This document shows positions 1 to 64,000 of a DNA stretch of 64,000 bases, one piece after another. Under the pieces are notes generated by a model that saw only the letters and a program-made list of their open reading frames with translations, was not told the origin of the DNA and searched no databases. This DNA is from Trichosporon coremiiforme (taxonomy: Eukaryota; Basidiomycota; Tremellomycetes; Trichosporonales; Trichosporonaceae): assembly GCA_039545355.1 (NCBI GenBank), contig BCJJ01000014.1, forward strand, positions 995,914 to 1,059,913, read 5' to 3'. The position numbers were made by a program, and so were the translations under genes. How positions within the stretch are numbered: the stretch's first letter is position 1; the number at the start of each line of letters is the position of its first letter.

Positions 1-3000
1 GGCGAACTCATCCATGCTGAACTGCGGCGAGGGCAGCTCCTCAATAGTGGCAGGGGACCCAATCCGCTCAAGCCGTTCCTCCTCCTCCTCCTGCAGCTTA
101 GCAATCTCGAGTTCCTCATCGAGCTCATGCACGAAGGTGTCCTCGATCGCCTCCAGTGCCGTCGCCTCCGTCTGGGCCTCGGTGAATTCGGCCACCTCCT
201 TGGGAACGGGTAGGGGCGAGGCCACTATGGACCGGGCGGGGAAGCCGGGACTCGCACGCGCGTCGATGGAACTGTCGCCGAAAGTCGTCTCGATGTCGTA
301 AGTCTCTTCATCGACGAGGAGAGCGTGCTCCTCCGCCGTATGGGACGGGAAACTGGCCGCGATCTCGTCCTTCTTCTCAATAGACTCCGCATTGGGCTCG
401 GGCGCGGAGACGTACTGCTGTGCCAGGTCTTCGAATGTCGACTCGCGCTTCAACTTGCGCTCCTCTCCGTCCTCCATCTCGCCGGGCTCGAGACTGGAAT
501 CGAGCTGGCTATCGTCCACTAGGGGCTGGGTCGCAATCGGCGGAGCACGGGCAAGGGGCTGGATGAAAGCGACAGGCTCGGGGTCGAGCAACGCGTGCAT
601 CTTAAGCGGCGAGATGGGGTCGAAAGACGGCAGTCCCTGGGTAAAGGCAGGTGACACGCTCGAGTATTGGCTCTGCTTGGCTTCTTCCTGGATAGTGGCG
701 GGGATGTGCGCTTCGTAGGTGGGGACAATCTCCTCAGCAGGCGTCGAGAGTTCGACACTGCGGACACTGTTGCTTTCGAGCGATGTCCCGCGGCGCAGCT
801 TCTGCCTCTTCTCCTGGTGCTCGCGTTCGAGTTGGGGCTGGGGCTCAGCCTGGGGTTCAGGCGTGGACGACTTGGGCTTCTCGGGGTTTTGCGAAGCCAA
901 AAGCTGGTCCAGTGTCTCAGCATGGGCGATTTGGACAGGCTTCACAGTCTCTGGACGGGAGGTCTCGTCCTCCGTCGTTAGACGCAGGAGCTCCCTCTCG
1001 CTAGCGGCCACGGAACAGATACTCCGCCTCGCCTCCTCCTTGCTGAGCACACGGCCCGAGAGTCGCTCAAGTTCAGCGAGCTCATTCTCGACCTCCTGCG
1101 GCGTGAACGGCTCATCACTCTTGCTGAGCGTGTACCCGCGGCTCCGCCTGACTGTTGGGCGGGGCACGTCAGCCCCATGCCCGATCTCGACCTCGGTACT
1201 CGCCCTGCCTTCGGCGAGCAGGACGCCGAAGTCGATACCCAGGCTGTCGTGGGTGCGTTCTGGCGAACCATGGGCGTGCACATGGGCGTGATGGTGGCTG
1301 GGGGAGAAACGCGGCGACGCAGGCGGCAAGGCGTGCAACGGGGAACTGGGCGTCGTCACCGGTTTCTGGTCCGGCGTCCTCAGACTGGTCGGGACCATGC
1401 TGACTGGCGGTCCAGTTTTGGCGATGAGTTCCTCAGTCTCAGCCCGCTCGGCAATCTCAGCAGGCTCCGGTTCCTCCACAAGCGGCTCGAACTGCAAGCT
1501 AGGCTCAGACTCGAGCAGGATGCTCGACTGGGCAGAGTAACTCTCCCCCGGACTTGGGGGGACGAGGGCCGAGTGAGCGGGCGACAGAGAGCCCGTCGAC
1601 GCATGGCTGGGGTTGCGCGAGAGACTCCGCACGAGACGGGGGATGTAACTATGGCGACGAGAGACTTTCGCTCCGCCCTCGTACTCGGGCATCTCGTCTG
1701 GTTTCAGCGTGTCTGCCAGATCGTGGAGCGACTTGTTGAACTTTGTCATGAGGGACGCGCTGCGCCGCGGGCCCTTCCGTGGCGGGGTGATTGGATGGAG
1801 ACTGCTGTTGCTGCTGCCTGCAACTGAGGCGGGCTGGAGCGCGAAGGGCGGTGAGGATTCGCGAGATCCGCGACTCCTTTCGTTGCGTTCGCTGCGATCA
1901 CTCTTCTCCGGCTTCACGATGTAGTTGTCGGCAAGATTGTGCAGGCTCTTATTGAATCGGCTAGCCAGGCTCGCGTCCTTCTCTCTGTCTCCGCTGCCTC
2001 CACTTCCACCGCCGAGATCGTGTAAGCTCTTGTTCAACTTGCTGAAACCAGAGGAGATGCGGCGCATACGCCCCTTAGAGCCCTTGGACGAGATACTCGC
2101 CTGCGAAGCCTGTCGCCGGGGTTCGCGCGCAGTCGACTCGGCCTCGTCCTCGGAATCGCTGTAGTCGGAATCGTTTGCGAAGAACTCGGCCATGCTGACC
2201 GGCTCGTGGCCCGGCGCGTCGACGATCTTGACGGACACTTGCCGTCCCGGTCGTCCCATACCGGGACTGCTGAGCACCGAGGCCGTGTCCGTGAAACTCT
2301 GCCGCTTGCCTGGGGACATGGAGCCGCGGGCTTCTCGAGGGATGAGCTTGCGTGGGGGCGAAGCGAGACTTGGCAGAGAGGGCGAAAACGAGACAGGCGA
2401 GCCGAGCACGCCTGGCCCGTCGATGGAGGACCGCTCGACCCATGGTTCACCCAGGCCGGTGTTCGAGAACACAGAGGCGCGGTTGCCCGCTCCCAGTGGA
2501 GGAGAGGGACGGGATGAGGACAGGTGGGAGGAAGAGGGGTGAAACGGGTGGGACGGGTGAGACGGGTTGAAGTCGAGAATTGGCTGGGAGATCTGCCTCT
2601 TCTGTTCCGGCTTGCTACTGGTGCTGAGCACGTCGACGCTCTTATTCCGTCCCAGGACCCGCGCGAATCCGCTACTTCGCTTCTCCTTCAATTCCCCGCT
2701 CTTCTCGCGACGGAGGTCGCCTGACTTCTTCCTCAGCTTGGACGGAATGCGTGTCGGAGGCTCGGAGACGACAGATCCCGGGGCTGGCGGAACCACAAAG
2801 GACGAAGTCGAGGCAGAGGGGTGGTGAGATGAGGGACGGGCGGAGGTGGGGTTGGAGTTGAGAGAGGTGGTGGAAGACGTCGGGAGATGGCTCTGGCTCA
2901 ACGAGCGCTTGACGTCGACAGCCTTGCGTTTCGGGTACTTGAGCGCCTTCTTGAGCTTGCCCTCTGCGTCGCTGGCGGCAGAGGTGGACGCGGGGGCGCT

Positions 3001-3051
3001 CTTCCTCGGCCCCTTCGCGAGAGGACTCGGCGATGACGGTCTCGGCATCAT
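1..3051 (-). CDS. Large Ser-rich protein of unknown function, 3' end cut by the window edge
   Basis: One uninterrupted reading frame runs leftward from two adjacent ATG codons near 3051 to the window start, at least 1,017 codons with no stop, so the C-terminus lies outside the window. The N-terminal part is basic and Ser/Pro-rich with several RRxS- and SPxx-type sites typical of phosphorylated scaffold proteins. A short motif, [KR][FL]NKSLH[DN]L, occurs three times (near 2040, 1960 and 1740). The region around 2190-2140 has an acidic cluster, SDYSDSEDEAEST. The distal part is acidic and Glu-rich and may form a coiled coil near the window start. I see no catalytic domain. An in-frame TAG directly preceded by a good acceptor (CATTCTAG, about 3097) lies upstream, so a 5' exon is possible. 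I do not recognise the family. Confidence 0.75.
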   Translation of the reverse strand, partial: MMPRPSSPSPLAKGPRKSAPASTSAASDAEGKLKKALKYPKRKAVDVKRSLSQSHLPTSSTTSLNSNPTSARPSSHHPSASTSSFVVPPAPGSVVSEPPTRIPSKLRKKSGDLRREKSGELKEKRSSGFARVLGRNKSVDVLSTSSKPEQKRQISQPILDFNPSHPSHPFHPSSSHLSSSRPSPPLGAGNRASVFSNTGLGEPWVERSSIDGPGVLGSPVSFSPSLPSLASPPRKLIPREARGSMSPGKRQSFTDTASVLSSPGMGRPGRQVSVKIVDAPGHEPVSMAEFFANDSDYSDSEDEAESTAREPRRQASQASISSKGSKGRMRRISSGFSKLNKSLHDLGGGSGGSGDREKDASLASRFNKSLHNLADNYIVKPEKSDRSERNERSRGSRESSPPFALQPASVAGSSNSSLHPITPPRKGPRRSASLMTKFNKSLHDLADTLKPDEMPEYEGGAKVSRRHSYIPRLVRSLSRNPSHASTGSLSPAHSALVPPSPGESYSAQSSILLESEPSLQFEPLVEEPEPAEIAERAETEELIAKTGPPVSMVPTSLRTPDQKPVTTPSSPLHALPPASPRFSPSHHHAHVHAHGSPERTHDSLGIDFGVLLAEGRASTEVEIGHGADVPRPTVRRSRGYTLSKSDEPFTPQEVENELAELERLSGRVLSKEEARRSICSVAASERELLRLTTEDETSRPETVKPVQIAHAETLDQLLASQNPEKPKSSTPEPQAEPQPQLEREHQEKRQKLRRGTSLESNSVRSVELSTPAEEIVPTYEAHIPATIQEEAKQSQYSSVSPAFTQGLPSFDPISPLKMHALLDPEPVAFIQPLARAPPIATQPLVDDSQLDSSLEPGEMEDGEERKLKRESTFEDLAQQYVSAPEPNAESIEKKDEIAASFPSHTAEEHALLVDEETYDIETTFGDSSIDARASPGFPARSIVASPLPVPKEVAEFTEAQTEATALEAIEDTFVHELDEELEIAKLQEEEEERLERIGSPATIEELPSPQFSMDEFA

Positions 3052-4500
3052 CGTCGCTCTTGTCGGGTTTGTAGTCGATCGGCTCCAGTCGAGAGCCTAG
3101 AATGTAAGGGGCGCGATCAGCGCAGAAATGTCGCAATGAGTGTTGGTGAGGTTGATGGTAATGACGGTATCGTTGTCGGTGTCGTTGTTTACGTCGTGGC
3201 CGGCAGGCAAGGGTAGCGGCGTCGGCAGGCCCTAGGATGCGGGGCGAATGGAATATGGACAACGAACTGGGTAAGAAGAGGGAACGGTTGGAGAGAGACG
3301 ATGCATGGTCCTCCTCCTGGGCCTTATACTCGCCGCAAGCACACTTGCTGGCCCCGCGTCGCACCGCTCGCTGGCTCGCTGGCTCGCTGGCGCACTGCAC
3401 TCACCCAACTCCGTGATCCGAGCTGTGAGGATGAGACAACACTGTAAGTCGGGAACGGCAGGACTCGCCCAGCGCGAGGAACGCGGCAGGAACGCAGGAA
3501 CCACCACCACCAGAGTTCGACTGTGCCTGGACTAGACGCCGGTCCCTCCGACTTCTGCTCTCCCCTGTGCGTCCCCTGTGCTCCCCCTTGGCGTCATAGG
3601 ACGTTGCGAAGGGAGATCAAGGGAGTACGCAGGGAGGGCAGGGGCAGATAACGCCATGGCGAATCCCCAGTCATCTGTGGCTCGTGGCTTGCCGGACCTT
3701 CCTGATCTCGTTCCTGACCTTCAAGCTCGCTCAATCGTCATGCCGAGACGAGACCAAGATGATGTAGCCCACCGCCGTGCCGTCGTCAGTGATGCTGAGT
3801 GAACCGTGAAGCGTGAGCTTGTACACGGCGATGCGCTTCCAGTGAATCGTCCCTCGGCGTACGAAGCTGGCACCGTGAGCTAACGGAGGGCGCGTCTTCC
3901 CCACAGCTGAAGGGCGGAGAAATGCCACCGAGAATGCCGAGAGGACGCCTCCGACAATCACTCCACCGATCCTCTATGCCGCCGCCATCGATACCATGGT
4001 CACAAGCTCGTCCTCAAGTTACCGCACTATATCAGCTACCGGTGTAGGATATCGTAGCGCACACTGCATACTGCACGCACAATAGGCTACGCTCTCCCGG
4101 ATGAACCGGGGCCAGCCTTCTGAGCAATGCTCAGCGCGCAACTTGTGCACAATGTGAGACGGCGGTGACTCACCATCGGGTGCCCCCGCACGCCCGGGTC
4201 CGCCAACCGCCGAGGCATCCCCGCGGCCGCCTGTGCCCTCATTTCGCCAATGGCCAAGCCCGCATTGTGCGTCAAGCTCACGCTGCATTCGCGCATGGTG
4301 TACATTTACAAATGCCCTCAGACACTGGGAGGGACAATCAGCGACATCGCGCCCATCATCGTGACACCCCGGCGACACTCCGCCCGGCCCCGAGCGGCTC
4401 AGATGTCACTTGTCGTGTCACTCTGGACACGGGGACATCGGGGCTCGGCTATGGCACTGGCCATCGTCTGCGACAACCCTCGAAGCCCAACACCTTACGA
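3052..4500. other. Intergenic region between two minus-strand genes
   Basis: This stretch should hold the promoter and 5' UTR of the Ser-rich gene and the terminator of the MATH/BTB gene. A short direct repeat of GCTGGCTC units lies at about 3370-3390. Open frames here are short and show no recognisable protein. I see no RNA gene. Confidence 0.4.
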
Positions 4501-6705
4501 TTATGACGGACAGAAGTCGAGCTGGCTGAGAATGAGGGGCCACACTGGGAGTTAGCTTTGCGGCATACGGTTAACTCACCCTCCTCGAAGCCGACGTGCT
4601 TGCCGCCGCGGATCTGCTTCCAGATATTCTGCATTGTGTCCGACTTCTTGATCTCGCCCCAGTGCTGCAGGAAGAAGGCGACTTGCACCTGCACTCGTCA
4701 GTTTCGGGCGGTCTGTCATGAAACTCACCTTGCGGACGTCGTCAAAGGTCGAGCTGAAACGCGAGAAGACCTCGGCAGGGATGTTCAGGGATGTGAGCTG
4801 GGAGCAGATGTGCTGGAATGCGCGCATCTTGAGCGCCGGCAGATCCAGCTTGTCCGCGAGGCGGTACACGGACTTGGCGCTCACGGGGCGCGGCCCGGTC
4901 GCACCTTCGCCCTCGCGCATGCCCCTCTCCAAAAGCCACTGCGCGATCCACTCGCGCCGCGACCGCGGTTCCTGTTCAGGCGTCACCTCGGTGCCACTAT
5001 ACACCACTGTACGCCTCGTGCCGTCCCCAAACGACGACGATAGTGGCGCAAAGTAGATAGTGTCGGTGTAGAGCTGGCGTCAGCTGTCAATCTCTGGAAG
5101 TAGCTCACCCAGTACAGGATCGCCCACCACGTGCTCCACGCGGCGTCCTTCACCACAACTCGCGTTTTCTTCGGTCCGATGACGGCGGCCTCGTCACGCT
5201 CGCGCATACGCTTGCGGGATATACGGCGCACTGGCATGCGCGGGGCAGCCTCATGGCTCTCCTCGGCCATGTCGTCGTCGCCCTCAGCCATGCTCTGCGA
5301 CCTCGTCTCCATGTCCTCATCGCTGAGCACGCTGTCGGCGCTGCCGAGACCGTGCTCGCTCTCGATTTCGGGAGGGTTTACCGGAGGCACACCCTCGGCA
5401 AAGTGAATGTCCGGCTGGATCCTCGGACTCATGTCCACTGGTGGCTCGTCCCGCGTCGTCGTCGAAGAGAACAGCGAGTTCACGTTGTTCATCGCCTCGT
5501 CCTCGACGTCCGAGTCTGACAACGTGTCCAGCAGGTCGTCCAGGTCGTCCTGATGTCAGTTCCAGCACTTCAAGAAAGAAACTCACGGTCAGCTCCATTC
5601 CGTCCCCTCCCTCCCCGAAACCCCCGTGAAACATGGCGTCAAAGTACTCGCAGCGGTTCAGGAGCTTCTTGTTCGCATAGACGCGGCGGGGTGGGGCGCG
5701 CTCCAGCCCTGAAGGCGAGGGTCTCGAAGGAATCACAAACTCGATGTCAGAGTACACTGCTGTCAGCTTGCAACACAGGCTCGCTAGCTTACATGGGTCA
5801 TCGAACATATCACCGACAGCAGAGACAAGATCACGGGGTACGATGCGTTTCGGCCCGCCAGAGGCGCCCGTATCGATGACTGCCTCAGACGACGTGCTGC
5901 CGCTCTGTCGCGGCGGCGCCATGCCGAGGCGGTAGCCGAGGGGAGGGAGGGACTGGCCCGAGATGGTGCACACGATGGTGAAGGTGTCGTTCGCGACCAC
6001 GCTAGGGTGCAGGAACAGGTGGTCGCGCTTGACGAACTGCTGCCAGCCCCAGTTGGCTGTTTTGACCGCAAACGTGTGGTCCGACGCCTCCTTGTAGCAC
6101 AGCGTCTGCATCTTGTTCGTCCGCTCGTCCATCACCTTCACATCGAAGCGGAACAGCCACAGCCCCTTGCGTGTCCACTTGCCGTTGATGCCCTGTTCGC
6201 GCTCCTGTTGCGACGGCTGAGTGTGAGTTATGCACACCATGTAGCAACTCACGACACACGACAAGTACAGGCTCGCGAACTCGCCGCCCTGCACGCCCGA
6301 GTTCGGGTACCACAGCACCTCCCAGAGGTTCTCCGTATCGCCAAATACGACAGACTTGATGCATTTGCTGGTAGCCGTTAGTTCAAGCTCCCCAAGTAAC
6401 GAAGGTGCAGGGGAGGTTCGCCGATCGGACTATCGGCTGGCAGCGATCGAGATGCCAGCACGACAGCGGCTCACTTGTGGAGCAGCTGAACTCACCTTTT
6501 CGCGCTACCCTTGCTCGTCTCGTACATCTGTCGCAGTCCCGTCAGGCGCCATTCGAGAGACACTGTCGACGTCTCGGAGAACTCAGTCGAAGACGCCGAC
6601 GCGCCGGACGCCAGAAGTCCCGGCGGGACTGCTGTCAGTTCCACTTGCTGTCAGCAGAAGCTTACCAGTAATGTCGCGCTGAGTGTTGGACGCGCTCGTC
6701 GCCAT
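4501..6705 (-). CDS. MATH and BTB/POZ domain protein
   Basis: Nine exons (6666-6705, 6496-6628, 6253-6367, 5793-6216, 5587-5756, 5109-5549, 4729-5073, 4580-4688, 4501-4544) join in phase into a 606-aa protein. Introns are 35-40 nt except one of 128 nt. The N-terminal third reads as a MATH/TRAF-like domain (WEVLWYPNS, GEFASLYLSC, GLWLFRFDVKVMD, WGWQQFVKRDHLF). It is followed by a BTB start (YSDIEFVIP, then VYANKKLLNRCEYFDAMF), interrupted by an acidic, Ser-rich insert with an RRISRKRMRERDE basic patch that could be a nuclear signal. The BTB core resumes in the C-terminal exons (KSVYRLADKLDLPALKMRAF). In animals and fission yeast this architecture marks Cullin-3 substrate adaptors. A similar adaptor role is an inference here. 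The start ATG is the first in a 40-nt exon whose phase fits. Confidence 0.85.
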
Positions 6706-7453
6706 GTTGGCCAGCAGATAAAGAAAGCTTCAGGTCGTCGTCAATATCGAGGAAGGTGAGGACGGTGCGGCGGACAATCGGCGTGCTCTTGGAAGTGGAT
6801 GCGGTCGGTACGGACGTCGTATGCCGTACTCGAGGGAGGACCAGAGAAGTGGAAGCGTCAGACAAATACAACAGAGACGTGGTGTGGATGTGAGACGAGT
6901 GGAATGGAATGTGGATGCTAAGTTCGGGCGGCGACGATGTCGGAACGTGAAGCGTGAAGCGTGAAGCATCAAGGTGAAGCGCGCGGACGGGGCTCTGGCG
7001 AAAACGTCATTGTCATTGCGATCGATCTGCGCCTGAGCCTCGCCAGCCTCGCCCGCCTCGCTCGAGCTCTTACGTTCTCCACTCTTCACGCTGCACACAT
7101 TCCGTCTGACACATCGTCGTACACTTCAGTGCACTCTATGTCCGACCGTTTCCGCCTTCCACGCCTTCCACTGCTCATGCATAACTGCCCTTCAGAGCTG
7201 ACGACTAGGGAGTCATCACCGCACCATTGTGGAATGATGACTGTCGGGTGTGGGGTCCCCACCGCTTCCCCCATTACCCAGCTCCGGCTATTGGCTGCGG
7301 CGGCTGTCAGGGGGATGCTTCCTCGATTCTCCGGCCATTCTCTCTCATGCACATCTCGTCTGAGTTCTACAACAGCCAGATCACGTCTCGCCGGAATACA
7401 TGCTTCTCATCATGGTCTACGGAGCCTGGTAGCCTGCGAGTAACAGCAGTTCT
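6706..7453. other. Intergenic region
   Basis: Promoter side of the MATH/BTB gene and 3' side of the next minus-strand gene. Open frames are short and on both strands. No RNA gene or repeat is seen. Confidence 0.4.
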
Positions 7454-8010
7454 CTACGCCAGACCATCCAGCTTCTGCGCCTCCTCGCCATACCCCTCCG
7501 CCCTCCAGTGTCGCTCGGGCGGGTCCTCGCGCCGGTTCTTCCCCATGGGTGGATCAGCGTGCTCGCCATGAGACTTGTCGAGACGCTTCTCGGCACCCTG
7601 GAGCCAGTTTTTCCACTTCGGCGTCATGTTGAACACGTCGTAGGCGACGGACTGGCCCGCGTCGGCGCCCTCGGTGCTGATCAGCTGGATGTAGGCGCGG
7701 CCTGGGCGTTAGCGGGCGTAGCAGGCGCAGCGAACGAAGAGAGCCCAGCGGGGGCGCAGAGAGAGTAGCGGGCTCGGCGGCGGGAGCGACGATGGAAGCA
7801 GGCGGAGGGGGCGAGGAAGGCAGCGAGGAAGGCAGCAGGCCGTTACTTACCAGACATCGTCTCGCCAAACACCTGCAGACTCTTGCCGTACAGCCGTTCA
7901 CAGAGCCGGTCCAGCGCCTCGGCGCGCACATAGTCCTCCTTGCTGGCGAGGGTGCGGAACCAGGAGCTGCCGGGGGTGGCGTCAGGCGGGATCTGGGTGA
8001 GTCGGGTCAT
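7454..8010 (-). CDS. Small conserved-looking protein of unknown function, 135 aa
   Basis: Exon 1 (7851-8010) begins MTRLTQIPPDATPG and joins exon 2 (7454-7701) across a 149-nt intron with donor GTAAGT and a CTAAC branch near the acceptor. The joined frame gives a 135-aa soluble protein rich in charged residues, with no signal peptide, membrane segment or zinc ligand. It has an N-terminal alpha-helical part (EALDRLCERLYGKSLQVFG) and a hydrophilic Lys/Glu/Pro tail with several Trp residues. The splice phases agree and the protein is too well composed for a chance frame, but I do not recognise the family. Confidence 0.65.
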
Positions 8011-8664
8011 TGTCTCTAGCGCTGTCCTCAACGAACGAAATGGAGACAGAAGATGGAAGAAGCAGAACGTCAACAGTACAAACTGCAGTACACTGTGAGG
8101 ACGTGGTGAGAACACGCAGACACACACGCAGAGTGCGTCGCTCGTCTCCGTCTCGCCGCAGCGTTTCAGCGTTCCCTTCACGACCACCTCACGACGGACC
8201 GGTAGTTGTGATGTGTGCCTAGATACCGAGCTTCCCCGGTCTAGAGAGACGGAAACCTTGAACTCTATTTCGTCTCTCCCCACATCTATCCCCGTCTTCC
8301 ATTCCATGCTTTCCAAACATAAGCTGTACCGGTGTTGTCTGGTGCACCTGCGCGAGCGACTCCATACAAAGCCATATCATGGTCTGTCTGGGTGGGTGAT
8401 CTTATCTTCATGGCAAGATGCCGGCACACCATTCTCTTCTCTCGCTCTGGTGCTTTGTCAGTGGGTAGTGGCTCGCGCTGCTCGCTACGCTGGCCGCGCT
8501 GGATGTAAACCTGAAGAAACCTGATACATATAAGAAATGCTGAGTGGGGAGTACTGATAGTCTAAGATTGCTTTGCCTGATGATACAATGTTTTCTGCCG
8601 ATTATACTTTTCTTCTTTCCCTTGTCACGTCTCTGCGTCTCTACTTCGTCTCCTGTGTCACACT
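8011..8664. other. Intergenic region upstream of the 135-aa gene and downstream of the PPR gene
   Basis: The stretch contains the 5' flank of the small gene and the 3' flank of the PPR gene, with AT-richer sequence at 8530-8640 expected for a terminator. No further gene is evident. Confidence 0.4.
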
Positions 8665-11600
8665 CTACTCCTTCGCGGGAGCAGCCTCAGCCTCGACCTT
8701 GGGCGCCTCGGCAGTAGCGGGGGTAGCGGGCGCAGCGGGCCAGGCGTCATCAAAGATCGCACGGGCCTTCATCCACACTGCGACGGGGTATCGGCGCTCC
8801 TCCATGCGGGCGAGGACGGCCTCGGCCTCAGCCCTGTTTCCAGCAGCGAGCTCGGCACGGATCATAGCCTCGTAAGTGGACGGCTCACGGAACACGAGTC
8901 CGGCGGGAGCGGAAGCAGTCGTGGCGGGCTTCTTGTGTCCAGAGCTGGTGAGGAGCGTGGGGTGGTTGTTCGGAGCGGCGACGCCACCGACACTGTCGGC
9001 CATGGACTCGAAGACCTCGCGCGCGGCGTCGAGGCGGCCGTGGCGGGAGTAGCCGGCGATGAGGACGTTACACACGTAAGCGGTAGACGGGGATCCGGAA
9101 CGCTCGAGCTCAGCACGCAGAGACTCGAGTTCCTCCAACGTGCCGCGCTGTCCGACGACGTTCAGGATCGCCTCCCAGACGACCGGCTCGATGACGGCCG
9201 GCTGGCCGCGCTGCGGGCGCTTCAGCGAGTTGAAGATCGTCTTGGCCTTCTGCACGTCGTTGGCGTGCAGGCCGTGGGCGGTAATGAGCGAGGCGTAGTG
9301 CGTGCCCTGGACGGGTACGTGACGGTTGCGAACAAGTTCCGCGAAGATGCGATCCATGGAGGACAGGTCGAGGGGCTGGAGCGTACCAAAGGCGTCGAGG
9401 AGGAGCTTGTACGTGTGCGCGGACGGGTGGACGCCGGCGGCACGCATCGCGTCGTAGTACTCGAGCACGCGGGTGCGGTCGGGGCGCGTCTGGAGGTAGA
9501 ACTGCATCATGGTGTTGTAGGGCGGGACGCGGGGGCGGAAGTTCTTGGCGGCGCTCATCTCGTCGAAGAGCGCGACGGCAGACTCCTCGTCGCCGACACG
9601 GCAGCAGGCGTTGATGACCGCGCCGTAGGTGACAGACGAGGGGCGGACACCGGCAGCCTTCATGTGACCGAAGAGCTCGAGGGCGACCTCGGCCTTGCGC
9701 GCTTTGGAGAGCTTGGAGATGATCGTGTTGTACAGGTAGAGGTGGGGGATGACGCCGAGGGCCTGCGACTCGTCGAAGAGCTCGCGGGCGACGAGGGCGT
9801 CGTCGGTCGAGTCGCGGGAGGAGGCAATCATAGTGGCGTAAGCGTCGGCGGAGGGAGTGAGACCAGCGTCAATGATGCGAGCACGGTGCATGCCGGCCTG
9901 CTCGAGATGGCCGAGGAAGCAGCAAGCGGAAATCATGGCGTCCTCGACCTTGCGCCAGCCATCGGCCTGGGCAACGGGGTCGGCGAGGCACGAAGTGAGA
10001 ACAACCTGGGCGAGGCTGTAGAGCTCGCGGACCTTGGCCTCGTCGCCCTCACGAGCGAGAGCAGTCATGAGACGGCCGAGACCCTCGGGGGAGGGCACGG
10101 CGTTGTCGTTCGTGAGCGCGTCGCGGATCGTGGCGTAAACACCCTGGGCAGTCTCAGGGGCATCGCGGTATCCACCAACACGCTCGATGAGGTGAGTGAG
10201 CTGGGGGACGATGTGGAGCGTGTGCGGCGAGGGGGGCTGGAACTCTCCGGGGAGAGCGGCGTCGGTGGGAGTCGGGGGCATAGTGAAGCTGGAGTCGGTG
10301 GGCGAGGTCGAAGTACCGGGATTGGGGAGGATGCCGAGGGCCTTGTCGCCGAGAGCGGCGGTCAGGAGGTTGGCGGCACGCTCGGGACCGAAACGGGCAG
10401 TCAGGATGTCGGCGAGTGCGGCAGCGCCCTGAGACGAGGGAAGAGCTCCGGCGAGGTAGAACGTCTTCGAGATCTCGGCCAGGTCGCTCATGAAGTGCTC
10501 CAGGACGGGGTCGGCCTTGCCCGACTCGATGACGGACTCGGGCAGAGAGACGATAGCCTCGAGGAGACGGAAGATGCGGTCAGAGTTGTAACCCATCTCG
10601 GCAGCCGAGGGGACAGAAGAGCGAGTGGCAAGGTACTTGTCGACAACAGCCTGGGAGACGTCCATCATGTCGCCGGTCGAAACGAGGGAGCCGCCAAGAC
10701 GAGCGGTGGCGCGGAGCGTGTCGAGGAGAGTGGCGAAGGAGGCATCGCTCTGAACGATGGCCATGATGATGGCGCGGAGGTCGGCGTCGGCGGCGGGCTC
10801 GGCGCCAGAGAACTTCTCGAGCATACGGGGAACCTCGGCGGCGAGGCCGTTGGCGACAAGGAGCTCAGCGAAGAGACGGGTGACCTGGGCGTCCATGGCG
10901 GCGCTGGGACGCTGCACGTCGAGGGCGGCCTGGAGGGCAGCCTTCTTGTCCTCCGCCCTGAGGGCGTAGGCGAGGAGACGGCCCATGAGGCGAGCGGGGA
11001 AACCGTTGGGGATCTTCTCAACGGAAGTGTGCTGCGCCGCCTTCTTGACGACAGCGCGGACGTCGTCGAAGCGTCCCTCAGCGGCAAGGGCGTTGGCGAG
11101 CGCGTAAGCCTCAGAGCGGTAGAGCTCCTTGCTCTTGCCGAACCACTGGAGCGCGGCGTCCAGCTCTCCGGCCTCAGTCAGGCCCTCGACCATCGCGCTG
11201 GCGACATGCTTGGCGTACTCGGGGGAGTTGAACTCGGCCGCGATCTGCTCAGCCGCCTCACGGTTGCCGAGCTTGAGCACGCCGGCGATGGCAGCACCAA
11301 CGACGGCGGGGTTGGCAGCGGCAACAGCCTTGCCCTTGGTCAGGAACTTGTCCCAGGCGGCACGGAACTTGTCCGCGTCGCCGGCGGCGGCGTAGATCTC
11401 GAGAATCTTCTGGTACACGGCCGGCTCGAAGGCGTCGCCCTTGAGACCCTTGGCGATGACGGGGTCGATTTGCTCGATGGGGACGCCGGAGGGAAGCTTG
11501 GCGTTGGCCGCGGCAGCGTTCACGAGGTCAGTCACCATGTCGTCGTTGCGGACGTGGCGGGGGTAGAACGACTGCGCGACGCCGTAGAGCTTGAGCGCGG

Positions 11601-12956
11601 ATCCGAGATTGTTCTCGTTCTGGTAGGCGAGGATCGCAGCCTCGGCGGCGGCGTCGGCCTCAGTGTCAGCACGCGTGTCGAGACCGAGCTGCTCGGCCTT
11701 GAACTGCTGCCAGTCACGGCCGCGCTGCCAGCCGCTGGAGGCGAAGGCGACGTCCTCGTCACGAAGGCAGAGGGCGCGCACGACGAGAGCAGAGGTGCGG
11801 ACGTTGGGGACAACATCGCGGGCGAGCATCTCGTTGTAGATGTCGAGAATCGGAGCAATCGACTGTCCACGCTCACGGTGGCGGAGCAGCTTCAGGATAC
11901 AGTTGTTGTACGTCTGCACAGAGTATCCAGCAGGGAGGGGGTACTTAGCAACGAGGGCCGGGTCGCCTTCAGCAGGCTCAGCCGCAGAGCGGGGGGTGCG
12001 GTAGTGCGCAATGAGGGCCTCGGCCTGGTCAGCGGGGGCGTGGAAGATGGCGTCGTAAATGGCCTTGTCGCGCTGCTCAGACGACTCCTTAGCGAGCGAG
12101 GCGGCGATCTCGTCGGCATCGGAGCGCACGACCGACGCAGTCGAGTTGCGGCGCACCTGGATGCGATTGTTCGGTCGGGAGAGGTCGAGACCAGCCAGGT
12201 CCATGAGGACCCGGTTCGGCTGCTTGATGCGGGCACTCTCGGCTGAGGGCGTGGCTGACACAAGCTCGGGTTCGGACGGCAGGCGGGTGGCGCGGGTCGA
12301 GAAAGCACGCGCGGCACCGAGACGCTGGGGCGCGGCTCCGGGGATCCAAAGCGCTCCTCCCGGGGCGGCGTCGGCGGGCAGAGCAGCCCAGCTCGGGTAC
12401 GCAATCGAAGCACGCTTGGCGGCCTCTCGCTCCTCCGGGATCTCAATCGCACGCACCTGGCGCGATCCGGCGCGGGCAGCAAGGCGCTGGCGGAGGACAA
12501 CCGTCTGCGTTGTCGGCTCGTCACGGGCCGAAGTCGAGATGCGCTGCTTCAGAGCGAGGTGAGCACGCTGGCGGTACTTGGCGTCCGAGTCGTCAGCAGC
12601 GTTCACTCCGGTCGAGGCGTCGGCGCCGGGACCGTGGGACATGGAGAGGAAAGCACGAGCATGTCCAGTGTAGCCGCCACCGCTCGAGGCGCCAGAGTAG
12701 CCGGCGCGACCAGCGCCGCCGGCAGCACCGCCGCTGGCACCAGACGCAGCCGAAGCACCCTGGGTGGCGAGGGCATTGGCGCCGGGGGTCTGGAAGTGGT
12801 GAAGGAGGGAGGGGTTGGAGGTGAAGAGGTCGGGTTGGTGAGAGTGCGACTGCAATCGCCACAGGGGACGGATATGCGTCCTGAAAATGTCAGTTGGTGA
12901 TGTCTAGGTGACTGCCGATGGCGAGGGAGGGGTACTCACGCGGCCTTGCCGAGCAT
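8665..12956 (-). CDS. Pentatricopeptide-repeat protein, probably mitochondrial RNA-binding
   Basis: A 17-nt first exon (12940-12956, MLGKAA) is joined across a 59-nt intron (12881-12939; branch CTGAC, acceptor TTTTCAG) to one long exon ending at 8665, giving about 1,410 aa. The N-terminus is rich in Arg, Ser and Ala and poor in acidic residues (THIRPLWRLQSHSH), as in mitochondrial presequences. The C-terminal half has a run of PPR units, for example HLYLYNTIISKLSKARK, SSVTYGAVINACCRVGDEE and TYKLLLDAFG, each of about 35 residues. More degenerate helical repeats fill the middle. Family knowledge: such long fungal PPR proteins (CYA-5/Ppr-like) act on mitochondrial mRNA stability or translation. 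The exact target cannot be told from sequence. The opposite strand is also open for more than 1,100 codons, a codon-bias shadow. Confidence 0.9.
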
Positions 12957-13547
12957 GGTGATGGGGGAGGGGGAGCCCTTAGGGGGGCTGTGTTGGGAGT
13001 GGGGGTGGGATAGTGGTGTGTCGAAAGGACGATGTTGCGACGGCTATGTCGGTGGTTGCGGGGTGTCTTTTGAGCGCGTGCCAAAAAATCCGAGAGACGC
13101 CCGACTCGTAATCCCCGTGCCGAGATGGCAGCGCCCGTGCCTGAGCCCATTAGTGACTCGGAGGTGATTTCCTAATAACCCCGCGTTGTTCCGATAATCC
13201 ACGGCCCTGAAGTCTCTTTAATCCCTCACAACCTCTAAGAGCCCTTATTTCGAGTGACTTCCACTGCGCTCGAGTTCTGCATCATGCAGTGCAGCGAGCA
13301 CGCACCGCGTATGACAATCTTACATGCGTCTATGTACAGAGCCAGGGTACACAAGTACAATTCGTCGATTCCATGTGCAGAACAACAGTAATCTATGGCC
13401 ATCGGGCATCCAAAGCCGATGCCGGCGGCATCCACAAGCGGCGACTGCGACTCATCCGGCCTAATCCCCCTCGGCCCAACGTCATCCCAAGCTAGCTTGA
13501 TCCAGCCGAGGTCTGTGCTCCAGCCTCAAGCCGAAGCCATCCAGAGT
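12957..13547. other. Intergenic region
   Basis: Promoter and 5' UTR of the PPR gene and 3' flank of the RING gene. The stretch at 13160-13260 is comparatively AT-rich. No gene or RNA is evident. Confidence 0.4.
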
Positions 13548-14742
13548 CTACCCTCCTCTCGCGTCGTCCTCGCCTGCATACCGCACTCGCGACTCGAGGA
13601 GGATCACACTCCCGATCCGTGATCCTATCGGTCCCAGTCCACCTGGAATCGGCTTGCGGCATACCTGGCGTTAGCTCTCGATACCATGACCCCAGCTAGT
13701 CACTCACGGGACATTCACCCTCAATAACCCACCCGTCACCGACGTGCCACAGCCCCTTGACGGGGTTATCGACGCGCGGCTCCTCGTCACCGGCGGCAGC
13801 GGCAGCCGCATCCGCCGCACTCATCCCGGTCGCCTCGTACTGCGCCTGATGCCTCTCTGTGGCTTCTGTGCGAGCACGATCTCGAATCTGGTCCTCGGTC
13901 CAGTGCGGCGGCTGGGCGGTGTGTCTTCCTCTGCCTCGGCCTCGCCCTCTCCCCCGTCCACGACCTCTAGGCGCGTCCGGCCATGGATTCACTTGTCGTC
14001 CGAGCGAGGCGACCATGGAAGAGTGCAAGCACGAGTAGCACAGCACATGTCCGCACGGCGTCAGTGCCGGCGCCGTCGGAGCGCAGAAGCACACGGGGCA
14101 GTCTAATGTCAGCTGAGTGGACGGCCTCCGTAGCTCACTGAAAGCGCTCAGCGCATCGTCCTCAGCAATAGCGCTTTTCACTTCCTTCACTGGCCGCGGT
14201 GGAGCAGGCGCATGATCCAGAAACTGGATACTCTCGTCCATGCCCGGCTCGTCGTCGGGGATCTCGATCACTTCCGGCGCCATAGCGCGCCCCTTGCCCT
14301 TCTCCTGGGCCGTGAAGCGGCGCGGCAGGTCGTCGCTGCTCGTGCTGCGTGTTATTCTGGGACTGGCGAACGGCACGAAGGCGTCCTGGCCAGCGACCGG
14401 GTCGTGCGGAGGCGAGTGTGGGGAAAGTGGAGGGTCTTCCTCGAATTGCTGTTGTGGTCGTTCCGGGCTGGCGGTACGGGGATCAGCCCTCTCACGCGTG
14501 CGTAAGCGCGGCAAGCGACGTTGCTGTTCCTCGTCAACAGTCTCTACGTCGGTCGAAGTAGTGGAGCGCGTCGAACGAGTGCGCGCCCGCTTCGGGCTCG
14601 AGGCGCGGGTGCCGTCCCTCAGTCGTCGGCGGGGCGGGAGGACAACGTCGGCGAGCGTCGGGGCTGCGTGCTCCTCTGTCCAGATGTCTGTCGAACGTTG
14701 TTCGTGCAGCCTGTCGTGCCGCGACGGGGAGCCTGGCGGCAT
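13548..14742 (-). CDS. RING-finger protein with a long insert between zinc-ligand pairs
   Basis: The first exon starts MPPGSPSRHDRL and is followed by a disordered Arg/Ser/Pro-rich region. It then enters a C3HC4-like RING: CPVCF, then CGHVLCYSCLH about 15 residues later. The last CxxC pair (CPVCRKPIPG) lies about 100 residues further on, across a 43-nt intron (13665-13707) and beyond an RG-rich low-complexity insert and an Ala run. The protein ends at the TAG at 13548-13550. A second likely intron at 14103-14138 (36 nt, GTGAGCT to AGCTGACATTAG) is a multiple of three with no stop, so it stays open if retained. Removing it puts the first Cys pair directly after SAF. Length is 371 or 383 aa. 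Family knowledge: RING proteins act as E3 ubiquitin ligases. The SUMO-targeted ligase type is possible because of the acidic IEIPDDEPG patch, but this is an inference. Confidence 0.8.
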
Positions 14743-15444
14743 GGGTGTGGGCGATGGTGTAACGAGCTGCTTGGTGATCGCTCGGAGCGTTCATCAGGCA
14801 TCCGAGTTAACGTTACCCGGAGCGAAGTAGGCGGGCGCGGTGGCGAAGGCGCGGGAGTATTTGCCGTGCCTAATCGTGGACGGGGAAGGTCCCTTTCGCT
14901 CAGCGAGTGCCGATGTCGGACTTCCGAGTGACGCCTACGTCAGTGACGATGAACGACTGCACACAGAGAACATTCGGGAGTGCTCAATGCGATGACTATG
15001 CGATCTAGCGAGCGACAGACAACGTTGAACTGGAAGCCGTAAGCGCGTCTCGTCGCACGAATAGGTCACGTATGATGGAGTGCGGAGTCCCCGCACTACC
15101 GTCCCTTTAGTTTTTTGTCGTCTTGTGTAGCCCTCTCGTGAGCCCTGACCACCTGATGCGCCTCTGCTTTACGCAGCCGTCCGTTGCGCTGTCGCATTTT
15201 TCGTGCAGAAACATCTCGTGAAATCGATTCATATCGCATGCAGAATGTCGGACCCGAGCTCATGTAGAGCGCAGTGACGTTTGAGGTCATGAAAAGAGTG
15301 ACTCAAGCATCGCCAGAGACACTTACGTAACTGGCCAAAAAGGTTCCGCCCGCAAAGAAATCCAATCCACCGCCAGCGTGCAGCGGCACCGTTCTCATTG
15401 TGGAGAGGCTCGTTCTCAACAATAACCACAACCCATTCATCACA
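14743..15444. promoter_or_regulatory. Divergent intergenic region between the RING gene and eIF1A
   Basis: The two flanking genes are transcribed away from each other, so this region of about 700 bp must hold both promoters. No clear TATA box is seen. No RNA gene is evident. Confidence 0.4.
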
Positions 15445-16309
15445 ATGCCCAAGGTGTGTACGGAGCTGGCACTGAGCGTTGGTGATAACAGCTGACAATC
15501 CCAGGCTAAAGGAAAGGTGCGCGAAATCCGTTTCGGTCGGGTCTCGGGTGGCGGCGCGATGTGGCCTTCGGAAGCCCTTCCCCGGCCTTCCGTCATCGCG
15601 ATTAAGACTCGCCGCCCGACCCGGTCATCTAACAGGAACATCGCTGACGTGTGTAGGGAGGCAAGAACAGGCGTAGGGGAAAGAACGACGGCGAGGGCGA
15701 CAAGCGCGAGCTCGTCTTCAAGGAGGACGGACAGGGTGAGCTTCCCCCACTGGATGATGAGCTGACACGACAGAGTACGCTCAGGTCGTCAAGATGCTCG
15801 GAAACGGCCGGTTAGAGGCCAAGTGCCAGGACGGCGAGACGCGTCTCGGCCAGATCCGCGGTCAGATGCGCAAGAAGGTGTGTACTCTTGCTGTACGCTA
15901 CAGAGGATGTGATGACGTCTGAACGTCTCCGAGCGCCTTCCTCGGACGGCTTAGCCGCCATGACTGCTGTATCGCAACCATAGCTGCCCACAGACGGGAC
16001 ATTAGCTAACACGCAGGTCTGGATTACGACCGGTGACATCATCCTCCTCTCGCTCCGCGAGTTCCAGGACGACAAGGCCGACGTTATCCACCGTTACACC
16101 CCCGACGAGGCGCGTAACCTTAAGACCTACGGCGAGCTCAAGTCCGACTTCACCATCAACGAGGCTGCCGACGGTGACGCCGGCTCCTCCGACGAGGAGG
16201 GCGGTATCGAGTTCGAGGAGGCCGAGATTGACGACCTTTGTGAGTATTCGCGGGGGCGGCTCAGCCGCCATAGCTTGACATTCGATCAAGGGCAAGCTAA
16301 CCCACAGAG
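15445..16309 (+). CDS. TIF11: Translation initiation factor eIF1A
   Basis: Five coding exons (15445-15453, 15505-15516, 15657-15735, 15774-15877, 16017-16239) plus the last two bases of the stop at 16308-16309 give a 142-aa protein. It starts [17 protein letters not shown], continues through the OB-fold with [14 protein letters not shown] and GQMRKKVWI, and ends with an acidic tail EEAEIDDL, matching eIF1A in length and order. eIF1A binds the 40S A-site region and supports scanning and start-codon selection. The first two exons are only 9 and 12 nt. The TAG stop is split by the last intron: T at 16239, AG at 16308. If that 68-nt intron is retained the frame continues for about 70 codons to 16457. 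Confidence 0.95.
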
Positions 16310-16495
16310 AGTTCTCCGTTGCATCCGGACCACAACCACATTATACGTACCCTGTGCCGCGAGGCTTATGTATCTATGTGTGGCGATAGACAGGGGGTGC
16401 AGCATTACGACTGACGAGTTCCTCAGGCGCAGATCACTAATCGTTCAGCTTGTATAGGAGCTTTGTTCATTCTAGCAGTCTACAATCTACAAGCT

Positions 16496-17526
16496 TCACT
16501 TGCCCTCCACCTTCGTCTCTCCCTTCTTCTCCTCCTTGTCCGGAAGGGGCAGAGTCTTGACAACCTTAGCCGGGTTGCCAACCACGACAGACCGCGGCGG
16601 TACGTCCTTGGTAACCACTGAGCCGGCCCCAATCGTGCTCCCATCGCCCACAGTAACGCCGCCAAGGATGATGACGCCGCCGCCGACCCAAACGTCGTCC
16701 CCGATCGTGATGGGCGACGCCCACTCGGCTCCGTTCAGGCCGTCACGCTCCTCGGGCATGATGGGGTGCTGGGGGGTGTAGAATTGCGCGTTGGCGCCGA
16801 TCATGGTGCGCGAGCCGATCTTGACTGGTCTGTCAGCGCTATACTTGGGAAGGCACAGATTCCTGGTGGGGATGGGAAGTAGGGAGTAGAGGTGGTGGTG
16901 AAGACGGGTCGACCGTAAGAGCTGTACGCACTCGGACACACGTCCAGGAATGTCGCGTTCGGACCGATGAACACGTCGTCGCCGATGGAGACATTGAATC
17001 CCTGCTCGTCAGCTGAACCGTACGAATCTGAGAGGTGCCTCTGCTATCCTCCCCCTTGTCTCCAAGCTCAACTGCAACCGGCCCGTCTCTCTGCCTCACG
17101 AGGAACCGGGCGCCGCAAAACGTCGCGCAGCCTCGTTGCCCATCTCCAGCCTGCAGCCCGACCCTCCAGCCTCCGGCTCTCGGGATCACTCACATATTCA
17201 CACAAGAACGGCGCGGCAATGAAGATCCTCTTCCTGTCCTCGTACCGGAGGTCCAAGAACCCGTTCCACATCGCCATCCTCCGGCCCATGTCGAGCTCCA
17301 TGTTGCCCTTCTGCAGCAGGGCGAGGGCGTGGTTCCTCAGTTTGTCGAGGTAGGCGTCGCCGGCAATGTATGGCTTGCCGGCGCGCATCTGCTCCAAGGC
17401 GCTGGTGTCGTCCTCTTTCGCGGGGGTGACTTGGGGCTTGGCGAGGGGGAGGTCGTGAAGCGGATGAGAGATCTTGGGGGCTGGGGTGGAGGTGCCCGTC
17501 ACAGGGGTTGAGATGCCGGTGGCCAT
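16496..17526 (-). CDS. Maltose/galactoside-type O-acetyltransferase, left-handed beta-helix
   Basis: Three exons (17194-17526, 16932-17001, 16496-16824) give 243 aa. The N-terminal Mac domain reads EQMRAGKPYIAGDAYLDKLR and LLQKGNMELD. It is followed by hexapeptide repeats (VSIGDDVFIGPNATFLDVCP, IKIGSRTMIGANAQFYTP, ITIGDDVWVGGGVIILGGV, VGDGSTIGAGSVVTKDVPP, VVVGNPAKVV), the acyl-CoA-binding beta-helix. The His in QHPIMPEERD is the likely catalytic base. Family knowledge: these enzymes transfer acetyl from acetyl-CoA to sugars. The natural substrate of fungal members is poorly defined. The second donor GTGCGT at 16931 is needed to keep DVCPIKIG intact. The gene converges with eIF1A. Confidence 0.9.
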
Positions 17527-18284
17527 TATGCTGAGCTGGGAGATGGGAAGTTGTGAAGAGGAGGAGGTAAAGCTGGTGAACTGGTGAACGGTCGAAGAAA
17601 GTAGGAACGAGTTGGTGAGTTGTGAAGAAGCAAGACGCGCTGTAGACCCGGCCCGGTGTTGGTGATGACGTTAGTTACCGTGTGGGCGGCCGGTACCGAG
17701 ATCACCGCCAAGTTCGGGCCGTCTCCGATACCACCAGCTTCCACCTCGCCTTTCCACTCTCCCTCACAACAGTCGCCAAGGGGGGCCAAAGTCCATTAGT
17801 CATACATGCTGTGCGCGCGCTACGTGTCTCAATAACAAACAGCACGCACAGAAAGAGCAGCTTCGGTCGGTTGTCGAGTGGGAGGTGTTGTAAGGCAAGG
17901 GAGGGAAATTGCCCGAGCCTGTCAGAAACCGGCCGAGATGACTGACACGAACCATCGCGGCCCATTCTGCACGTCTGCTTTTCCAACATGCGACCCGGGG
18001 ACGGCTTGGCGTTGTTAGCAGGAGAACGGAACTTGTCTGTCTCGCTGCATTGTCTGTACGGAGCTCTTGCACTGAACTCTCAGAAGGCACACTGTTGTCG
18101 ATCTGACAGAGTCCAGAGTTCTCGATCCATCGATCCCCTTCTTGGCCAAAAATTCCTCACATCACCACTCTTACTGCTTAAACCACTTCATTCCCAGACA
18201 GCCACGAAGTCGAGACACCTACCTTGTCCCAGTGTTGAGTCGCAGCTCGTCCGCATCCCCAGCACGAACGCCGCGACTATTACA
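17527..18284. other. Intergenic region upstream of the acetyltransferase and of the tRNA-Ser locus
   Basis: The acetyltransferase promoter lies here. Several short frames on both strands have no recognisable content. Confidence 0.35.
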
Positions 18285-18358
18285 GGTATTGCGGCGGAGT
18301 GGCCGTCGCTATGAAGTCGAACTCTGAACCTTTCTTACGGCGATTTCCGTCAATGCCT
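18285..18358 (+). pseudogene. Probable degenerate tRNA-Ser copy
   Basis: The first 18 bases differ at only two positions from the start of the intact tRNA-Ser 180 bp downstream, including GGCGGAGTGG of the D arm. The 7-base ends GGTATTG and CAATGCC can still pair as an acceptor stem (one G-U). The T-arm lacks the TTCRA motif and the anticodon arm is not foldable. This looks like a decayed duplicate, but it is a manual comparison. Confidence 0.45.
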
Positions 18359-18463
18359 GCCATCTCAATCACCCAGAGACCCCCGGACCGTCCGCCAACA
18401 ATCTCCGTTCCCTCCGAGAGCGCGTTCGGGCCACAATCCCGCTTCACAAGCGCTGAGCATGTC

Positions 18464-18556
18464 GGTGTTGTGGCGGAGTGGTTAACGCGATTGACTAGAA
18501 CGTGAACGTTCCATCAATTTCCTTCGGGAGCACATGTTCGAATCATGTCAACATCG
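18464..18556 (+). tRNA. tRNA-Ser (AGA) with intron
   Basis: The acceptor stem GGTGTTG pairs with CAACATC. The D arm is GCGGAGTGGTTAACGCG. The anticodon stem ATTGA/TCAAT holds the loop CTAGAA, anticodon AGA, followed by an intron of about 13 nt. A long variable arm (TTCC/GGGA) identifies a class II tRNA, and the T arm is ACATG-TTCGAAT-CATGT. A TTTT terminator follows. Confidence 0.9.
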
Positions 18557-19251
18557 TCTAGAGCTTCTCTTTTGTATGTTTGGGGTTCTGGGATGTTGGA
18601 GAAGTAGTGATGAGGTCGGAGGAGTGGAAAGAAGGTTGGAGGGGAGTGATTTGAGGTGGTGTGGTGGGTGGTGTGGAGTGGCGGGTGGAGGTTGAAGTGG
18701 GGCGCAATTCGGTCGTTTTCAATCGGTCAGTGAGTCTGTGCTGAGGTGCATGGTACAGAATGCATGGCGAGTGTATGAAGTGTATTGTGCTGGCTAATGC
18801 TCTGCCGTGTGTGAGAGACTTGGTGGGTGGTCTATGATAAGTCATGGATATGGTGTGAGACACAGGATGGGAGATCATCTATAGGGTGCGATAGCGATGA
18901 GATACAGTGTGCAGGACAAGATGATGGATCATTGATGCTTGTATGCGTGAACAGGAAACGTACAGGTTACAGTTGAGTGTGATTGGAAGTGGCAGGCAGC
19001 CAAAGCGTTATGCACGATCGGAACTAAGCACAATCGGGCTCGGCGCTGGTGGACCAGCACTCCGACCTGGGACGCTGCCTCCCTTGACGCTGCCTCCCTT
19101 CCCTCGGGAACCCGGGGTAGCTGGGAAGACCTTCCTCCGTCAACTCAGCACTGCATACGGAGGTGGTGGTGCTGGTGACTCCGCTGCTGCAGTTGCTGAA
19201 CGCTTTGCGGATGCGCGAGGGGCCAAAGTTGGTGACAGGGGGCTCGCGATG
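18557..19251. other. Intergenic region, GT-rich
   Basis: The strip at 18590-18700 is rich in GGT/GGAG on the plus strand. From 19000 a short stretch faintly resembles a 5S rRNA core, but it lacks the full structure. No gene is supported. Confidence 0.35.
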
Positions 19252-20207
19252 TTATGCTGGTCCACACGTTGTCTTGCTTGAGCCGCTGAAGGGAGGAAAG
19301 CTAGTAAGCTTGGGTCTTTCGCCGTAGTCGCCAGAGCAGGAGGACAGGCACCTATGGCTGGGCTCCGCGGGCTGAGTATCGTGGTGGCTAGCGCTCACGC
19401 TGCTCCGCCTCGACCCAGGCTGAGGGTACAGCACCTCGTATGACAGAAGCGGTAGCGGTGTCACGTCGGCATACTGGGGCAGCGGCTTGCGGAGCAGCTG
19501 GGGAACGACACGACACTCGATCACGTCGCGATGCTCCACGCCGTAGACTGCGGGTACGTCGTGGTCCAAGACGCGGTGATCGTGGACCCAGAGTCTGGAG
19601 TTAGCTACGAGCTCAGGTACGGTAACTGGACTCACTCAAGGAAGAGCGGTCCAAGACCCAGATGCTTGTAAATGTCGTGCGCAAACTTCGCCTTGATGTG
19701 TCCGAACGTGGTCCTCTCCCCTTGCCAAGGAAGACAGTACACGCGTTTGTGCCTGCCAAGGCATACTTTGATGAGGAAGTCTGAAGTCAGTCTCCCCCTC
19801 GTACGCCTCCACCGAACGCCCACTGTCTGTCCCGCAACACACTCACGCTCGTGCTCCCTCTCACACGCCACCCAGCTCTCAGCCGCCTCTGTCCACGGTG
19901 CGGACGTGGGACCGACAATCTCATGCAACACGCGCCGGTACCTCGCCGGCACTACGCGGGGCGAGTAGGTAGGAACGGGATACCGCGTTCCGTCCGGTGT
20001 GTCCTCCGGCCAGTCTTCGAACTCAGGCTCGGGCGGTGATCGGGGAAGGAAAGGCTTGATATGAGGCTCGATGCCGTGCGGAGGGTAGCCGCAGACGCAT
20101 ACCGGCTGCGCGGCGTCTGGCAGCGGTTTTCGGGGAAGAAGGTGCAGCGTGAGGAGGACGCGGGAGAAAACGTTTCGCCGCCGCGGTGGCTCGCAGAGCT
20201 CAGTCAT
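19252..20207 (-). CDS. Protein of unknown function, possible ubiquitin-like fold
   Basis: Three exons (19847-20207, 19636-19780, 19252-19594) splice in phase through introns of 66 and 41 nt (branches ACTGAC and GCTAAC) into 282 aa. The N-terminal third is Pro-rich, with YPVPTYSPRVVPARYRRVLHE. The central part (HFLIKVCLGRHKRVYCLPW, then a Lys-rich helix, then GPLFLELWVHDHRVL and VYGVEHRDVIECRVV) has the strand-helix-strand rhythm of a beta-grasp domain. The last 80 residues are Ser/Pro-rich and probably disordered. I do not recognise a named family, and the fold suggestion is an inference. Confidence 0.7.
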
Positions 20208-20784
20208 TGGGCTCTTCGGCGAACGGGGCGGGAAGATGAAGCCAGGGGATGTGAAGGGAGGCGAGGAGTTGAGAGGGTGAGGAGAGGCGGGAAAAGGTGA
20301 GGTGCGGGAAGTTGTTGACGTGTGTTCTTAGCTACGAGTAGACTCATTTGTACCAGTCATGTATCCGACCTTATCCACATTGTGATCGGTGGTCCATGCT
20401 CGACGGGCACAGCCGTACAACCGAAGGACTGCGCGACTGCACTGCACCGGTTGGAGCTCAGACGTCATTGCAAGTTCCGCTGATCAGTGGTGCACACATC
20501 CATGCGTCTTCTTCTGCATCTGCATAGACATGCCGCAGATATGCAAACGCAGGACAACGCCTGACCACGAGGACGAGATCTCGCCGTCATCGGTTCGGCC
20601 TCCACCTCCGCCATTATTCCTGGAAGTCACATCCACGCCACCCGACCCGATGATGCGCTGTCACCGACCGGCAGACTGAGTTGTCACTTCCAGAGTTCGC
20701 TTGCATTCGCACGGACGCTGGAGGAATGGAGCGACAGATGCAAAAAAACATGCAAAAGGTAAGGGAGTAATTGAATACTCGATT
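20208..20784. other. Intergenic region
   Basis: The promoter of the minus-strand 282-aa gene and the pol III terminator of the tRNA-Leu gene (a run of A on the plus strand at about 20741) lie here. Confidence 0.4.
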
Positions 20785-20888
20785 TGACAAGAGTGGGATT
20801 CGAACCCACGCCCGAAGACTGCGAAATTCAACTGCTCGGAAGCAGAGGAACCTGAACACAGCGCCTTAGACCGCTCGGCCATCTTGCC
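20785..20888 (-). tRNA. tRNA-Leu (CAG) with intron
   Basis: Read on the minus strand, GGCAAGA pairs with TCTTGTC as acceptor. The D arm is GCCGAGCGGTCTAAGGC. The anticodon stem CTGTG/CGCAG holds anticodon CAG, interrupted after position 37 by an intron of about 25 nt. A long variable arm and TGGG-TTCGAAT-CCCA follow. A T-run lies downstream. Confidence 0.9.
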
Positions 20889-21948
20889 TACGACGTTGAT
20901 TGGCGAAAGTCGTACTTCAGCATGCGTCACTGACCACGTGACGTTAGCTGCTCTCTCGTCTGTGTATGAGGCAAGCATGCAGGTCGATCACCACCTCAAT
21001 TGCTTGGTGCCAGAAAGAACATGGGAAGTGGCGCTGCCCCGCGAGAGTTGAAGTGGGCGTGTCGCGGGTCGTCCGTTCTCGGCGTAGCTGATTAGAGCTG
21101 CTCTCCCGTCTCTGCTCGTACCGAGAATCACTGCGGCTTGCTTGCTGAGGCCAATGATTAGCCCGGCTGCACCAGAGTAGCGATAGTCATCCTCTCGCGT
21201 CTGAACCTCGGAGACTAAGACTCTGGAAGCTTGCCTCGGCTCTGGCGACTGATCTGCGGAGGTTGGTGTCCCCCATTTGCCACCGCCACTGGTGCCAAAC
21301 AGTCAACTCGACCTTCTTGCATTCTTCAACTTCTCCACTACACTACACTTACAACACCAGCATTTCCTCTGAGCTCGTCAACGGAGGCACCCCCAACTGA
21401 CTCCTACCTCAAGCTCGCAGCAGCTTCACACCCGGCCACGAAACGCAAACGCGAAACTTCGGAGTTAGACTTGTTGGCTGTCTGCAAACACAGGCAAGCC
21501 GTGGCTGCCAACTCCGCAGCACCCAATCCCCCTGTGCCAACGAAGAAGCCATTCACGTCCTCTGCATCTTCCTACCCCAGTCATCGCCAACGCCCATCCC
21601 CGCTGATCCTCTACAGCGACGACGACGAACGCGATCCCACATTCACCGAGGAGATCGAGAGTGTGGCGAGGCGGCGGATGCCCGTCCGCCGACCGCCGCA
21701 CAACGGCCCTCCAGCCAAGGTGATTAAACGCCTTTCCGCTCATCTAGAGGCGGTCTTGAAGGAATCCCGCGAGCTCATCGCCCAAATCTACCGGCGGCAG
21801 GCGGAAAGAATGAGGCGGGAACGACATCGGGAACGCCACGACCCTCTTGCACAGGTGCTGGTGGAGTTTGAGCCCTGGATCGACCTTGCCGCCGCACTTG
21901 GTGGTTTTACTAGATATCATCGGATAAAAGCCTCTATATCTGTGACTG
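20889..21948. other. Intergenic region with an open frame that may be a small basic protein
   Basis: A plus-strand frame is open from about 21231 to 21986, but its first ATG is at 21679, giving about 103 aa. The translation has a Lys/Arg-rich helical segment (KVIKRLSAHLEAVLKESRE, then RRQAERMRRERHRERHD) resembling a basic coiled coil. It is a candidate terminal exon whose upstream exons I could not place. It abuts array A. Treat as tentative. Confidence 0.3.
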
Positions 21949-24900
21949 TCTGTAGTCAGTTAGGTATCACGCATCCTTTCAACTGACCAGGGTCCATGAC
22001 GCCCGAGGCGAGATGCTTGCCACTCTGTCGTTAGCTGATCAGGTCGTGGGCATACTGTAGCTCACGCAATAACAATGACTAACGATGGCCCATTGTCGCT
22101 GTAACATCAGCTTACAGCCTTGTCACTGTGGAACGCTGTCGCGGCACTTCGATGCTAAACTGACTGAGGGCCAAAGCGTGTGCGGGCACAAAACGGCTGT
22201 TCTAAATGCTACGACTTCTTGCTGGTGTCAGCTCGAAGTCTATCACCACTGCCGTGCAAGACGAGAGATGAGTATAAGTCGTTGATTGCATGTCCGCGCG
22301 CTCTCAGCGACCCATCCCTGCCGGCCGGTGGTAAGATCTGGCGTCAGCTGAAGTGAACGTCACAGCTTTCTCACCCAGCTCAAGCTGCTGCCACCCTGGA
22401 TGTCAGTTTATGCAACAGTTGCAGAACTCGCCCCAGTCCCCAAGGCAGTGTCGCGGCTCCCGAGACTTGCGATCAAGCTTGCCGCCGATCCACTCGCGCT
22501 CTCAGTGCTGTCTCAAATCTGGGGTCAGCTCTGCGCGTGCTACGACCGAGCGGTTCTGAGAAACCAACCCCTTGCCTCCGAATTGTCGTCAGCTATAAAA
22601 CCGTGAGTAGCTCACCCGTGGCGACCGACCTTACGCTGCTCGCCAAAACTGGTCAGTGGTGACTTCTCAACACCTAAGGTGCTGGAGTCAGTTTTGTAAA
22701 CGCCCGTGCAACTCACTGATCGCCAAAGTGTGGTCGAGGAACAGGCCCAACGAGCCCATGCTGTTGTCAGCTAGGATTGCGACGATCTAAGCTTACAGTC
22801 AGCCAACATTGTCGCGCGACGTGAGCTGTGCATGCCTCTTTGCTGATATGAGTCTCACAAAGCCACTTGTGGCGCGTTCCGGACCGGCTGGTGTCAGTTG
22901 GACTCCAGGTGCTGTGAACTCACTGTCAATCACTGAGTGCCACAGAACCAACCGCCGCTCTGTCGTCAGCTAACGCCACCCTGGGTAGCTCACAGCAGGG
23001 AAAGCTAGGCGGGACTGACATCAGCTAACCCTGCTTGACCCTGGTCAACGTTAACATACTGTAGACTCAGTTCGCGCTTGACTGGAAGAACTGACTCTCG
23101 GTTGAGTAGCACTGGCGTCAGCTTCAAAGCCTCTACGTGAGCTGATACCTGAGTCCTGGTTCGGCTGGGACGGAAACTAGAGCCCGGGTTCAGATATCTG
23201 GAATAAGCTATGTCCTGACCAGCATACGTAGCTCACCAGCTCATGTTCGCATCGGTCTGCTCTCATTCGCGCTCGCAATGGAAACTGACCGCGTGGAGTT
23301 GCTGATGTCAGTTAATCACGGCCGAGCGGCAACTCACACCTCATCCGGACTTTGTGGGCTCGCATGTCGCGGGCCCGAGGTCAGCTATCGCACGGCAGAA
23401 GCGAAGCTCACTCGCCTAACGTCCGCGCAGTGACTTCTCGGCGCATTGTCTAGCTCATGGAGGTGTGGTCTGTGGAAGTCAGCTTCAAGATCCAATTGCA
23501 TCAGCGCACTATCGCAGCTTGAAGCGTGGAGTGGCTGGTGTCAGCTGATAACACGATCCTCACAGCTGCTGCCCTCACACCTTCGCGCAAAGCTCCGTCG
23601 GACGTCTGCTCTCGTGGCGTACGTTACTGACAGGCAGCTTCCCGAACGCCCCAAGGAGCTTACCGCAAATCTGGAGTCAGCTTCGGGAATTTCCCAGCGC
23701 CAGCCCTATTGCAAGCTTATCCCCGCGCTGCATACAGTCATCTACGATGTTAGACACTGCGGACCTGCTTCGTCAGGGCTGCTGATGTCCACTAACCCGA
23801 CTGGTGTCAGCTTCACGCATTTCCTTGGACAGCTCACCTTGAGAGTGATCCCCCAATTCCGTCTAAACGAGGACTGGAGGTGGCTCACTGTAGTCAGTTA
23901 AGGAAGCTCTGTGTGTAACTCACAGCTGCCATCGATGAGCTTCGCTCTGCTTGTCAGCTAATCCCAGCCCAGATAGCTCGTACCGCCTTGCCACCGGAGC
24001 TGAAATCAGCTGTACAGCTAGAGAGAGCTGTGATGTCAGCTGAGGACATACATTTAGCAGCTCCCTAACCCATGCGTCCCGGTATGTGAGTGGGCCAACG
24101 CGAACTCGGGCTCACTGCTGTTAGTTCCCGTGCACGATACTTAATTCACAGCCAGCTTCGAGCTCCTTTTCCTCTGATTGTCAGCTACGGCTGCTGGGCG
24201 TCGCAGCTCTCACTGTCTTGTGGCTGGGACGGAGTCAGCCGAGGCGAGGGGCCACTGATGTCAGCTTGAACGGTGCGGAACATGTGGCTACTCACCTTTC
24301 TCTATACCCCAGCCACAGAGACACATTCAGTCAGACTATGCTATGCCGCACTGACATCAGTTGGGGGTCCTCACATGACAAACTCACAGAAATTACCTGG
24401 CCGTCAGCTGCAGGTTCTGAAAGGGAGCTCGAGATGGTCTGGGCAGAGTTGCTGTGGTCAGTTGTCGTTAATGAGCACTAAGCTGCCATACCTCTGCACT
24501 GGAATCAGTTCAGAATCCGGCTGTCACAACTTATACCTAAGGCTCGGTAACAGAGTCGCCTGGGTGTCAGCTGACTCGGATGGTGGGCCGTGAGAAGCTC
24601 ACGGCGGCGGGTGCAGAGCGCTCTTCCCTTGTAGAAGGTCGAGTGGCGACTGGGCTCCATCAGTTCTTTGTGAGGGCTCGGCAAACTGACTTCGTGGCGG
24701 GGGCGTTGTGTGAGAGCAGTGGCTGTTGTCAGCTAGGCCTACATCACAGCTCACACTCGAGAAGTCCGTCGTCCTAGGGTACCAGGGGGTGTGGGAACTG
24801 GTTGACTCCAGCGCGTGACGCAGTGTAGGTCTGGTGTCAGCTGCGGCTCCCTGCACGAAGCTCCCTGCTACGACATGGAACTTGTGCTTCGTACAGTGAA

Positions 24901-25185
24901 TGCTGGGGAGCACTCAAGTCAGCTGAAGGGTGTCCTGCAACAGCTTCCTACCTTGGAATGGCGAGAGTCCATGTCACTGAGGCGCTGACCCAGGAAGCGG
25001 CCACACTGCTTGTGAGCTTCCACGTTAGGCCATGTGAAGCTCAACGCTGGACTGACATATCTGTGGTCAATTGAAAGAGCAACGAACAGAGCAACGAACT
25101 CAGAACTTACCAAGTCTAATGAGGGCTCATGACTCGCACGAGTTGACAATGGAGTGGTCAGGCTGCACACGTTGCAGACTTGCAC
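21949..25185 (-). repeat. Intron-like array A (minus-strand polarity)
   Basis: About 3.2 kb is filled with units that, on the minus strand, start GTGAGCT, GTGAGTT or GTAAGCT and end AGCTGAnnnCAG or ACTGACnCCAG 33-41 nt later. Clear examples lie at 22025-22065, 22682-22716, 22761-22796, 22888-22923, 22960-22993, 23302-23337, 23801-23837 and 23888-23923. The ACTGAC class recurs at near multiples of 200 nt (22682, 22888, 23302, 23888). Spacers between units are about 15-60 nt. The rightmost part (24920-25185) has larger open pieces starting MQVCNVCSLTTPL on the minus strand, which may be the 5' end of a transcript. Many units have lost a donor or acceptor base. No continuous protein could be read by hand splicing. 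Confidence 0.7.
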
Positions 25186-25795
25186 GAGGTCAGTGGGCGC
25201 GGCGACGGAAGAACAACAGGTGAGTCAAGACACGCGGTTGTCAGCGAGGGCGTTGTGCTCTGCGGTCAATGCATGTTCAGACAAGGATCGACCAGATGGA
25301 CGCAATGCACAGCGACGATGGGCCGGAGCGCCATGCTCTGCAGCACGGTCCGCAGATCACCGATCGAACTCGTCTGAGACATCACCCAAAGTAGAGCCGT
25401 GCGACGCGTTTGATTCGACGCGTCCACCAATGCTCATCTACATCCCACTCCTTATTCCCTCTCAAGTCAGGTTTATGCATGCTTCTCTGCAGCGCATTAC
25501 GCCCACCAACCAGCACAAGGGGGAGCACACGACGCGCGCGCTGTCTTGCGATTGCAAGTCGAGCACGGACCGCTATGACGTCACGGCCCAAGGGATCAGA
25601 CGCGCCTTCCGTCCCGTCGCCCGCTCGCCCATATGCGTGACCCGTAGGCCGCTGCCAGCGCTAGCTCAGTCTGGATCTGGGCAAGGGCAGTCACCCTCGA
25701 CCCCCTGGCCACCCATACCCGGATCGTGTCACGAGAGGGGGGACTGCTCTTCTCTCTCTTCCTCATCTCCCAAAGACACCACACACGAAGTCACC
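25186..25795. other. Intergenic region between array A and a coiled-coil gene
   Basis: Divergent arrangement: array A reads leftward and the next gene rightward, so both promoters may lie here. No clear protein or RNA gene is seen. Confidence 0.4.
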
Positions 25796-27032
25796 ATGGG
25801 CCTCTTCAGCACCGACCCCGACAAGAAGGAGGAGAAGATCCTCCAGCGTGGTGAGTCACTGTGGTTCCTAACGCCACCGCCATGGCACCCTCACACCCTC
25901 GGCTGCGTCTTCCCTGTCTCACCTCTTGTCTCGCCGCCCACCTCCCACCGATTCCAGCTGCAGTATGCCTGATAGCTGACGCACAGAGGCGAAGCACGAC
26001 GAGAAGCAAGTGCACCAGGCACTGAAGGACCTCTCCCTGGCGCAGAAGGAGGAGTCCCGCGTCGCGAAGAAGGAGCACTCAGCAACAACCGAGCTCGAAA
26101 AGGCCCTCCAGGCGCAGGAGAAGGCGCGCATCGTCCTGACCAAGGCCGAGGCGGACCTCAAGGCGGCCGCCATCCGGGTCGAGAAGGCCCGCAAGGAGGT
26201 GGACGACATGGGCGCCGCGCACCAGCGTGCGATTGGCGAGACGCACTCGGCCAAAGACAAGCTGGACCAGGTGCAGGCCACGTTCTCGGAGAAGAAGAAG
26301 GAGCGCAACGAGCGTCTCGCCGCGCTTGGGAGCAGGAACATCTCGCCCACGTCCAGCAACAACAGTAGCACTGTTGGCGTCAACCGTTCCGCGTCGCAGA
26401 GGTATGCCTCGGGCAGCTCGCTCGGTCCCGGGGGAGCGGCTATTGGTCGCTCGACGTCGGCCAGCTCGGGTGGCAGCGGACACCGCGTCGCGGCCCCCGT
26501 GTACACTGGTGAGACGGTCACTTCGCCCGTCCAGGCCAGCCCTGTGTCGCCCATCGCTGGTGGAGCCGTCGGCGGTGCCGCTGCCGGCGTCGCTGCTGGT
26601 CCCGGCGGAGTCGCTAGCGGTGAGGTTCGCCGCGTAGCTGCGCCCGAGTACGGCGCCCCCTCGCCCGTGTCGACCGGCTCTGGCTCCGGCAGCATGGGTC
26701 TGGCGGAGCGCGCGGCACACGACAACGCAGCCGCCGCACAGGGATACCCGACCCACCAGGCTCCCCCTGCCCAGCAGCACGTCCAGTACGCCGACCAGGC
26801 CCAGCACGCGCAGCACACCCAGCCCCAGTCGATCCTGCAGAACCACCAGCAGTCAGTGCCCCAGATTCAGGAGCCTGTTGCCCCCGCCGCGCAGGCTAGG
26901 CCCGTCCCCGCTGTCCCCAACGTTGAGCCGAGGACTACCAAGTCTCACCCGCCCATCATTGGCGGCAGTCCCGAGGGCGTGCAGAGCCACCCGCCCGTCA
27001 TCGGTGGTGCCCAGCAGCCGGGTGCCTACTAA
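25796..27032 (+). CDS. Coiled-coil protein with Ala/Gly/Pro-rich tail, Ncp1-like
   Basis: Exon 1 (25796-25850) encodes MGLFSTDPDKKEEKILQR and joins exon 2 (25987-27032) across a 136-nt intron with a CTGAC branch. The product is 366 aa. Residues about 15-135 form a highly charged Lys/Glu/Ala helix (heptad-like, ELEKALQAQEKARIVLTKAE). The rest is a low-complexity Ala/Gly/Ser/Pro/Gln region ending with two close copies of SHPP[IV]IGG. The long charged coil recalls basidiomycete proteins annotated as Ncp1 DNA-binding proteins. That link is a memory-based inference. No signal peptide or membrane segment is seen. Confidence 0.85.
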
Positions 27033-27352
27033 GTGGTCGGCGCACCATGTTTCGCGTTGTTCCAGTAATGTCTTCAGTTTCCGGTTTCTGAGAAATGTAT
27101 TTCGTGTCTGTTACTCTTGGTTGTGTGCGTGGAAGGCGGGACAGGGCTCAGGGACGCCGTCCCGGGAGCATGAAGAGGGAATGCCTTACTGAATTCGCAA
27201 ACAAGGTTTTCAATGGACGTCCGCAGATAAGATAAACAGCTCCCTCGTTGTTGCTGCTGCTTCATCGTCGCTACAAGATATACAAGAAATGTCTCCTTCA
27301 ATTCCAAACCACCCGTTGAGGGTGTTTCTGTGATCTACGGCAATATCGGTGT
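27033..27352. terminator. Convergent 3' region between the coiled-coil and mpaB-like genes
   Basis: About 320 bp shared by the 3' ends of two convergent genes. It is AT-richer than the coding sequence, as expected for polyadenylation signals. Confidence 0.4.
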
Positions 27353-28516
27353 CTACTGCGTAGTCGCCGCAAAGAAAGGGCAAACCTTCGCCTTGGCAAT
27401 CATATCAGCCGCATTCTTCTTGACCTCCTCCACGCCCGTCTCCCTCAGCCTTTCGGGTCCCAGGCGGCTCGGCTCGTATCCCTCCGGATGCCACGGCACG
27501 CCGGGGAAGTGGTACCCGAACACGCCCAATGGCCCAACGGTGGGGGAGACGTACCACGGCTCAAACAAGAAGCCCAGGCGGCGATAAGCCTTCACTTCGC
27601 CCTCGTCGTTCTTGATCTCTTCTGTTTCGAGGTGTTTCGGTGTCTTCAGCCGGGGGAGGAGCAAGTAGCCAACGACCCAGCCGCGCGCGATGAGGAGCGC
27701 GGGGACGAGCTTGTACACCCAGTCTGGGGATCGTTCGTATCCGAACGCTTCCCTCGTTTGGTCATCGAGCAGGGCGATGGAGGCCTGGCGAGCGAACCCC
27801 TTCAAGGGTCCCGGGATAGCGCGCAAGAACACATCAAACGTCGCGTCGCCCACGGCACGATTGTCGGGGGAATACTTGTAGTGTTCCTTCGCATAGCCCT
27901 CTTTCCAGAGGAAGAGCGCCTCGCGCGTCGGCGGAATGTTCGTGATGCCCATCCGCGCCCCGATCTCGCGCCAGAACACGTACCGGCTCTCCTGTTCGAG
28001 GGGCGTCATGGGCCGCCAGTCGTACATCTCCGCAAAGGCTATGGGCTCGAAGATGAACAAGGACAATGTGTAGAGCATGTCGTCGTTCGTGATCAGACTC
28101 CCGTAGCGACTGTGGAGGTAGTTCATGCGCGCCAGCGCCTGCGCGCCGCGTTCCGTGTCCAGGCCCCGCAGGAACTCGGTGATCGTGACGGCTGTATCCT
28201 CAGCCCGGCGCGCGGCGTTGGCCGGGTCGGACAGTTCGCGACTCTTGCAAAGAACTTTCGAGATGGTCGGGATGGCATAGGTCTTGAACAGCGCGAAGGA
28301 AAGAGATATGGTGGTGAGCCACGGCATGTCCCATAGCTGCGAGACGTGCATGATCTCGTTCGCTTCTTGGTACGTCATCTTCTCGGGATTCTTGATTAGG
28401 TGCGCGTACTTGAGCTCGCAGTCCGAGATGCGCAGGTAGCGTACCTGCCGCACGGCCCAGATGCGGTGCAGCAGCAGGGCCACCGCAACAGCCGCGCCGA
28501 CGAGGTAGTAGCTCAT
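27353..28516 (-). CDS. ER-bound oxygenase, mpaB/DUF2236 family
   Basis: A single exon encodes 387 aa starting MSYYLVGAAVAVALLLHRI, an N-terminal membrane anchor (residues 3-19) followed by a basic segment. The catalytic-like domain contains ARMNYLHSRYG, NDDMLYTLSLFIFEP, EMYDWRPMTPLEQ, and a second hydrophobic segment near residue 300 (LLIARGWVVGYLLLPRL). This order is characteristic of the DUF2236 family, which includes the mpaB/mpaB' oxygenases of fungal meroterpenoid pathways and bacterial latex-clearing proteins. These use a haem-type or metal centre to cleave C=C bonds. There are no biosynthetic neighbours such as a PKS, so a specific product cannot be inferred. It is the only intronless gene of its size here. 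Confidence 0.88.
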   Translation of the reverse strand: MSYYLVGAAVAVALLLHRIWAVRQVRYLRISDCELKYAHLIKNPEKMTYQEANEIMHVSQLWDMPWLTTISLSFALFKTYAIPTISKVLCKSRELSDPANAARRAEDTAVTITEFLRGLDTERGAQALARMNYLHSRYGSLITNDDMLYTLSLFIFEPIAFAEMYDWRPMTPLEQESRYVFWREIGARMGITNIPPTREALFLWKEGYAKEHYKYSPDNRAVGDATFDVFLRAIPGPLKGFARQASIALLDDQTREAFGYERSPDWVYKLVPALLIARGWVVGYLLLPRLKTPKHLETEEIKNDEGEVKAYRRLGFLFEPWYVSPTVGPLGVFGYHFPGVPWHPEGYEPSRLGPERLRETGVEEVKKNAADMIAKAKVCPFFAATTQ

Positions 28517-31500
28517 TGTGCCCGGGGTCGCAAGGCGTGATCGGCTCGGCCTGTCGGTTTGTCGGTATCGTCTGTCGGCTCCGTTGACTCGGTCGCTGAG
28601 GAGGAAAGAGAGAGTGGATGCGATGCGACGTGAGAGGGGATGAGAGTGTTAAGGAGCGTGCGAGGAAGATCGTGGCGTGGGTCCTCGTCGACGCTGAGCC
28701 GGGTATAAGTAGCGTCGAGAAGATAGTGTGGAGACCAACCCGGCTATGGGTGGAGGCTGGCGTCAGGTGACGAAGTTGGCTCGGCGGACGCCAGGCACGC
28801 CTGCCTGGCCGCCGGCTGGTCCCCGCAATCAAAGTTGCCCGATCACAAACGGACAACGCTATATAAACCACCATTCTGCCTGGGCGTCTGCGGGGTGCGA
28901 AGCGAAGCTCTTTCTTCGCAAGACTGGATCAGCTGGTGTCACATAAGTCACTCGAGTCACCTCAGACTGCGGGACGGTTGATCTATAGTCGATGGCCCGG
29001 GTTCTCCATATCTCTACGGGATGTCCGATCACTTGTCTTCCTTCCAAGGGCGCCGAGACGGACAATGGTGAGATGAGGACCGGGGAGGATCTTGAGGCTG
29101 GGACATGTGCTGGGCGCCGGCGCGCTGAAGAGAGACCGAGAGATAGGATGTAGACGATGGGCGAGTGACGTGTGACCAGCTGTGAGCTCTGGGAAGGGGA
29201 GGGGAGACCGCAACTAATCAACTGCCGATCACGGGGATCCCGGTGACGTGCTGGTAGCGCTGAGTTGTAGCCGTGTTCAGCATGCCAGCTTGCGATTCCA
29301 GCCGTGGTGTCACCGAAAGTCTGCGGCAGTTGCATCATCTGACCCGGGGCCCATGTCGCGGGTTGATGCCTCGCCGCGCGCCGCTTGCGTCAAGCAACAG
29401 TTGCATTCCTCGCCCTGCTTAGCTTGATCGTCTCGGGCCCCGGTTTCATGACGAGAGTGGGAATCACCCGCCCCTTGTGCCGCTGATTGTGAGAGGCAAC
29501 ATGGTGTGCCGCGACACCCCCTATCGGGATCGGGGTAGCGTGCTGTACATGTTGGGGATCTTGGCGTCGAGGTTAGTGTTGTCCGAGTCTGTTCGTGGTA
29601 TCTGGATGCAGTCTTTGGTACGGCTGCATGACATCGTGAGTGTGGAGGATGTGGTGGCCCGGTGTTCCTGTAGCCCTCTTCAACCTGAACATGCCCAACT
29701 AGGTGCCCCCGTTACCCGTGTGCAGAAGCTCTACACTCGCATAAGGGCAAATGACAAACAGCGGATCGTCAGCTCCCACTGCACTTCTTTGTCAGCTAGA
29801 AGTGAGATAGCGATCACGTATTCTTCGAGATCGTTCGGGGTTTCGATAAGGGGGCTCTACGTGATCCATTCTGCACGCACGGTGGCTGCGGCCATTGCTT
29901 GTCCACGCAGCGAATTCCGGGCACAACTTGCCCGGTGTGCTGTCGAGGGGGTGAGACGTGGCTTGGAAAGCCATGGATCCTCTGCCAACTTGCACATGCA
30001 TTGAGCCAACAAGAACGCCCAGTTACCAGTCTGCAAGCATGTGAGCGATGGCGTGTGCGAGTAGGTAGCGAAGAAGTGCCGTGGATCCGGTGTGGAGGTC
30101 TCCAACGATGCAGATCCGGAGGAAGACACTTTCGAGAAGAGCCCCCAAGGTTGCATCACCTCAGCATCTCATCTGCACTTTAACTTCTTATCTACTTCGC
30201 ATCGAAACGCTATCACCTTCCCTTGCCCGCAACATGACTCCACATGCTCACCTCCCGCTATTCACAACCTGACTCCGCAAACTTTGTCTCGGAGACTGAA
30301 CCAACAAGGACGCCGATACTACGGCCCCGTCTCAAGGTCCGAATTGCTCGAGTCCGCGGACTGCAGGTGCCTGCAGGCCACCTTGCCCGGATGTGTTTCG
30401 AGCTGCATTCTCGGTGCGACTTCAAGTGTGGACAGAGTGAGCCCGACACTGAATCAAGCAGGGAAGAACGTCCCGGACAGGGGGGCAGGGACGGAGGTCT
30501 TCCGCACCCTGTTGATCTGGTCGACTGGGACTCCCATAGACCGCCCCCGTTGACGGGCAAGAGACGCTACTCACTGCCTTTATACATCTCAGCGATGGCT
30601 GGCCACCGACGCCCAGTCAACATCACTCTGTCCCCAGCGTCGGTCAACGCCGACTCAAGCGCCGTGACGCCGCCCACGTAGTCTCGCTCGCGTTTCACCG
30701 CTAGACAGTCACAGGCATACGGAGTTCCAAGCTCACAGCGCGCGTCAACAACAATACGAGATCCCCACCACGGCTTTTGAACAGTCGTCACGAGGTCGCT
30801 GCTTGAGTTCGCTCAAAGCCGACGGCTCAAGCAGTCCTCAAACATTGCAGTCGGAAGTAGAGTGCTCGGGGGTCCCTCAGCCACCGCAGCCACGGACCCT
30901 GCCGTGGTGGGGACCCATGCTCGTGTGCTTGCCATCGACATTGATGTCTCGCCAGTCTGGCTCGTGTGGGCAGTGTGGGCTATTCAGATCTAACCTTGTT
31001 TGTGCAGTTATGCTCTCGATCAGCTCGATTGTTCTGCGCTCATTAATGTTGGAAGCTCCATTCATCATCAGCTGACATCCTGCGATGCTTGCCCATTGAG
31101 CATCCATCCGTCACCGAATGGCACGGAGAGCGGACACGAGCCCGTTTGGTGCTGTTGATGCTCCGCAGGCTGCAGGCTGCGTGCCTTGTGCCTCTGCCGC
31201 GCCAAGCAAAGTCAACCCTAGACCGTTTCACGTAACGCGCTGTTCGCGAAGTTGGAGCCGCTGATAGCCGTGGTGGCCATTTGCTACGCACTCTCCGCAA
31301 GCACAGCTGTTCTCAAGATAGAGCAGATCCCGGCGGCGCGGTATCCATCTTAATCTCCGCAAGCACACTGAGTCATGTGCGTCACTCGAGTCTTGCTTTA
31401 CAGTTCGGCAGGTGCACCGCCGACTTCGGGGCTAGTTAGGTGGACCCACACAGCTCGGCATACCTTGCCCCACACTAGCCCGACAACGAACTCCACGCAC

Positions 31501-32105
31501 CGCTTCCTCGCGTCGTGTTCGTGAACTGCTCGCGCGATCAACAGAGCGGATACCCAACATCCATCCTCCTCTTGCGACGTCCACAGGCAGTCGAGGATGC
31601 TATAGCCAACACAAACAAGCATGCAGCAAGGCACCAGGGCACTCAAAGGCGCTGATACGGGAGTTGTGCCGTAATTTACTTCCTGAGGCAATACTTGCAA
31701 TCTCCCGTCTCGGGCGATCAGGGCAGCCCAGGGTGCCGGCTTGGGAGGTTGCTGGGCACGCTGGGGTGCATGTCACCCGCACGAACTGTATCGGGATCGT
31801 CTCTTCCCCTCTGCACAACCCCCTCCCCTACGGCTGCAGAGCTGCTGAAATGCTGGCCTGGCGCCTGACCAGCCTCGCTCCCATACTCTCGGCCGCACGC
31901 AGGCTCGCAGGCGCAGTCTAGCTTCTGCTTGCCAGATCCACTGGCATCATGTGGGCGCGGTGTTGCTTCTGAACTCCATTCTTGACGTCCTCGACCAGCT
32001 GTTGAAGCGAGCTGAGCGTGCCCCACTGCGACTCCGCGAGCCTCGCGAGCGACATAAATAAGACAAGCTGCGTAACGCCCACCTCGCTCCCCAGACAACA
32101 CCACA
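28517..32105. other. Long gene-poor region (3.6 kb)
   Basis: The mpaB-like promoter lies at the left and the ceramidase promoter at the right. Frames of 70-175 codons occur on both strands (for example 29477-30004 plus and 28859-29338 minus), but their compositions look random and splice sites do not join them. No tRNA, repeat or transposon end is seen. Confidence 0.4.
32054..32060 (+). promoter_or_regulatory. TATA-like element of the ceramidase gene
   Basis: ATAAATA lies about 46 bp before the start codon in an otherwise GC-rich flank. The spacing is short for a core promoter, so the assignment is tentative. Confidence 0.35.
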
Positions 32106-33225
32106 ATGAGACGTCTCCTCGGTCTCCTCTTCCTCTTGCTTGCGCCATTGCTGGCGCTCGCCGCCGGCGACACCTACCTGCTCGGTGTCGGCCGCGGCGA
32201 CATCACAGGTACAGCCGTCGAGGTGCCGTTCATGGGTTACGCAAGTGAGTGCCGCCCGCACATTCCGCGCTAACACCAGTGTTCGAGCAGAAGGGCACGG
32301 GACTGAAGCAGCGCCTGTACTCGCGCGTGTTCATCATGGGCTCGACGACGAACCCGGACGACAGGCTCGTGTACGTCATCCTCGACACGGGCATGGGCGA
32401 CACGGCCGTCAGGAAGGGTATCGTCGAGGCACTGGCTGGCGACGGCGAGCTCAAGATGTACAAGGACAAGCACGTTGCGATCATTGGCACGCACTCGCAC
32501 TCTGGTCCTGGCGGATACAGCAACTACCTGCTGCACCAGGCGAGTGTGCTCGGCTTCCACAGGGAGAACTACCAGGCGATCGTGGACGGGACGCTCAAGG
32601 CGATCCGCGACGCACATAGCAGCCTGTCAGAGGGCACGCTCACCGTCGGCTCAGCACACGTCAAGGACGCGAACATCAACCGTTCTCTCTGGGCGTACCT
32701 CCAGAACCCCAAGGAGGAGCGGGACAAGTACAAGGACCAGGGCGACTCGACCGACACACTCATGACGCTCCTCCGCCTCACGAAGAAGGACGGCACGCAC
32801 ATTGGCGCGTTGAACTGGTACGCGACGCACGGCACCAGCGCGCACAACAACAACACGCTCGTGACCGGCGACAACAAGGGCGTCGCCGCCTGGCTCATGG
32901 AGCAGGAGCACGGAGGTTCCTTCGTCGCCGGTTTCTCGCAGGCCAATGTCGGTGACGTCTCTCCCAACACACTGGGTCAGTGGTGCGAGGACGGCTCAAA
33001 CACGCAGTGTGACCTGGAGAAGGGCACGTGCTCGGACGGTACGGTCGTCAAGTGCCAAGCCCGCGGCCCCCTCTTCACGGTCAAGGACAACGGCCTGTCG
33101 TCCTGCTACGAAATCGGCAAGAGGCAGTACGCCACCGCAGCCGAAATCATGAACTCGCTCGACAGCTCGGGCACCCCCATTTCGGGCCCCGTCCGCTCCT
33201 TCCACACGATGCAGGACATGCGGTA

Positions 33226-34982
33226 AACTAGGGTCACAGGTTAAGTCGAACGGATGCGCACGGTCCCGTCATCGTCAACCTCGCCGTGGCTCATGTTCTG
33301 ATCCATAACTCATGCAACGGTACTCTTTATGCCTAGAAACTCCGCGTAGAGCCGAAAGGAATGCTTGGCAGCTCGGACAAATGGAGCTGCAGAGCGCACC
33401 GTGCATACTGGCCACCACACCACCACAATAAAGCTGCATGTCACCACCCTCCTTATCGCCCTAGATCTCAGCCACCGAGGCCTGTGCTTGCCCCAAATCT
33501 TTCATGTATCAAGCTCCGAAGCTGGGCTTTTGGAAAATCCAAGAATTGAGTCGAAACCATGCATATCGGCAGCGGAGTCCGTCCGACTGTCCATCTTTGT
33601 GGCATATAAGCCTCCTTGAGTGCCACTTCTCTTCCACAACAGCTCTACCTCATCAGAACTTGCAGCTATGCCTCGCCCTTGCCTCACACCTCGCCGCCGC
33701 GCCAAGATTGCGTCCTTGGCTCGCTACCGCAGCTATTCCTCTGTCGCCTGGGAGTACAACGTCGCCAAGAGCACTGTGGGTTACTGTGTGATGTTAGCTC
33801 GCCTCCAGGCTCTCATTCCACCTGCTCTGGCTGTTCTGAACCCTGTCCAGGGGATCCGCATCCCCCGCAGCCACACCAAGCTCACTCCCGACAACCTCAG
33901 AGCGATCTACGAGGTCTTTGAGGCTCAGCCCTTCGCCAGCAATCGTGAGGTGTTGGACACTCTTGCAGACAGAGACATTGTCCTCTCTCTCATGACTCTG
34001 CGCCGTGCACGTCGCCAGCTTGGTTATGGCCGCTTTGTGGCTCTTGTGCGGCCGTATCTAAGCCCCCTTCACAAGGAGAAGCGTCTCGCTTATGCTCTTG
34101 AGCAGCAGCGACTCTTCCAAGAGTGGAGGAAGGTGATCTTCTGTGACGAGGTCCCTCTCTACATTGACCAGCTCCACAGAGCATATGTGACGCGCCCCAT
34201 CGGTTCTGACCGTGCCAATGAGCGGTGAGTGTCTTTCCTGACGTTCTACATGCTGTGGAAGAGTGCTGACACTCAGGTACATCCAGTACACCTCCAGATC
34301 GAGCTGTGGGTCGATTATGTGCTGGGGGGCTATCTGGTATGGCGGCAAGTCGAAGCTGGTGTGGTTTGACACCTCCCAGTCGACCTCCAAGCGCAAGGGA
34401 GTCAATGCGGCCATCTATCGCACCCAGGTGACTGAGAAGGAGTTGTTTGATTGCTGGAAGCGTGTCAAGACTCAGTGGCGTGGTTATGGCTTGCCCTGGG
34501 TTGTAGAGGACAACGCTGTCGTCCACACAGCCAAGGCCACCCGTGGCAAGGCAGAGCAACTTGGCATGCGCTTCCTGCCTCACCCTCCCTGCTCTCCTTG
34601 CCTCAACCCCATTGAGAACCTTTGGAGCAACCTCAAGCGCCGCCTGGCCCGTCTCAACCCTCGTCCCACCACCCAGGAGGGGCTATTCGCTGCCGCTACG
34701 GAGCTCTGGAACACCTATGATCAGAATGAGATCGACCGACTTATCATGTCCATGCCTAACAGGATCAAGGACACCATCTCTGCTAATGGAGGACACATTA
34801 AGTATTGATCCCAGGTGCACCATGCTTCGTATATAGGTTACCAAGACTCCCATGCACGTGGAACAACTGTTTATAGAGCAAGAAACATGCATATGCATGA
34901 GTTATTCGTGGTTGCAGCGAGGTCGACAGTTCACGGCCTCGTTTGTGGCACCACTCGTTCGACTTAACCTGTGACCCTAGTT
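33226..34982 (+). mobile_element. Complete Tc1/mariner-family DNA transposon
   Basis: The 1,757-bp element is bounded by a TA duplication (33224-33225 and 34983-34984). Its terminal inverted repeats are identical for 27 bases (AACTAGGGTCACAGGTTAAG at the left, its complement at the right), 29 bases if the TA is counted. It carries one transposase gene reading rightward and about 440 bp of 5' and 170 bp of 3' non-coding sequence. Perfect repeats, intact transposase and an otherwise clean target gene suggest a recent, possibly still active insertion. Confidence 0.95.
33668..34808 (+). CDS. Tc1/mariner transposase (DD34E)
   Basis: Exon 1 (33668-34224) and exon 2 (34277-34808) join over a 52-nt intron (branch GCTGAC, acceptor CTCAG) to 362 aa. 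An earlier in-frame ATG at 33620 would add 16 residues. The N-terminal part has a helix-turn-helix pattern (LTPRRRAKIASLARYRS, VAKSTVGYCVMLAR). The catalytic triad is visible: Asp in KVIFCDEV, Asp in WVVEDNAVVHTA, and Glu in NPIENLW, with exactly 34 residues between the second and third, the Tc1 spacing. The frame is undamaged. It inserted in the same orientation as the ceramidase gene, and its intron resembles the host's introns. Confidence 0.93.
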
Positions 34983-36023
34983 TACTTCTCCTTCCCGCAC
35001 CCCAAGACCGGTCAGGCGGTCGAGACCTGTCCCTCCGCCCTTGGCTTCTCCTTTGGCGCGGGCACGGCCGACGGCCCGGGCATCTCCGACTTCAAGCAGG
35101 CCGCTACGAATGGCAAGCCGCGGAACCCGTTCTGGTCCCTCGTCTCTCTGATCCTGAAGACGCCCTCAGACAGGCAGAAGAAGTGCCACGGCGCCAAGCC
35201 GATTCTCGTGGATATCGGCGAGATGGACTTCCCCTACGCCTGGGGCCCGAACCATGTCGACGTGCAGATGATGCGGATCGGGCAGCTGATCATGATCATT
35301 GCGCCGGCCGAGGCGACGACGATGGCGGGACGCCGGTGGCGGAACGCAGTCGCTGAAGCTGCTGGAACTGTTCTGGGGCAGCAGGAGCCGATTGTGGTCC
35401 TCGCCGGCCCGAGTAATGGATACACGTCCTATGTCACGACCGAGGAGGAGTACGGCGTGCAGCGGTACGAGGGCGCGTCGACGCTCTTTGGCCCGCACAC
35501 GCTCAACGCGCACATCAACCTCACAGTCTCCCGCGTGGGGTATCTCCGTGAAGGCAGCCCCGACGCCGACCCCGGCCCGCTCGTCCCCGACACGCGCGGC
35601 AAGGCCATGACCCTGTTGACAAAGGTGGTGTACGACAACCCGCCGATCGGCAAGTCCTTCGGGCAGTGCATCGCCCAGCCCCCCGCCACTGTCTCCAAAG
35701 GAGGCCTCGTCTCGGCAACGTACGTCGGCGCCAACCCGCGCAACAACTTCCGTCTCGAGGGCACCTACGCCGCGGTCGAGAAGAAGAATGGAGATGCTTG
35801 GCAGCAAGTCCGCTCAGATCGCGACTGGCACCTGACCTACGCCTGGAAGCGGACTAACGGTCTCACGGGGTACAGCGAGGTGACCATCTCCTGGCAGACT
35901 GGGGACGACGACAGGACAGAGCCGGGCACGTACAGGCTGAAATACTATGGCGACAGCAAGGCGCCGGTGACGGGCAAGATTAGCGCGTTTGAGGGCACGA
36001 GTAACGAGTTTGTTGTGCAGTAG

Positions 36024-36468
36024 GAGACTAGGGCGAGAAGGTCAGAAGTTAAGGAGAAAGAATAATGTAGTGTTCACATATGAGATGCCACTCCTAGCAT
36101 TTGTCCTGGTGTTGCAGGTGCGTCTGATCGACAGGATTCCCGGCTCTTGAGATCTGGAGCACGAGAGTCACCCACCTTCTTCCGTTGCGCCCGCTTGGCC
36201 GACCAAATGGCGTACACGTTGCAGAAGCTGCATGCTAGCTGCAGCTACTCACTAACACATCGAGCACTCATCCGCAACATCATAAGTTGGTACCCTCCTT
36301 CCAAACTGACTGACCCCAGTCCTGCTCTTCAGTTCCCGTTTAACCGTAAGCTGGGAGTGTCTTGTCAGGCTACGACGCAGTCGGCATAGTGAACTCGCCA
36401 CCACACCACCAGAAACCCCATCATATCGACCTGACGCTACCGCAGTCCTTTCCTTCCTCAGAGTCCTC
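36024..36468. other. Intergenic region between ceramidase and array B
   Basis: Ceramidase terminator region, then sequence leading into array B. No gene is recognised. Confidence 0.4.
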
Positions 36469-39291
36469 AGAGGAGGTAAGTTACTTGATCCAGGTATCGC
36501 TGTAACTGACGCGAGTCAATACAGACGCAGTTGTGAGCTGTACTCCTTCATAGCCTTAGCTGATGACAGAGAACCAACCTGGGTCGTTGAAAAACTGCGA
36601 AGTGAACCCGGGGCACTGGAGCTGGTTACCAGGTGCGGACGCGTGGAAGTCTCCGCAGACGGAATCGGTCTCGTCGTCCTTAACTCGAAGACGGTAAGTT
36701 AGCCCTATCGGAGCACGTAACTGACTCCAGCCTGTCGTCGTGACCAGGCTGCCGGGGGGTGACTGGTAATCTGTGGTCTGTGAGGTGTAGCTGACGACAG
36801 GCTGGCCGGGGTTTGGTGTGAGCTACTCCGGTTGTGGTGAGCTGATGATCAGACACTGGAGGCTTTGCAGACAAGCTCTCCCAGACTGGACGGGTAAGTT
36901 GCCCGCTGTCCGTAGCGACTGACTCCAGGGGGTCAATATGCCTACTGTACCTATGGCTCGTGAGCTGTCGTGCCTGTTTCTAAGCTGATAACGGTCAGCA
37001 GAGCCTGGGCTAGATGTGAGCGACCTCGCGATGGATGAGCTGACGACCAGGCGGCAGACTCTGCGACTGCCACTCCTCGTGACCGATGGAGATGGGTAAG
37101 TTGCTTGGTGGATCCAATGTCACTGAAATCAGTGGTGGGATACCGCCTGTGCTCGACTCGTGAGCTATATCCTTTCCGCCTAGCTGATGACAGGCGGCAA
37201 GGCTTGGCGCAAGCTGTCTCAGCGACTCATAGCTGATGACCACATCGAACGATACGCTCACAGCCGACAACACCGCTCTTTATTATCGGGATGGAAGGTA
37301 GAGTTGTTAACTCCCTCGCGCCAACTGACCCCAGATGATGAAGACACAAGGTCAGGATCGATGTGATTCGTAAGCTGCTTGGCTCCCCAAACAGAGCTGA
37401 TGACAGGCGACAGGACTAGGGTGTGACTCGGCACGGACATGAGAGCCGACTTCGAAGTACGCCAAAGAAGGCAGTGGTGAGCTCGTAGTTCCGTGATGAA
37501 GAGCTAACGACCAGTCTGTAGACTCGAGCGCGCGTGATCTACACCGTCGGAGGTACAGTAGCTAACGTCAAGCAACTATCCGTTACGGTACCAGCGATGA
37601 GCGAGTGAGGGGTAAGCTATACAGCTCCTTGTGCGGTAAAGCTGGCAATCAGTACGACACAACGAAGGCGTAAGTTGTAGGGGCTGGCGCAAGCTAACTC
37701 GTCCCAGAATCCGCATATACCCTCACGGTGAGACCCCTGCTGGCCGCAAACAGGGCCTGCAGTGGCTCATACGCCGGCAGAAGCTCGGTGAGCTGTCCAG
37801 GCTTTGTTACCAGCTGACATGACAGTCCTGGCACCAGTGTCAAACAGTGTCTGAGAGGAGGTGAGCTGCGCACCTGCTTCCAAACTGATAGCAGGATCGA
37901 TAAGGGCGCGAGAGGCGGGGTGAGCCACCGCCACCAACCGAAGAATGCCTGGGCTTCGAGCGAGACACCAACTGTGAGCTTTCCCACTCTGTCCGAGATG
38001 ACACCCCAGGCTCTTCGGTGAGCTTTGCACGTACTGGTAGCAGCTGACACGGCAGCTATAACAGCAGTACCCAAAGAGGTGAGCTAACGCAGCGATCCCC
38101 CAGCTCATTCCAAAAATGGTGCGCCGGTGCATGCTGGCAGGCGAATCACTGTTACCAGTCGAGCAGCCCAAGAAGGCCAGATCACCATGATCTGTAAAAG
38201 TTTCGCACAGGTTGCAGTAACTGACGTCGCAGGCTACTTCAGTGAGCTGCTCTCGCCTTATTATCCAGCTAGCGAAACAGTCCCGTCGCGGTGTGCAGAG
38301 CCGTGGTCTTCTAAGGTGAGCTAAGCCTGCTATTCCCCAGCTGATGACAGATAGTAGATTCGCACCCGTTCAGCGTCAGTGAGTTGCCGTGAGCTTTCAA
38401 GTAGCTGACAGCAGTCACTCGCCGTGTCGCAAAGGCGCGGGGATGAGCTGTTGGTCTGCCTGGGTGCAGCGGACTCCAAGCCCCGAAGCTGCATACTGTA
38501 GGTGAGCCAGCATGTAGCTTACCTCAGCTGATACCAGATTCCCCGTACTTCCCAATGCTTCTCACAGCGACGTTGACCGGGCCAGAAACTCGGTGTGCAG
38601 ATATACTCCGCACCCAATTCAGAAGTGAGCGAGCTGTTTACTTCAGGCGTTGTAGCTGATGACAGCCCAGCCACCCTCATTATCCCAACATCGCCAAGTG
38701 GGATATCTCCGGTCAGTTGACTAGATTGCAGCAAGAGCTGACGTCCAGTCCAGTTTTCGGGTCCGGCTGCTCAGTCTTGGCATGGCAGTGACTTCCATTG
38801 AGGGTACGAGTCGGTGAGTTGTACTTAGCGTCGACTGAACTGACTCCATTGAAGGCATACGTGGCGGGAATCCATTAGGCGGCCTGGGTGAGCTCCGCGA
38901 CTGTCACTACCTAGCTGATAACAGTCGTCATGGTCCATCCTACTTACAAAGCAGGTTAACACGCTCTTGGGCGATGATAACTAACTAACGAAAGCCTGCT
39001 CGCTCATCATGCTGTCATTCAGTGCAGTCAGTTAGACCAGCTCTCCCAGTAACTGATCCCAGCTCGGCACAAGACGTCACTCAGCAAACCGCCGATACGA
39101 AAAGCGTCGATGACCCAACGCTCACCATCAACATGCTCCCCACGAAGTGCGTGTTTTGAGCCGAACAGGAAAGAGTTGACCTCAGGCCAGATCTAACGCG
39201 GCAGAAGTTGGCGTTGCAATGAAGACGACTTCTGTTAATTGTGGCCAGCGCAGGTAAGCTTGTCTGAGCCCGATAGCTTAAGCTGACAAAG
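36469..39291 (+). repeat. Intron-like array B with 200-nt higher-order period (plus-strand polarity)
   Basis: The array is made of units GTGAGCT (or GTAAGTT) ... AGCTGAnnACAG (or ACTGACTCCAG) of 34-41 nt. GTAAGTT-type donors stand at 36694, 36894, 37096 and 37298 (GTAGAGTT in the last), that is 200, 202 and 202 nt apart. Within each period a second donor lies at +64 to +72 and a third at +113 to +124. The short segment after the second unit is similar in all four periods (GCGGCAAGGCTTGGC type). Clean later units include 37788-37825, 37861-37894, 38316-38350 and 38888-38924. Others are decayed (for example 37209-37243 with GC and CAC ends). The last recognisable unit is near 39252-39291. The piece at 36569-36693 is open in a well-composed frame (EPTWVVEKLRSEPG), so part may have been coding. 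Confidence 0.75.
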
Positions 39292-40659
39292 AGCTCAGTC
39301 GTCTAAATGACAGCACTCTGAGTGCTGTCCTTCAGATCCCCATCAGTTGCCAGTTAGCATAGCAACCGACGGCTGCTGGTCTGTCAGAGCTGGTGCTGCT
39401 CGCGGCTGGAGTCGGAGATGAGGCAGTCTGTGAAATCAATGGCATCAGTTGCACCTGCCTCTTCGTGAGCCTTTGGGTCAGCTCCTCCAAAGCTAACCTC
39501 ATCAACCCATCACTGGTGGCTTCGCAGGGGTATGCAAAGTCAGCTTCACAGAAGAGGCAGACAGGCTGAAATAGCGTGTGTTGATGCTGAAACCGGCTCC
39601 GAGATGACCACAGCGCTGGCAGGTGCGGTCTACCGCTTGCCAACTTGCCTCAATTCAGCGCAGCACAGGGAGCGATGCGGTAGCTGCACAGTCGCCAAAA
39701 CCCCGCTGACTAGCAGGGCTGGACTCACAACATCCGCCCCGGCTCCTGCTGGCGTTGCGATACCAAGTCTTCGAAGCCGAGAGGCCTTCAGCGGCGACCT
39801 CTGCTGTGCGTAAGCGCTGGCAGCGCTACTCCACTATAGTTGATAGAGCTGAGACTTGACCCAATGCAGACAACCATTATCCCAACTAGACAGGATATTC
39901 ACTCTCCTCTTGAAGGCTAGTGTAGCGCCATGTCTCGGGCTCGACCGATCCCACTCTGCGTGGGGATGATATGTCACAGTGACAAGGAGGTCTCGGTGTT
40001 AAGTCATATACGAACTGACGGCAGTGGCTTCGGGCTGGGGTCCACGACCGGATCGGGTGTAAGTTGATGACTTCAGGGCCCAATCGAGAGTTACCCCGCA
40101 GTGGACCAAGATCGGCCCATGGAAGAGGTGGAATATCCAGACGCAATATCCAGACTGTGCTGTAACACAGTTCACAGATCTCTCGGGGGAAGGTGGCGTC
40201 GGCGACTCAAGGAAAGTGAGCTATACGACGCCTCGAATTGCCAAGATGAAACCGACACTGCGGAGCCAGAAGAGGGGCAGTCACGATATGGCCGCTGATA
40301 ACCGACCCCATTATTCTTCGATAGCGACTCGGCGGCCGGAAAGCGATTGTGCCTTTGGCTTTGCTTGGCATTGGCCTGTCCACTGGAACGTGCGCCAAGC
40401 TCTGCTGGTGAGCTGAGTGTGCACTTGAAGCGAGTTTCCGCCGGTCTGACGCCCTGCCAACGACCCACGGCCACAATCGCTCCTCAAACTCTCTCACATT
40501 GCCCCAGGTCACGAGGACCCGATTTAACGCCTTGGTATCTCTCCAAGCACCCCAAGCAGCCCTGAGTCACGCGCCAGACCACGAGCCAGCTTCATTTTGC
40601 GAATATTTATAACCACGCGCCAACCGAGCGAGCAAGAAGCGGTTTCTGAAGCCGTCCGT
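39292..40659. other. Non-coding flank of array B
   Basis: Scattered single splice-like motifs occur (for example about 40049 and 40406) but without the array's regular spacing. No gene is evident. Confidence 0.35.
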
Positions 40660-40729
40660 TCCTGATCGTATAACGGCTAGTATGCTCGCTTGTCACGCGG
40701 GAGATCGGAGTTCGATTCTCCGTCAGGAA
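40660..40729 (+). tRNA. tRNA-Asp (GTC)
   Basis: Acceptor TCCTGAT pairs with GTCAGGA. The anticodon stem CTCGC/GCGGG encloses the loop TTGTCAC with anticodon GTC. The T arm is CGGAG-TTCGATT-CTCCG. There is no intron. A T6 terminator follows within 15 bp. Confidence 0.9.
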
Positions 40730-40744
40730 GCTCTTCTTTTTTCG

Positions 40745-42478
40745 TGTTCTTCAACATGCATTGCATGCTTCGGTATGTTCTTTCGAGGTTGGAAGAGTCG
40801 ATTGGCCGGCGGACGGATGCAGATCCGGCATCGGCAAGGTCGGAGGCTTTTAGCTCAGGGTCACGTCGGTCACTATCCGTGCCGGCTCGGCGACCTGCCG
40901 ATCACCCTGCGATTACCGCGTCTTAGCCGGCACATGCCGCCCCAAACGCTGGAAAATGGCCGGCGAGGAGTTTCTCATGACCTTTTCGTGTTGATTTCGT
41001 TGTTCCTTGCTCGACCGAGCGATAGCAAGCACGACAGCGCCCTAAATCAGCCAACGACTCGGAAATTCAACGTGGCCCCGGACTGTCGTGGCGGCCCAAC
41101 GCGGCCCCGGTTAGCAAGGTTTGGATCCCCAGAGCGCAGTGTGGGGGATGCGACTGATCGTGAGTCAGCGGGGCGCATCGCACGAACAACAAAGACGCCT
41201 TGGGCGTCTACAACTCTGCGCCGGACCGAATTAAGCGCGTTTGGCGAGGCATGTCTTAGACAGTGCGAGTTGCGCCAGGCCGCGGTGCTCATCGGTCGTA
41301 GCCAGTCGCATCAGGTGAGCCAGGTGCCTCTCTCAGGTGTTCGGAGGGTTGCTAAATGCGTGCAAGAACAGTGCGCGGGGCTTGGCGCCGCTGTCCAGGG
41401 CTAGACCAAGGCTGACGGCGGTCGTCAGACGCGTCAGGCTAGCGCAGAGTGGGAGGAACGCGGCATGCAATCAAGGTTCCCAGAAAGGGAGCGAGACAGA
41501 TCCGGCACAGAATCCGGCACGGAAAGTCACGAGACCTCAGTCTTGGAGTGGGATGTCCGGTCGCGGACGGCCGTGGACGCTGATTCGCCAAACCCCATGC
41601 TTGGAATGCCCCTGGCACTCGGGCCAGGCTTCATCCTCCGCGATCGCGGCGTCTCTAACTGGCCGACGCATCCTCAACGATCTCATCGATGCATCGATGC
41701 GTGGGGTTGTTGCGAGACGAGTCGATCCTCGGGCAGGCAAATTTTGTCATGAGCAAGTCTATTCGGTGAGGCTGCCAGCGATGAGATCAGAGGCTGCGAC
41801 GGGAGGCTGGAGAGAATGAAAGCAAGGCGCGGCCTTGGGCCCCTCTCTCTCAGGCTCACCGGCTGAACTATCCCCGGCTTACCTTCCGAGCGAGGATGGC
41901 GACATGGGGTAACAGAGGCCCGAGGGCATCACATGTCTCACTTGAGCTGAACAGGTGGACTTTGCACCGACTGTGCAGGGCTTGAGTGTGGTCAGGTGGG
42001 GTCCGACGGGCACCCACGCTCCAGCCGGCGGTAGCCTCGTAGCCCCACTCGGGCTCTCTGTGGCGCATCACGACCCCAGCGCGTATTGGTGCCTGGCGAC
42101 TCAGCATGCCGAATCGGATCAGGTCAGGGCCGGCGATCTCAGCTGAGCACTAAACGAACTCCCCTAGCTCCCCGCGTCCGGTCTCCCAAAGGTTTTTGCG
42201 CGGGCGTTCAATGCCTGGCCCTTGTTCCCAGCGGACGGCGGCCCCGCCAATCGAAGCTTTGGGTCCCCGGTATGGAGCAACGCTGGAGCCAAGTTCCTTG
42301 CACCGGGTCCCCCACTCTTCTGACCTCGGCACATACGAGGCAGGCCCGGTGCCAGACCGGTTCCCACAGAGCCTGAGTGTCACGGGCTGCGCTAAGATAT
42401 CGCAAGACCGATAGAACCGACCAATAGTGGCCGGCGGTTTGCCGTTGCATGACTACCTGTTTCGTCGAAAGAAAGATG
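40745..42478. other. Gene-poor region between tRNA-Asp and the MFS gene
   Basis: Frames of up to 240 codons overlap the tRNA or have random composition. I see no domain, repeat or transposon end. Confidence 0.35.
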
Positions 42479-42486
42479 TATAAAAG
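42479..42486 (+). promoter_or_regulatory. TATA box of the MFS transporter gene
   Basis: TATAAAAG lies 67 bp upstream of the start codon, followed by a pyrimidine-rich stretch, a typical core promoter for a strongly regulated fungal gene. Confidence 0.6.
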
Positions 42487-42552
42487 GTCTCGAAGTTTTC
42501 TTCGAGGACGGCCCCGCATCCTCTTCCCCACACTACTACTTCCACAGCAACA

Positions 42553-44030
42553 ATGGTCGACGTTCTCGACGTAAAGTACGACCCCGAGGCGGCTATCAAT
42601 GAGGAGGAGATCAAGAAGTGCGACATCTCCCACAAGGAGACCGCCTCGGTCGCCCCTTACATCTATGTTCCCAACACGCCCGAGGAGGCCAAGCTCATTC
42701 GCAAGATCGACGCGCATCTTTTTCCCATGCTCTGGCTCATGTTCCTCATGAACTACCTCGACCGCACGAACATAGGAGTGAGTGATCAGCAATTGTGGCG
42801 GTAAAAATTCAGTGCTGACGTCAGAACGCCAAGGTCGGCGGCATGGAGAAGGACCTCAAGCTTTCGTCCTCTGACTACTCTCTCGTTCTTTCGATTTTCT
42901 TCGTTGGTTACCTGCTCTGGGAGGTGCCTTCCAACATGATGCTCACGCGCTCGACTCCGCGTATTTTCATTCCGACCCTCATGCTCGTCTGGGGTGCCAT
43001 TTCCATCGCTGTCGTTGGCGTCCACAACCTTGGCGGCATGGTCGCTTTCCGCTTCGTCCTCGGTCTCGTTGAGGCTGGTTTCTTCCCCGGTATCATGCTC
43101 GTCATCTCCTGCTGGTACAAGCCCCAGGAGATGGCCAAGCGTGTCGCGATTCTCTACTCTTCGACCATGATGGCCGGTGCCTTCGGTGGTCTTCTCGCCG
43201 GTGGTATCATTGAGGGTCTCGAGGGCGTTCGTGGCATTCGCGGCTGGCGCTGGCTCTTCATCATTGAAGGTATCATGACCTGTCTCATCGCCCTCGCCGC
43301 CTACTTTGTCCTCCCCAACTACCCTCAGACCACCAAGTGGCTCTCTGTCGACGAGAAGCGCCTCGCCCTCGCCCGTCTTCTCGCTGCCGACTCGGACGTT
43401 GACGTTGACGCCGAGGTCGAGCACATGGGCCACTGGGACGCCTTCAAGCTCGCCGTCAAGGACCCCAAGACCTGGGTCTTCCTCGTCATCTACAACTGTC
43501 TTTCGTCGGTCGGCACCATTTCTTACTTCTTCCCCTCGCTCCTCGAGACCATGGGCTACTCTGGCCGTACCCTCCAGTTCATGACCGTCCCCATCTACGC
43601 CGTCTCCATGTTTGTCGGCTGCTCTGCTGGTTTCTTCGCCGACCGTACCGGCATGAAGGCCTACACCATCTGTGGCGGTGCCGTTCTCTCCGTCATTTCT
43701 TTCATTATCTGTGTCACCGTCAACGAGCCCAAGGTCCGTTACGCCTTCATCTGCTTCGGTGCCGCCGGTATCTGGACCAACATTCCCATCTTCCTGTCCT
43801 GGATGGCTACCATGTTCGACGGCAAGGAGAAGCGCGCCATCTCCATCGCCCTCGTCAACGGCTTCGGTAACCTTGCCTCCGTCTACGGATCGTTCTTCTG
43901 GCCCAAGAGCAGCGCTCCGCAGTTCGTGCCTGGCTTTGCCGTTACGACCGCCCTTTGCGGATTCGGAGGCATCATCTGTGCGCTCGCGAAGTGGAAGTAC
44001 GGCGACAAGGGTGTCGAGCGTACTTCGTAA
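42553..44030 (+). CDS. MFS transporter, anion:cation symporter (Dal5/Tna1-like)
   Basis: Exon 1 (42553-42777) and exon 2 (42825-44030) join over a 47-nt intron to 476 aa. About twelve hydrophobic segments are visible. The first membrane segment ends LMFLMNYLDRTNIGNAKV, the signature of the anion:cation symporter family. Other family marks are VGYLLWEVPSNMML, GLVEAGFFPGI and GWRWLFIIEGI. Known members import allantoate, nicotinate, pantothenate or other organic anions with protons at the plasma membrane. The substrate here is not determined. The TATA box suggests inducible expression. Confidence 0.92.
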
Positions 44031-44296
44031 GGAGAAGGAACGATTACGTGACGATTTTCGAGAGGGGTTCTTTGGTTGATAGAAGGAAAAGGATAGGCGC
44101 CTGCTATGGCTGCCACTGTGTATTCCGTATAACATTTAACACATAACACGTCTGATGAACAACAATACTGCATTGAGAGCTGGAGCAGAGGACGCCACAC
44201 TGACAGCAGGAGTTAGAGCGACTAGTCGGTCGATCGACGGGGATTTAATCGCAGTTTATCTGTCCAATACGGCCCGCCTCGCGCCTGGCTTGGCAT

Positions 44297-44373
44297 CACG
44301 ACCGCCTTTGCGGATTCGGAGGCATCATCTGTGCGCTCGCAAAGTGGAAGTACGGCGACAGGGGTGTCGAGAA
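44297..44373 (+). pseudogene. Fragment duplicated from the MFS gene 3' end
   Basis: About 75 bp copies the coding sequence near 43937-44020 (GGATTCGGAGGCATCATCTG and the following KWKYGDKGVE codons) with four or five differences. It lies about 270 bp after the stop codon and probably is the remnant of a tandem duplicate. Confidence 0.8.
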
Positions 44374-45837
44374 AGCCACCAGCTCGGAAGTGCGGCGGCG
44401 CGCAGCCGCCGCACCTCCGCGCGTTAACTCCGCCGTTCAGTGATTCAAGTGTATCTTTGCTGCCCGTCTGCATGGCTGTCCTTGCTGCTCCTAATGCATA
44501 GGGCGTGCCGGTACCGACATGAGGCCTTCCAACTTTCTTATCTTATCTCATGCGGGGACTAGTGTAATCGCCGCATCGCGAGATCTGGCAACCTCGGCTC
44601 CGCCGCTCCCCGCCAGCAACCGGTCGCCACCCTATCAGGTGAAACACGTCAGATCCACGGCCCACCGTCGTGAACGGCGAAGGCTCAGCTGCTGCAGATT
44701 GTCACAGGGGTGAAACCCCTAATCCTCGTTTGCGGCGGGAGCTTCTCGTGCTGATCGACAACGCTAAAACGTTCAACAGATCACCACCATGCCGACAACG
44801 CCGCCCACACTTGAACTTGGACCACATCCGCATGCTCAGTGCTTTCTTTCCATAAACCTCGGCCGAACTAGCAACACCAGCCCTCTCATCTCAACGCCTC
44901 CTTCGGCACCATCATTCTCTTTCTTTCCTTCGGTGAATCCCTCGACTTCCACGCGCTCTTCTGCTTCCTCGCAATGGAGGGCAAAGTTCCCGATCAGCAG
45001 CGTGCAAAGCCTAAATGGTCGAAACGCTGGATTCTCCCAGCTACCGAGCGTTCGTTTTACGGCATGCATCTTACTGATCTCAGCGGACCCGCGCAAGCCA
45101 TTCGCGAGCACCTTCCCCCAATTCTCGGAGAAGAAGGCTGAGAGCGGCCCGACCGCGACGCAGGCGGACTGCAGTAGTCTCCAGGTTGCGCCCAGCGACT
45201 CGCAGCCCAACTTTGGCACCTCGGCCAACACCCCTAAGCAGCAAGAGAAACAGCTGGACAGCTGCAGCCAGCACTCGGCTAAGTCATGAAGAACATCAGC
45301 TCTCCCGTTTCTCGAACGATACCTCCAGATTGGAATCACTGTTATGACCTTTGACCGGACATTTGTAAACAAGCATATACGTTTTCCAACCTCACGACAT
45401 TTCAGTGTCTTCCTCATCTTCCTCACTTGTCCTTGCGAGCTGGCCAGACCATGGCCCTAAGTTTGCTATTCCGACGTCGGTCGGAGACCTGAAATTCACC
45501 AACCATGAGGTCTTCGGTGGCACACGCCTCCTTGCCTGATGGTACTGTACAGCTGAAAAGGTTCCCTGGACGGTGTTGCGCCCGAGACATGCAGTCGAAC
45601 GCGTCCTCCTCGAACGGCACACGGCACTGCACCCACGCTCACGCCTGCGCCCGCCCGCACAAGATCTGCGCCCCGCGCCGCAACCCAGCGAACGGGATCA
45701 GACACTTAGTCAACCATCCAACAGGACCTATCTTCCCCGTTCGCTTTCTCTATCGACTACCTGTTATCTCACCTGCGACCTCCCGTTCCTCTCAGAGCCG
45801 CATGGCCCACATGCCGGAGGTCCCAAGCCACTTCTGA
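44374..45837. other. Intergenic region
   Basis: Frames on both strands reach 110-196 codons (44836-45426 minus, 44789-45289 plus) with Ser/Leu-rich, random-looking compositions and no supporting splice structure. Confidence 0.35.
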
Positions 45838-46532
45838 ATGCTCGAGCAAAGAGCATGCCTAGCCATGTGGTTTGAGGATAGGCACGCCGCGGATGCCGTA
45901 CCCCAGCGCGTGTGGGACCAGGAGGGAATCAGTTGGTGTGGGCAGAGGACGAACCGAACTACATCAGCGCTAATGGCCAGCAACAACTCTCCCGCTTCGA
46001 CGCGCATGACCCCTTCCATGCGGAGCTTGTCGAGGACGAGATTCCGGTCGCCGAGTTCATGTCCGACGGGAGCGAAAGCTACGACGCACTGCTCTCACCG
46101 CGCAAGCTCTTGGGCGCAATCTCGTTCAGCTATGTGTACGAGCGAGGTGTCAAAGATGCAATGACGGCAAAGCGCGATGCAGCGCTGGTCGCTTACCACT
46201 TCAACTATGGCCAGAGCGACTGGGGCTCTGCTTGGTGCCCCATACCGTACGCAATGGTGAGTGCTAGCGATAGGCTACTCTGATGTCGGCGGCGCTGCCT
46301 CATGGGCTTCATTCTCCAGGAAGTCGCCCAGTCCCCCGTTCCGCTCGTCGCCGGATCATCCAAGATTGAGCTGGTCATCAATCGCCGCAATCAGCTGGGC
46401 CACATTATCCCCAGCGGCTTGGGGCCCCCATCAATTCCCCTGCAAGTCCATTTCGCAACCCGAACAGCCTCAACAAGCTGTATTCTTGTCGAGATCTATG
46501 AGAAGGCGAGTTGCCGAGTGGCACGTCACTGA
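45838..46532 (+). pseudogene. Unrecognised protein gene with a probable frameshift
   Basis: A frame from the ATG at 45838 (MLEQRACLAMWFEDRH, then VPQRVWDQEG) appears to continue in a different frame about 45920 (NQLVWAEDEPNYISANG), without splice signals between them. From there it runs to PIPYAM at 46257. A 63-nt intron with GTGAGT and TCTCCAG joins it to EVAQSPVPLVAGSSKIELVI, ending with TGA at 46532. The whole would be about 220 residues, soluble and acidic in the middle. Either there is one frameshift, making it a pseudogene, or the true start is downstream (MSDGSESYDALLS). No family recognised. Confidence 0.4.
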
Positions 46533-47775
46533 CGGAAGGCTACGAAAGGCGAGGACCTTGACATCACTCCCTTCCTGGTCAGGAGGAGATCTAGCTGAGG
46601 TTGCGCCAGCTCGTTCAGAGCCTCCCCGACCCTCCCGTTCTCGAGACGTCGTAGGCGACTACATCTTTCGGCTTGGTTACCGCTTAAGGTTGACCAGTTC
46701 TAGCCACGATGAGGAGGGTTAGTCGAACGAGCGGCTCGAAGCACCGAACGTCGCTCGCCTCCGGTACCTGTAGCTCGTAGTAGTATCAGAGAGTAACGGG
46801 ATGGTCGTGTGTGTCAACAACTCTTGACATCGCTCGGTGGCAAGTGTTCCCGTGGAAGCAGTTGCACAAAGGTGCTTCACCGCACTAGTGGCGCTCCTCG
46901 AAACAACCACGAAGCATCGATACTCCAGGAGATGATCGGCGGCTGATCTATCAACGACACGTAGTTTCCGAATGCACGCATCCATTCCAGAATCTCTCCA
47001 GCGGTGCACGAACGTGCGACTCCAGGTGGTGGCGTAGACGTCAGGAGAGGCCGGGGTGGGGGTGGGGGACCGCGAAAAGCCCAAAAATTCGGCGGAAAGG
47101 CGATTCGAGCCAAGCCCGCCACCGCCACCAAGCCAAGGAGCCCAGGCTGCGCCGAGACTGCGGCCTCCCCCGCACTCGACCCCTTCAGGATCTCGGCGCA
47201 AATTTGGCCCGCCAGATCCATCGCTGACTGATGACAGCTTCGCACCAGACCGATCGACCGGCGACCGGCTCGTTCATGCCCGGCACATTCACGGACTAGG
47301 TCCGGCGGAAGATGCAATGAGCCGCCGGCTATGCACACTGTTGCTCGGGGAGACTCCCGGCCCGTGCTCGGGCACATGTCAGTGCACATGCCCCACGTTA
47401 CCGGACCTCAATCGGGCTCAATCAGGACCTCACTCAGAAGAACCCACGGGCGGCGTATTCATCCGTGCTCGTAACGGCGCATTAACCCAGTGCGTGTCGA
47501 GAGACCTCTACGCGCGGCCCGTGAACCCGCGATGCTCACCGGCCGGCGAATTCCAGTGACTATGGATTGCCTGGCTCACAAGCAGGTACCGCCAGCCGCG
47601 ACAGAAGGAATGTGATCCAGAGACTACCCGACCGGCAGTCCAAGACAATGTCTTACCTAAAGATATTACCAGATTCCCCATCCCCACCACTCGTCCTCGA
47701 CCAAACTTCGCCCAATCACCCTCCCAATGCCCCCAGAACACACACAACAGCATGCAGAGACGCAAAAACGTTGCG
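46533..47775. other. Intergenic region
   Basis: Contains a G-rich strip at about 47050-47072. Overlapping frames on both strands have no recognisable domains. The A-run after 47763 is the pol III terminator of the tRNA-Ala gene. Confidence 0.35.
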
Positions 47776-47859
47776 TGGACGACTTAGGAATCGAACCAAA
47801 GACCTCGTCAATGCTAGCCAGATGCTAATGACGCGCTCTACCAACTGAGCTAGACGCCC
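47776..47859 (-). tRNA. tRNA-Ala (AGC) with intron
   Basis: On the minus strand the acceptor begins GGGCGTC and ends GTCGTCCA, with the G3-U70 pair that identifies alanine tRNAs. The D arm is GCTCAGTTGGTAGAGC. The anticodon stem CGTCA/TGACG encloses AGC, followed by an 11-nt intron. The T arm contains GGTTCGATTCC. A T5 terminator follows. Confidence 0.88.
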
Positions 47860-48239
47860 CACGATAGATGTCGGGACGGGCGCAGGGGCGCCTGTGAGCG
47901 GTTCTCGGTTCCCGTGATTGTTGCGACGCCGAATTGACGGCGCTGACGTAGCTGTTGTGCGGCGGTAGGCCAATGTAAGTGACGACAGGCGAGAGGACAG
48001 GCGAGAGTGTCCAGTTGTGGCACCTCCAGACGACCGGCGTTCAATACGATGTCACCGAGTCGAGGAGTGTTAGCCGGGTGGTTGACATGTCGTCTAGCAG
48101 GCAGATCTTTACAGCATATGTTGTGCAATGGGTCACGCCGAGGGCAGGCATTAATGTGACAAGGAGCTTATTAGCATTGCATTCGACATCTATCTACAGC
48201 ATAAATCCTAAGTTTACAACGGGCATCTTAGGCTACGAG
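47860..48239. other. Intergenic region
   Basis: About 380 bp between tRNA-Ala and the zinc-finger pseudogene. Nothing recognisable. Confidence 0.4.
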
Positions 48240-49390
48240 TCAAGTCTTGGTGATGGGGAACTCGCCAGCCTTAAGTTTGTTTGCGGTATCCTCGGTCATG
48301 TCCAGCATGCTGAGGTCTCCCATGATCTGGCGACGGTAGTAGGGCGTGAGGGTGAGCGCGTGGCCCTCAATGAGGTGTTCGACCATGACAGCAGGCCTCA
48401 GCTTGACTCGACAGTGCGGAAAGACGCAAGGCTGCTCGTACCGCCCATCCATCTCCAGCAAGTGGGTCACGACGTGAGCCGCACCCTCATCAAAGTACGT
48501 CAGGCGCTCGGTGGCGGGGGCGCTACGGTCCGCAAAATGGAACACGCAGACTCGAGTCTTGCCGAGCTCCCTGCTGTCGGCGAAGCACGTCAGGTCACGC
48601 TGGAAGGCCTGATCCAGGACGCGGAGGTGCGACTGAAGGTGACGCTCCGCGTTGGCCTGGCCCTGGAAGAACTTGAAGCACACGGGGCAGTACGTCACCG
48701 AAGAAGTGGAATCCGGGTTGGTCGCCATGAGTCCGTGGGTAACCTCCAGGTGGAGGCTGTAGTCGTAGAACTTGGCGCCGCAGACGTCTCCTTCCTACCG
48801 GAAAACCATGCAGCGTGACTCGAACGACCAGGCGTGGGACATCAGATGGTGAGCAAGATCGGCGGGGTCCGGGAACTCCTCTCCACACAGATCCCAGGGG
48901 CATGCTCCGTCCTGCAGCTGGTGCGTCTGCCCAAAGACCTTGAGGACCTCCGCGAACAGGTCACGCTTCTAACACTTGTGAAGATGCTCCTGAACGTTCT
49001 CTGTCCCCGACCAGTCACAGCCGGGGACGGGGCACTTGCCGTCGACAGTCTCGTGTCCGGGGTAGGCCGAGGTGTCGTCGGCAGGGACGGGGAACGGGTT
49101 GGGGATGGCGGTCAGTCCCTCATTGAGGCAGCGGGCTCGCAGCTCGATTAGGGCGCCGTCGAACTCCTTCCGGGCCCGGAGCTGCGGGGTCGTGACGATA
49201 CCGAACGACGCGGGCGTGGGGGAGGCGACTGCATCGGGAATAGCGGCCAGGAATTGGTCGTGGTGGACTATAATGTTAGCGGGCATCACCGAGTCATGTA
49301 CATACCTGACGCGAACGGGACGAGTGGCTTCTGTGGCCATCCGGCACGGGGCGGGGTGGATGACAAGTCGTCATTTGGAGTCGACTGCAT
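48240..49390 (-). pseudogene. C2H2 zinc-finger protein with two in-frame TAG codons
   Basis: Exon 1 (49306-49390, MQSTPNDDLSSTPPRAG) joins exon 2 across a 38-nt intron (49268-49305). The frame then continues without shift to the stop at 48240, 371 codons in all, except for TAG at 48969-48971 (after HLHKC) and TAG at 48795-48797 (after CMVFR). Coding character is equally good on both sides of each stop: CPVPGCDWSGTENVQEHLH before the first, CPWDLCGEEFPDPADLAHHL between them, CGAKFYDYSLHLEVTHG and CPVCFKFFQGQANAERHLQSH after the second. These are successive C2H2 fingers. Both stops could be CAG-to-TAG changes. Likely a young pseudogene of a DNA-binding regulator; readthrough is the alternative. 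Confidence 0.75.
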
Positions 49391-51866
49391 GACGAAGACG
49401 TCGAGCTTGGTGGCACTCAGCGAAATTCGAACTTTGTAGGAAGCAGTGCTAGCGTGTCGGCCGGTCTGTAGGTCACTGTCAGTTTGTCACCGACGAGGAC
49501 GGTGCCGGTTGAAGTTGGATACCAGCGGTTGGAGAACGCAACCAGCGAGTAACGATGCGTGAGAGTTGGAAGGCAAGGCTGACGAAGCGACGGATGCATT
49601 CTGCCATGCTTGCTATGGAAACAGGGGCGACCGTGGCAGGGTGCAACGCGCACAGGTCTTGATCGTCGTTCACGCTGGCGCTCGTGATAGAAGGTAGAGA
49701 CACGGGGCTAAGATGGCGGTTGTGCATTAGGCCGCCATGACTGCTCTGCAATCTTTCTAGTGCTTGGTGACTAGTTGAGAAAACAGCATTATAAGGGCGA
49801 GGGGACACCACACGATTGAAGAGACTGATCGTGCCTCAATAACAGATAAGCCTACCGGTAACCCAGAGACGACAGCCATGAGATCACGAGCTTGCAGCGC
49901 AATGATCATGCTACATTACCCTACAGCGTGTTTGCAGGATTTTACACAGGTAGGCTTTGCATAATAAGGTCTACGTCCCGTTACCCTTCTTACGCGTGGT
50001 GCTTATACAGTACACACTGAACGGGGACACTAAGCGCCTTTCGCGTTGCACGGCACCTGGGCAATTGGATAAGGACGCCCTCTAAACTGTAGCAGCCGAT
50101 GGGTTTACTATCTGGACCCGGACATGCATGCTGTAGCACGACTCTGCACCACTGTTCACGGAAGCATACTCACTCCTCCATGTCCTCACGCCTGGGTTGC
50201 TGTTCGGATGGCATTTGTCGAGCCTGCGCCTGCGCCTTGCCAAGCCCACCCCTCTGGGGCTGAGGCACAGCCTCGCTGCCGCGACATCAACGGGATGACC
50301 AGGGAATCGCTGAGGCTGATCATCTCAGAGTTCGGGGAGCTCAATGCATGGTCTGGAACGTGCGGCGTGGACTCTGCCAGCTGTGAGGTCCATCTGGACC
50401 CAAGGCATGCAGGGGTTCCTCTCCACCGGGGTGCGCCAGTTCGCATGAAATGAGGGGCGCAGGCTGAACATGACGACACCAGTCGGGGGGGTGCTGGGCT
50501 GGCAGCGCTGCGGTTTGGGCAAGAAGTTCGGATTTCGTCCCGTTCGGCCCACTTTCCCCCCCTTCTCGTCGTTGGTCTTGTGGGTACGCGGGCATGAAGG
50601 CTGGCTGCTTGGCGTTCCACGCTCGGTTCTGCCGACTCTGCTGATTATCGGTCGCTTGTGTTGTCGGCGTCAACTTCCTCAGGCCCACAGCTCTCCCCGG
50701 GTTTGTGACCCGTGACTGTCTCGCTGCTCGCTGTCATGCCGAGCCTAACGGGGCCGATTAGTAGAGCCAGATAAGCAATACCCCCATCGAAAAAAAGCTA
50801 TAGCGGTAGCAAATTAATAATAGCTAATCGATCGGCGACTCGGCAAATTACGGCAACCCAATCGCTGATCGGCATTTCATCTTCGATTTCTTTCATCCTC
50901 GAGATTCTACTACTGCCATGCGTTCTCGAGCGTCCTTCAATCGTACCGGCACCCACCTAGAAGCGAGACGAGAGCATAATGATATTGCAGGCGTGGCTGC
51001 AATGCGAAGTGCCGTTCAAGGAGCCAGGGGAGGGTATTCCGGTTTGCTGATGTGTTTCGGGCGCGCGGTATGTCAGGACCGTTGTCCCTCACCCGGCCGC
51101 CAAGGCGCGGAGGGAGAAGATCAGAGAGGGGCAGGTCAGCTCGATCGATCTTGACCTATCGACACAGACACAGAGTGTTCTAGGGGGTCACGGGATGGAC
51201 AAGAGCCAGATGTTCGGGAAGTACGGAGTGGTTCAGGGAGCCCACATCTCTCGAGGGTCCCGTGTAGCTTCGATTTCAACAACCTAGGTCCGCACATTGT
51301 GGCACTCCTCCCCCCCCCTCTCCGAGAGAACAATTGTGCAGCAAACGCATCTACTGTGAGTCGTAAATGTTCCTTCCGCATACCACCTCTTCGATGACGG
51401 CGATGCTCCGTGTACGGAGCAGTCTAGCAGTCACTGGCCAGCTTGAGGGCGCCGAAACATTCAACGGTGGGAGAGGCGTCGAAATTTGGGGCGCTGGAGA
51501 GCTGGAGAGAGGAGGGCGCAAGGCGCAGCCAAGAAGCTGAGACGATGCGGTCGGTGCTTCGGCGGTGACGGCGCGACACCTTAAAGCCAAACTGAACCCA
51601 GACCCCGGAAGCTGAGAAGGGAGCTGCATCAGTACAGAAAGCCATATGGGAGAGGGCCCGCAGCATTGGCAACACACGTCTTAACACGCTCGTTGGAGCC
51701 GAGCGATGGGGATCCACCCTCTTTGTGACCTCACATCCTGCATCCTCAACGCTCACGCGGTCATCCTATCTCCGGCATGCGTCTGTGACGGTTCCTGCGG
51801 CGTTGGCTCATGGAGGCCCGGGAGGACCGTTGCCGAGAGCCGGGCGCCCTCGCTGTAGGCACCAGA
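49391..51866. other. Gene-poor region (about 2.5 kb)
   Basis: Short overlapping frames only. An AT-rich strip at 50780-50900 stands out against the GC-rich background. No RNA gene or transposon ends are seen. Confidence 0.35.
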
Positions 51867-51940
51867 GCGACGAGACACACCCTGTCGCCCGCTTGGACTT
51901 CAAGCGACGAGACACACCCTGTCGTCCGCTTGGACTTCAA
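51867..51940. repeat. Two-copy 37-bp direct tandem repeat
   Basis: The unit beginning GCGACGAGACACACCCTGTC occurs at 51867-51903 and 51904-51940 with one C/T difference. It lies about 130 bp downstream of the ATP7 stop codon. Confidence 0.9.
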
Positions 51941-52068
51941 CGCTTGTCGAGCAAAATCGCATGTCTGACGGCGTAACTGTTCCACAGCATTAGTCATTGG
52001 AGGAGCGAACTCCGTTCGCCCACAAGTCGCTTTCATTTCTATGCATTTTGTCGATATCAGTCCCAGAT

Positions 52069-53989
52069 TTAGAGGAGGCTCTGAACACCGTAGGTGTCGG
52101 TGTACCCTGCGCAGTCGTTAGCATTGCTTTCGAATGGAAAGGAGCATCGGAGGACGAAGAGGTGAGGAGGAAGACTGTTCGTAGAGGATTGCAGTGGTGG
52201 AGGAGCAGATGCGCCGCAATGGACGGAACCAGATTGGGTGTGGCCAGGCACGGAACCGAATGTGGGGCACCGACAACACCTCCCCACGAGATTCTTCTCC
52301 TCGGAACGTCTTCCGCTCGTTCTTGTCTGCTTAGAGCTCGTAAAGTCAACTTGCCAGGAACAGTCCATTTGCCCTGCTTAATCATAGCCTGCGAAGGCGT
52401 TAGCAAAACAACGTTCTGGGAGCGCAGAAGAGTTCGGTAGAGGCCTGGGCAGGTGGAAGAAGAAGTGGGACGTCTCGCGGACGATTTGACCTCCACCTGA
52501 CAGACCTCCACCGACCCTGACGGCGTGACTCACCTCGGTAGCCTTGGAGATCTCGGGGTTGGCGGCGGCGGCCTCGTCAGAGGTGAGGTCCTCGAAGGGG
52601 CGGGCCTCGGTGATGTTGGAGAGGGTAGCCTTGAGGTCGGACTCCTCCTTGTCGACCTTCTGGACGGTGTCCTTGGCCTGGGAGACGGCCTTCTGCTCGA
52701 AGGCGTCAACGACCTTGTCCCACTTGGAGACGTCGTAGTCGACAGGCTTGAAGGTGGAGAGGGCCTTCTCGGCGGCCTCAACGGCAGAAGCGTTCTTGAG
52801 GATCGACTTGTAGTGCGAGAGGTCAACCTGGGGCATGGTCGACTTCAGGGCGGCGTTCTTGTTGGACGCATTGATGTTGCGGGCACGGAAGGCCTGGAGA
52901 GCCGAGAGGGTCTCTGTAAGGTTAGCATGGATTCAACCTGGCGAAGGCGAGGCGTTGAGGCTGGGACGATAGGCGGACTTCGGCATTGGCTTGGCAGAAC
53001 ACTTCGTGGCAGGCGAGTAGAGCAGTGACGATCTCTCCGAGAGTATGCAGTCCATCCCACATCAGAGGCGTAGGCAGAAGCTCAAAAACAGTCGGAAGCT
53101 GAGCAGAAGAGTTCCGTTCTCCACCTCTTGACGCGATGACTTAAGCCAACTCCCGGCGCCGATCCAAACATGACCACAATCTTTCTCGGATCTGGGCAGC
53201 ACTCTTTCCTGCTCCAAGTTTTCCACCATCAGCCTGCTTTCCCTTCGATTACGAAGCTATGCACACTGATTCGGGGCGACAGGCCAGGGTGAAGCGCGAC
53301 ATGAGTGTTGGGGCGACGCGTCGATAAAACTTCGATAACTCGTGATAAGCGGCGATTCTCGATTTAAAAACAACAACAATCAGTCGATGGTCGCAGGAAC
53401 ATCGGAGACGACGAGAGTCGAGTCTGGGAATTGTTGCCGCAATCGAAGAGAGTCGAAAGAGGGACGCGCGGAGCCGTGACGTGAGGTGGAAAGTCAAACC
53501 CCATGACGTCTCTTTCCCGACCTCCAAACATCCCCTGAACACACACGATCGTCCTCGGAGTGCCCATAAACGTCGGTAGGATCGCTGTCGAGGTCGCACA
53601 GTTGATGCGGAGCCCTGCCGAGGCCGTATGCGCGCTTGCCGAAACACCCGAGCCCGTCCAATCTGTGCGCATCGCTCCACCTTCTGTTCCCACTTCTCCA
53701 CTCTTTCCCATGCACAATCTCCACCTTCAGCGCTGCCCAATCCGTCTCCAAGCACGCCCTTTCCATTTCCATCATTCCTGCCGCCGTCGCCGTCGATGTG
53801 TCGTGCCAATGTCGAAGTCGCGAAGTCCGATTCGTCCCGAACCCTTCTCGCGAAAACTAACCCTTGTCGAGGCCGAGCTGGTTGTACAGCTTGGTCCAGT
53901 CGACCTTGTTGGTGGCGCTGCGGACGGGGGCGCTCGCGAACTGTCATGTCAGCGTTGGTGGTCGTCGGAGTCGTCGTCGTGCGCACCAT
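52069..53989 (-). CDS. ATP7: Mitochondrial ATP synthase subunit d
   Basis: Five coding exons (53987-53989, 53862-53940, 52534-52913, 52355-52388, 52069-52106) give 177 aa, the usual length. It reads M-FASAPVRSATNKVDWTKLY, then TLSALQAFRARN, VDLSHYKSILKN, ITEARPFEDLT and GKWTVPGYTDTYG, the conserved order of the peripheral-stalk d subunit of F1Fo ATP synthase. Unusual structure: the first coding exon is the ATG alone, followed directly by a GTGCGC donor. Intron 2 is 948 nt (donor GTTAGT), far longer than any neighbour. Exon 4 is 34 nt. The last intron (52107-52354, 248 nt) must start with GC (GCAAGT) to reach the conserved ending. Without it the protein would end in an unrelated 100-residue tail. 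Confidence 0.92.
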
Positions 53990-54290
53990 TTTGAGAGGTG
54001 AGGTGGGGTGAGAGGTGGGTGAGGAGGGCTTCACTCGCAGTTGGTTGGTATGCACGTATTCGCTGCGCCAGTCGCACGGCTGCCAGCCAGCCAGGTGCAG
54101 CACGGACGATCGGGCCAACGGAGCAATGGGCGGGGCGGGCTTTATTCCCGCGAAAGGCCGGGGGTGGCGGCACGCGGAAACCACATGGCAAACTCCACCA
54201 CGAGCTTTCGCGCTAGCAGGTTTCGAGGGAGGTAGCATCGTTACGTCAAGCGACCCAGAGGACAACAAATCCTCCATCGATACATACACC
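53990..54290. promoter_or_regulatory. Divergent promoter region of ATP7 and the poly(A)-binding protein gene
   Basis: Only 301 bp separate the two start codons. Both transcripts must initiate here. No TATA box is visible. Confidence 0.6.
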
Positions 54291-55354
54291 ATGGCCGAGC
54301 AGAGAGACGCCTCGCCGTCCCTCGAAGACGTCAACGTCGATGAGGTAAGCTGAGTTCTGGTACTCATAGCTAACAACAGGAACTCAAGCTGATGCAGGCG
54401 CGTCTCGCTGAGATGGAGGCCGAGAAGAATGCGGTAAGTGTCGCCGAGGAAGACATGAAGTGATCGAACTGACAGACCAGCTCGAGAAGGAGGCGACTCC
54501 CAAGGCGGAGGGAGAGGCGGACGAGGCCATGGACGACGACGAGGCGCCGGCTGCCGTTGACGCGCGCAGCATCTACGTCGGTAACGTGAGTACATTGCGA
54601 AGCTGCTATCAATGGCAATGGATGGACAAGGAGATCTTTGCGATGGACAGTGGATGCGTAGGAGGCCATGGAAGGCAGGACGGGCTGAAAGTGGACATGC
54701 GGACGGCGGCGCCGAGACCGAGGCGGGCGATCGGCATGCAGGAAAGAGGATCGGCCGCTGGGCACTGCAATCATGCTGTGTGCAATGTTCCTCATTGTCT
54801 GTTGTGTGCGCAGAACTCCATCTCTTGAAGACTGGGTCTTTGTCGACGTTTTCTCGCCGGCTGGTCCCCGGCGCCCTCTTTTGCGTTCTGCAAGGACCTA
54901 TCGCTACCGAATACTTCAGTCCTGCGCAGCCTCCTACCGGCTTTCTCTGTTTATCGCCCGCAGCGTCTCCTCCTTCCATCTTCCTTGACTCCAGAGCACA
55001 GTTAGCTGTGGGGAACCCATCCGTTCGAGCTAACCCCAGGTGGACTACGGCGCAACGCCTGAGGAGATCCAGTCCCACTTCCAAGCGTGCGGCACGATCA
55101 ACCGCGTCACGATCCTCTGCGACAAGTTCACCGGCCACCCAAAGGGCTACGCGTACGTCGAGTTCTCCGACCCGAGCGTGGTGCCGAACGCGCTCGTGCT
55201 CAACGAGTCGTCCTTCCGCGGCCGCCTCATCTCTGTTCGGGAGAAGCGCACCAACGTCCCCGGCATGAACATGACGAACCGGGGGCGCGGACGTGGACGC
55301 GGCCGTGGGCGAGGATTCAGGGGCAGGGGAAGGGGAAGGGGAAGGGGATGGTAG
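54291..55354 (+). CDS. PAB2: Nuclear poly(A)-binding protein, PABPN1/Pab2 type
   Basis: Four exons (54291-54344, 54380-54433, 54481-54585, 55040-55354), all joined in phase 0, encode 175 aa. The order is an acidic N-terminus, a short coiled coil ([18 protein letters not shown]), one RRM with DARSIYVGN as RNP2 and KGYAYVEF as RNP1, and an Arg-Gly-rich tail ([19 protein letters not shown]) expected to be arginine-methylated. This is exactly the PABPN1/Pab2 plan. The protein acts in the nucleus on poly(A) tails, nuclear RNA decay and snoRNA processing. The third intron (454 nt) splits the RRM after RNP2 and is long for this genome. Family members are known to autoregulate through intron retention, so its length may matter. 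Confidence 0.93.
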
Positions 55355-55604
55355 TTGTACGCCGTAGCCTGTAATGAACTTTCTGCTAGATGCTGCATTC
55401 TTGTCTTTTGGTGCTGGATGCGTATGGACTTTGGCTGGTGGCCCCACAGTGGTTAGTCATCGTGCCTCATTCGCACTCATCCTTCAATCTGTTAGTACTT
55501 CTGCACACATTCTTCGCTCAAAGCGCCTAGGCTGCTCAAATATTGACTGCTTCTCACTTTCGCATTCACGATAGCACTATTTAGTCAACTACTGCAAGTC
55601 TCAA

Positions 55605-57579
55605 CTACTGGGACTCGGAAGCCTCGTGGGAGAGACGGGGTCCGACGTCGAGAAGGTGGGTGAGACGCTTCTCGGCAACCTTGATGGCCTCGGGGAGAAG
55701 GACGTGCTCCTTGCCCTTGGCGAGGGTGACGGGGGCGGAGCCGTCCTCGAGGCCGAGCTGGGCGTCGTTCCAGACAGGCTCGGGGACCTTGGTGTTGGGG
55801 CATCCGACGCCGGCACGGCCACCGATGGCGACCCAGTCCGACTCGCGCTTGAGGTTGAGCTCGTTGAAGACCGAGTCGAGCGAGGTGATCAGGTGTTCGA
55901 CCTGCTCGGCAGTGTGGCCGGGGGTGGGCGTGATGCGCAGGCGCTCGTCACCGACGGGAACGGTGGGGTAGTTGATCGACTGGACGTAGATGTGGTGCTT
56001 GGCGAGGAGCATGTCAGAGGCCTCCTTGGCAAGGGCGGCGTCGCCGACAAGAACGGGGACGATGTGCGAAGGGTTGGGAACGACAGGAATGTCGAGGCCC
56101 TTGAGCTGACTCTTCACGTTGCGAGTGTTGAGCTGCTGGAGGCGGCGGTCTCCCATGTACTCGCGCTGGTAAGCGATCGAGGCCTGGGCACCGGCAACGT
56201 TCGAGGGAGGGAGCGAGGTGGTGAAGATGAAGCCGGGAGCGTACGAGCGGACAAGGTCGACGAGGTCGGCCGAGCCGGCAATGTAGCCACCGACGACACC
56301 GTAGGCCTTGCCGAGGGTGCCGGTAATGATGTCAATGCGGTCCATGACAGAGCGGGGGACGGGCTCGGTAGAGTCACGGGTCGCGTAGTGGGCGGTGAAG
56401 TCGAGGTGCTCGGCGACACCAGCACCAGTGGGGCCGTACATGCCGACGGCGTGGACCTCGTCGAGGAAGGTGATGGCACCGTACTTCTCGGCGAGGTCGC
56501 ACATGGCCTCGATGGGGGCAACCGAGCCGGACATGGAGTAGACCGACTCGAAGGCGATGATCTTGGGGGTATCCTTGGGGACGGCCTGCAACTTGGCCTC
56601 GAGGTCGGCGAGGTCGTTGTGCTTGAAGATGACCTTCTTGGCGGTCGAGTGACGGATGCCCTGGATCATCGAGGCGTGGTTCATCTGGTCAGAGAAGATC
56701 ACGCAACCGGGGAGCTTGGAGCCCAGAGTGGACAGCGTAGCGTCGTTGGCGACGTAGCACGAGGAGAAGACGAGGGCACCCTGCTTGCGGTGCAGACCGG
56801 CGAGTTCGTCCTCGAGGGCAAGGTGGAGAGCACCGTTGCCGGCAATGTTGCGGGTACCACCGGCACCAGCACCGTACTTGTTCAGGGTCCGGCGCATGGT
56901 GTCCAGGACAATGGGGTTCTTGCTCATGCCGAGGTAATCGTTGGAACACCAGACGTCTACCTCCTCAGAGGTCTTGGCCGTGTGGGCGACGGGGAACTTG
57001 GCGGCCATACGGTTGATGTTGTTGAAGTAACGGTACGACTTGTCCTGGTGCTTCTTGTCGAGCTCGGTCTGGTAGAAGGTCTCATAGTCGAAGCCGCCGG
57101 CGGTGTTGCGGGCGGCGGGAGCCTTGCCCTTGCCGGCGACCTTGGTGTTGACGGCCTGCTGGGCAACGCTAGCCGCCTGCTGGGCAGCCTTGGCGTGGGG
57201 GCACTTGCCAGCAGGGGTGCCAGTGGGGTCAAAGTTGATGTCCTTCTGCTGGTATTGTTAGCACAGTGGCGGCCGGATTCGGAGAGTTGGCTGGGCCGGA
57301 AACGAAAAAAACTGTCTCCGCTGCAACAGACCCTGCCTGGGCGTTACCTACCTTGTGAATCTCCTCGACCTCGCGGTTGCCAGCGACCGAGGCGTAGGCG
57401 CGGGCCTGGTTCTTGCTGGCGAGACGAGGGCCCATCATGGGGCACTCGATGGCCTTGGCGGTGAGAGCATTGGCACCGGTGGAGCTGCCAGTGGAGGCGA
57501 GGGTGCGGAGAGACGAGGGCGTCGAGTGACCCAGGAAGGGGCAAGCGCGCGAGTAGCGGAGAAGGGAGGTGACCTTCAT
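55605..57579 (-). CDS. HEM1: 5-aminolevulinate synthase, mitochondrial
   Basis: Exon 1 (57352-57579) and exon 2 (55605-57248) join over a 103-nt intron to 623 aa. The enzyme condenses glycine and succinyl-CoA with pyridoxal phosphate, the first step of haem synthesis in the matrix. The N-terminal 76 residues form an Arg/Ser-rich presequence. Three Cys-Pro haem-regulatory motifs are visible: ACPFL, ECPMM and KCPHA. Catalytic features include [20 protein letters not shown], the Asp in FLDEVHAVG, and the PLP lysine in GTLGKAYG, with GGYIAGS after it. The C-terminal extension after [21 protein letters not shown] is normal for fungi. The opposite strand is open for 612 codons, an antisense shadow. 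Confidence 0.97.
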
Positions 57580-59691
57580 TATTGCTTTGTGTTGGAGTCT
57601 GTTGGGTTTTCGAAGTTGAGAGCGACGATCCAGGAGCCGGTGCGGTCTTGAGGAGAAGAAAGAGACCAGATGAGTGTGGGGAAACCGGTGGATGGTTGGC
57701 GGGGTGAGATGTTATAAGCGGGATGGTTGTTGCAGCTAGTTGGGCTGGGCTAGGCGGGCCAGGGATAGCAGCGAAAAGACTCGGTTGTGAATGCGCGCAA
57801 CCGGATTGGCGGATAAACCTGGGCAGGCTTTAGACGCAAGGGAGACAAGGAGATCAAGGGGACGCGGGATGTCAGAGGGAACGAAATCTGCCTCCGCCCC
57901 CGCCCGTGGTTCACCGTGGCTCACTCCACGCCTGAGACCGTGGCCACCGTGGCGCCGTCGACTCGAGTAAGCCTTCCTCTGTCCTCCTGCCTCGTAACGA
58001 GCCCATCGCTGCTATCAGTCCGGTCTAACTGGGGCCTGAGCCTGCTTGCTGATGGGCGATCAGGAGGTCTGTCAGGAGATCAGGACACCCCACATCTCGC
58101 ACTCCTAATTCCTCCATGCTCATGCAGCTGTTTGCTAAGCTTGCCCGCGGCTCGAACCCGTCGACGACCGTCAGGCTGCCCAATACCATGCGGGCATGCA
58201 TGTGCGACGCTCCTCATCGTGACCGCGACCGCGACGTGCTTCTGTGACACAACTGAATCGTCGGAGGGAGCACTAGGTGCAGGCTAGGTAGCGGATCCAG
58301 GACCACGGGACGAATGACATGGTACCAGTTTACGGCAAATCGCAGCCGCGACGACTGCGTTTGATGCATAATGAGACACACCGACCAATCAGCGTCCCGC
58401 CAAACCGGTCTCGCTCAGTCTGTTCCAGGACGGTTTATTGTCCGGGAACCGTATCCTCGAACCCGAACAGGAGTATCGGCCCCCGTGCCATGCCGTGCAT
58501 GACTTCGCTGCATGTCGACGAACTTCGGAAAGCATTAGGCTTGTTTCAGACTGGCTCTGCCGCCGTCACTCTCAAAATCTAACCCACAGCAAACACTCCG
58601 GCGTGCGTTGCACAGAGAAAGTCGGACACGGGGGGCGCCTCGCCGGCCTGGTCGGGCACTTCTGACCAAGACACGTCGATGCAGGATCGATGCAGGATGG
58701 CCTGGCGTTGAAAAATCCCGTTATCCCCTGGAATTCGACTGCGTCGGTCGTGAACCGGCCTGGCCGGCCTACGCACGGGCAACGACCGGTCGACATGGTC
58801 AAGTGATGCGGCCGACGCGGGGAACGCGGTCTGGCCAGCGCGAGCAAGGTTCAGCGATGCATGCAGGTGACCAGATCTCCGGTCCAGCACATGTCGGGAA
58901 ACTCTAACGTAGCCATAAGGCCAATCGGGCGTAGTCCATTTCACTGCCCGTAGGTCATCATAGGCTCGCTATGTGAGCGGTGGGCAAGCGTGCATACGAG
59001 GTTACTTGTGCCCGTTAGTCGACCCAGGTGAACTCGTTAGTACCGTGGCCCCGTATCCCGTGGCCGTGCCGTGGTACCATGAATGGGATTCGGAAATGAT
59101 GGCACCGAGGCACGATCCTTTGCTTCCTCCTGCGCGGCCGAGATTGCGAGTTCAAGTCGGATCAACCATGGTCCAATGACGAGAGATAACAGTCACCTGA
59201 CTGCTGCCCGCGTCGACTATCGCACCACTGAGCCGTATGCTGCCCGTCAGTGACCACGAAAGAAGTCACAGAGGAGGTCAAGGTTGGGGTGGAGCGCTGC
59301 AGCCCGTCTGGGACGATACCGCAGATCTCCTTCCCATGCTTACCAGACATTGCATCCTGCCAGCCCGCGCGGTCAGTGAGATCCGTGGGTGAAAAAGCAC
59401 CTTGCGGGCCTTCCTCCCAGCGATGGGCAGCCGTGGGAGAAGTGGTCACGTGCGGTAGCCGCCCCACTCTCCTGACTTCCCCCACTTGTTCGCTTGCTCT
59501 GCAACCGAAATGTAACGGCGGTGGGAGACTGGGATTAAACCCATCTCGTGACAGTACCGCGAAGTCCCCCGTGGGAGACCACCATGGGCCGTTCCTGACG
59601 ACATCAGAAATGTCTGAACGCGCTCGACCAGGCTGACCGAACTCGACAACAACCCTACATCTAGAGCTCGGCACGGCTCAACGTATCAGCA
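57580..59691. promoter_or_regulatory. Divergent intergenic region between HEM1 and ELP2 (2.1 kb)
   Basis: HEM1 and ELP2 are transcribed away from each other. Frames of up to 170 codons (59162-59674 minus) have no recognisable content. Two weak tRNA-like T-arm motifs occur near 59145 and 59520, but no cloverleaf forms. Confidence 0.4.
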
Positions 59692-61978
59692 ATGCAGACC
59701 GCCTACGTATCAATAGGCGCCAACCGTTCAAGCTCTTGCTGTGCGTCCTCATCGGCTGGCATCTTTGCTTACGGTGCCGGCTCAACCGTCGCCCTTTGGG
59801 ACACTGTGAGTGACCTTCCTCTACCTCCACCTCCCCTTCAGCTGCCCAGTGTGCGAACAACTAATGTCAGACGAGGGACGGGGGTGTCTTCGCTACTCTC
59901 CTCGGACACAAGGGGCATGTCACGACAGTCAAGCTCCTCCGTGACGGTGACGTGACGGTGTTTGTGTCCGGCGACAACGTCGGCGAGGTGCGCGTATGGG
60001 AGGGCTCCGGTCGAAGCGTAAGTTCACTGAAAGTTTAGGGGCCATGATTGTAAGTTAACCCCAGTTCAAATGCACAGCAGCCTTCAAAGCTCATAAGGGC
60101 AGCGTGTCCGCTCTCGGCGTCTTCCCCGGAGGCAAGGAGCTCATGACCGGCGGAAGTGACGCCGTGCTGAAGCGGTGGACGCTGTCTTCCTCGCCAGAGG
60201 CCGTTGCCACTCTCGACCTGAAGGGTAAGCTCCCGCTCGACATCGAGCTCGCCCTCCTTCCCAACTCTGACGAGCCGCTGCTCGTCGTCGGCTGCACCGA
60301 CCGGAAAGTGCAGGTCTGGGTGCCGTCCGAGAACACCTTCCGACGAGCGGTCATGCTCGAAGGACACGAGGACTGGGTCCGCTGCCTCGCCTTCACGACG
60401 ACTGGATCCGATCTGCTCCTAGCCTCAGGCTCCCAGGACAACTACGTCCGCCTCTGGCGTATCGGACTCGGACGAGAGGTCGACCCGCTCGCGGAGCCCG
60501 ACGCAGAGGAGACCGCCGAGGTCTCGACGAAGGCGCATCCATTCGTTGTCGCTGGCGTGCGATACGCGATCACGCTCGAAGCGCTGTTGGTCGGCCACGA
60601 GGGCGGGCTTACGAATGTGCACTTCTCGGGCGACACGGCGCTCCTCTCGACCGCAGCCGACAACTCGATGATCATTTGGGAGCCGACAGACCAGTCAGGG
60701 CAGAAGGACGGCATGTGGATCCCGGCGCACCGTTTTGGCGCCTTCGGCGGCCGTGGGCTCAGCTTCTTCGGTGCCGTGTGGGCACCGAATTCGGTCATCG
60801 CGACCGGATGGACGGGAGGTGTCGAGCGCTGGCGCCGTAGCGCGGGAAGATGGGAGCCGACACCGGGTGTTACGGGGCATTTTGACGCTGCCCGGAGTGT
60901 CGCCTGGGACCCGTCAGGCGACTACGTGCTCAGCACGAGTGCGGACCAGACGTCGCGTGTCCACGCCGCTGCGACCTCGACCGGTTCGCCGGTGTGGGGT
61001 GAGATCGCCCGTCCGCAGGTGCATGGCTACGACCTCGTCGATGGCGGGTTCCTGACGCCATTCCGCATTGCCACTGCCGCAGAGGAGAAGACGGTGCGCG
61101 TCTTCGAGGCGACTGAGGGCTTCGCCCAATCCCTCTCTTCGCTCGGCATTGCCACCCCTTCCGCCGAGGTCATCGAAAGCCTGCCGAAGGGCGCGACAGT
61201 GCCGCCGCTGGGTCTTTCGAACCGTGCTCTCGGAAAGGCGTACGACGAGCCAGAGATTAAGACGAGCCACGAGGCGCAGCACAGTGTTGCTGCCACCCTT
61301 GCTGCGCTGCCGACCGAGGAGGAGCTGGGCACGAGCACGCTCTGGCCCGAGATCGAGAAGATCTACGGACACGGTTACGAGCTGGTGACCCTTTCGGCCT
61401 CGCACGGAGGTGACATCATTGCGACTGCCTCGCGCGCTAGTTCAGCCGAACACGCCGCCGTGCGCCTCACCTCGACGAAGGACTGGAGCCACCTCGCCAC
61501 GCTCCCCGGCCACACTCTCACCGTTACCCGCATCGCGTGGAATCCGAACGACCAGCGCGTGCTGACCGTCTCCCGCGACCGTGGGTGGCGCCTGTACGAG
61601 AACGACAATGGAGAATGGAAGCAGGTCGCGGGCGAGGAGAAAGCCCATGCGCGCATGGTGCTCGACTGCGCCTTTGTTGACGACGAGATGTTCGTGACCG
61701 CCTCGCGCGACAAGACGGTCAAGGTGTGGAAGAACTCCACGTGCGTCGTCACGATCAAGCTCGAGTCGCCTGCGACTGCTGTCGCTGCTGGACCGATGCT
61801 GGCGATTGGTACGGAGAACGGAGCGATTGAGCTGTACGACCTCCAGGGCGAGCTGAAGGGCTCTCTGCCCGAGGAGCAGAGGCATGCTGGTCCCGTGGTG
61901 AGGCTCGCCTGGTCGAAGGGTGGTAAGCTGGCTAGCGCGAGCGAGGACAGGAGTGTGCGCGTGTTTGAGCTGGCATAG
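59692..61978 (+). CDS. ELP2: Elongator complex subunit 2, WD40 protein
   Basis: Exons 59692-59805, 59871-60017 and 60065-61978 join in phase 0 (introns 65 and 47 nt) to 724 aa. Repeated WD40 blades run through the whole protein (LLGHKGHVTTVKLL, AHKGSVSALGVFPGG, LEGHEDWVRCLAF, GHFDAARSVAWDPSGDYVLS, GHTLTVTRIAWNPNDQRVL, DKTVKVW), forming the two propellers of Elp2. The segment GEIARPQVHGYDL and the linker VPPLGLSNRALG are characteristic of this subunit. Elp2 supports the Elp1/Elp3 core in modifying wobble uridines of tRNAs. The gene converges with array C only about 75 bp beyond its stop. Confidence 0.95.
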
Positions 61979-62051
61979 AGATAGATGCATATTCTTGTAA
62001 CAGTACTGAACTTCTGATCTGACACCCAGCTCTCTCAGCGTTGGTCAACAA

Positions 62052-63758
62052 CTGAGATTAGCTATCAGCCAGTAACAAGAAGCTCACGACTGGCCCGGGG
62101 TTAGCTCCGATACCAGCAGCCAGCTTACAATGACATCTCGAGGCTGCAGTCAACTGAAAATCTGTCGAAAAAGCTCACACTGAATCAGCTAATGCTGCTC
62201 AACTCCCAAGCTCACAATGCTGGAATCAGCTACCGAGCATCTCGAGATGAGCTCACTGTTGACTGCAGTCAGCTCGAACAAGGGGGGAAAGCTCACAGAT
62301 GTCTTCGGGACTGGGATCAGCTTCTGCCACTCGTGGGAACAGCTCACTAGGTGCAGCTGTTCGGTCTGGGATCAGCTTGTGTTATGACCACAGAGCTCAC
62401 TGGTACCTGGAGTTAGCTAGTGTACTGGAACACAGCTGTACTTAGAGCCTGGTATCATCTCCGCACAACGAGCGACGAGCTCATTTCCTGAAGCCGTAGA
62501 GTCTGAGATCAGCTACTGGAGCCGAGAAGAACCTGACCTTTATCTAGAGCCAGCTCGAGCGCCTGGGTTGTACAGCTCACAGAAGTCTGCGGGTCTGGGG
62601 TTAGATGTACGTCATGCAGGAGATCACTGCCTTCAGCCGCTCGACTTTCCAGCGGCAGAAGAGCCTGAGTTCAGCTTGAGGGGAACGTTGCCTGGGACGC
62701 TCACCTTGGTAAGGTCCACTGAGGCGTGCGCACCTGGGGTTAGCTAGGTGGCAGGGAACCTCAAGCTCACATTCCGAAGTCTCACAAGTCTGGAGTCAGC
62801 TCTTGGGAGACAGTGAGGAGCTCACCCTGCATCTGGAGTCAGATGTCTAGCGGAAGGAAAGCAGCTCACGGAACTGGCTGTCAGCTTCAGAGAGGCTACA
62901 GAAGGAAGCTGGCCATTAAGTCTGAGGCTGGTGTCAGCTGCACTATTCAGGTCTGGGGTCAGCTGCAGGCAAATGTACAAAGCTTACCCATGCAGCACCT
63001 GGAGTTAGCTCTCGAGAATCACCTAGCTCACATGAATGACTGCGGTCAGCTCTGACTGAGTGATGTACAACTCACTTGTTTCGGCCGCTGTATTGGTCAG
63101 CGCACACTGCGATTAGCTTCAGGGCGCTCGCTACTGGAAGCTCACTCCAAGGGGAGGGGGGGACGGGGCAGTCTGGAGGTCAGCTCCCAAAACTGCTGCA
63201 ACAGCTCACGCCGAGTCTGGAGTCAGCTCGCAGGGACGTATATACAGTAGCTCACCCATCACACCTGGGGCCAGCTTTTTCAGGGTGGTCATAGCTCACT
63301 AGCAGTTCAGACTCTCAGTGAAAGCGCACTGCGATCAGCTCATGAGTTCGCCAGCTTGGAAGCGCACACCAAAGCACGTGAGGTCTGAGATCAACTCGAT
63401 TTCCTCAACTTAGCTCATCCCACGGGGAGTTGCCTGGGTTCAGCTGGTTGGGAAGCTTTCCAAACCTCACTTTGCCACTTCGCAGAGGGGCAGCTAATAC
63501 AGCTTCCTGAGCTGCTCACTTTAATCCTGAAGTCAGTTTTGCGCCGTTATGGAAACTCACAAGTCTTGGATCAGCTGTCGCCACACTCGCAAAAGCTATC
63601 GCGTAGAGCCTTTTGGCATTCCGTTCACAGATTCATTCGAGCCCTGTGGCAGCGCACAGCTGACCTGCTCGAGAGTCTCTGCCAGCCCATTCAGTCGCTA
63701 CAGCGCGGCAGAAGTCAGACTGAAGATCAGCTTCGCTTCAGCACCCGCGATAGCTTAC
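62052..63758 (-). repeat. Intron-like array C with apparent micro-exons (minus-strand polarity)
   Basis: About 33 units read on the minus strand as GTGAGCT...AGCTGAnnnCAG, 33-40 nt each. They include 62052-62087, 62144-62178, 62180-62215, 62220-62256, 62263-62296, 62311-62347, 62366-62400, 62734-62770, 62790-62825, 62953-62987, 63173-63209, 63265-63299, 63434-63470 and 63527-63560. The segments between successive units are tiny: 1 nt at 62179, 4 nt at 62216-62219, 6 nt at 62257-62262, 14 and 18 nt next, 6 nt at 62401-62406. Some units have mutated donors (AT in place of GT at 62483 and 63418, GA at 63600). The tetramer AGCT occurs 34 times in 62030-62990 by my count, where about four are expected. 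Confidence 0.75.
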
Positions 63759-64000
63759 TGTACGAGAGCAACGCAGGTCGCTGTCTGGGCATTTGCTACT
63801 CTTCGAAACGGCTAAGCCCATGAGAAGATCGTAACGGAGAAGCGATGGACTGGGGGTCGAAGAGAGGTGGTCGTGCGAGGTCTAGCTCTCTCTCCGGCGC
63901 AAGCGCTCTGTTGTTCCGTCATAGCCGGCACATATTTGCGTCACGGTTTCGGCCTGCTCCATTCGTGCCGTCTGGAATTAGCTACGTGGGGATCATTGCA
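63759..64000. other. 5' flank of array C, cut by the window end
   Basis: If array C is transcribed leftward, its start lies here or beyond the window. One more GTCAGCT-like pair is not evident. Nothing else is recognised. Confidence 0.35.

Follow-up and report, generated by a model that had tools for sequence, protein, structure and literature searches.

Very short introns with complementary donor and branch sites, and their arrays, in Trichosporon coremiiforme

Complementarity of donor and branch site

In introns of about 33-40 nt in this genome, the donor, GTRAGYT, is complementary at six of seven positions to the arm that holds the branch site, ARCTRAY. The seventh position is a fixed purine-purine mismatch that both splice signals require, and the micro-introns carry terminal inverted repeats of 7 nt with one mismatch. 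This donor-branch complementarity, which we call the clamp, is a stronger finding than the array layout in which many of these introns occur, including a closely packed run (array C) in the window, the 64,000-nt stretch of DNA that was analysed (C14:995,914-1,059,913, from an assembly of 42 Mb in 134 contigs). A search of the open-licence literature found no description of donor-branch covariation in short introns or of micro-intron arrays in fungi.

Pattern matches across the genome number 1798 for GTGAGCT..AGCTGAC and 1260 for GTGAGTT..AACTGAC, the two paired classes, against 395 for GTGAGTT..AGCTGAC (wobble) and 103 for GTGAGCT..AACTGAC (mismatch); reversed-pattern controls for the four classes gave 4, 0, 0 and 0 matches. 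Over these 3,556 matches the odds ratio for covariation of donor and branch is 55.7. Wobble matches outnumber mismatches, which is what pairing in RNA would lead one to expect; yet U1 prefers T at +6, and this preference, not wobble pairing, may be what makes the T6 wobble class so large. Coupling falls off with length: among the matches listed (the first 100 per class) introns of up to 40 nt have an odds ratio of about 90, and longer ones of about 4. Both variable pairs are formed in 79% of 150 array and 79% of 77 non-array introns of 35-38 nt, compared with 22% (n=27) and 11% (n=57), respectively, at 43-60 nt. Array units have C at +6 in 86% and T at +7 in 91% of cases, the figures for coding introns irrespective of length (n=45) being 33% and 58%; this gap exists because intron length differs, and the idea that array donors are distinct from gene donors was dropped. 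The match between array units and gene introns asserted in an earlier note on this DNA therefore holds for the short class only, since coding introns of all lengths differ at +6 and +7.

Covariation is also seen in introns chosen by GTRAG, CTRAY and YAG only, the non-array ones being pattern matches rather than verified genes. For non-array introns (n=200) z is 4.1 at the donor +6 pair and 2.9 at the +7 pair, and for array introns (n=257) it is 2.7 and 2.5, while the +8 to +10 pairs show no excess in either set; when the register was slid as a control, most cells were near zero, with two at z 2.6 and 2.7. Among 505 array units, changes at both partners exceeded expectation for pair 4 (11 vs 4.1), pair 6 (17 vs 5.5) and, to a smaller degree, pair 7 (6 vs 3.2), with no such excess for pairs 1, 2 and 5; the largest ratios in non-partner cells were 5 vs 2.0 and 8 vs 4.7. 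In one array (L023, 600-2900) all seven clamp introns found are non-standard, with GGCT/AGCC in five and CGCT/AGCG and AGTC/GACT in the others. We also noted that the clamp arms at 1457-2757 of this locus are mostly GTAGGCT/AGCCRAC, and that at L019 3280-4940 an intron whose branch arm, AGCTCA(C/T), is a full complement of the donor recurs in a module estimated very roughly at 175 nt. Inverted repeats of the clamp type number 319 inside arrays against 104-145 after shuffling. Outside introns they show no excess (322 vs 320-355 shuffled), and mutational palindrome correction was rejected as a source of the clamp on this ground. Shuffling the bodies of 250 units made no difference to their RNA folding energy (-7.5 for the real units, -7.4 for the shuffled ones).

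Array C and its relatives in the genome

Introns were called with a strict model, which requires a GT donor, a branch A and an AG acceptor, and a soft model, which tolerates a lost GT or AG. An attempt to train the intron model by EM with nothing fixed was abandoned, since it converged on a strand-symmetric motif and called 2,518 'introns'. In the model used, GT, branch A and AG were imposed as hard constraints and training stopped after one round; it called 678 introns in real and 35 in shuffled sequence (penalty 10, about 230 kb, both strands); a second round, in which shuffled matches rose to as many as 183, was left unused.

Array C is confirmed as a real array of intron-like units. On the minus strand of 62,052-63,758 the strict model finds 24 GT-AG introns; in 200 dinucleotide shuffles the count averaged 1.66 and never exceeded 6, and on the plus strand it was 1. 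The units show U2-type signals (GT donor, branch CTRAY, YAG acceptor, fitting spacing) above chance. The dense run of minimal introns described in the earlier note is thus upheld, as are its separations of as little as 1, 2, 4 and 6 nt, gaps of 1, 2, 4, 6, 7 and 8 nt all being present among the strict calls. Its apparent exons of 1-30 nt account for 15 of the 23 gaps, but the other eight measure 31-159 nt; its position for the array stands, except that the strand is minus and the array runs on beyond the window. The continuation toward the upstream end of the array occupies 63,759-64,000 within the window and extends outside it to about 65,720 (locus L004), with three more strict introns in 63,759-64,300 and 11 in 64,530-65,720. 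Between 62,040 and 64,300 the soft model finds 36 units and the strict model 27, so that about a quarter are degenerate. Introns make up 0.57 of array C, within a range of 0.35-0.62 across arrays.

All strict introns of array C are 33-40 nt long apart from one call of 78 nt (62,503-62,580), which is possibly two merged units. The standard clamp, AGCT at donor +4 to +7 with AGCT in the branch arm, is found at 62,052-62,087; at 62,090-62,128, where the near acceptor is CGG, the next AG lies 5 nt on and the gap to the next intron is 2 nt; at 62,180-62,215, 62,220-62,256, 62,263-62,296, 62,311-62,347, 62,366-62,400, 62,734-62,770, 62,790-62,825, 62,953-62,987, 62,999-63,031, 63,107-63,145, 63,173-63,209 and 63,217-63,255; and at 63,720-63,758, the upstream edge of the interval. 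Departures from it affect either arm. The branch arm is AGTT at 62,144-62,178, an intron preceded by a 1-nt exon at 62,179, and ATCT at 62,833-62,869; the donor is GTGAGCG at 62,665-62,704, GTGCGCT at 63,329-63,367 and GTGAGGT at 63,434-63,470; GTGAGTT stands with AGCTGAC, a wobble combination, at 63,040-63,075; and the intron at 62,595-62,627 has no clamp. A second dialect, GTGAGTT/AACTGAC, in which a C-G pair is replaced by T-A, occurs at 63,527-63,560.

The layout of array C, which according to the earlier note is that of no known fungal gene class, is not unique. The acceptor-gap-donor pattern AGCTGAN{2,6}CAGN{0,30}GTGAGCT is matched 319 times in the genome and its reversed form 8 times, and the forward matches listed are visibly bunched; a donor-intron-exon-donor pattern occurs 45 times against 0 for the control. 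We sampled 18 loci with clustered or recurring matches and then some of their homeologs, obtaining 22 array stretches (34.7 kb in total) that hold 505 soft-model units, the longest run having 44; the loci were chosen for density, and these counts are therefore no estimate of frequency in the genome. One of the arrays, sparser than array C, lies in the window on the plus strand at 36,690-38,960, with 30 soft or 23 strict introns.

At 17 signal positions, the 505 units carry from none to five mismatches in 155, 156, 113, 59, 20 and 2 cases, respectively. Preferential retention of GT, branch A and AG was not seen in array units; these letters are lost as often as those of the clamp. A count of array units with at most one mismatch gives 155 perfect units and 167 with one. 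These single mismatches number 12 at G1, 14 at T2, 9 at A0, 8 at A-2 and 10 at G-1, together 53 of 167 at five of the 17 positions, and 5-17 at each non-essential position. In the rest of the 88.8-kb stretch outside arrays there are 15 perfect units and 20 with one mismatch, which falls at an essential position in 12 of the 20.

Neighbouring genes, homeologous arrays and coding potential

Array C fills the space between a gene for a 394-aa coiled-coil protein on the same strand, whose stop is 165 nt from the first array intron, and a convergent ELP2-like WD40 gene (main ORF 60,104-61,978, plus strand), which ends 73 nt from the last. The closest named matches of the ELP2-like protein are from Cutaneotrichosporon (58%) and Vanrija (57%), and one further protein is 94% identical. 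For 11 of 19 merged arrays an upstream gene is in reach, one of them about 3.5 kb off, beyond a transposon-like insert, and in 11 of 11 cases it is on the strand of the array with the array downstream; the neighbour on the other side is convergent in eight, on the same strand in three and out of reach in eight. These 19 include two homeologous pairs that are not independent (array C/L027 and L018/L038).

Second copies were present for all five array loci followed (those of the window, L007, L013, L017 and L018) and for the pair L020/L021, mostly with 75-90% DNA identity in the flanks, and on this basis the genome looks like a Trichosporonales-like allodiploid. Hybrid genomes are on record for Trichosporon in the accessible part of one report (PMC6642101). 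In both array C and its homeolog on C20 (L027) a gene is followed by array, a tRNA-like gene, more array and then ELP2, and the flanking gene is 85% identical. Within the array itself blastn aligned a single 122-bp piece at 70% (window about 62,208-62,326), and the part of the array after the tRNA-like gene measures about 2.2 kb here and about 450 bp in the homeolog. The tRNA-like gene resembles tRNA-Glu and contains an intron; it was spotted by eye on the strand opposite to the array, just past the end of the window (L004 about 5184-5304) and in the homeolog (L027 about 4850-4975), and is kept at 84% over 226 bp; Rfam and ARAGORN reported nothing in L004 and L027, this sequence included.

The last seven units of array C (62,052-62,347, minus strand) can be matched in order, on exon length, with the seven that end the homeologous array, the exons measuring 14/15, 6/6, 4/4, 1/7, 15/15 and 7/7 nt. 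In these units the signal letters are identical at 105 of 119 positions, the intron bodies at 62 of 122 (62.2 expected from shuffles) and the exons at 31 of 54 (26.3 shuffled); the near AG has been lost on one side in three units and GT in one. Orthology of the units rests on exon lengths together with the 122-bp match. Among 231 array pairs, strict calls give the longest shared run, of four exons, in this pair (18, 14, 6, 4 against 18, 15, 6, 4), the next longest being three; soft calls with one miss tolerated give five in two unrelated pairs as well, and exon lengths alone are thus no proof of orthology.

Elsewhere, an inversion has split the homeolog of the L018 array with its breakpoint at the array; both halves (L038 3030-5150 and L039 2860-4080) are still arrays, and the half that was moved is once more preceded by a gene on its own strand. 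The homeolog of L017 (L040) is without the array, which shows that an array is dispensable. Old internal duplications are present in L013, L009, L019 and ext+73830. In L013, where the module has a period of about 172 nt, exons of the same class are more alike than others (0.588 vs 0.472, P<0.0005, a difference inflated by similar lengths), intron bodies are barely class-specific (0.579 vs 0.563, P 0.044), and the signals show no class difference, staying near consensus while bodies are nearly unrelated. Likeness of exons between module copies is clear in L013 and was not general over all arrays. DNA searches of four whole loci revealed no readable copied introns elsewhere, their sensitivity for 36-nt matches being unproven. 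Two kinds of repeat were seen in passing. A repeat of about 95 bp at L017 3923-4020 and 4316-4414 is dispersed, with at least 25 other occurrences of 88% identity or higher, and a 95-bp direct repeat lies in the window at 43,924-44,018 and 44,279-44,371 (92% identical). An element of about 1.76 kb with 30-bp terminal inverted repeats, 100% identical between 33,223-34,985 of the window and L010 3641-5401, where it sits between two clusters of micro-introns, looks like a recently active DNA transposon.

Of three options raised earlier for array C, a hyper-intronised protein gene finds no backing in reading frames. With the predicted introns of array C removed, the longest run without a stop codon spans 70 codons of 1,175 nt (shuffle P 0.97), and across 22 spliced arrays such runs are no longer than in exon-order shuffles (mean P 0.46). 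This test is weak, three almost fully open positive-control genes giving only P 0.14-0.23, and for this reason we rely more on the open fraction itself, which in a DMC1-like control is 287 codons in 907 nt. The homeologs align over no more than the one 122-bp piece. The matched micro-exons sum to 47 nt on one side and 54 nt on the other, a difference that is no multiple of three, and the three-exon modules of L013 sum to 59, 61, 63, 64, 59 and 68 nt, not multiples of three throughout. An intron-derived satellite, the second option, has against it that TRF found no tandem array at 62-64 kb, and in its favour the old tandem multi-exon modules of some other arrays. A putative non-coding, intron-bearing transcript fits best of the three, no coding signal having been found; the role in loading spliceosomes that the earlier note suggested for it is conjectural. 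In the DMC1-like gene (Rad51 domain; L007, minus strand, with 13 predicted introns, and L008 3366-4812), judged by eye, micro-exons run past the recognisable 3' coding end, alike in both homeologs, and the intron bodies have diverged.

Explanations for the arrays and their meaning

We propose, with confidence that we would put at an even balance, that array C is a non-coding 3' tail saturated with very short introns, either the 3' UTR or read-through of the upstream gene or a lncRNA just behind it. The array would be transcribed, and splicing would remove about half of the tail. Pairing between donor and branch might clamp the two together within one molecule, keeping the 5' splice site at the branch site and fixing the geometry of the signals in introns too short for loose assembly, before U1/U6 and U2 invade it. 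Selection could then act on the total number of working introns, weak and shared, with a single intron counting for little, and would produce a similarly low rate of loss at all 17 signal positions as well as turnover of array length and sequence under a lasting architecture. If every letter of the clamp is needed, each loss would cost the same, and little in a redundant tail, giving an even spectrum of mismatches. The gain may lie in a long 3' tail being largely removed, or in a cumulative effect of introns on RNA level, as in Cryptococcus. The failure of GT, branch A and AG to be better kept speaks against this proposal, being not the usual sign of selection on splice sites. The AG or GT lost on one side in four of the seven matched units and the L017 homeolog that has no array count against it too. 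It is also possible that a full complement of donor and branch could hide the 5' splice site and branch from U1 and U2 and so inhibit splicing. A bolder version, which we advance only tentatively and hold to be considerably less probable, is that these introns form a lineage-specific minimal class whose 5' splice site must pair with its own branch site, recognition being partly self-contained, and that the arrays are non-coding RNAs that exist to be spliced repeatedly.

The serious rival is a neutral intron graveyard, in which micro-introns are gained frequently, non-coding 3' tails accumulate them as they decay, and the array has no function. Mismatches spread over all 17 positions, GT, branch A and AG included, and counts per unit that tail off smoothly are what it predicts, and it accounts for the even spectrum more simply; homeologous arrays that differ in size and hardly align, with one absent altogether, also agree with it. 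However, introns copied in this way should leave look-alikes, and among 22 arrays the only two matches of at least 40 bits between arrays are both from the homeologous pair C14/C20. Furthermore, neutral decay predicts something other than the apparent persistence of signals beside saturated bodies in the last seven units of array C and in L013, and it leaves the same ends on unrelated bodies unexplained. The comparison of those seven units brought the 3'-tail proposal up slightly to its even standing and lowered the graveyard by a similar step, to a level at which we consider it unlikely.

Less probable again, and doubtful on present evidence, is that dense and partly broken introns stall spliceosomes and feed small RNAs, or titrate splicing factors. 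In Cryptococcus, stalled spliceosomes are said to trigger RNAi. Units without G1 (8% of the 505) or T2 (9%) would yield stalled substrates, and matches to RNA-dependent RNA polymerase on five contigs (C11:942298, C23:759237, C1:206510, C3:1426080 and C32:30674) suggest that RNAi machinery may be present, but 311 of the 505 units have no or one mismatch and look competent, and the arrays lack any tie to transposons. A satellite whose tandem repeat unit happens to contain intron signals, with no need for transcription, is a shade less probable still. It would account for the multi-unit duplications noted above and for matches of at least 35 bits being almost as numerous within arrays (11) as between them (12) in 5.7% of the search space; on the other side, whole-unit head-to-tail copies are absent at array C, bodies share almost nothing while splice signals appear to persist, orientation to the upstream gene is fixed, and donor-branch coupling extends genome-wide and to non-array introns. 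A micro-exon protein gene, effector- or MEG-like, is disfavoured and very improbable given the lack of a frame signal and the barely conserved exons, even though the DMC1-like gene has many short introns and trailing micro-exons, array C and its homeolog agree in the lengths of their last exons, and gene prediction is able to string reading frames together across arrays.

Schistosome micro-exon genes share with the arrays runs of very short exons; their exons are multiples of three and encode protein, whereas no coding signal is found here. Closer in mechanism are the stwintrons and sister introns of Xylariales, fungal spliceosomal introns in which, as far as the consulted parts of two reports go, the 5' end with the donor is complementary to a 3' element (the near-terminal inverted repeats NTIRE-10), with compensatory changes and an interior said to be irrelevant (PMC12403724, PMC8469720), and without flanking duplications (PMC8469720). 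In those excerpts the 3' arm lies between branch and acceptor of sequence-similar, propagating introns, whereas here the branch site itself serves as that arm, which thousands of introns have in common; their bodies are unrelated, and some stand side by side in arrays. Introners likewise supply many stereotyped introns to one genome, some families with terminal inverted repeats in the portions available (PMC9860276, PMC4457414), but we detected no sequence family and no target-site duplication: flanks of array introns showed no consistent excess of identity, two positions exceeding |z| of 2 with opposite signs. In related Cryptococcus, where the average intron is 65 nt, the accessible text reports introns in UTRs and miscRNAs and rapid turnover of those in 3' UTRs, and does not describe arrays or donor-branch coupling (PMC5851062, PMC3744415, PMC5006051); introns there raise expression cumulatively, according to one partial source (PMC3744415). 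Pairing inside the intron is shared with Giardia, Spironucleus and Trichomonas, where, in the sections seen, it is thought to set the spacing of splice signals to about 35-45 nt (PMC6679479, PMC12316389). There, to judge from those sections, long introns fold by internal stems to mimic short ones; here short introns pair donor with branch, and pairing drops above 40 nt.

The two core signals of an intron are read by different snRNAs and are usually treated as independent. In this genome the letters of one go with those of the other (odds ratio 56), chiefly where the intron does not exceed 40 nt. This makes it possible to ask how introns of minimal length are handled by the spliceosome, and whether it is aided or impeded by structure in the pre-mRNA at the active signals. 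The arrays offer natural runs in which intact and broken copies lie side by side, with at least one compensated dialect that is specific to an array.
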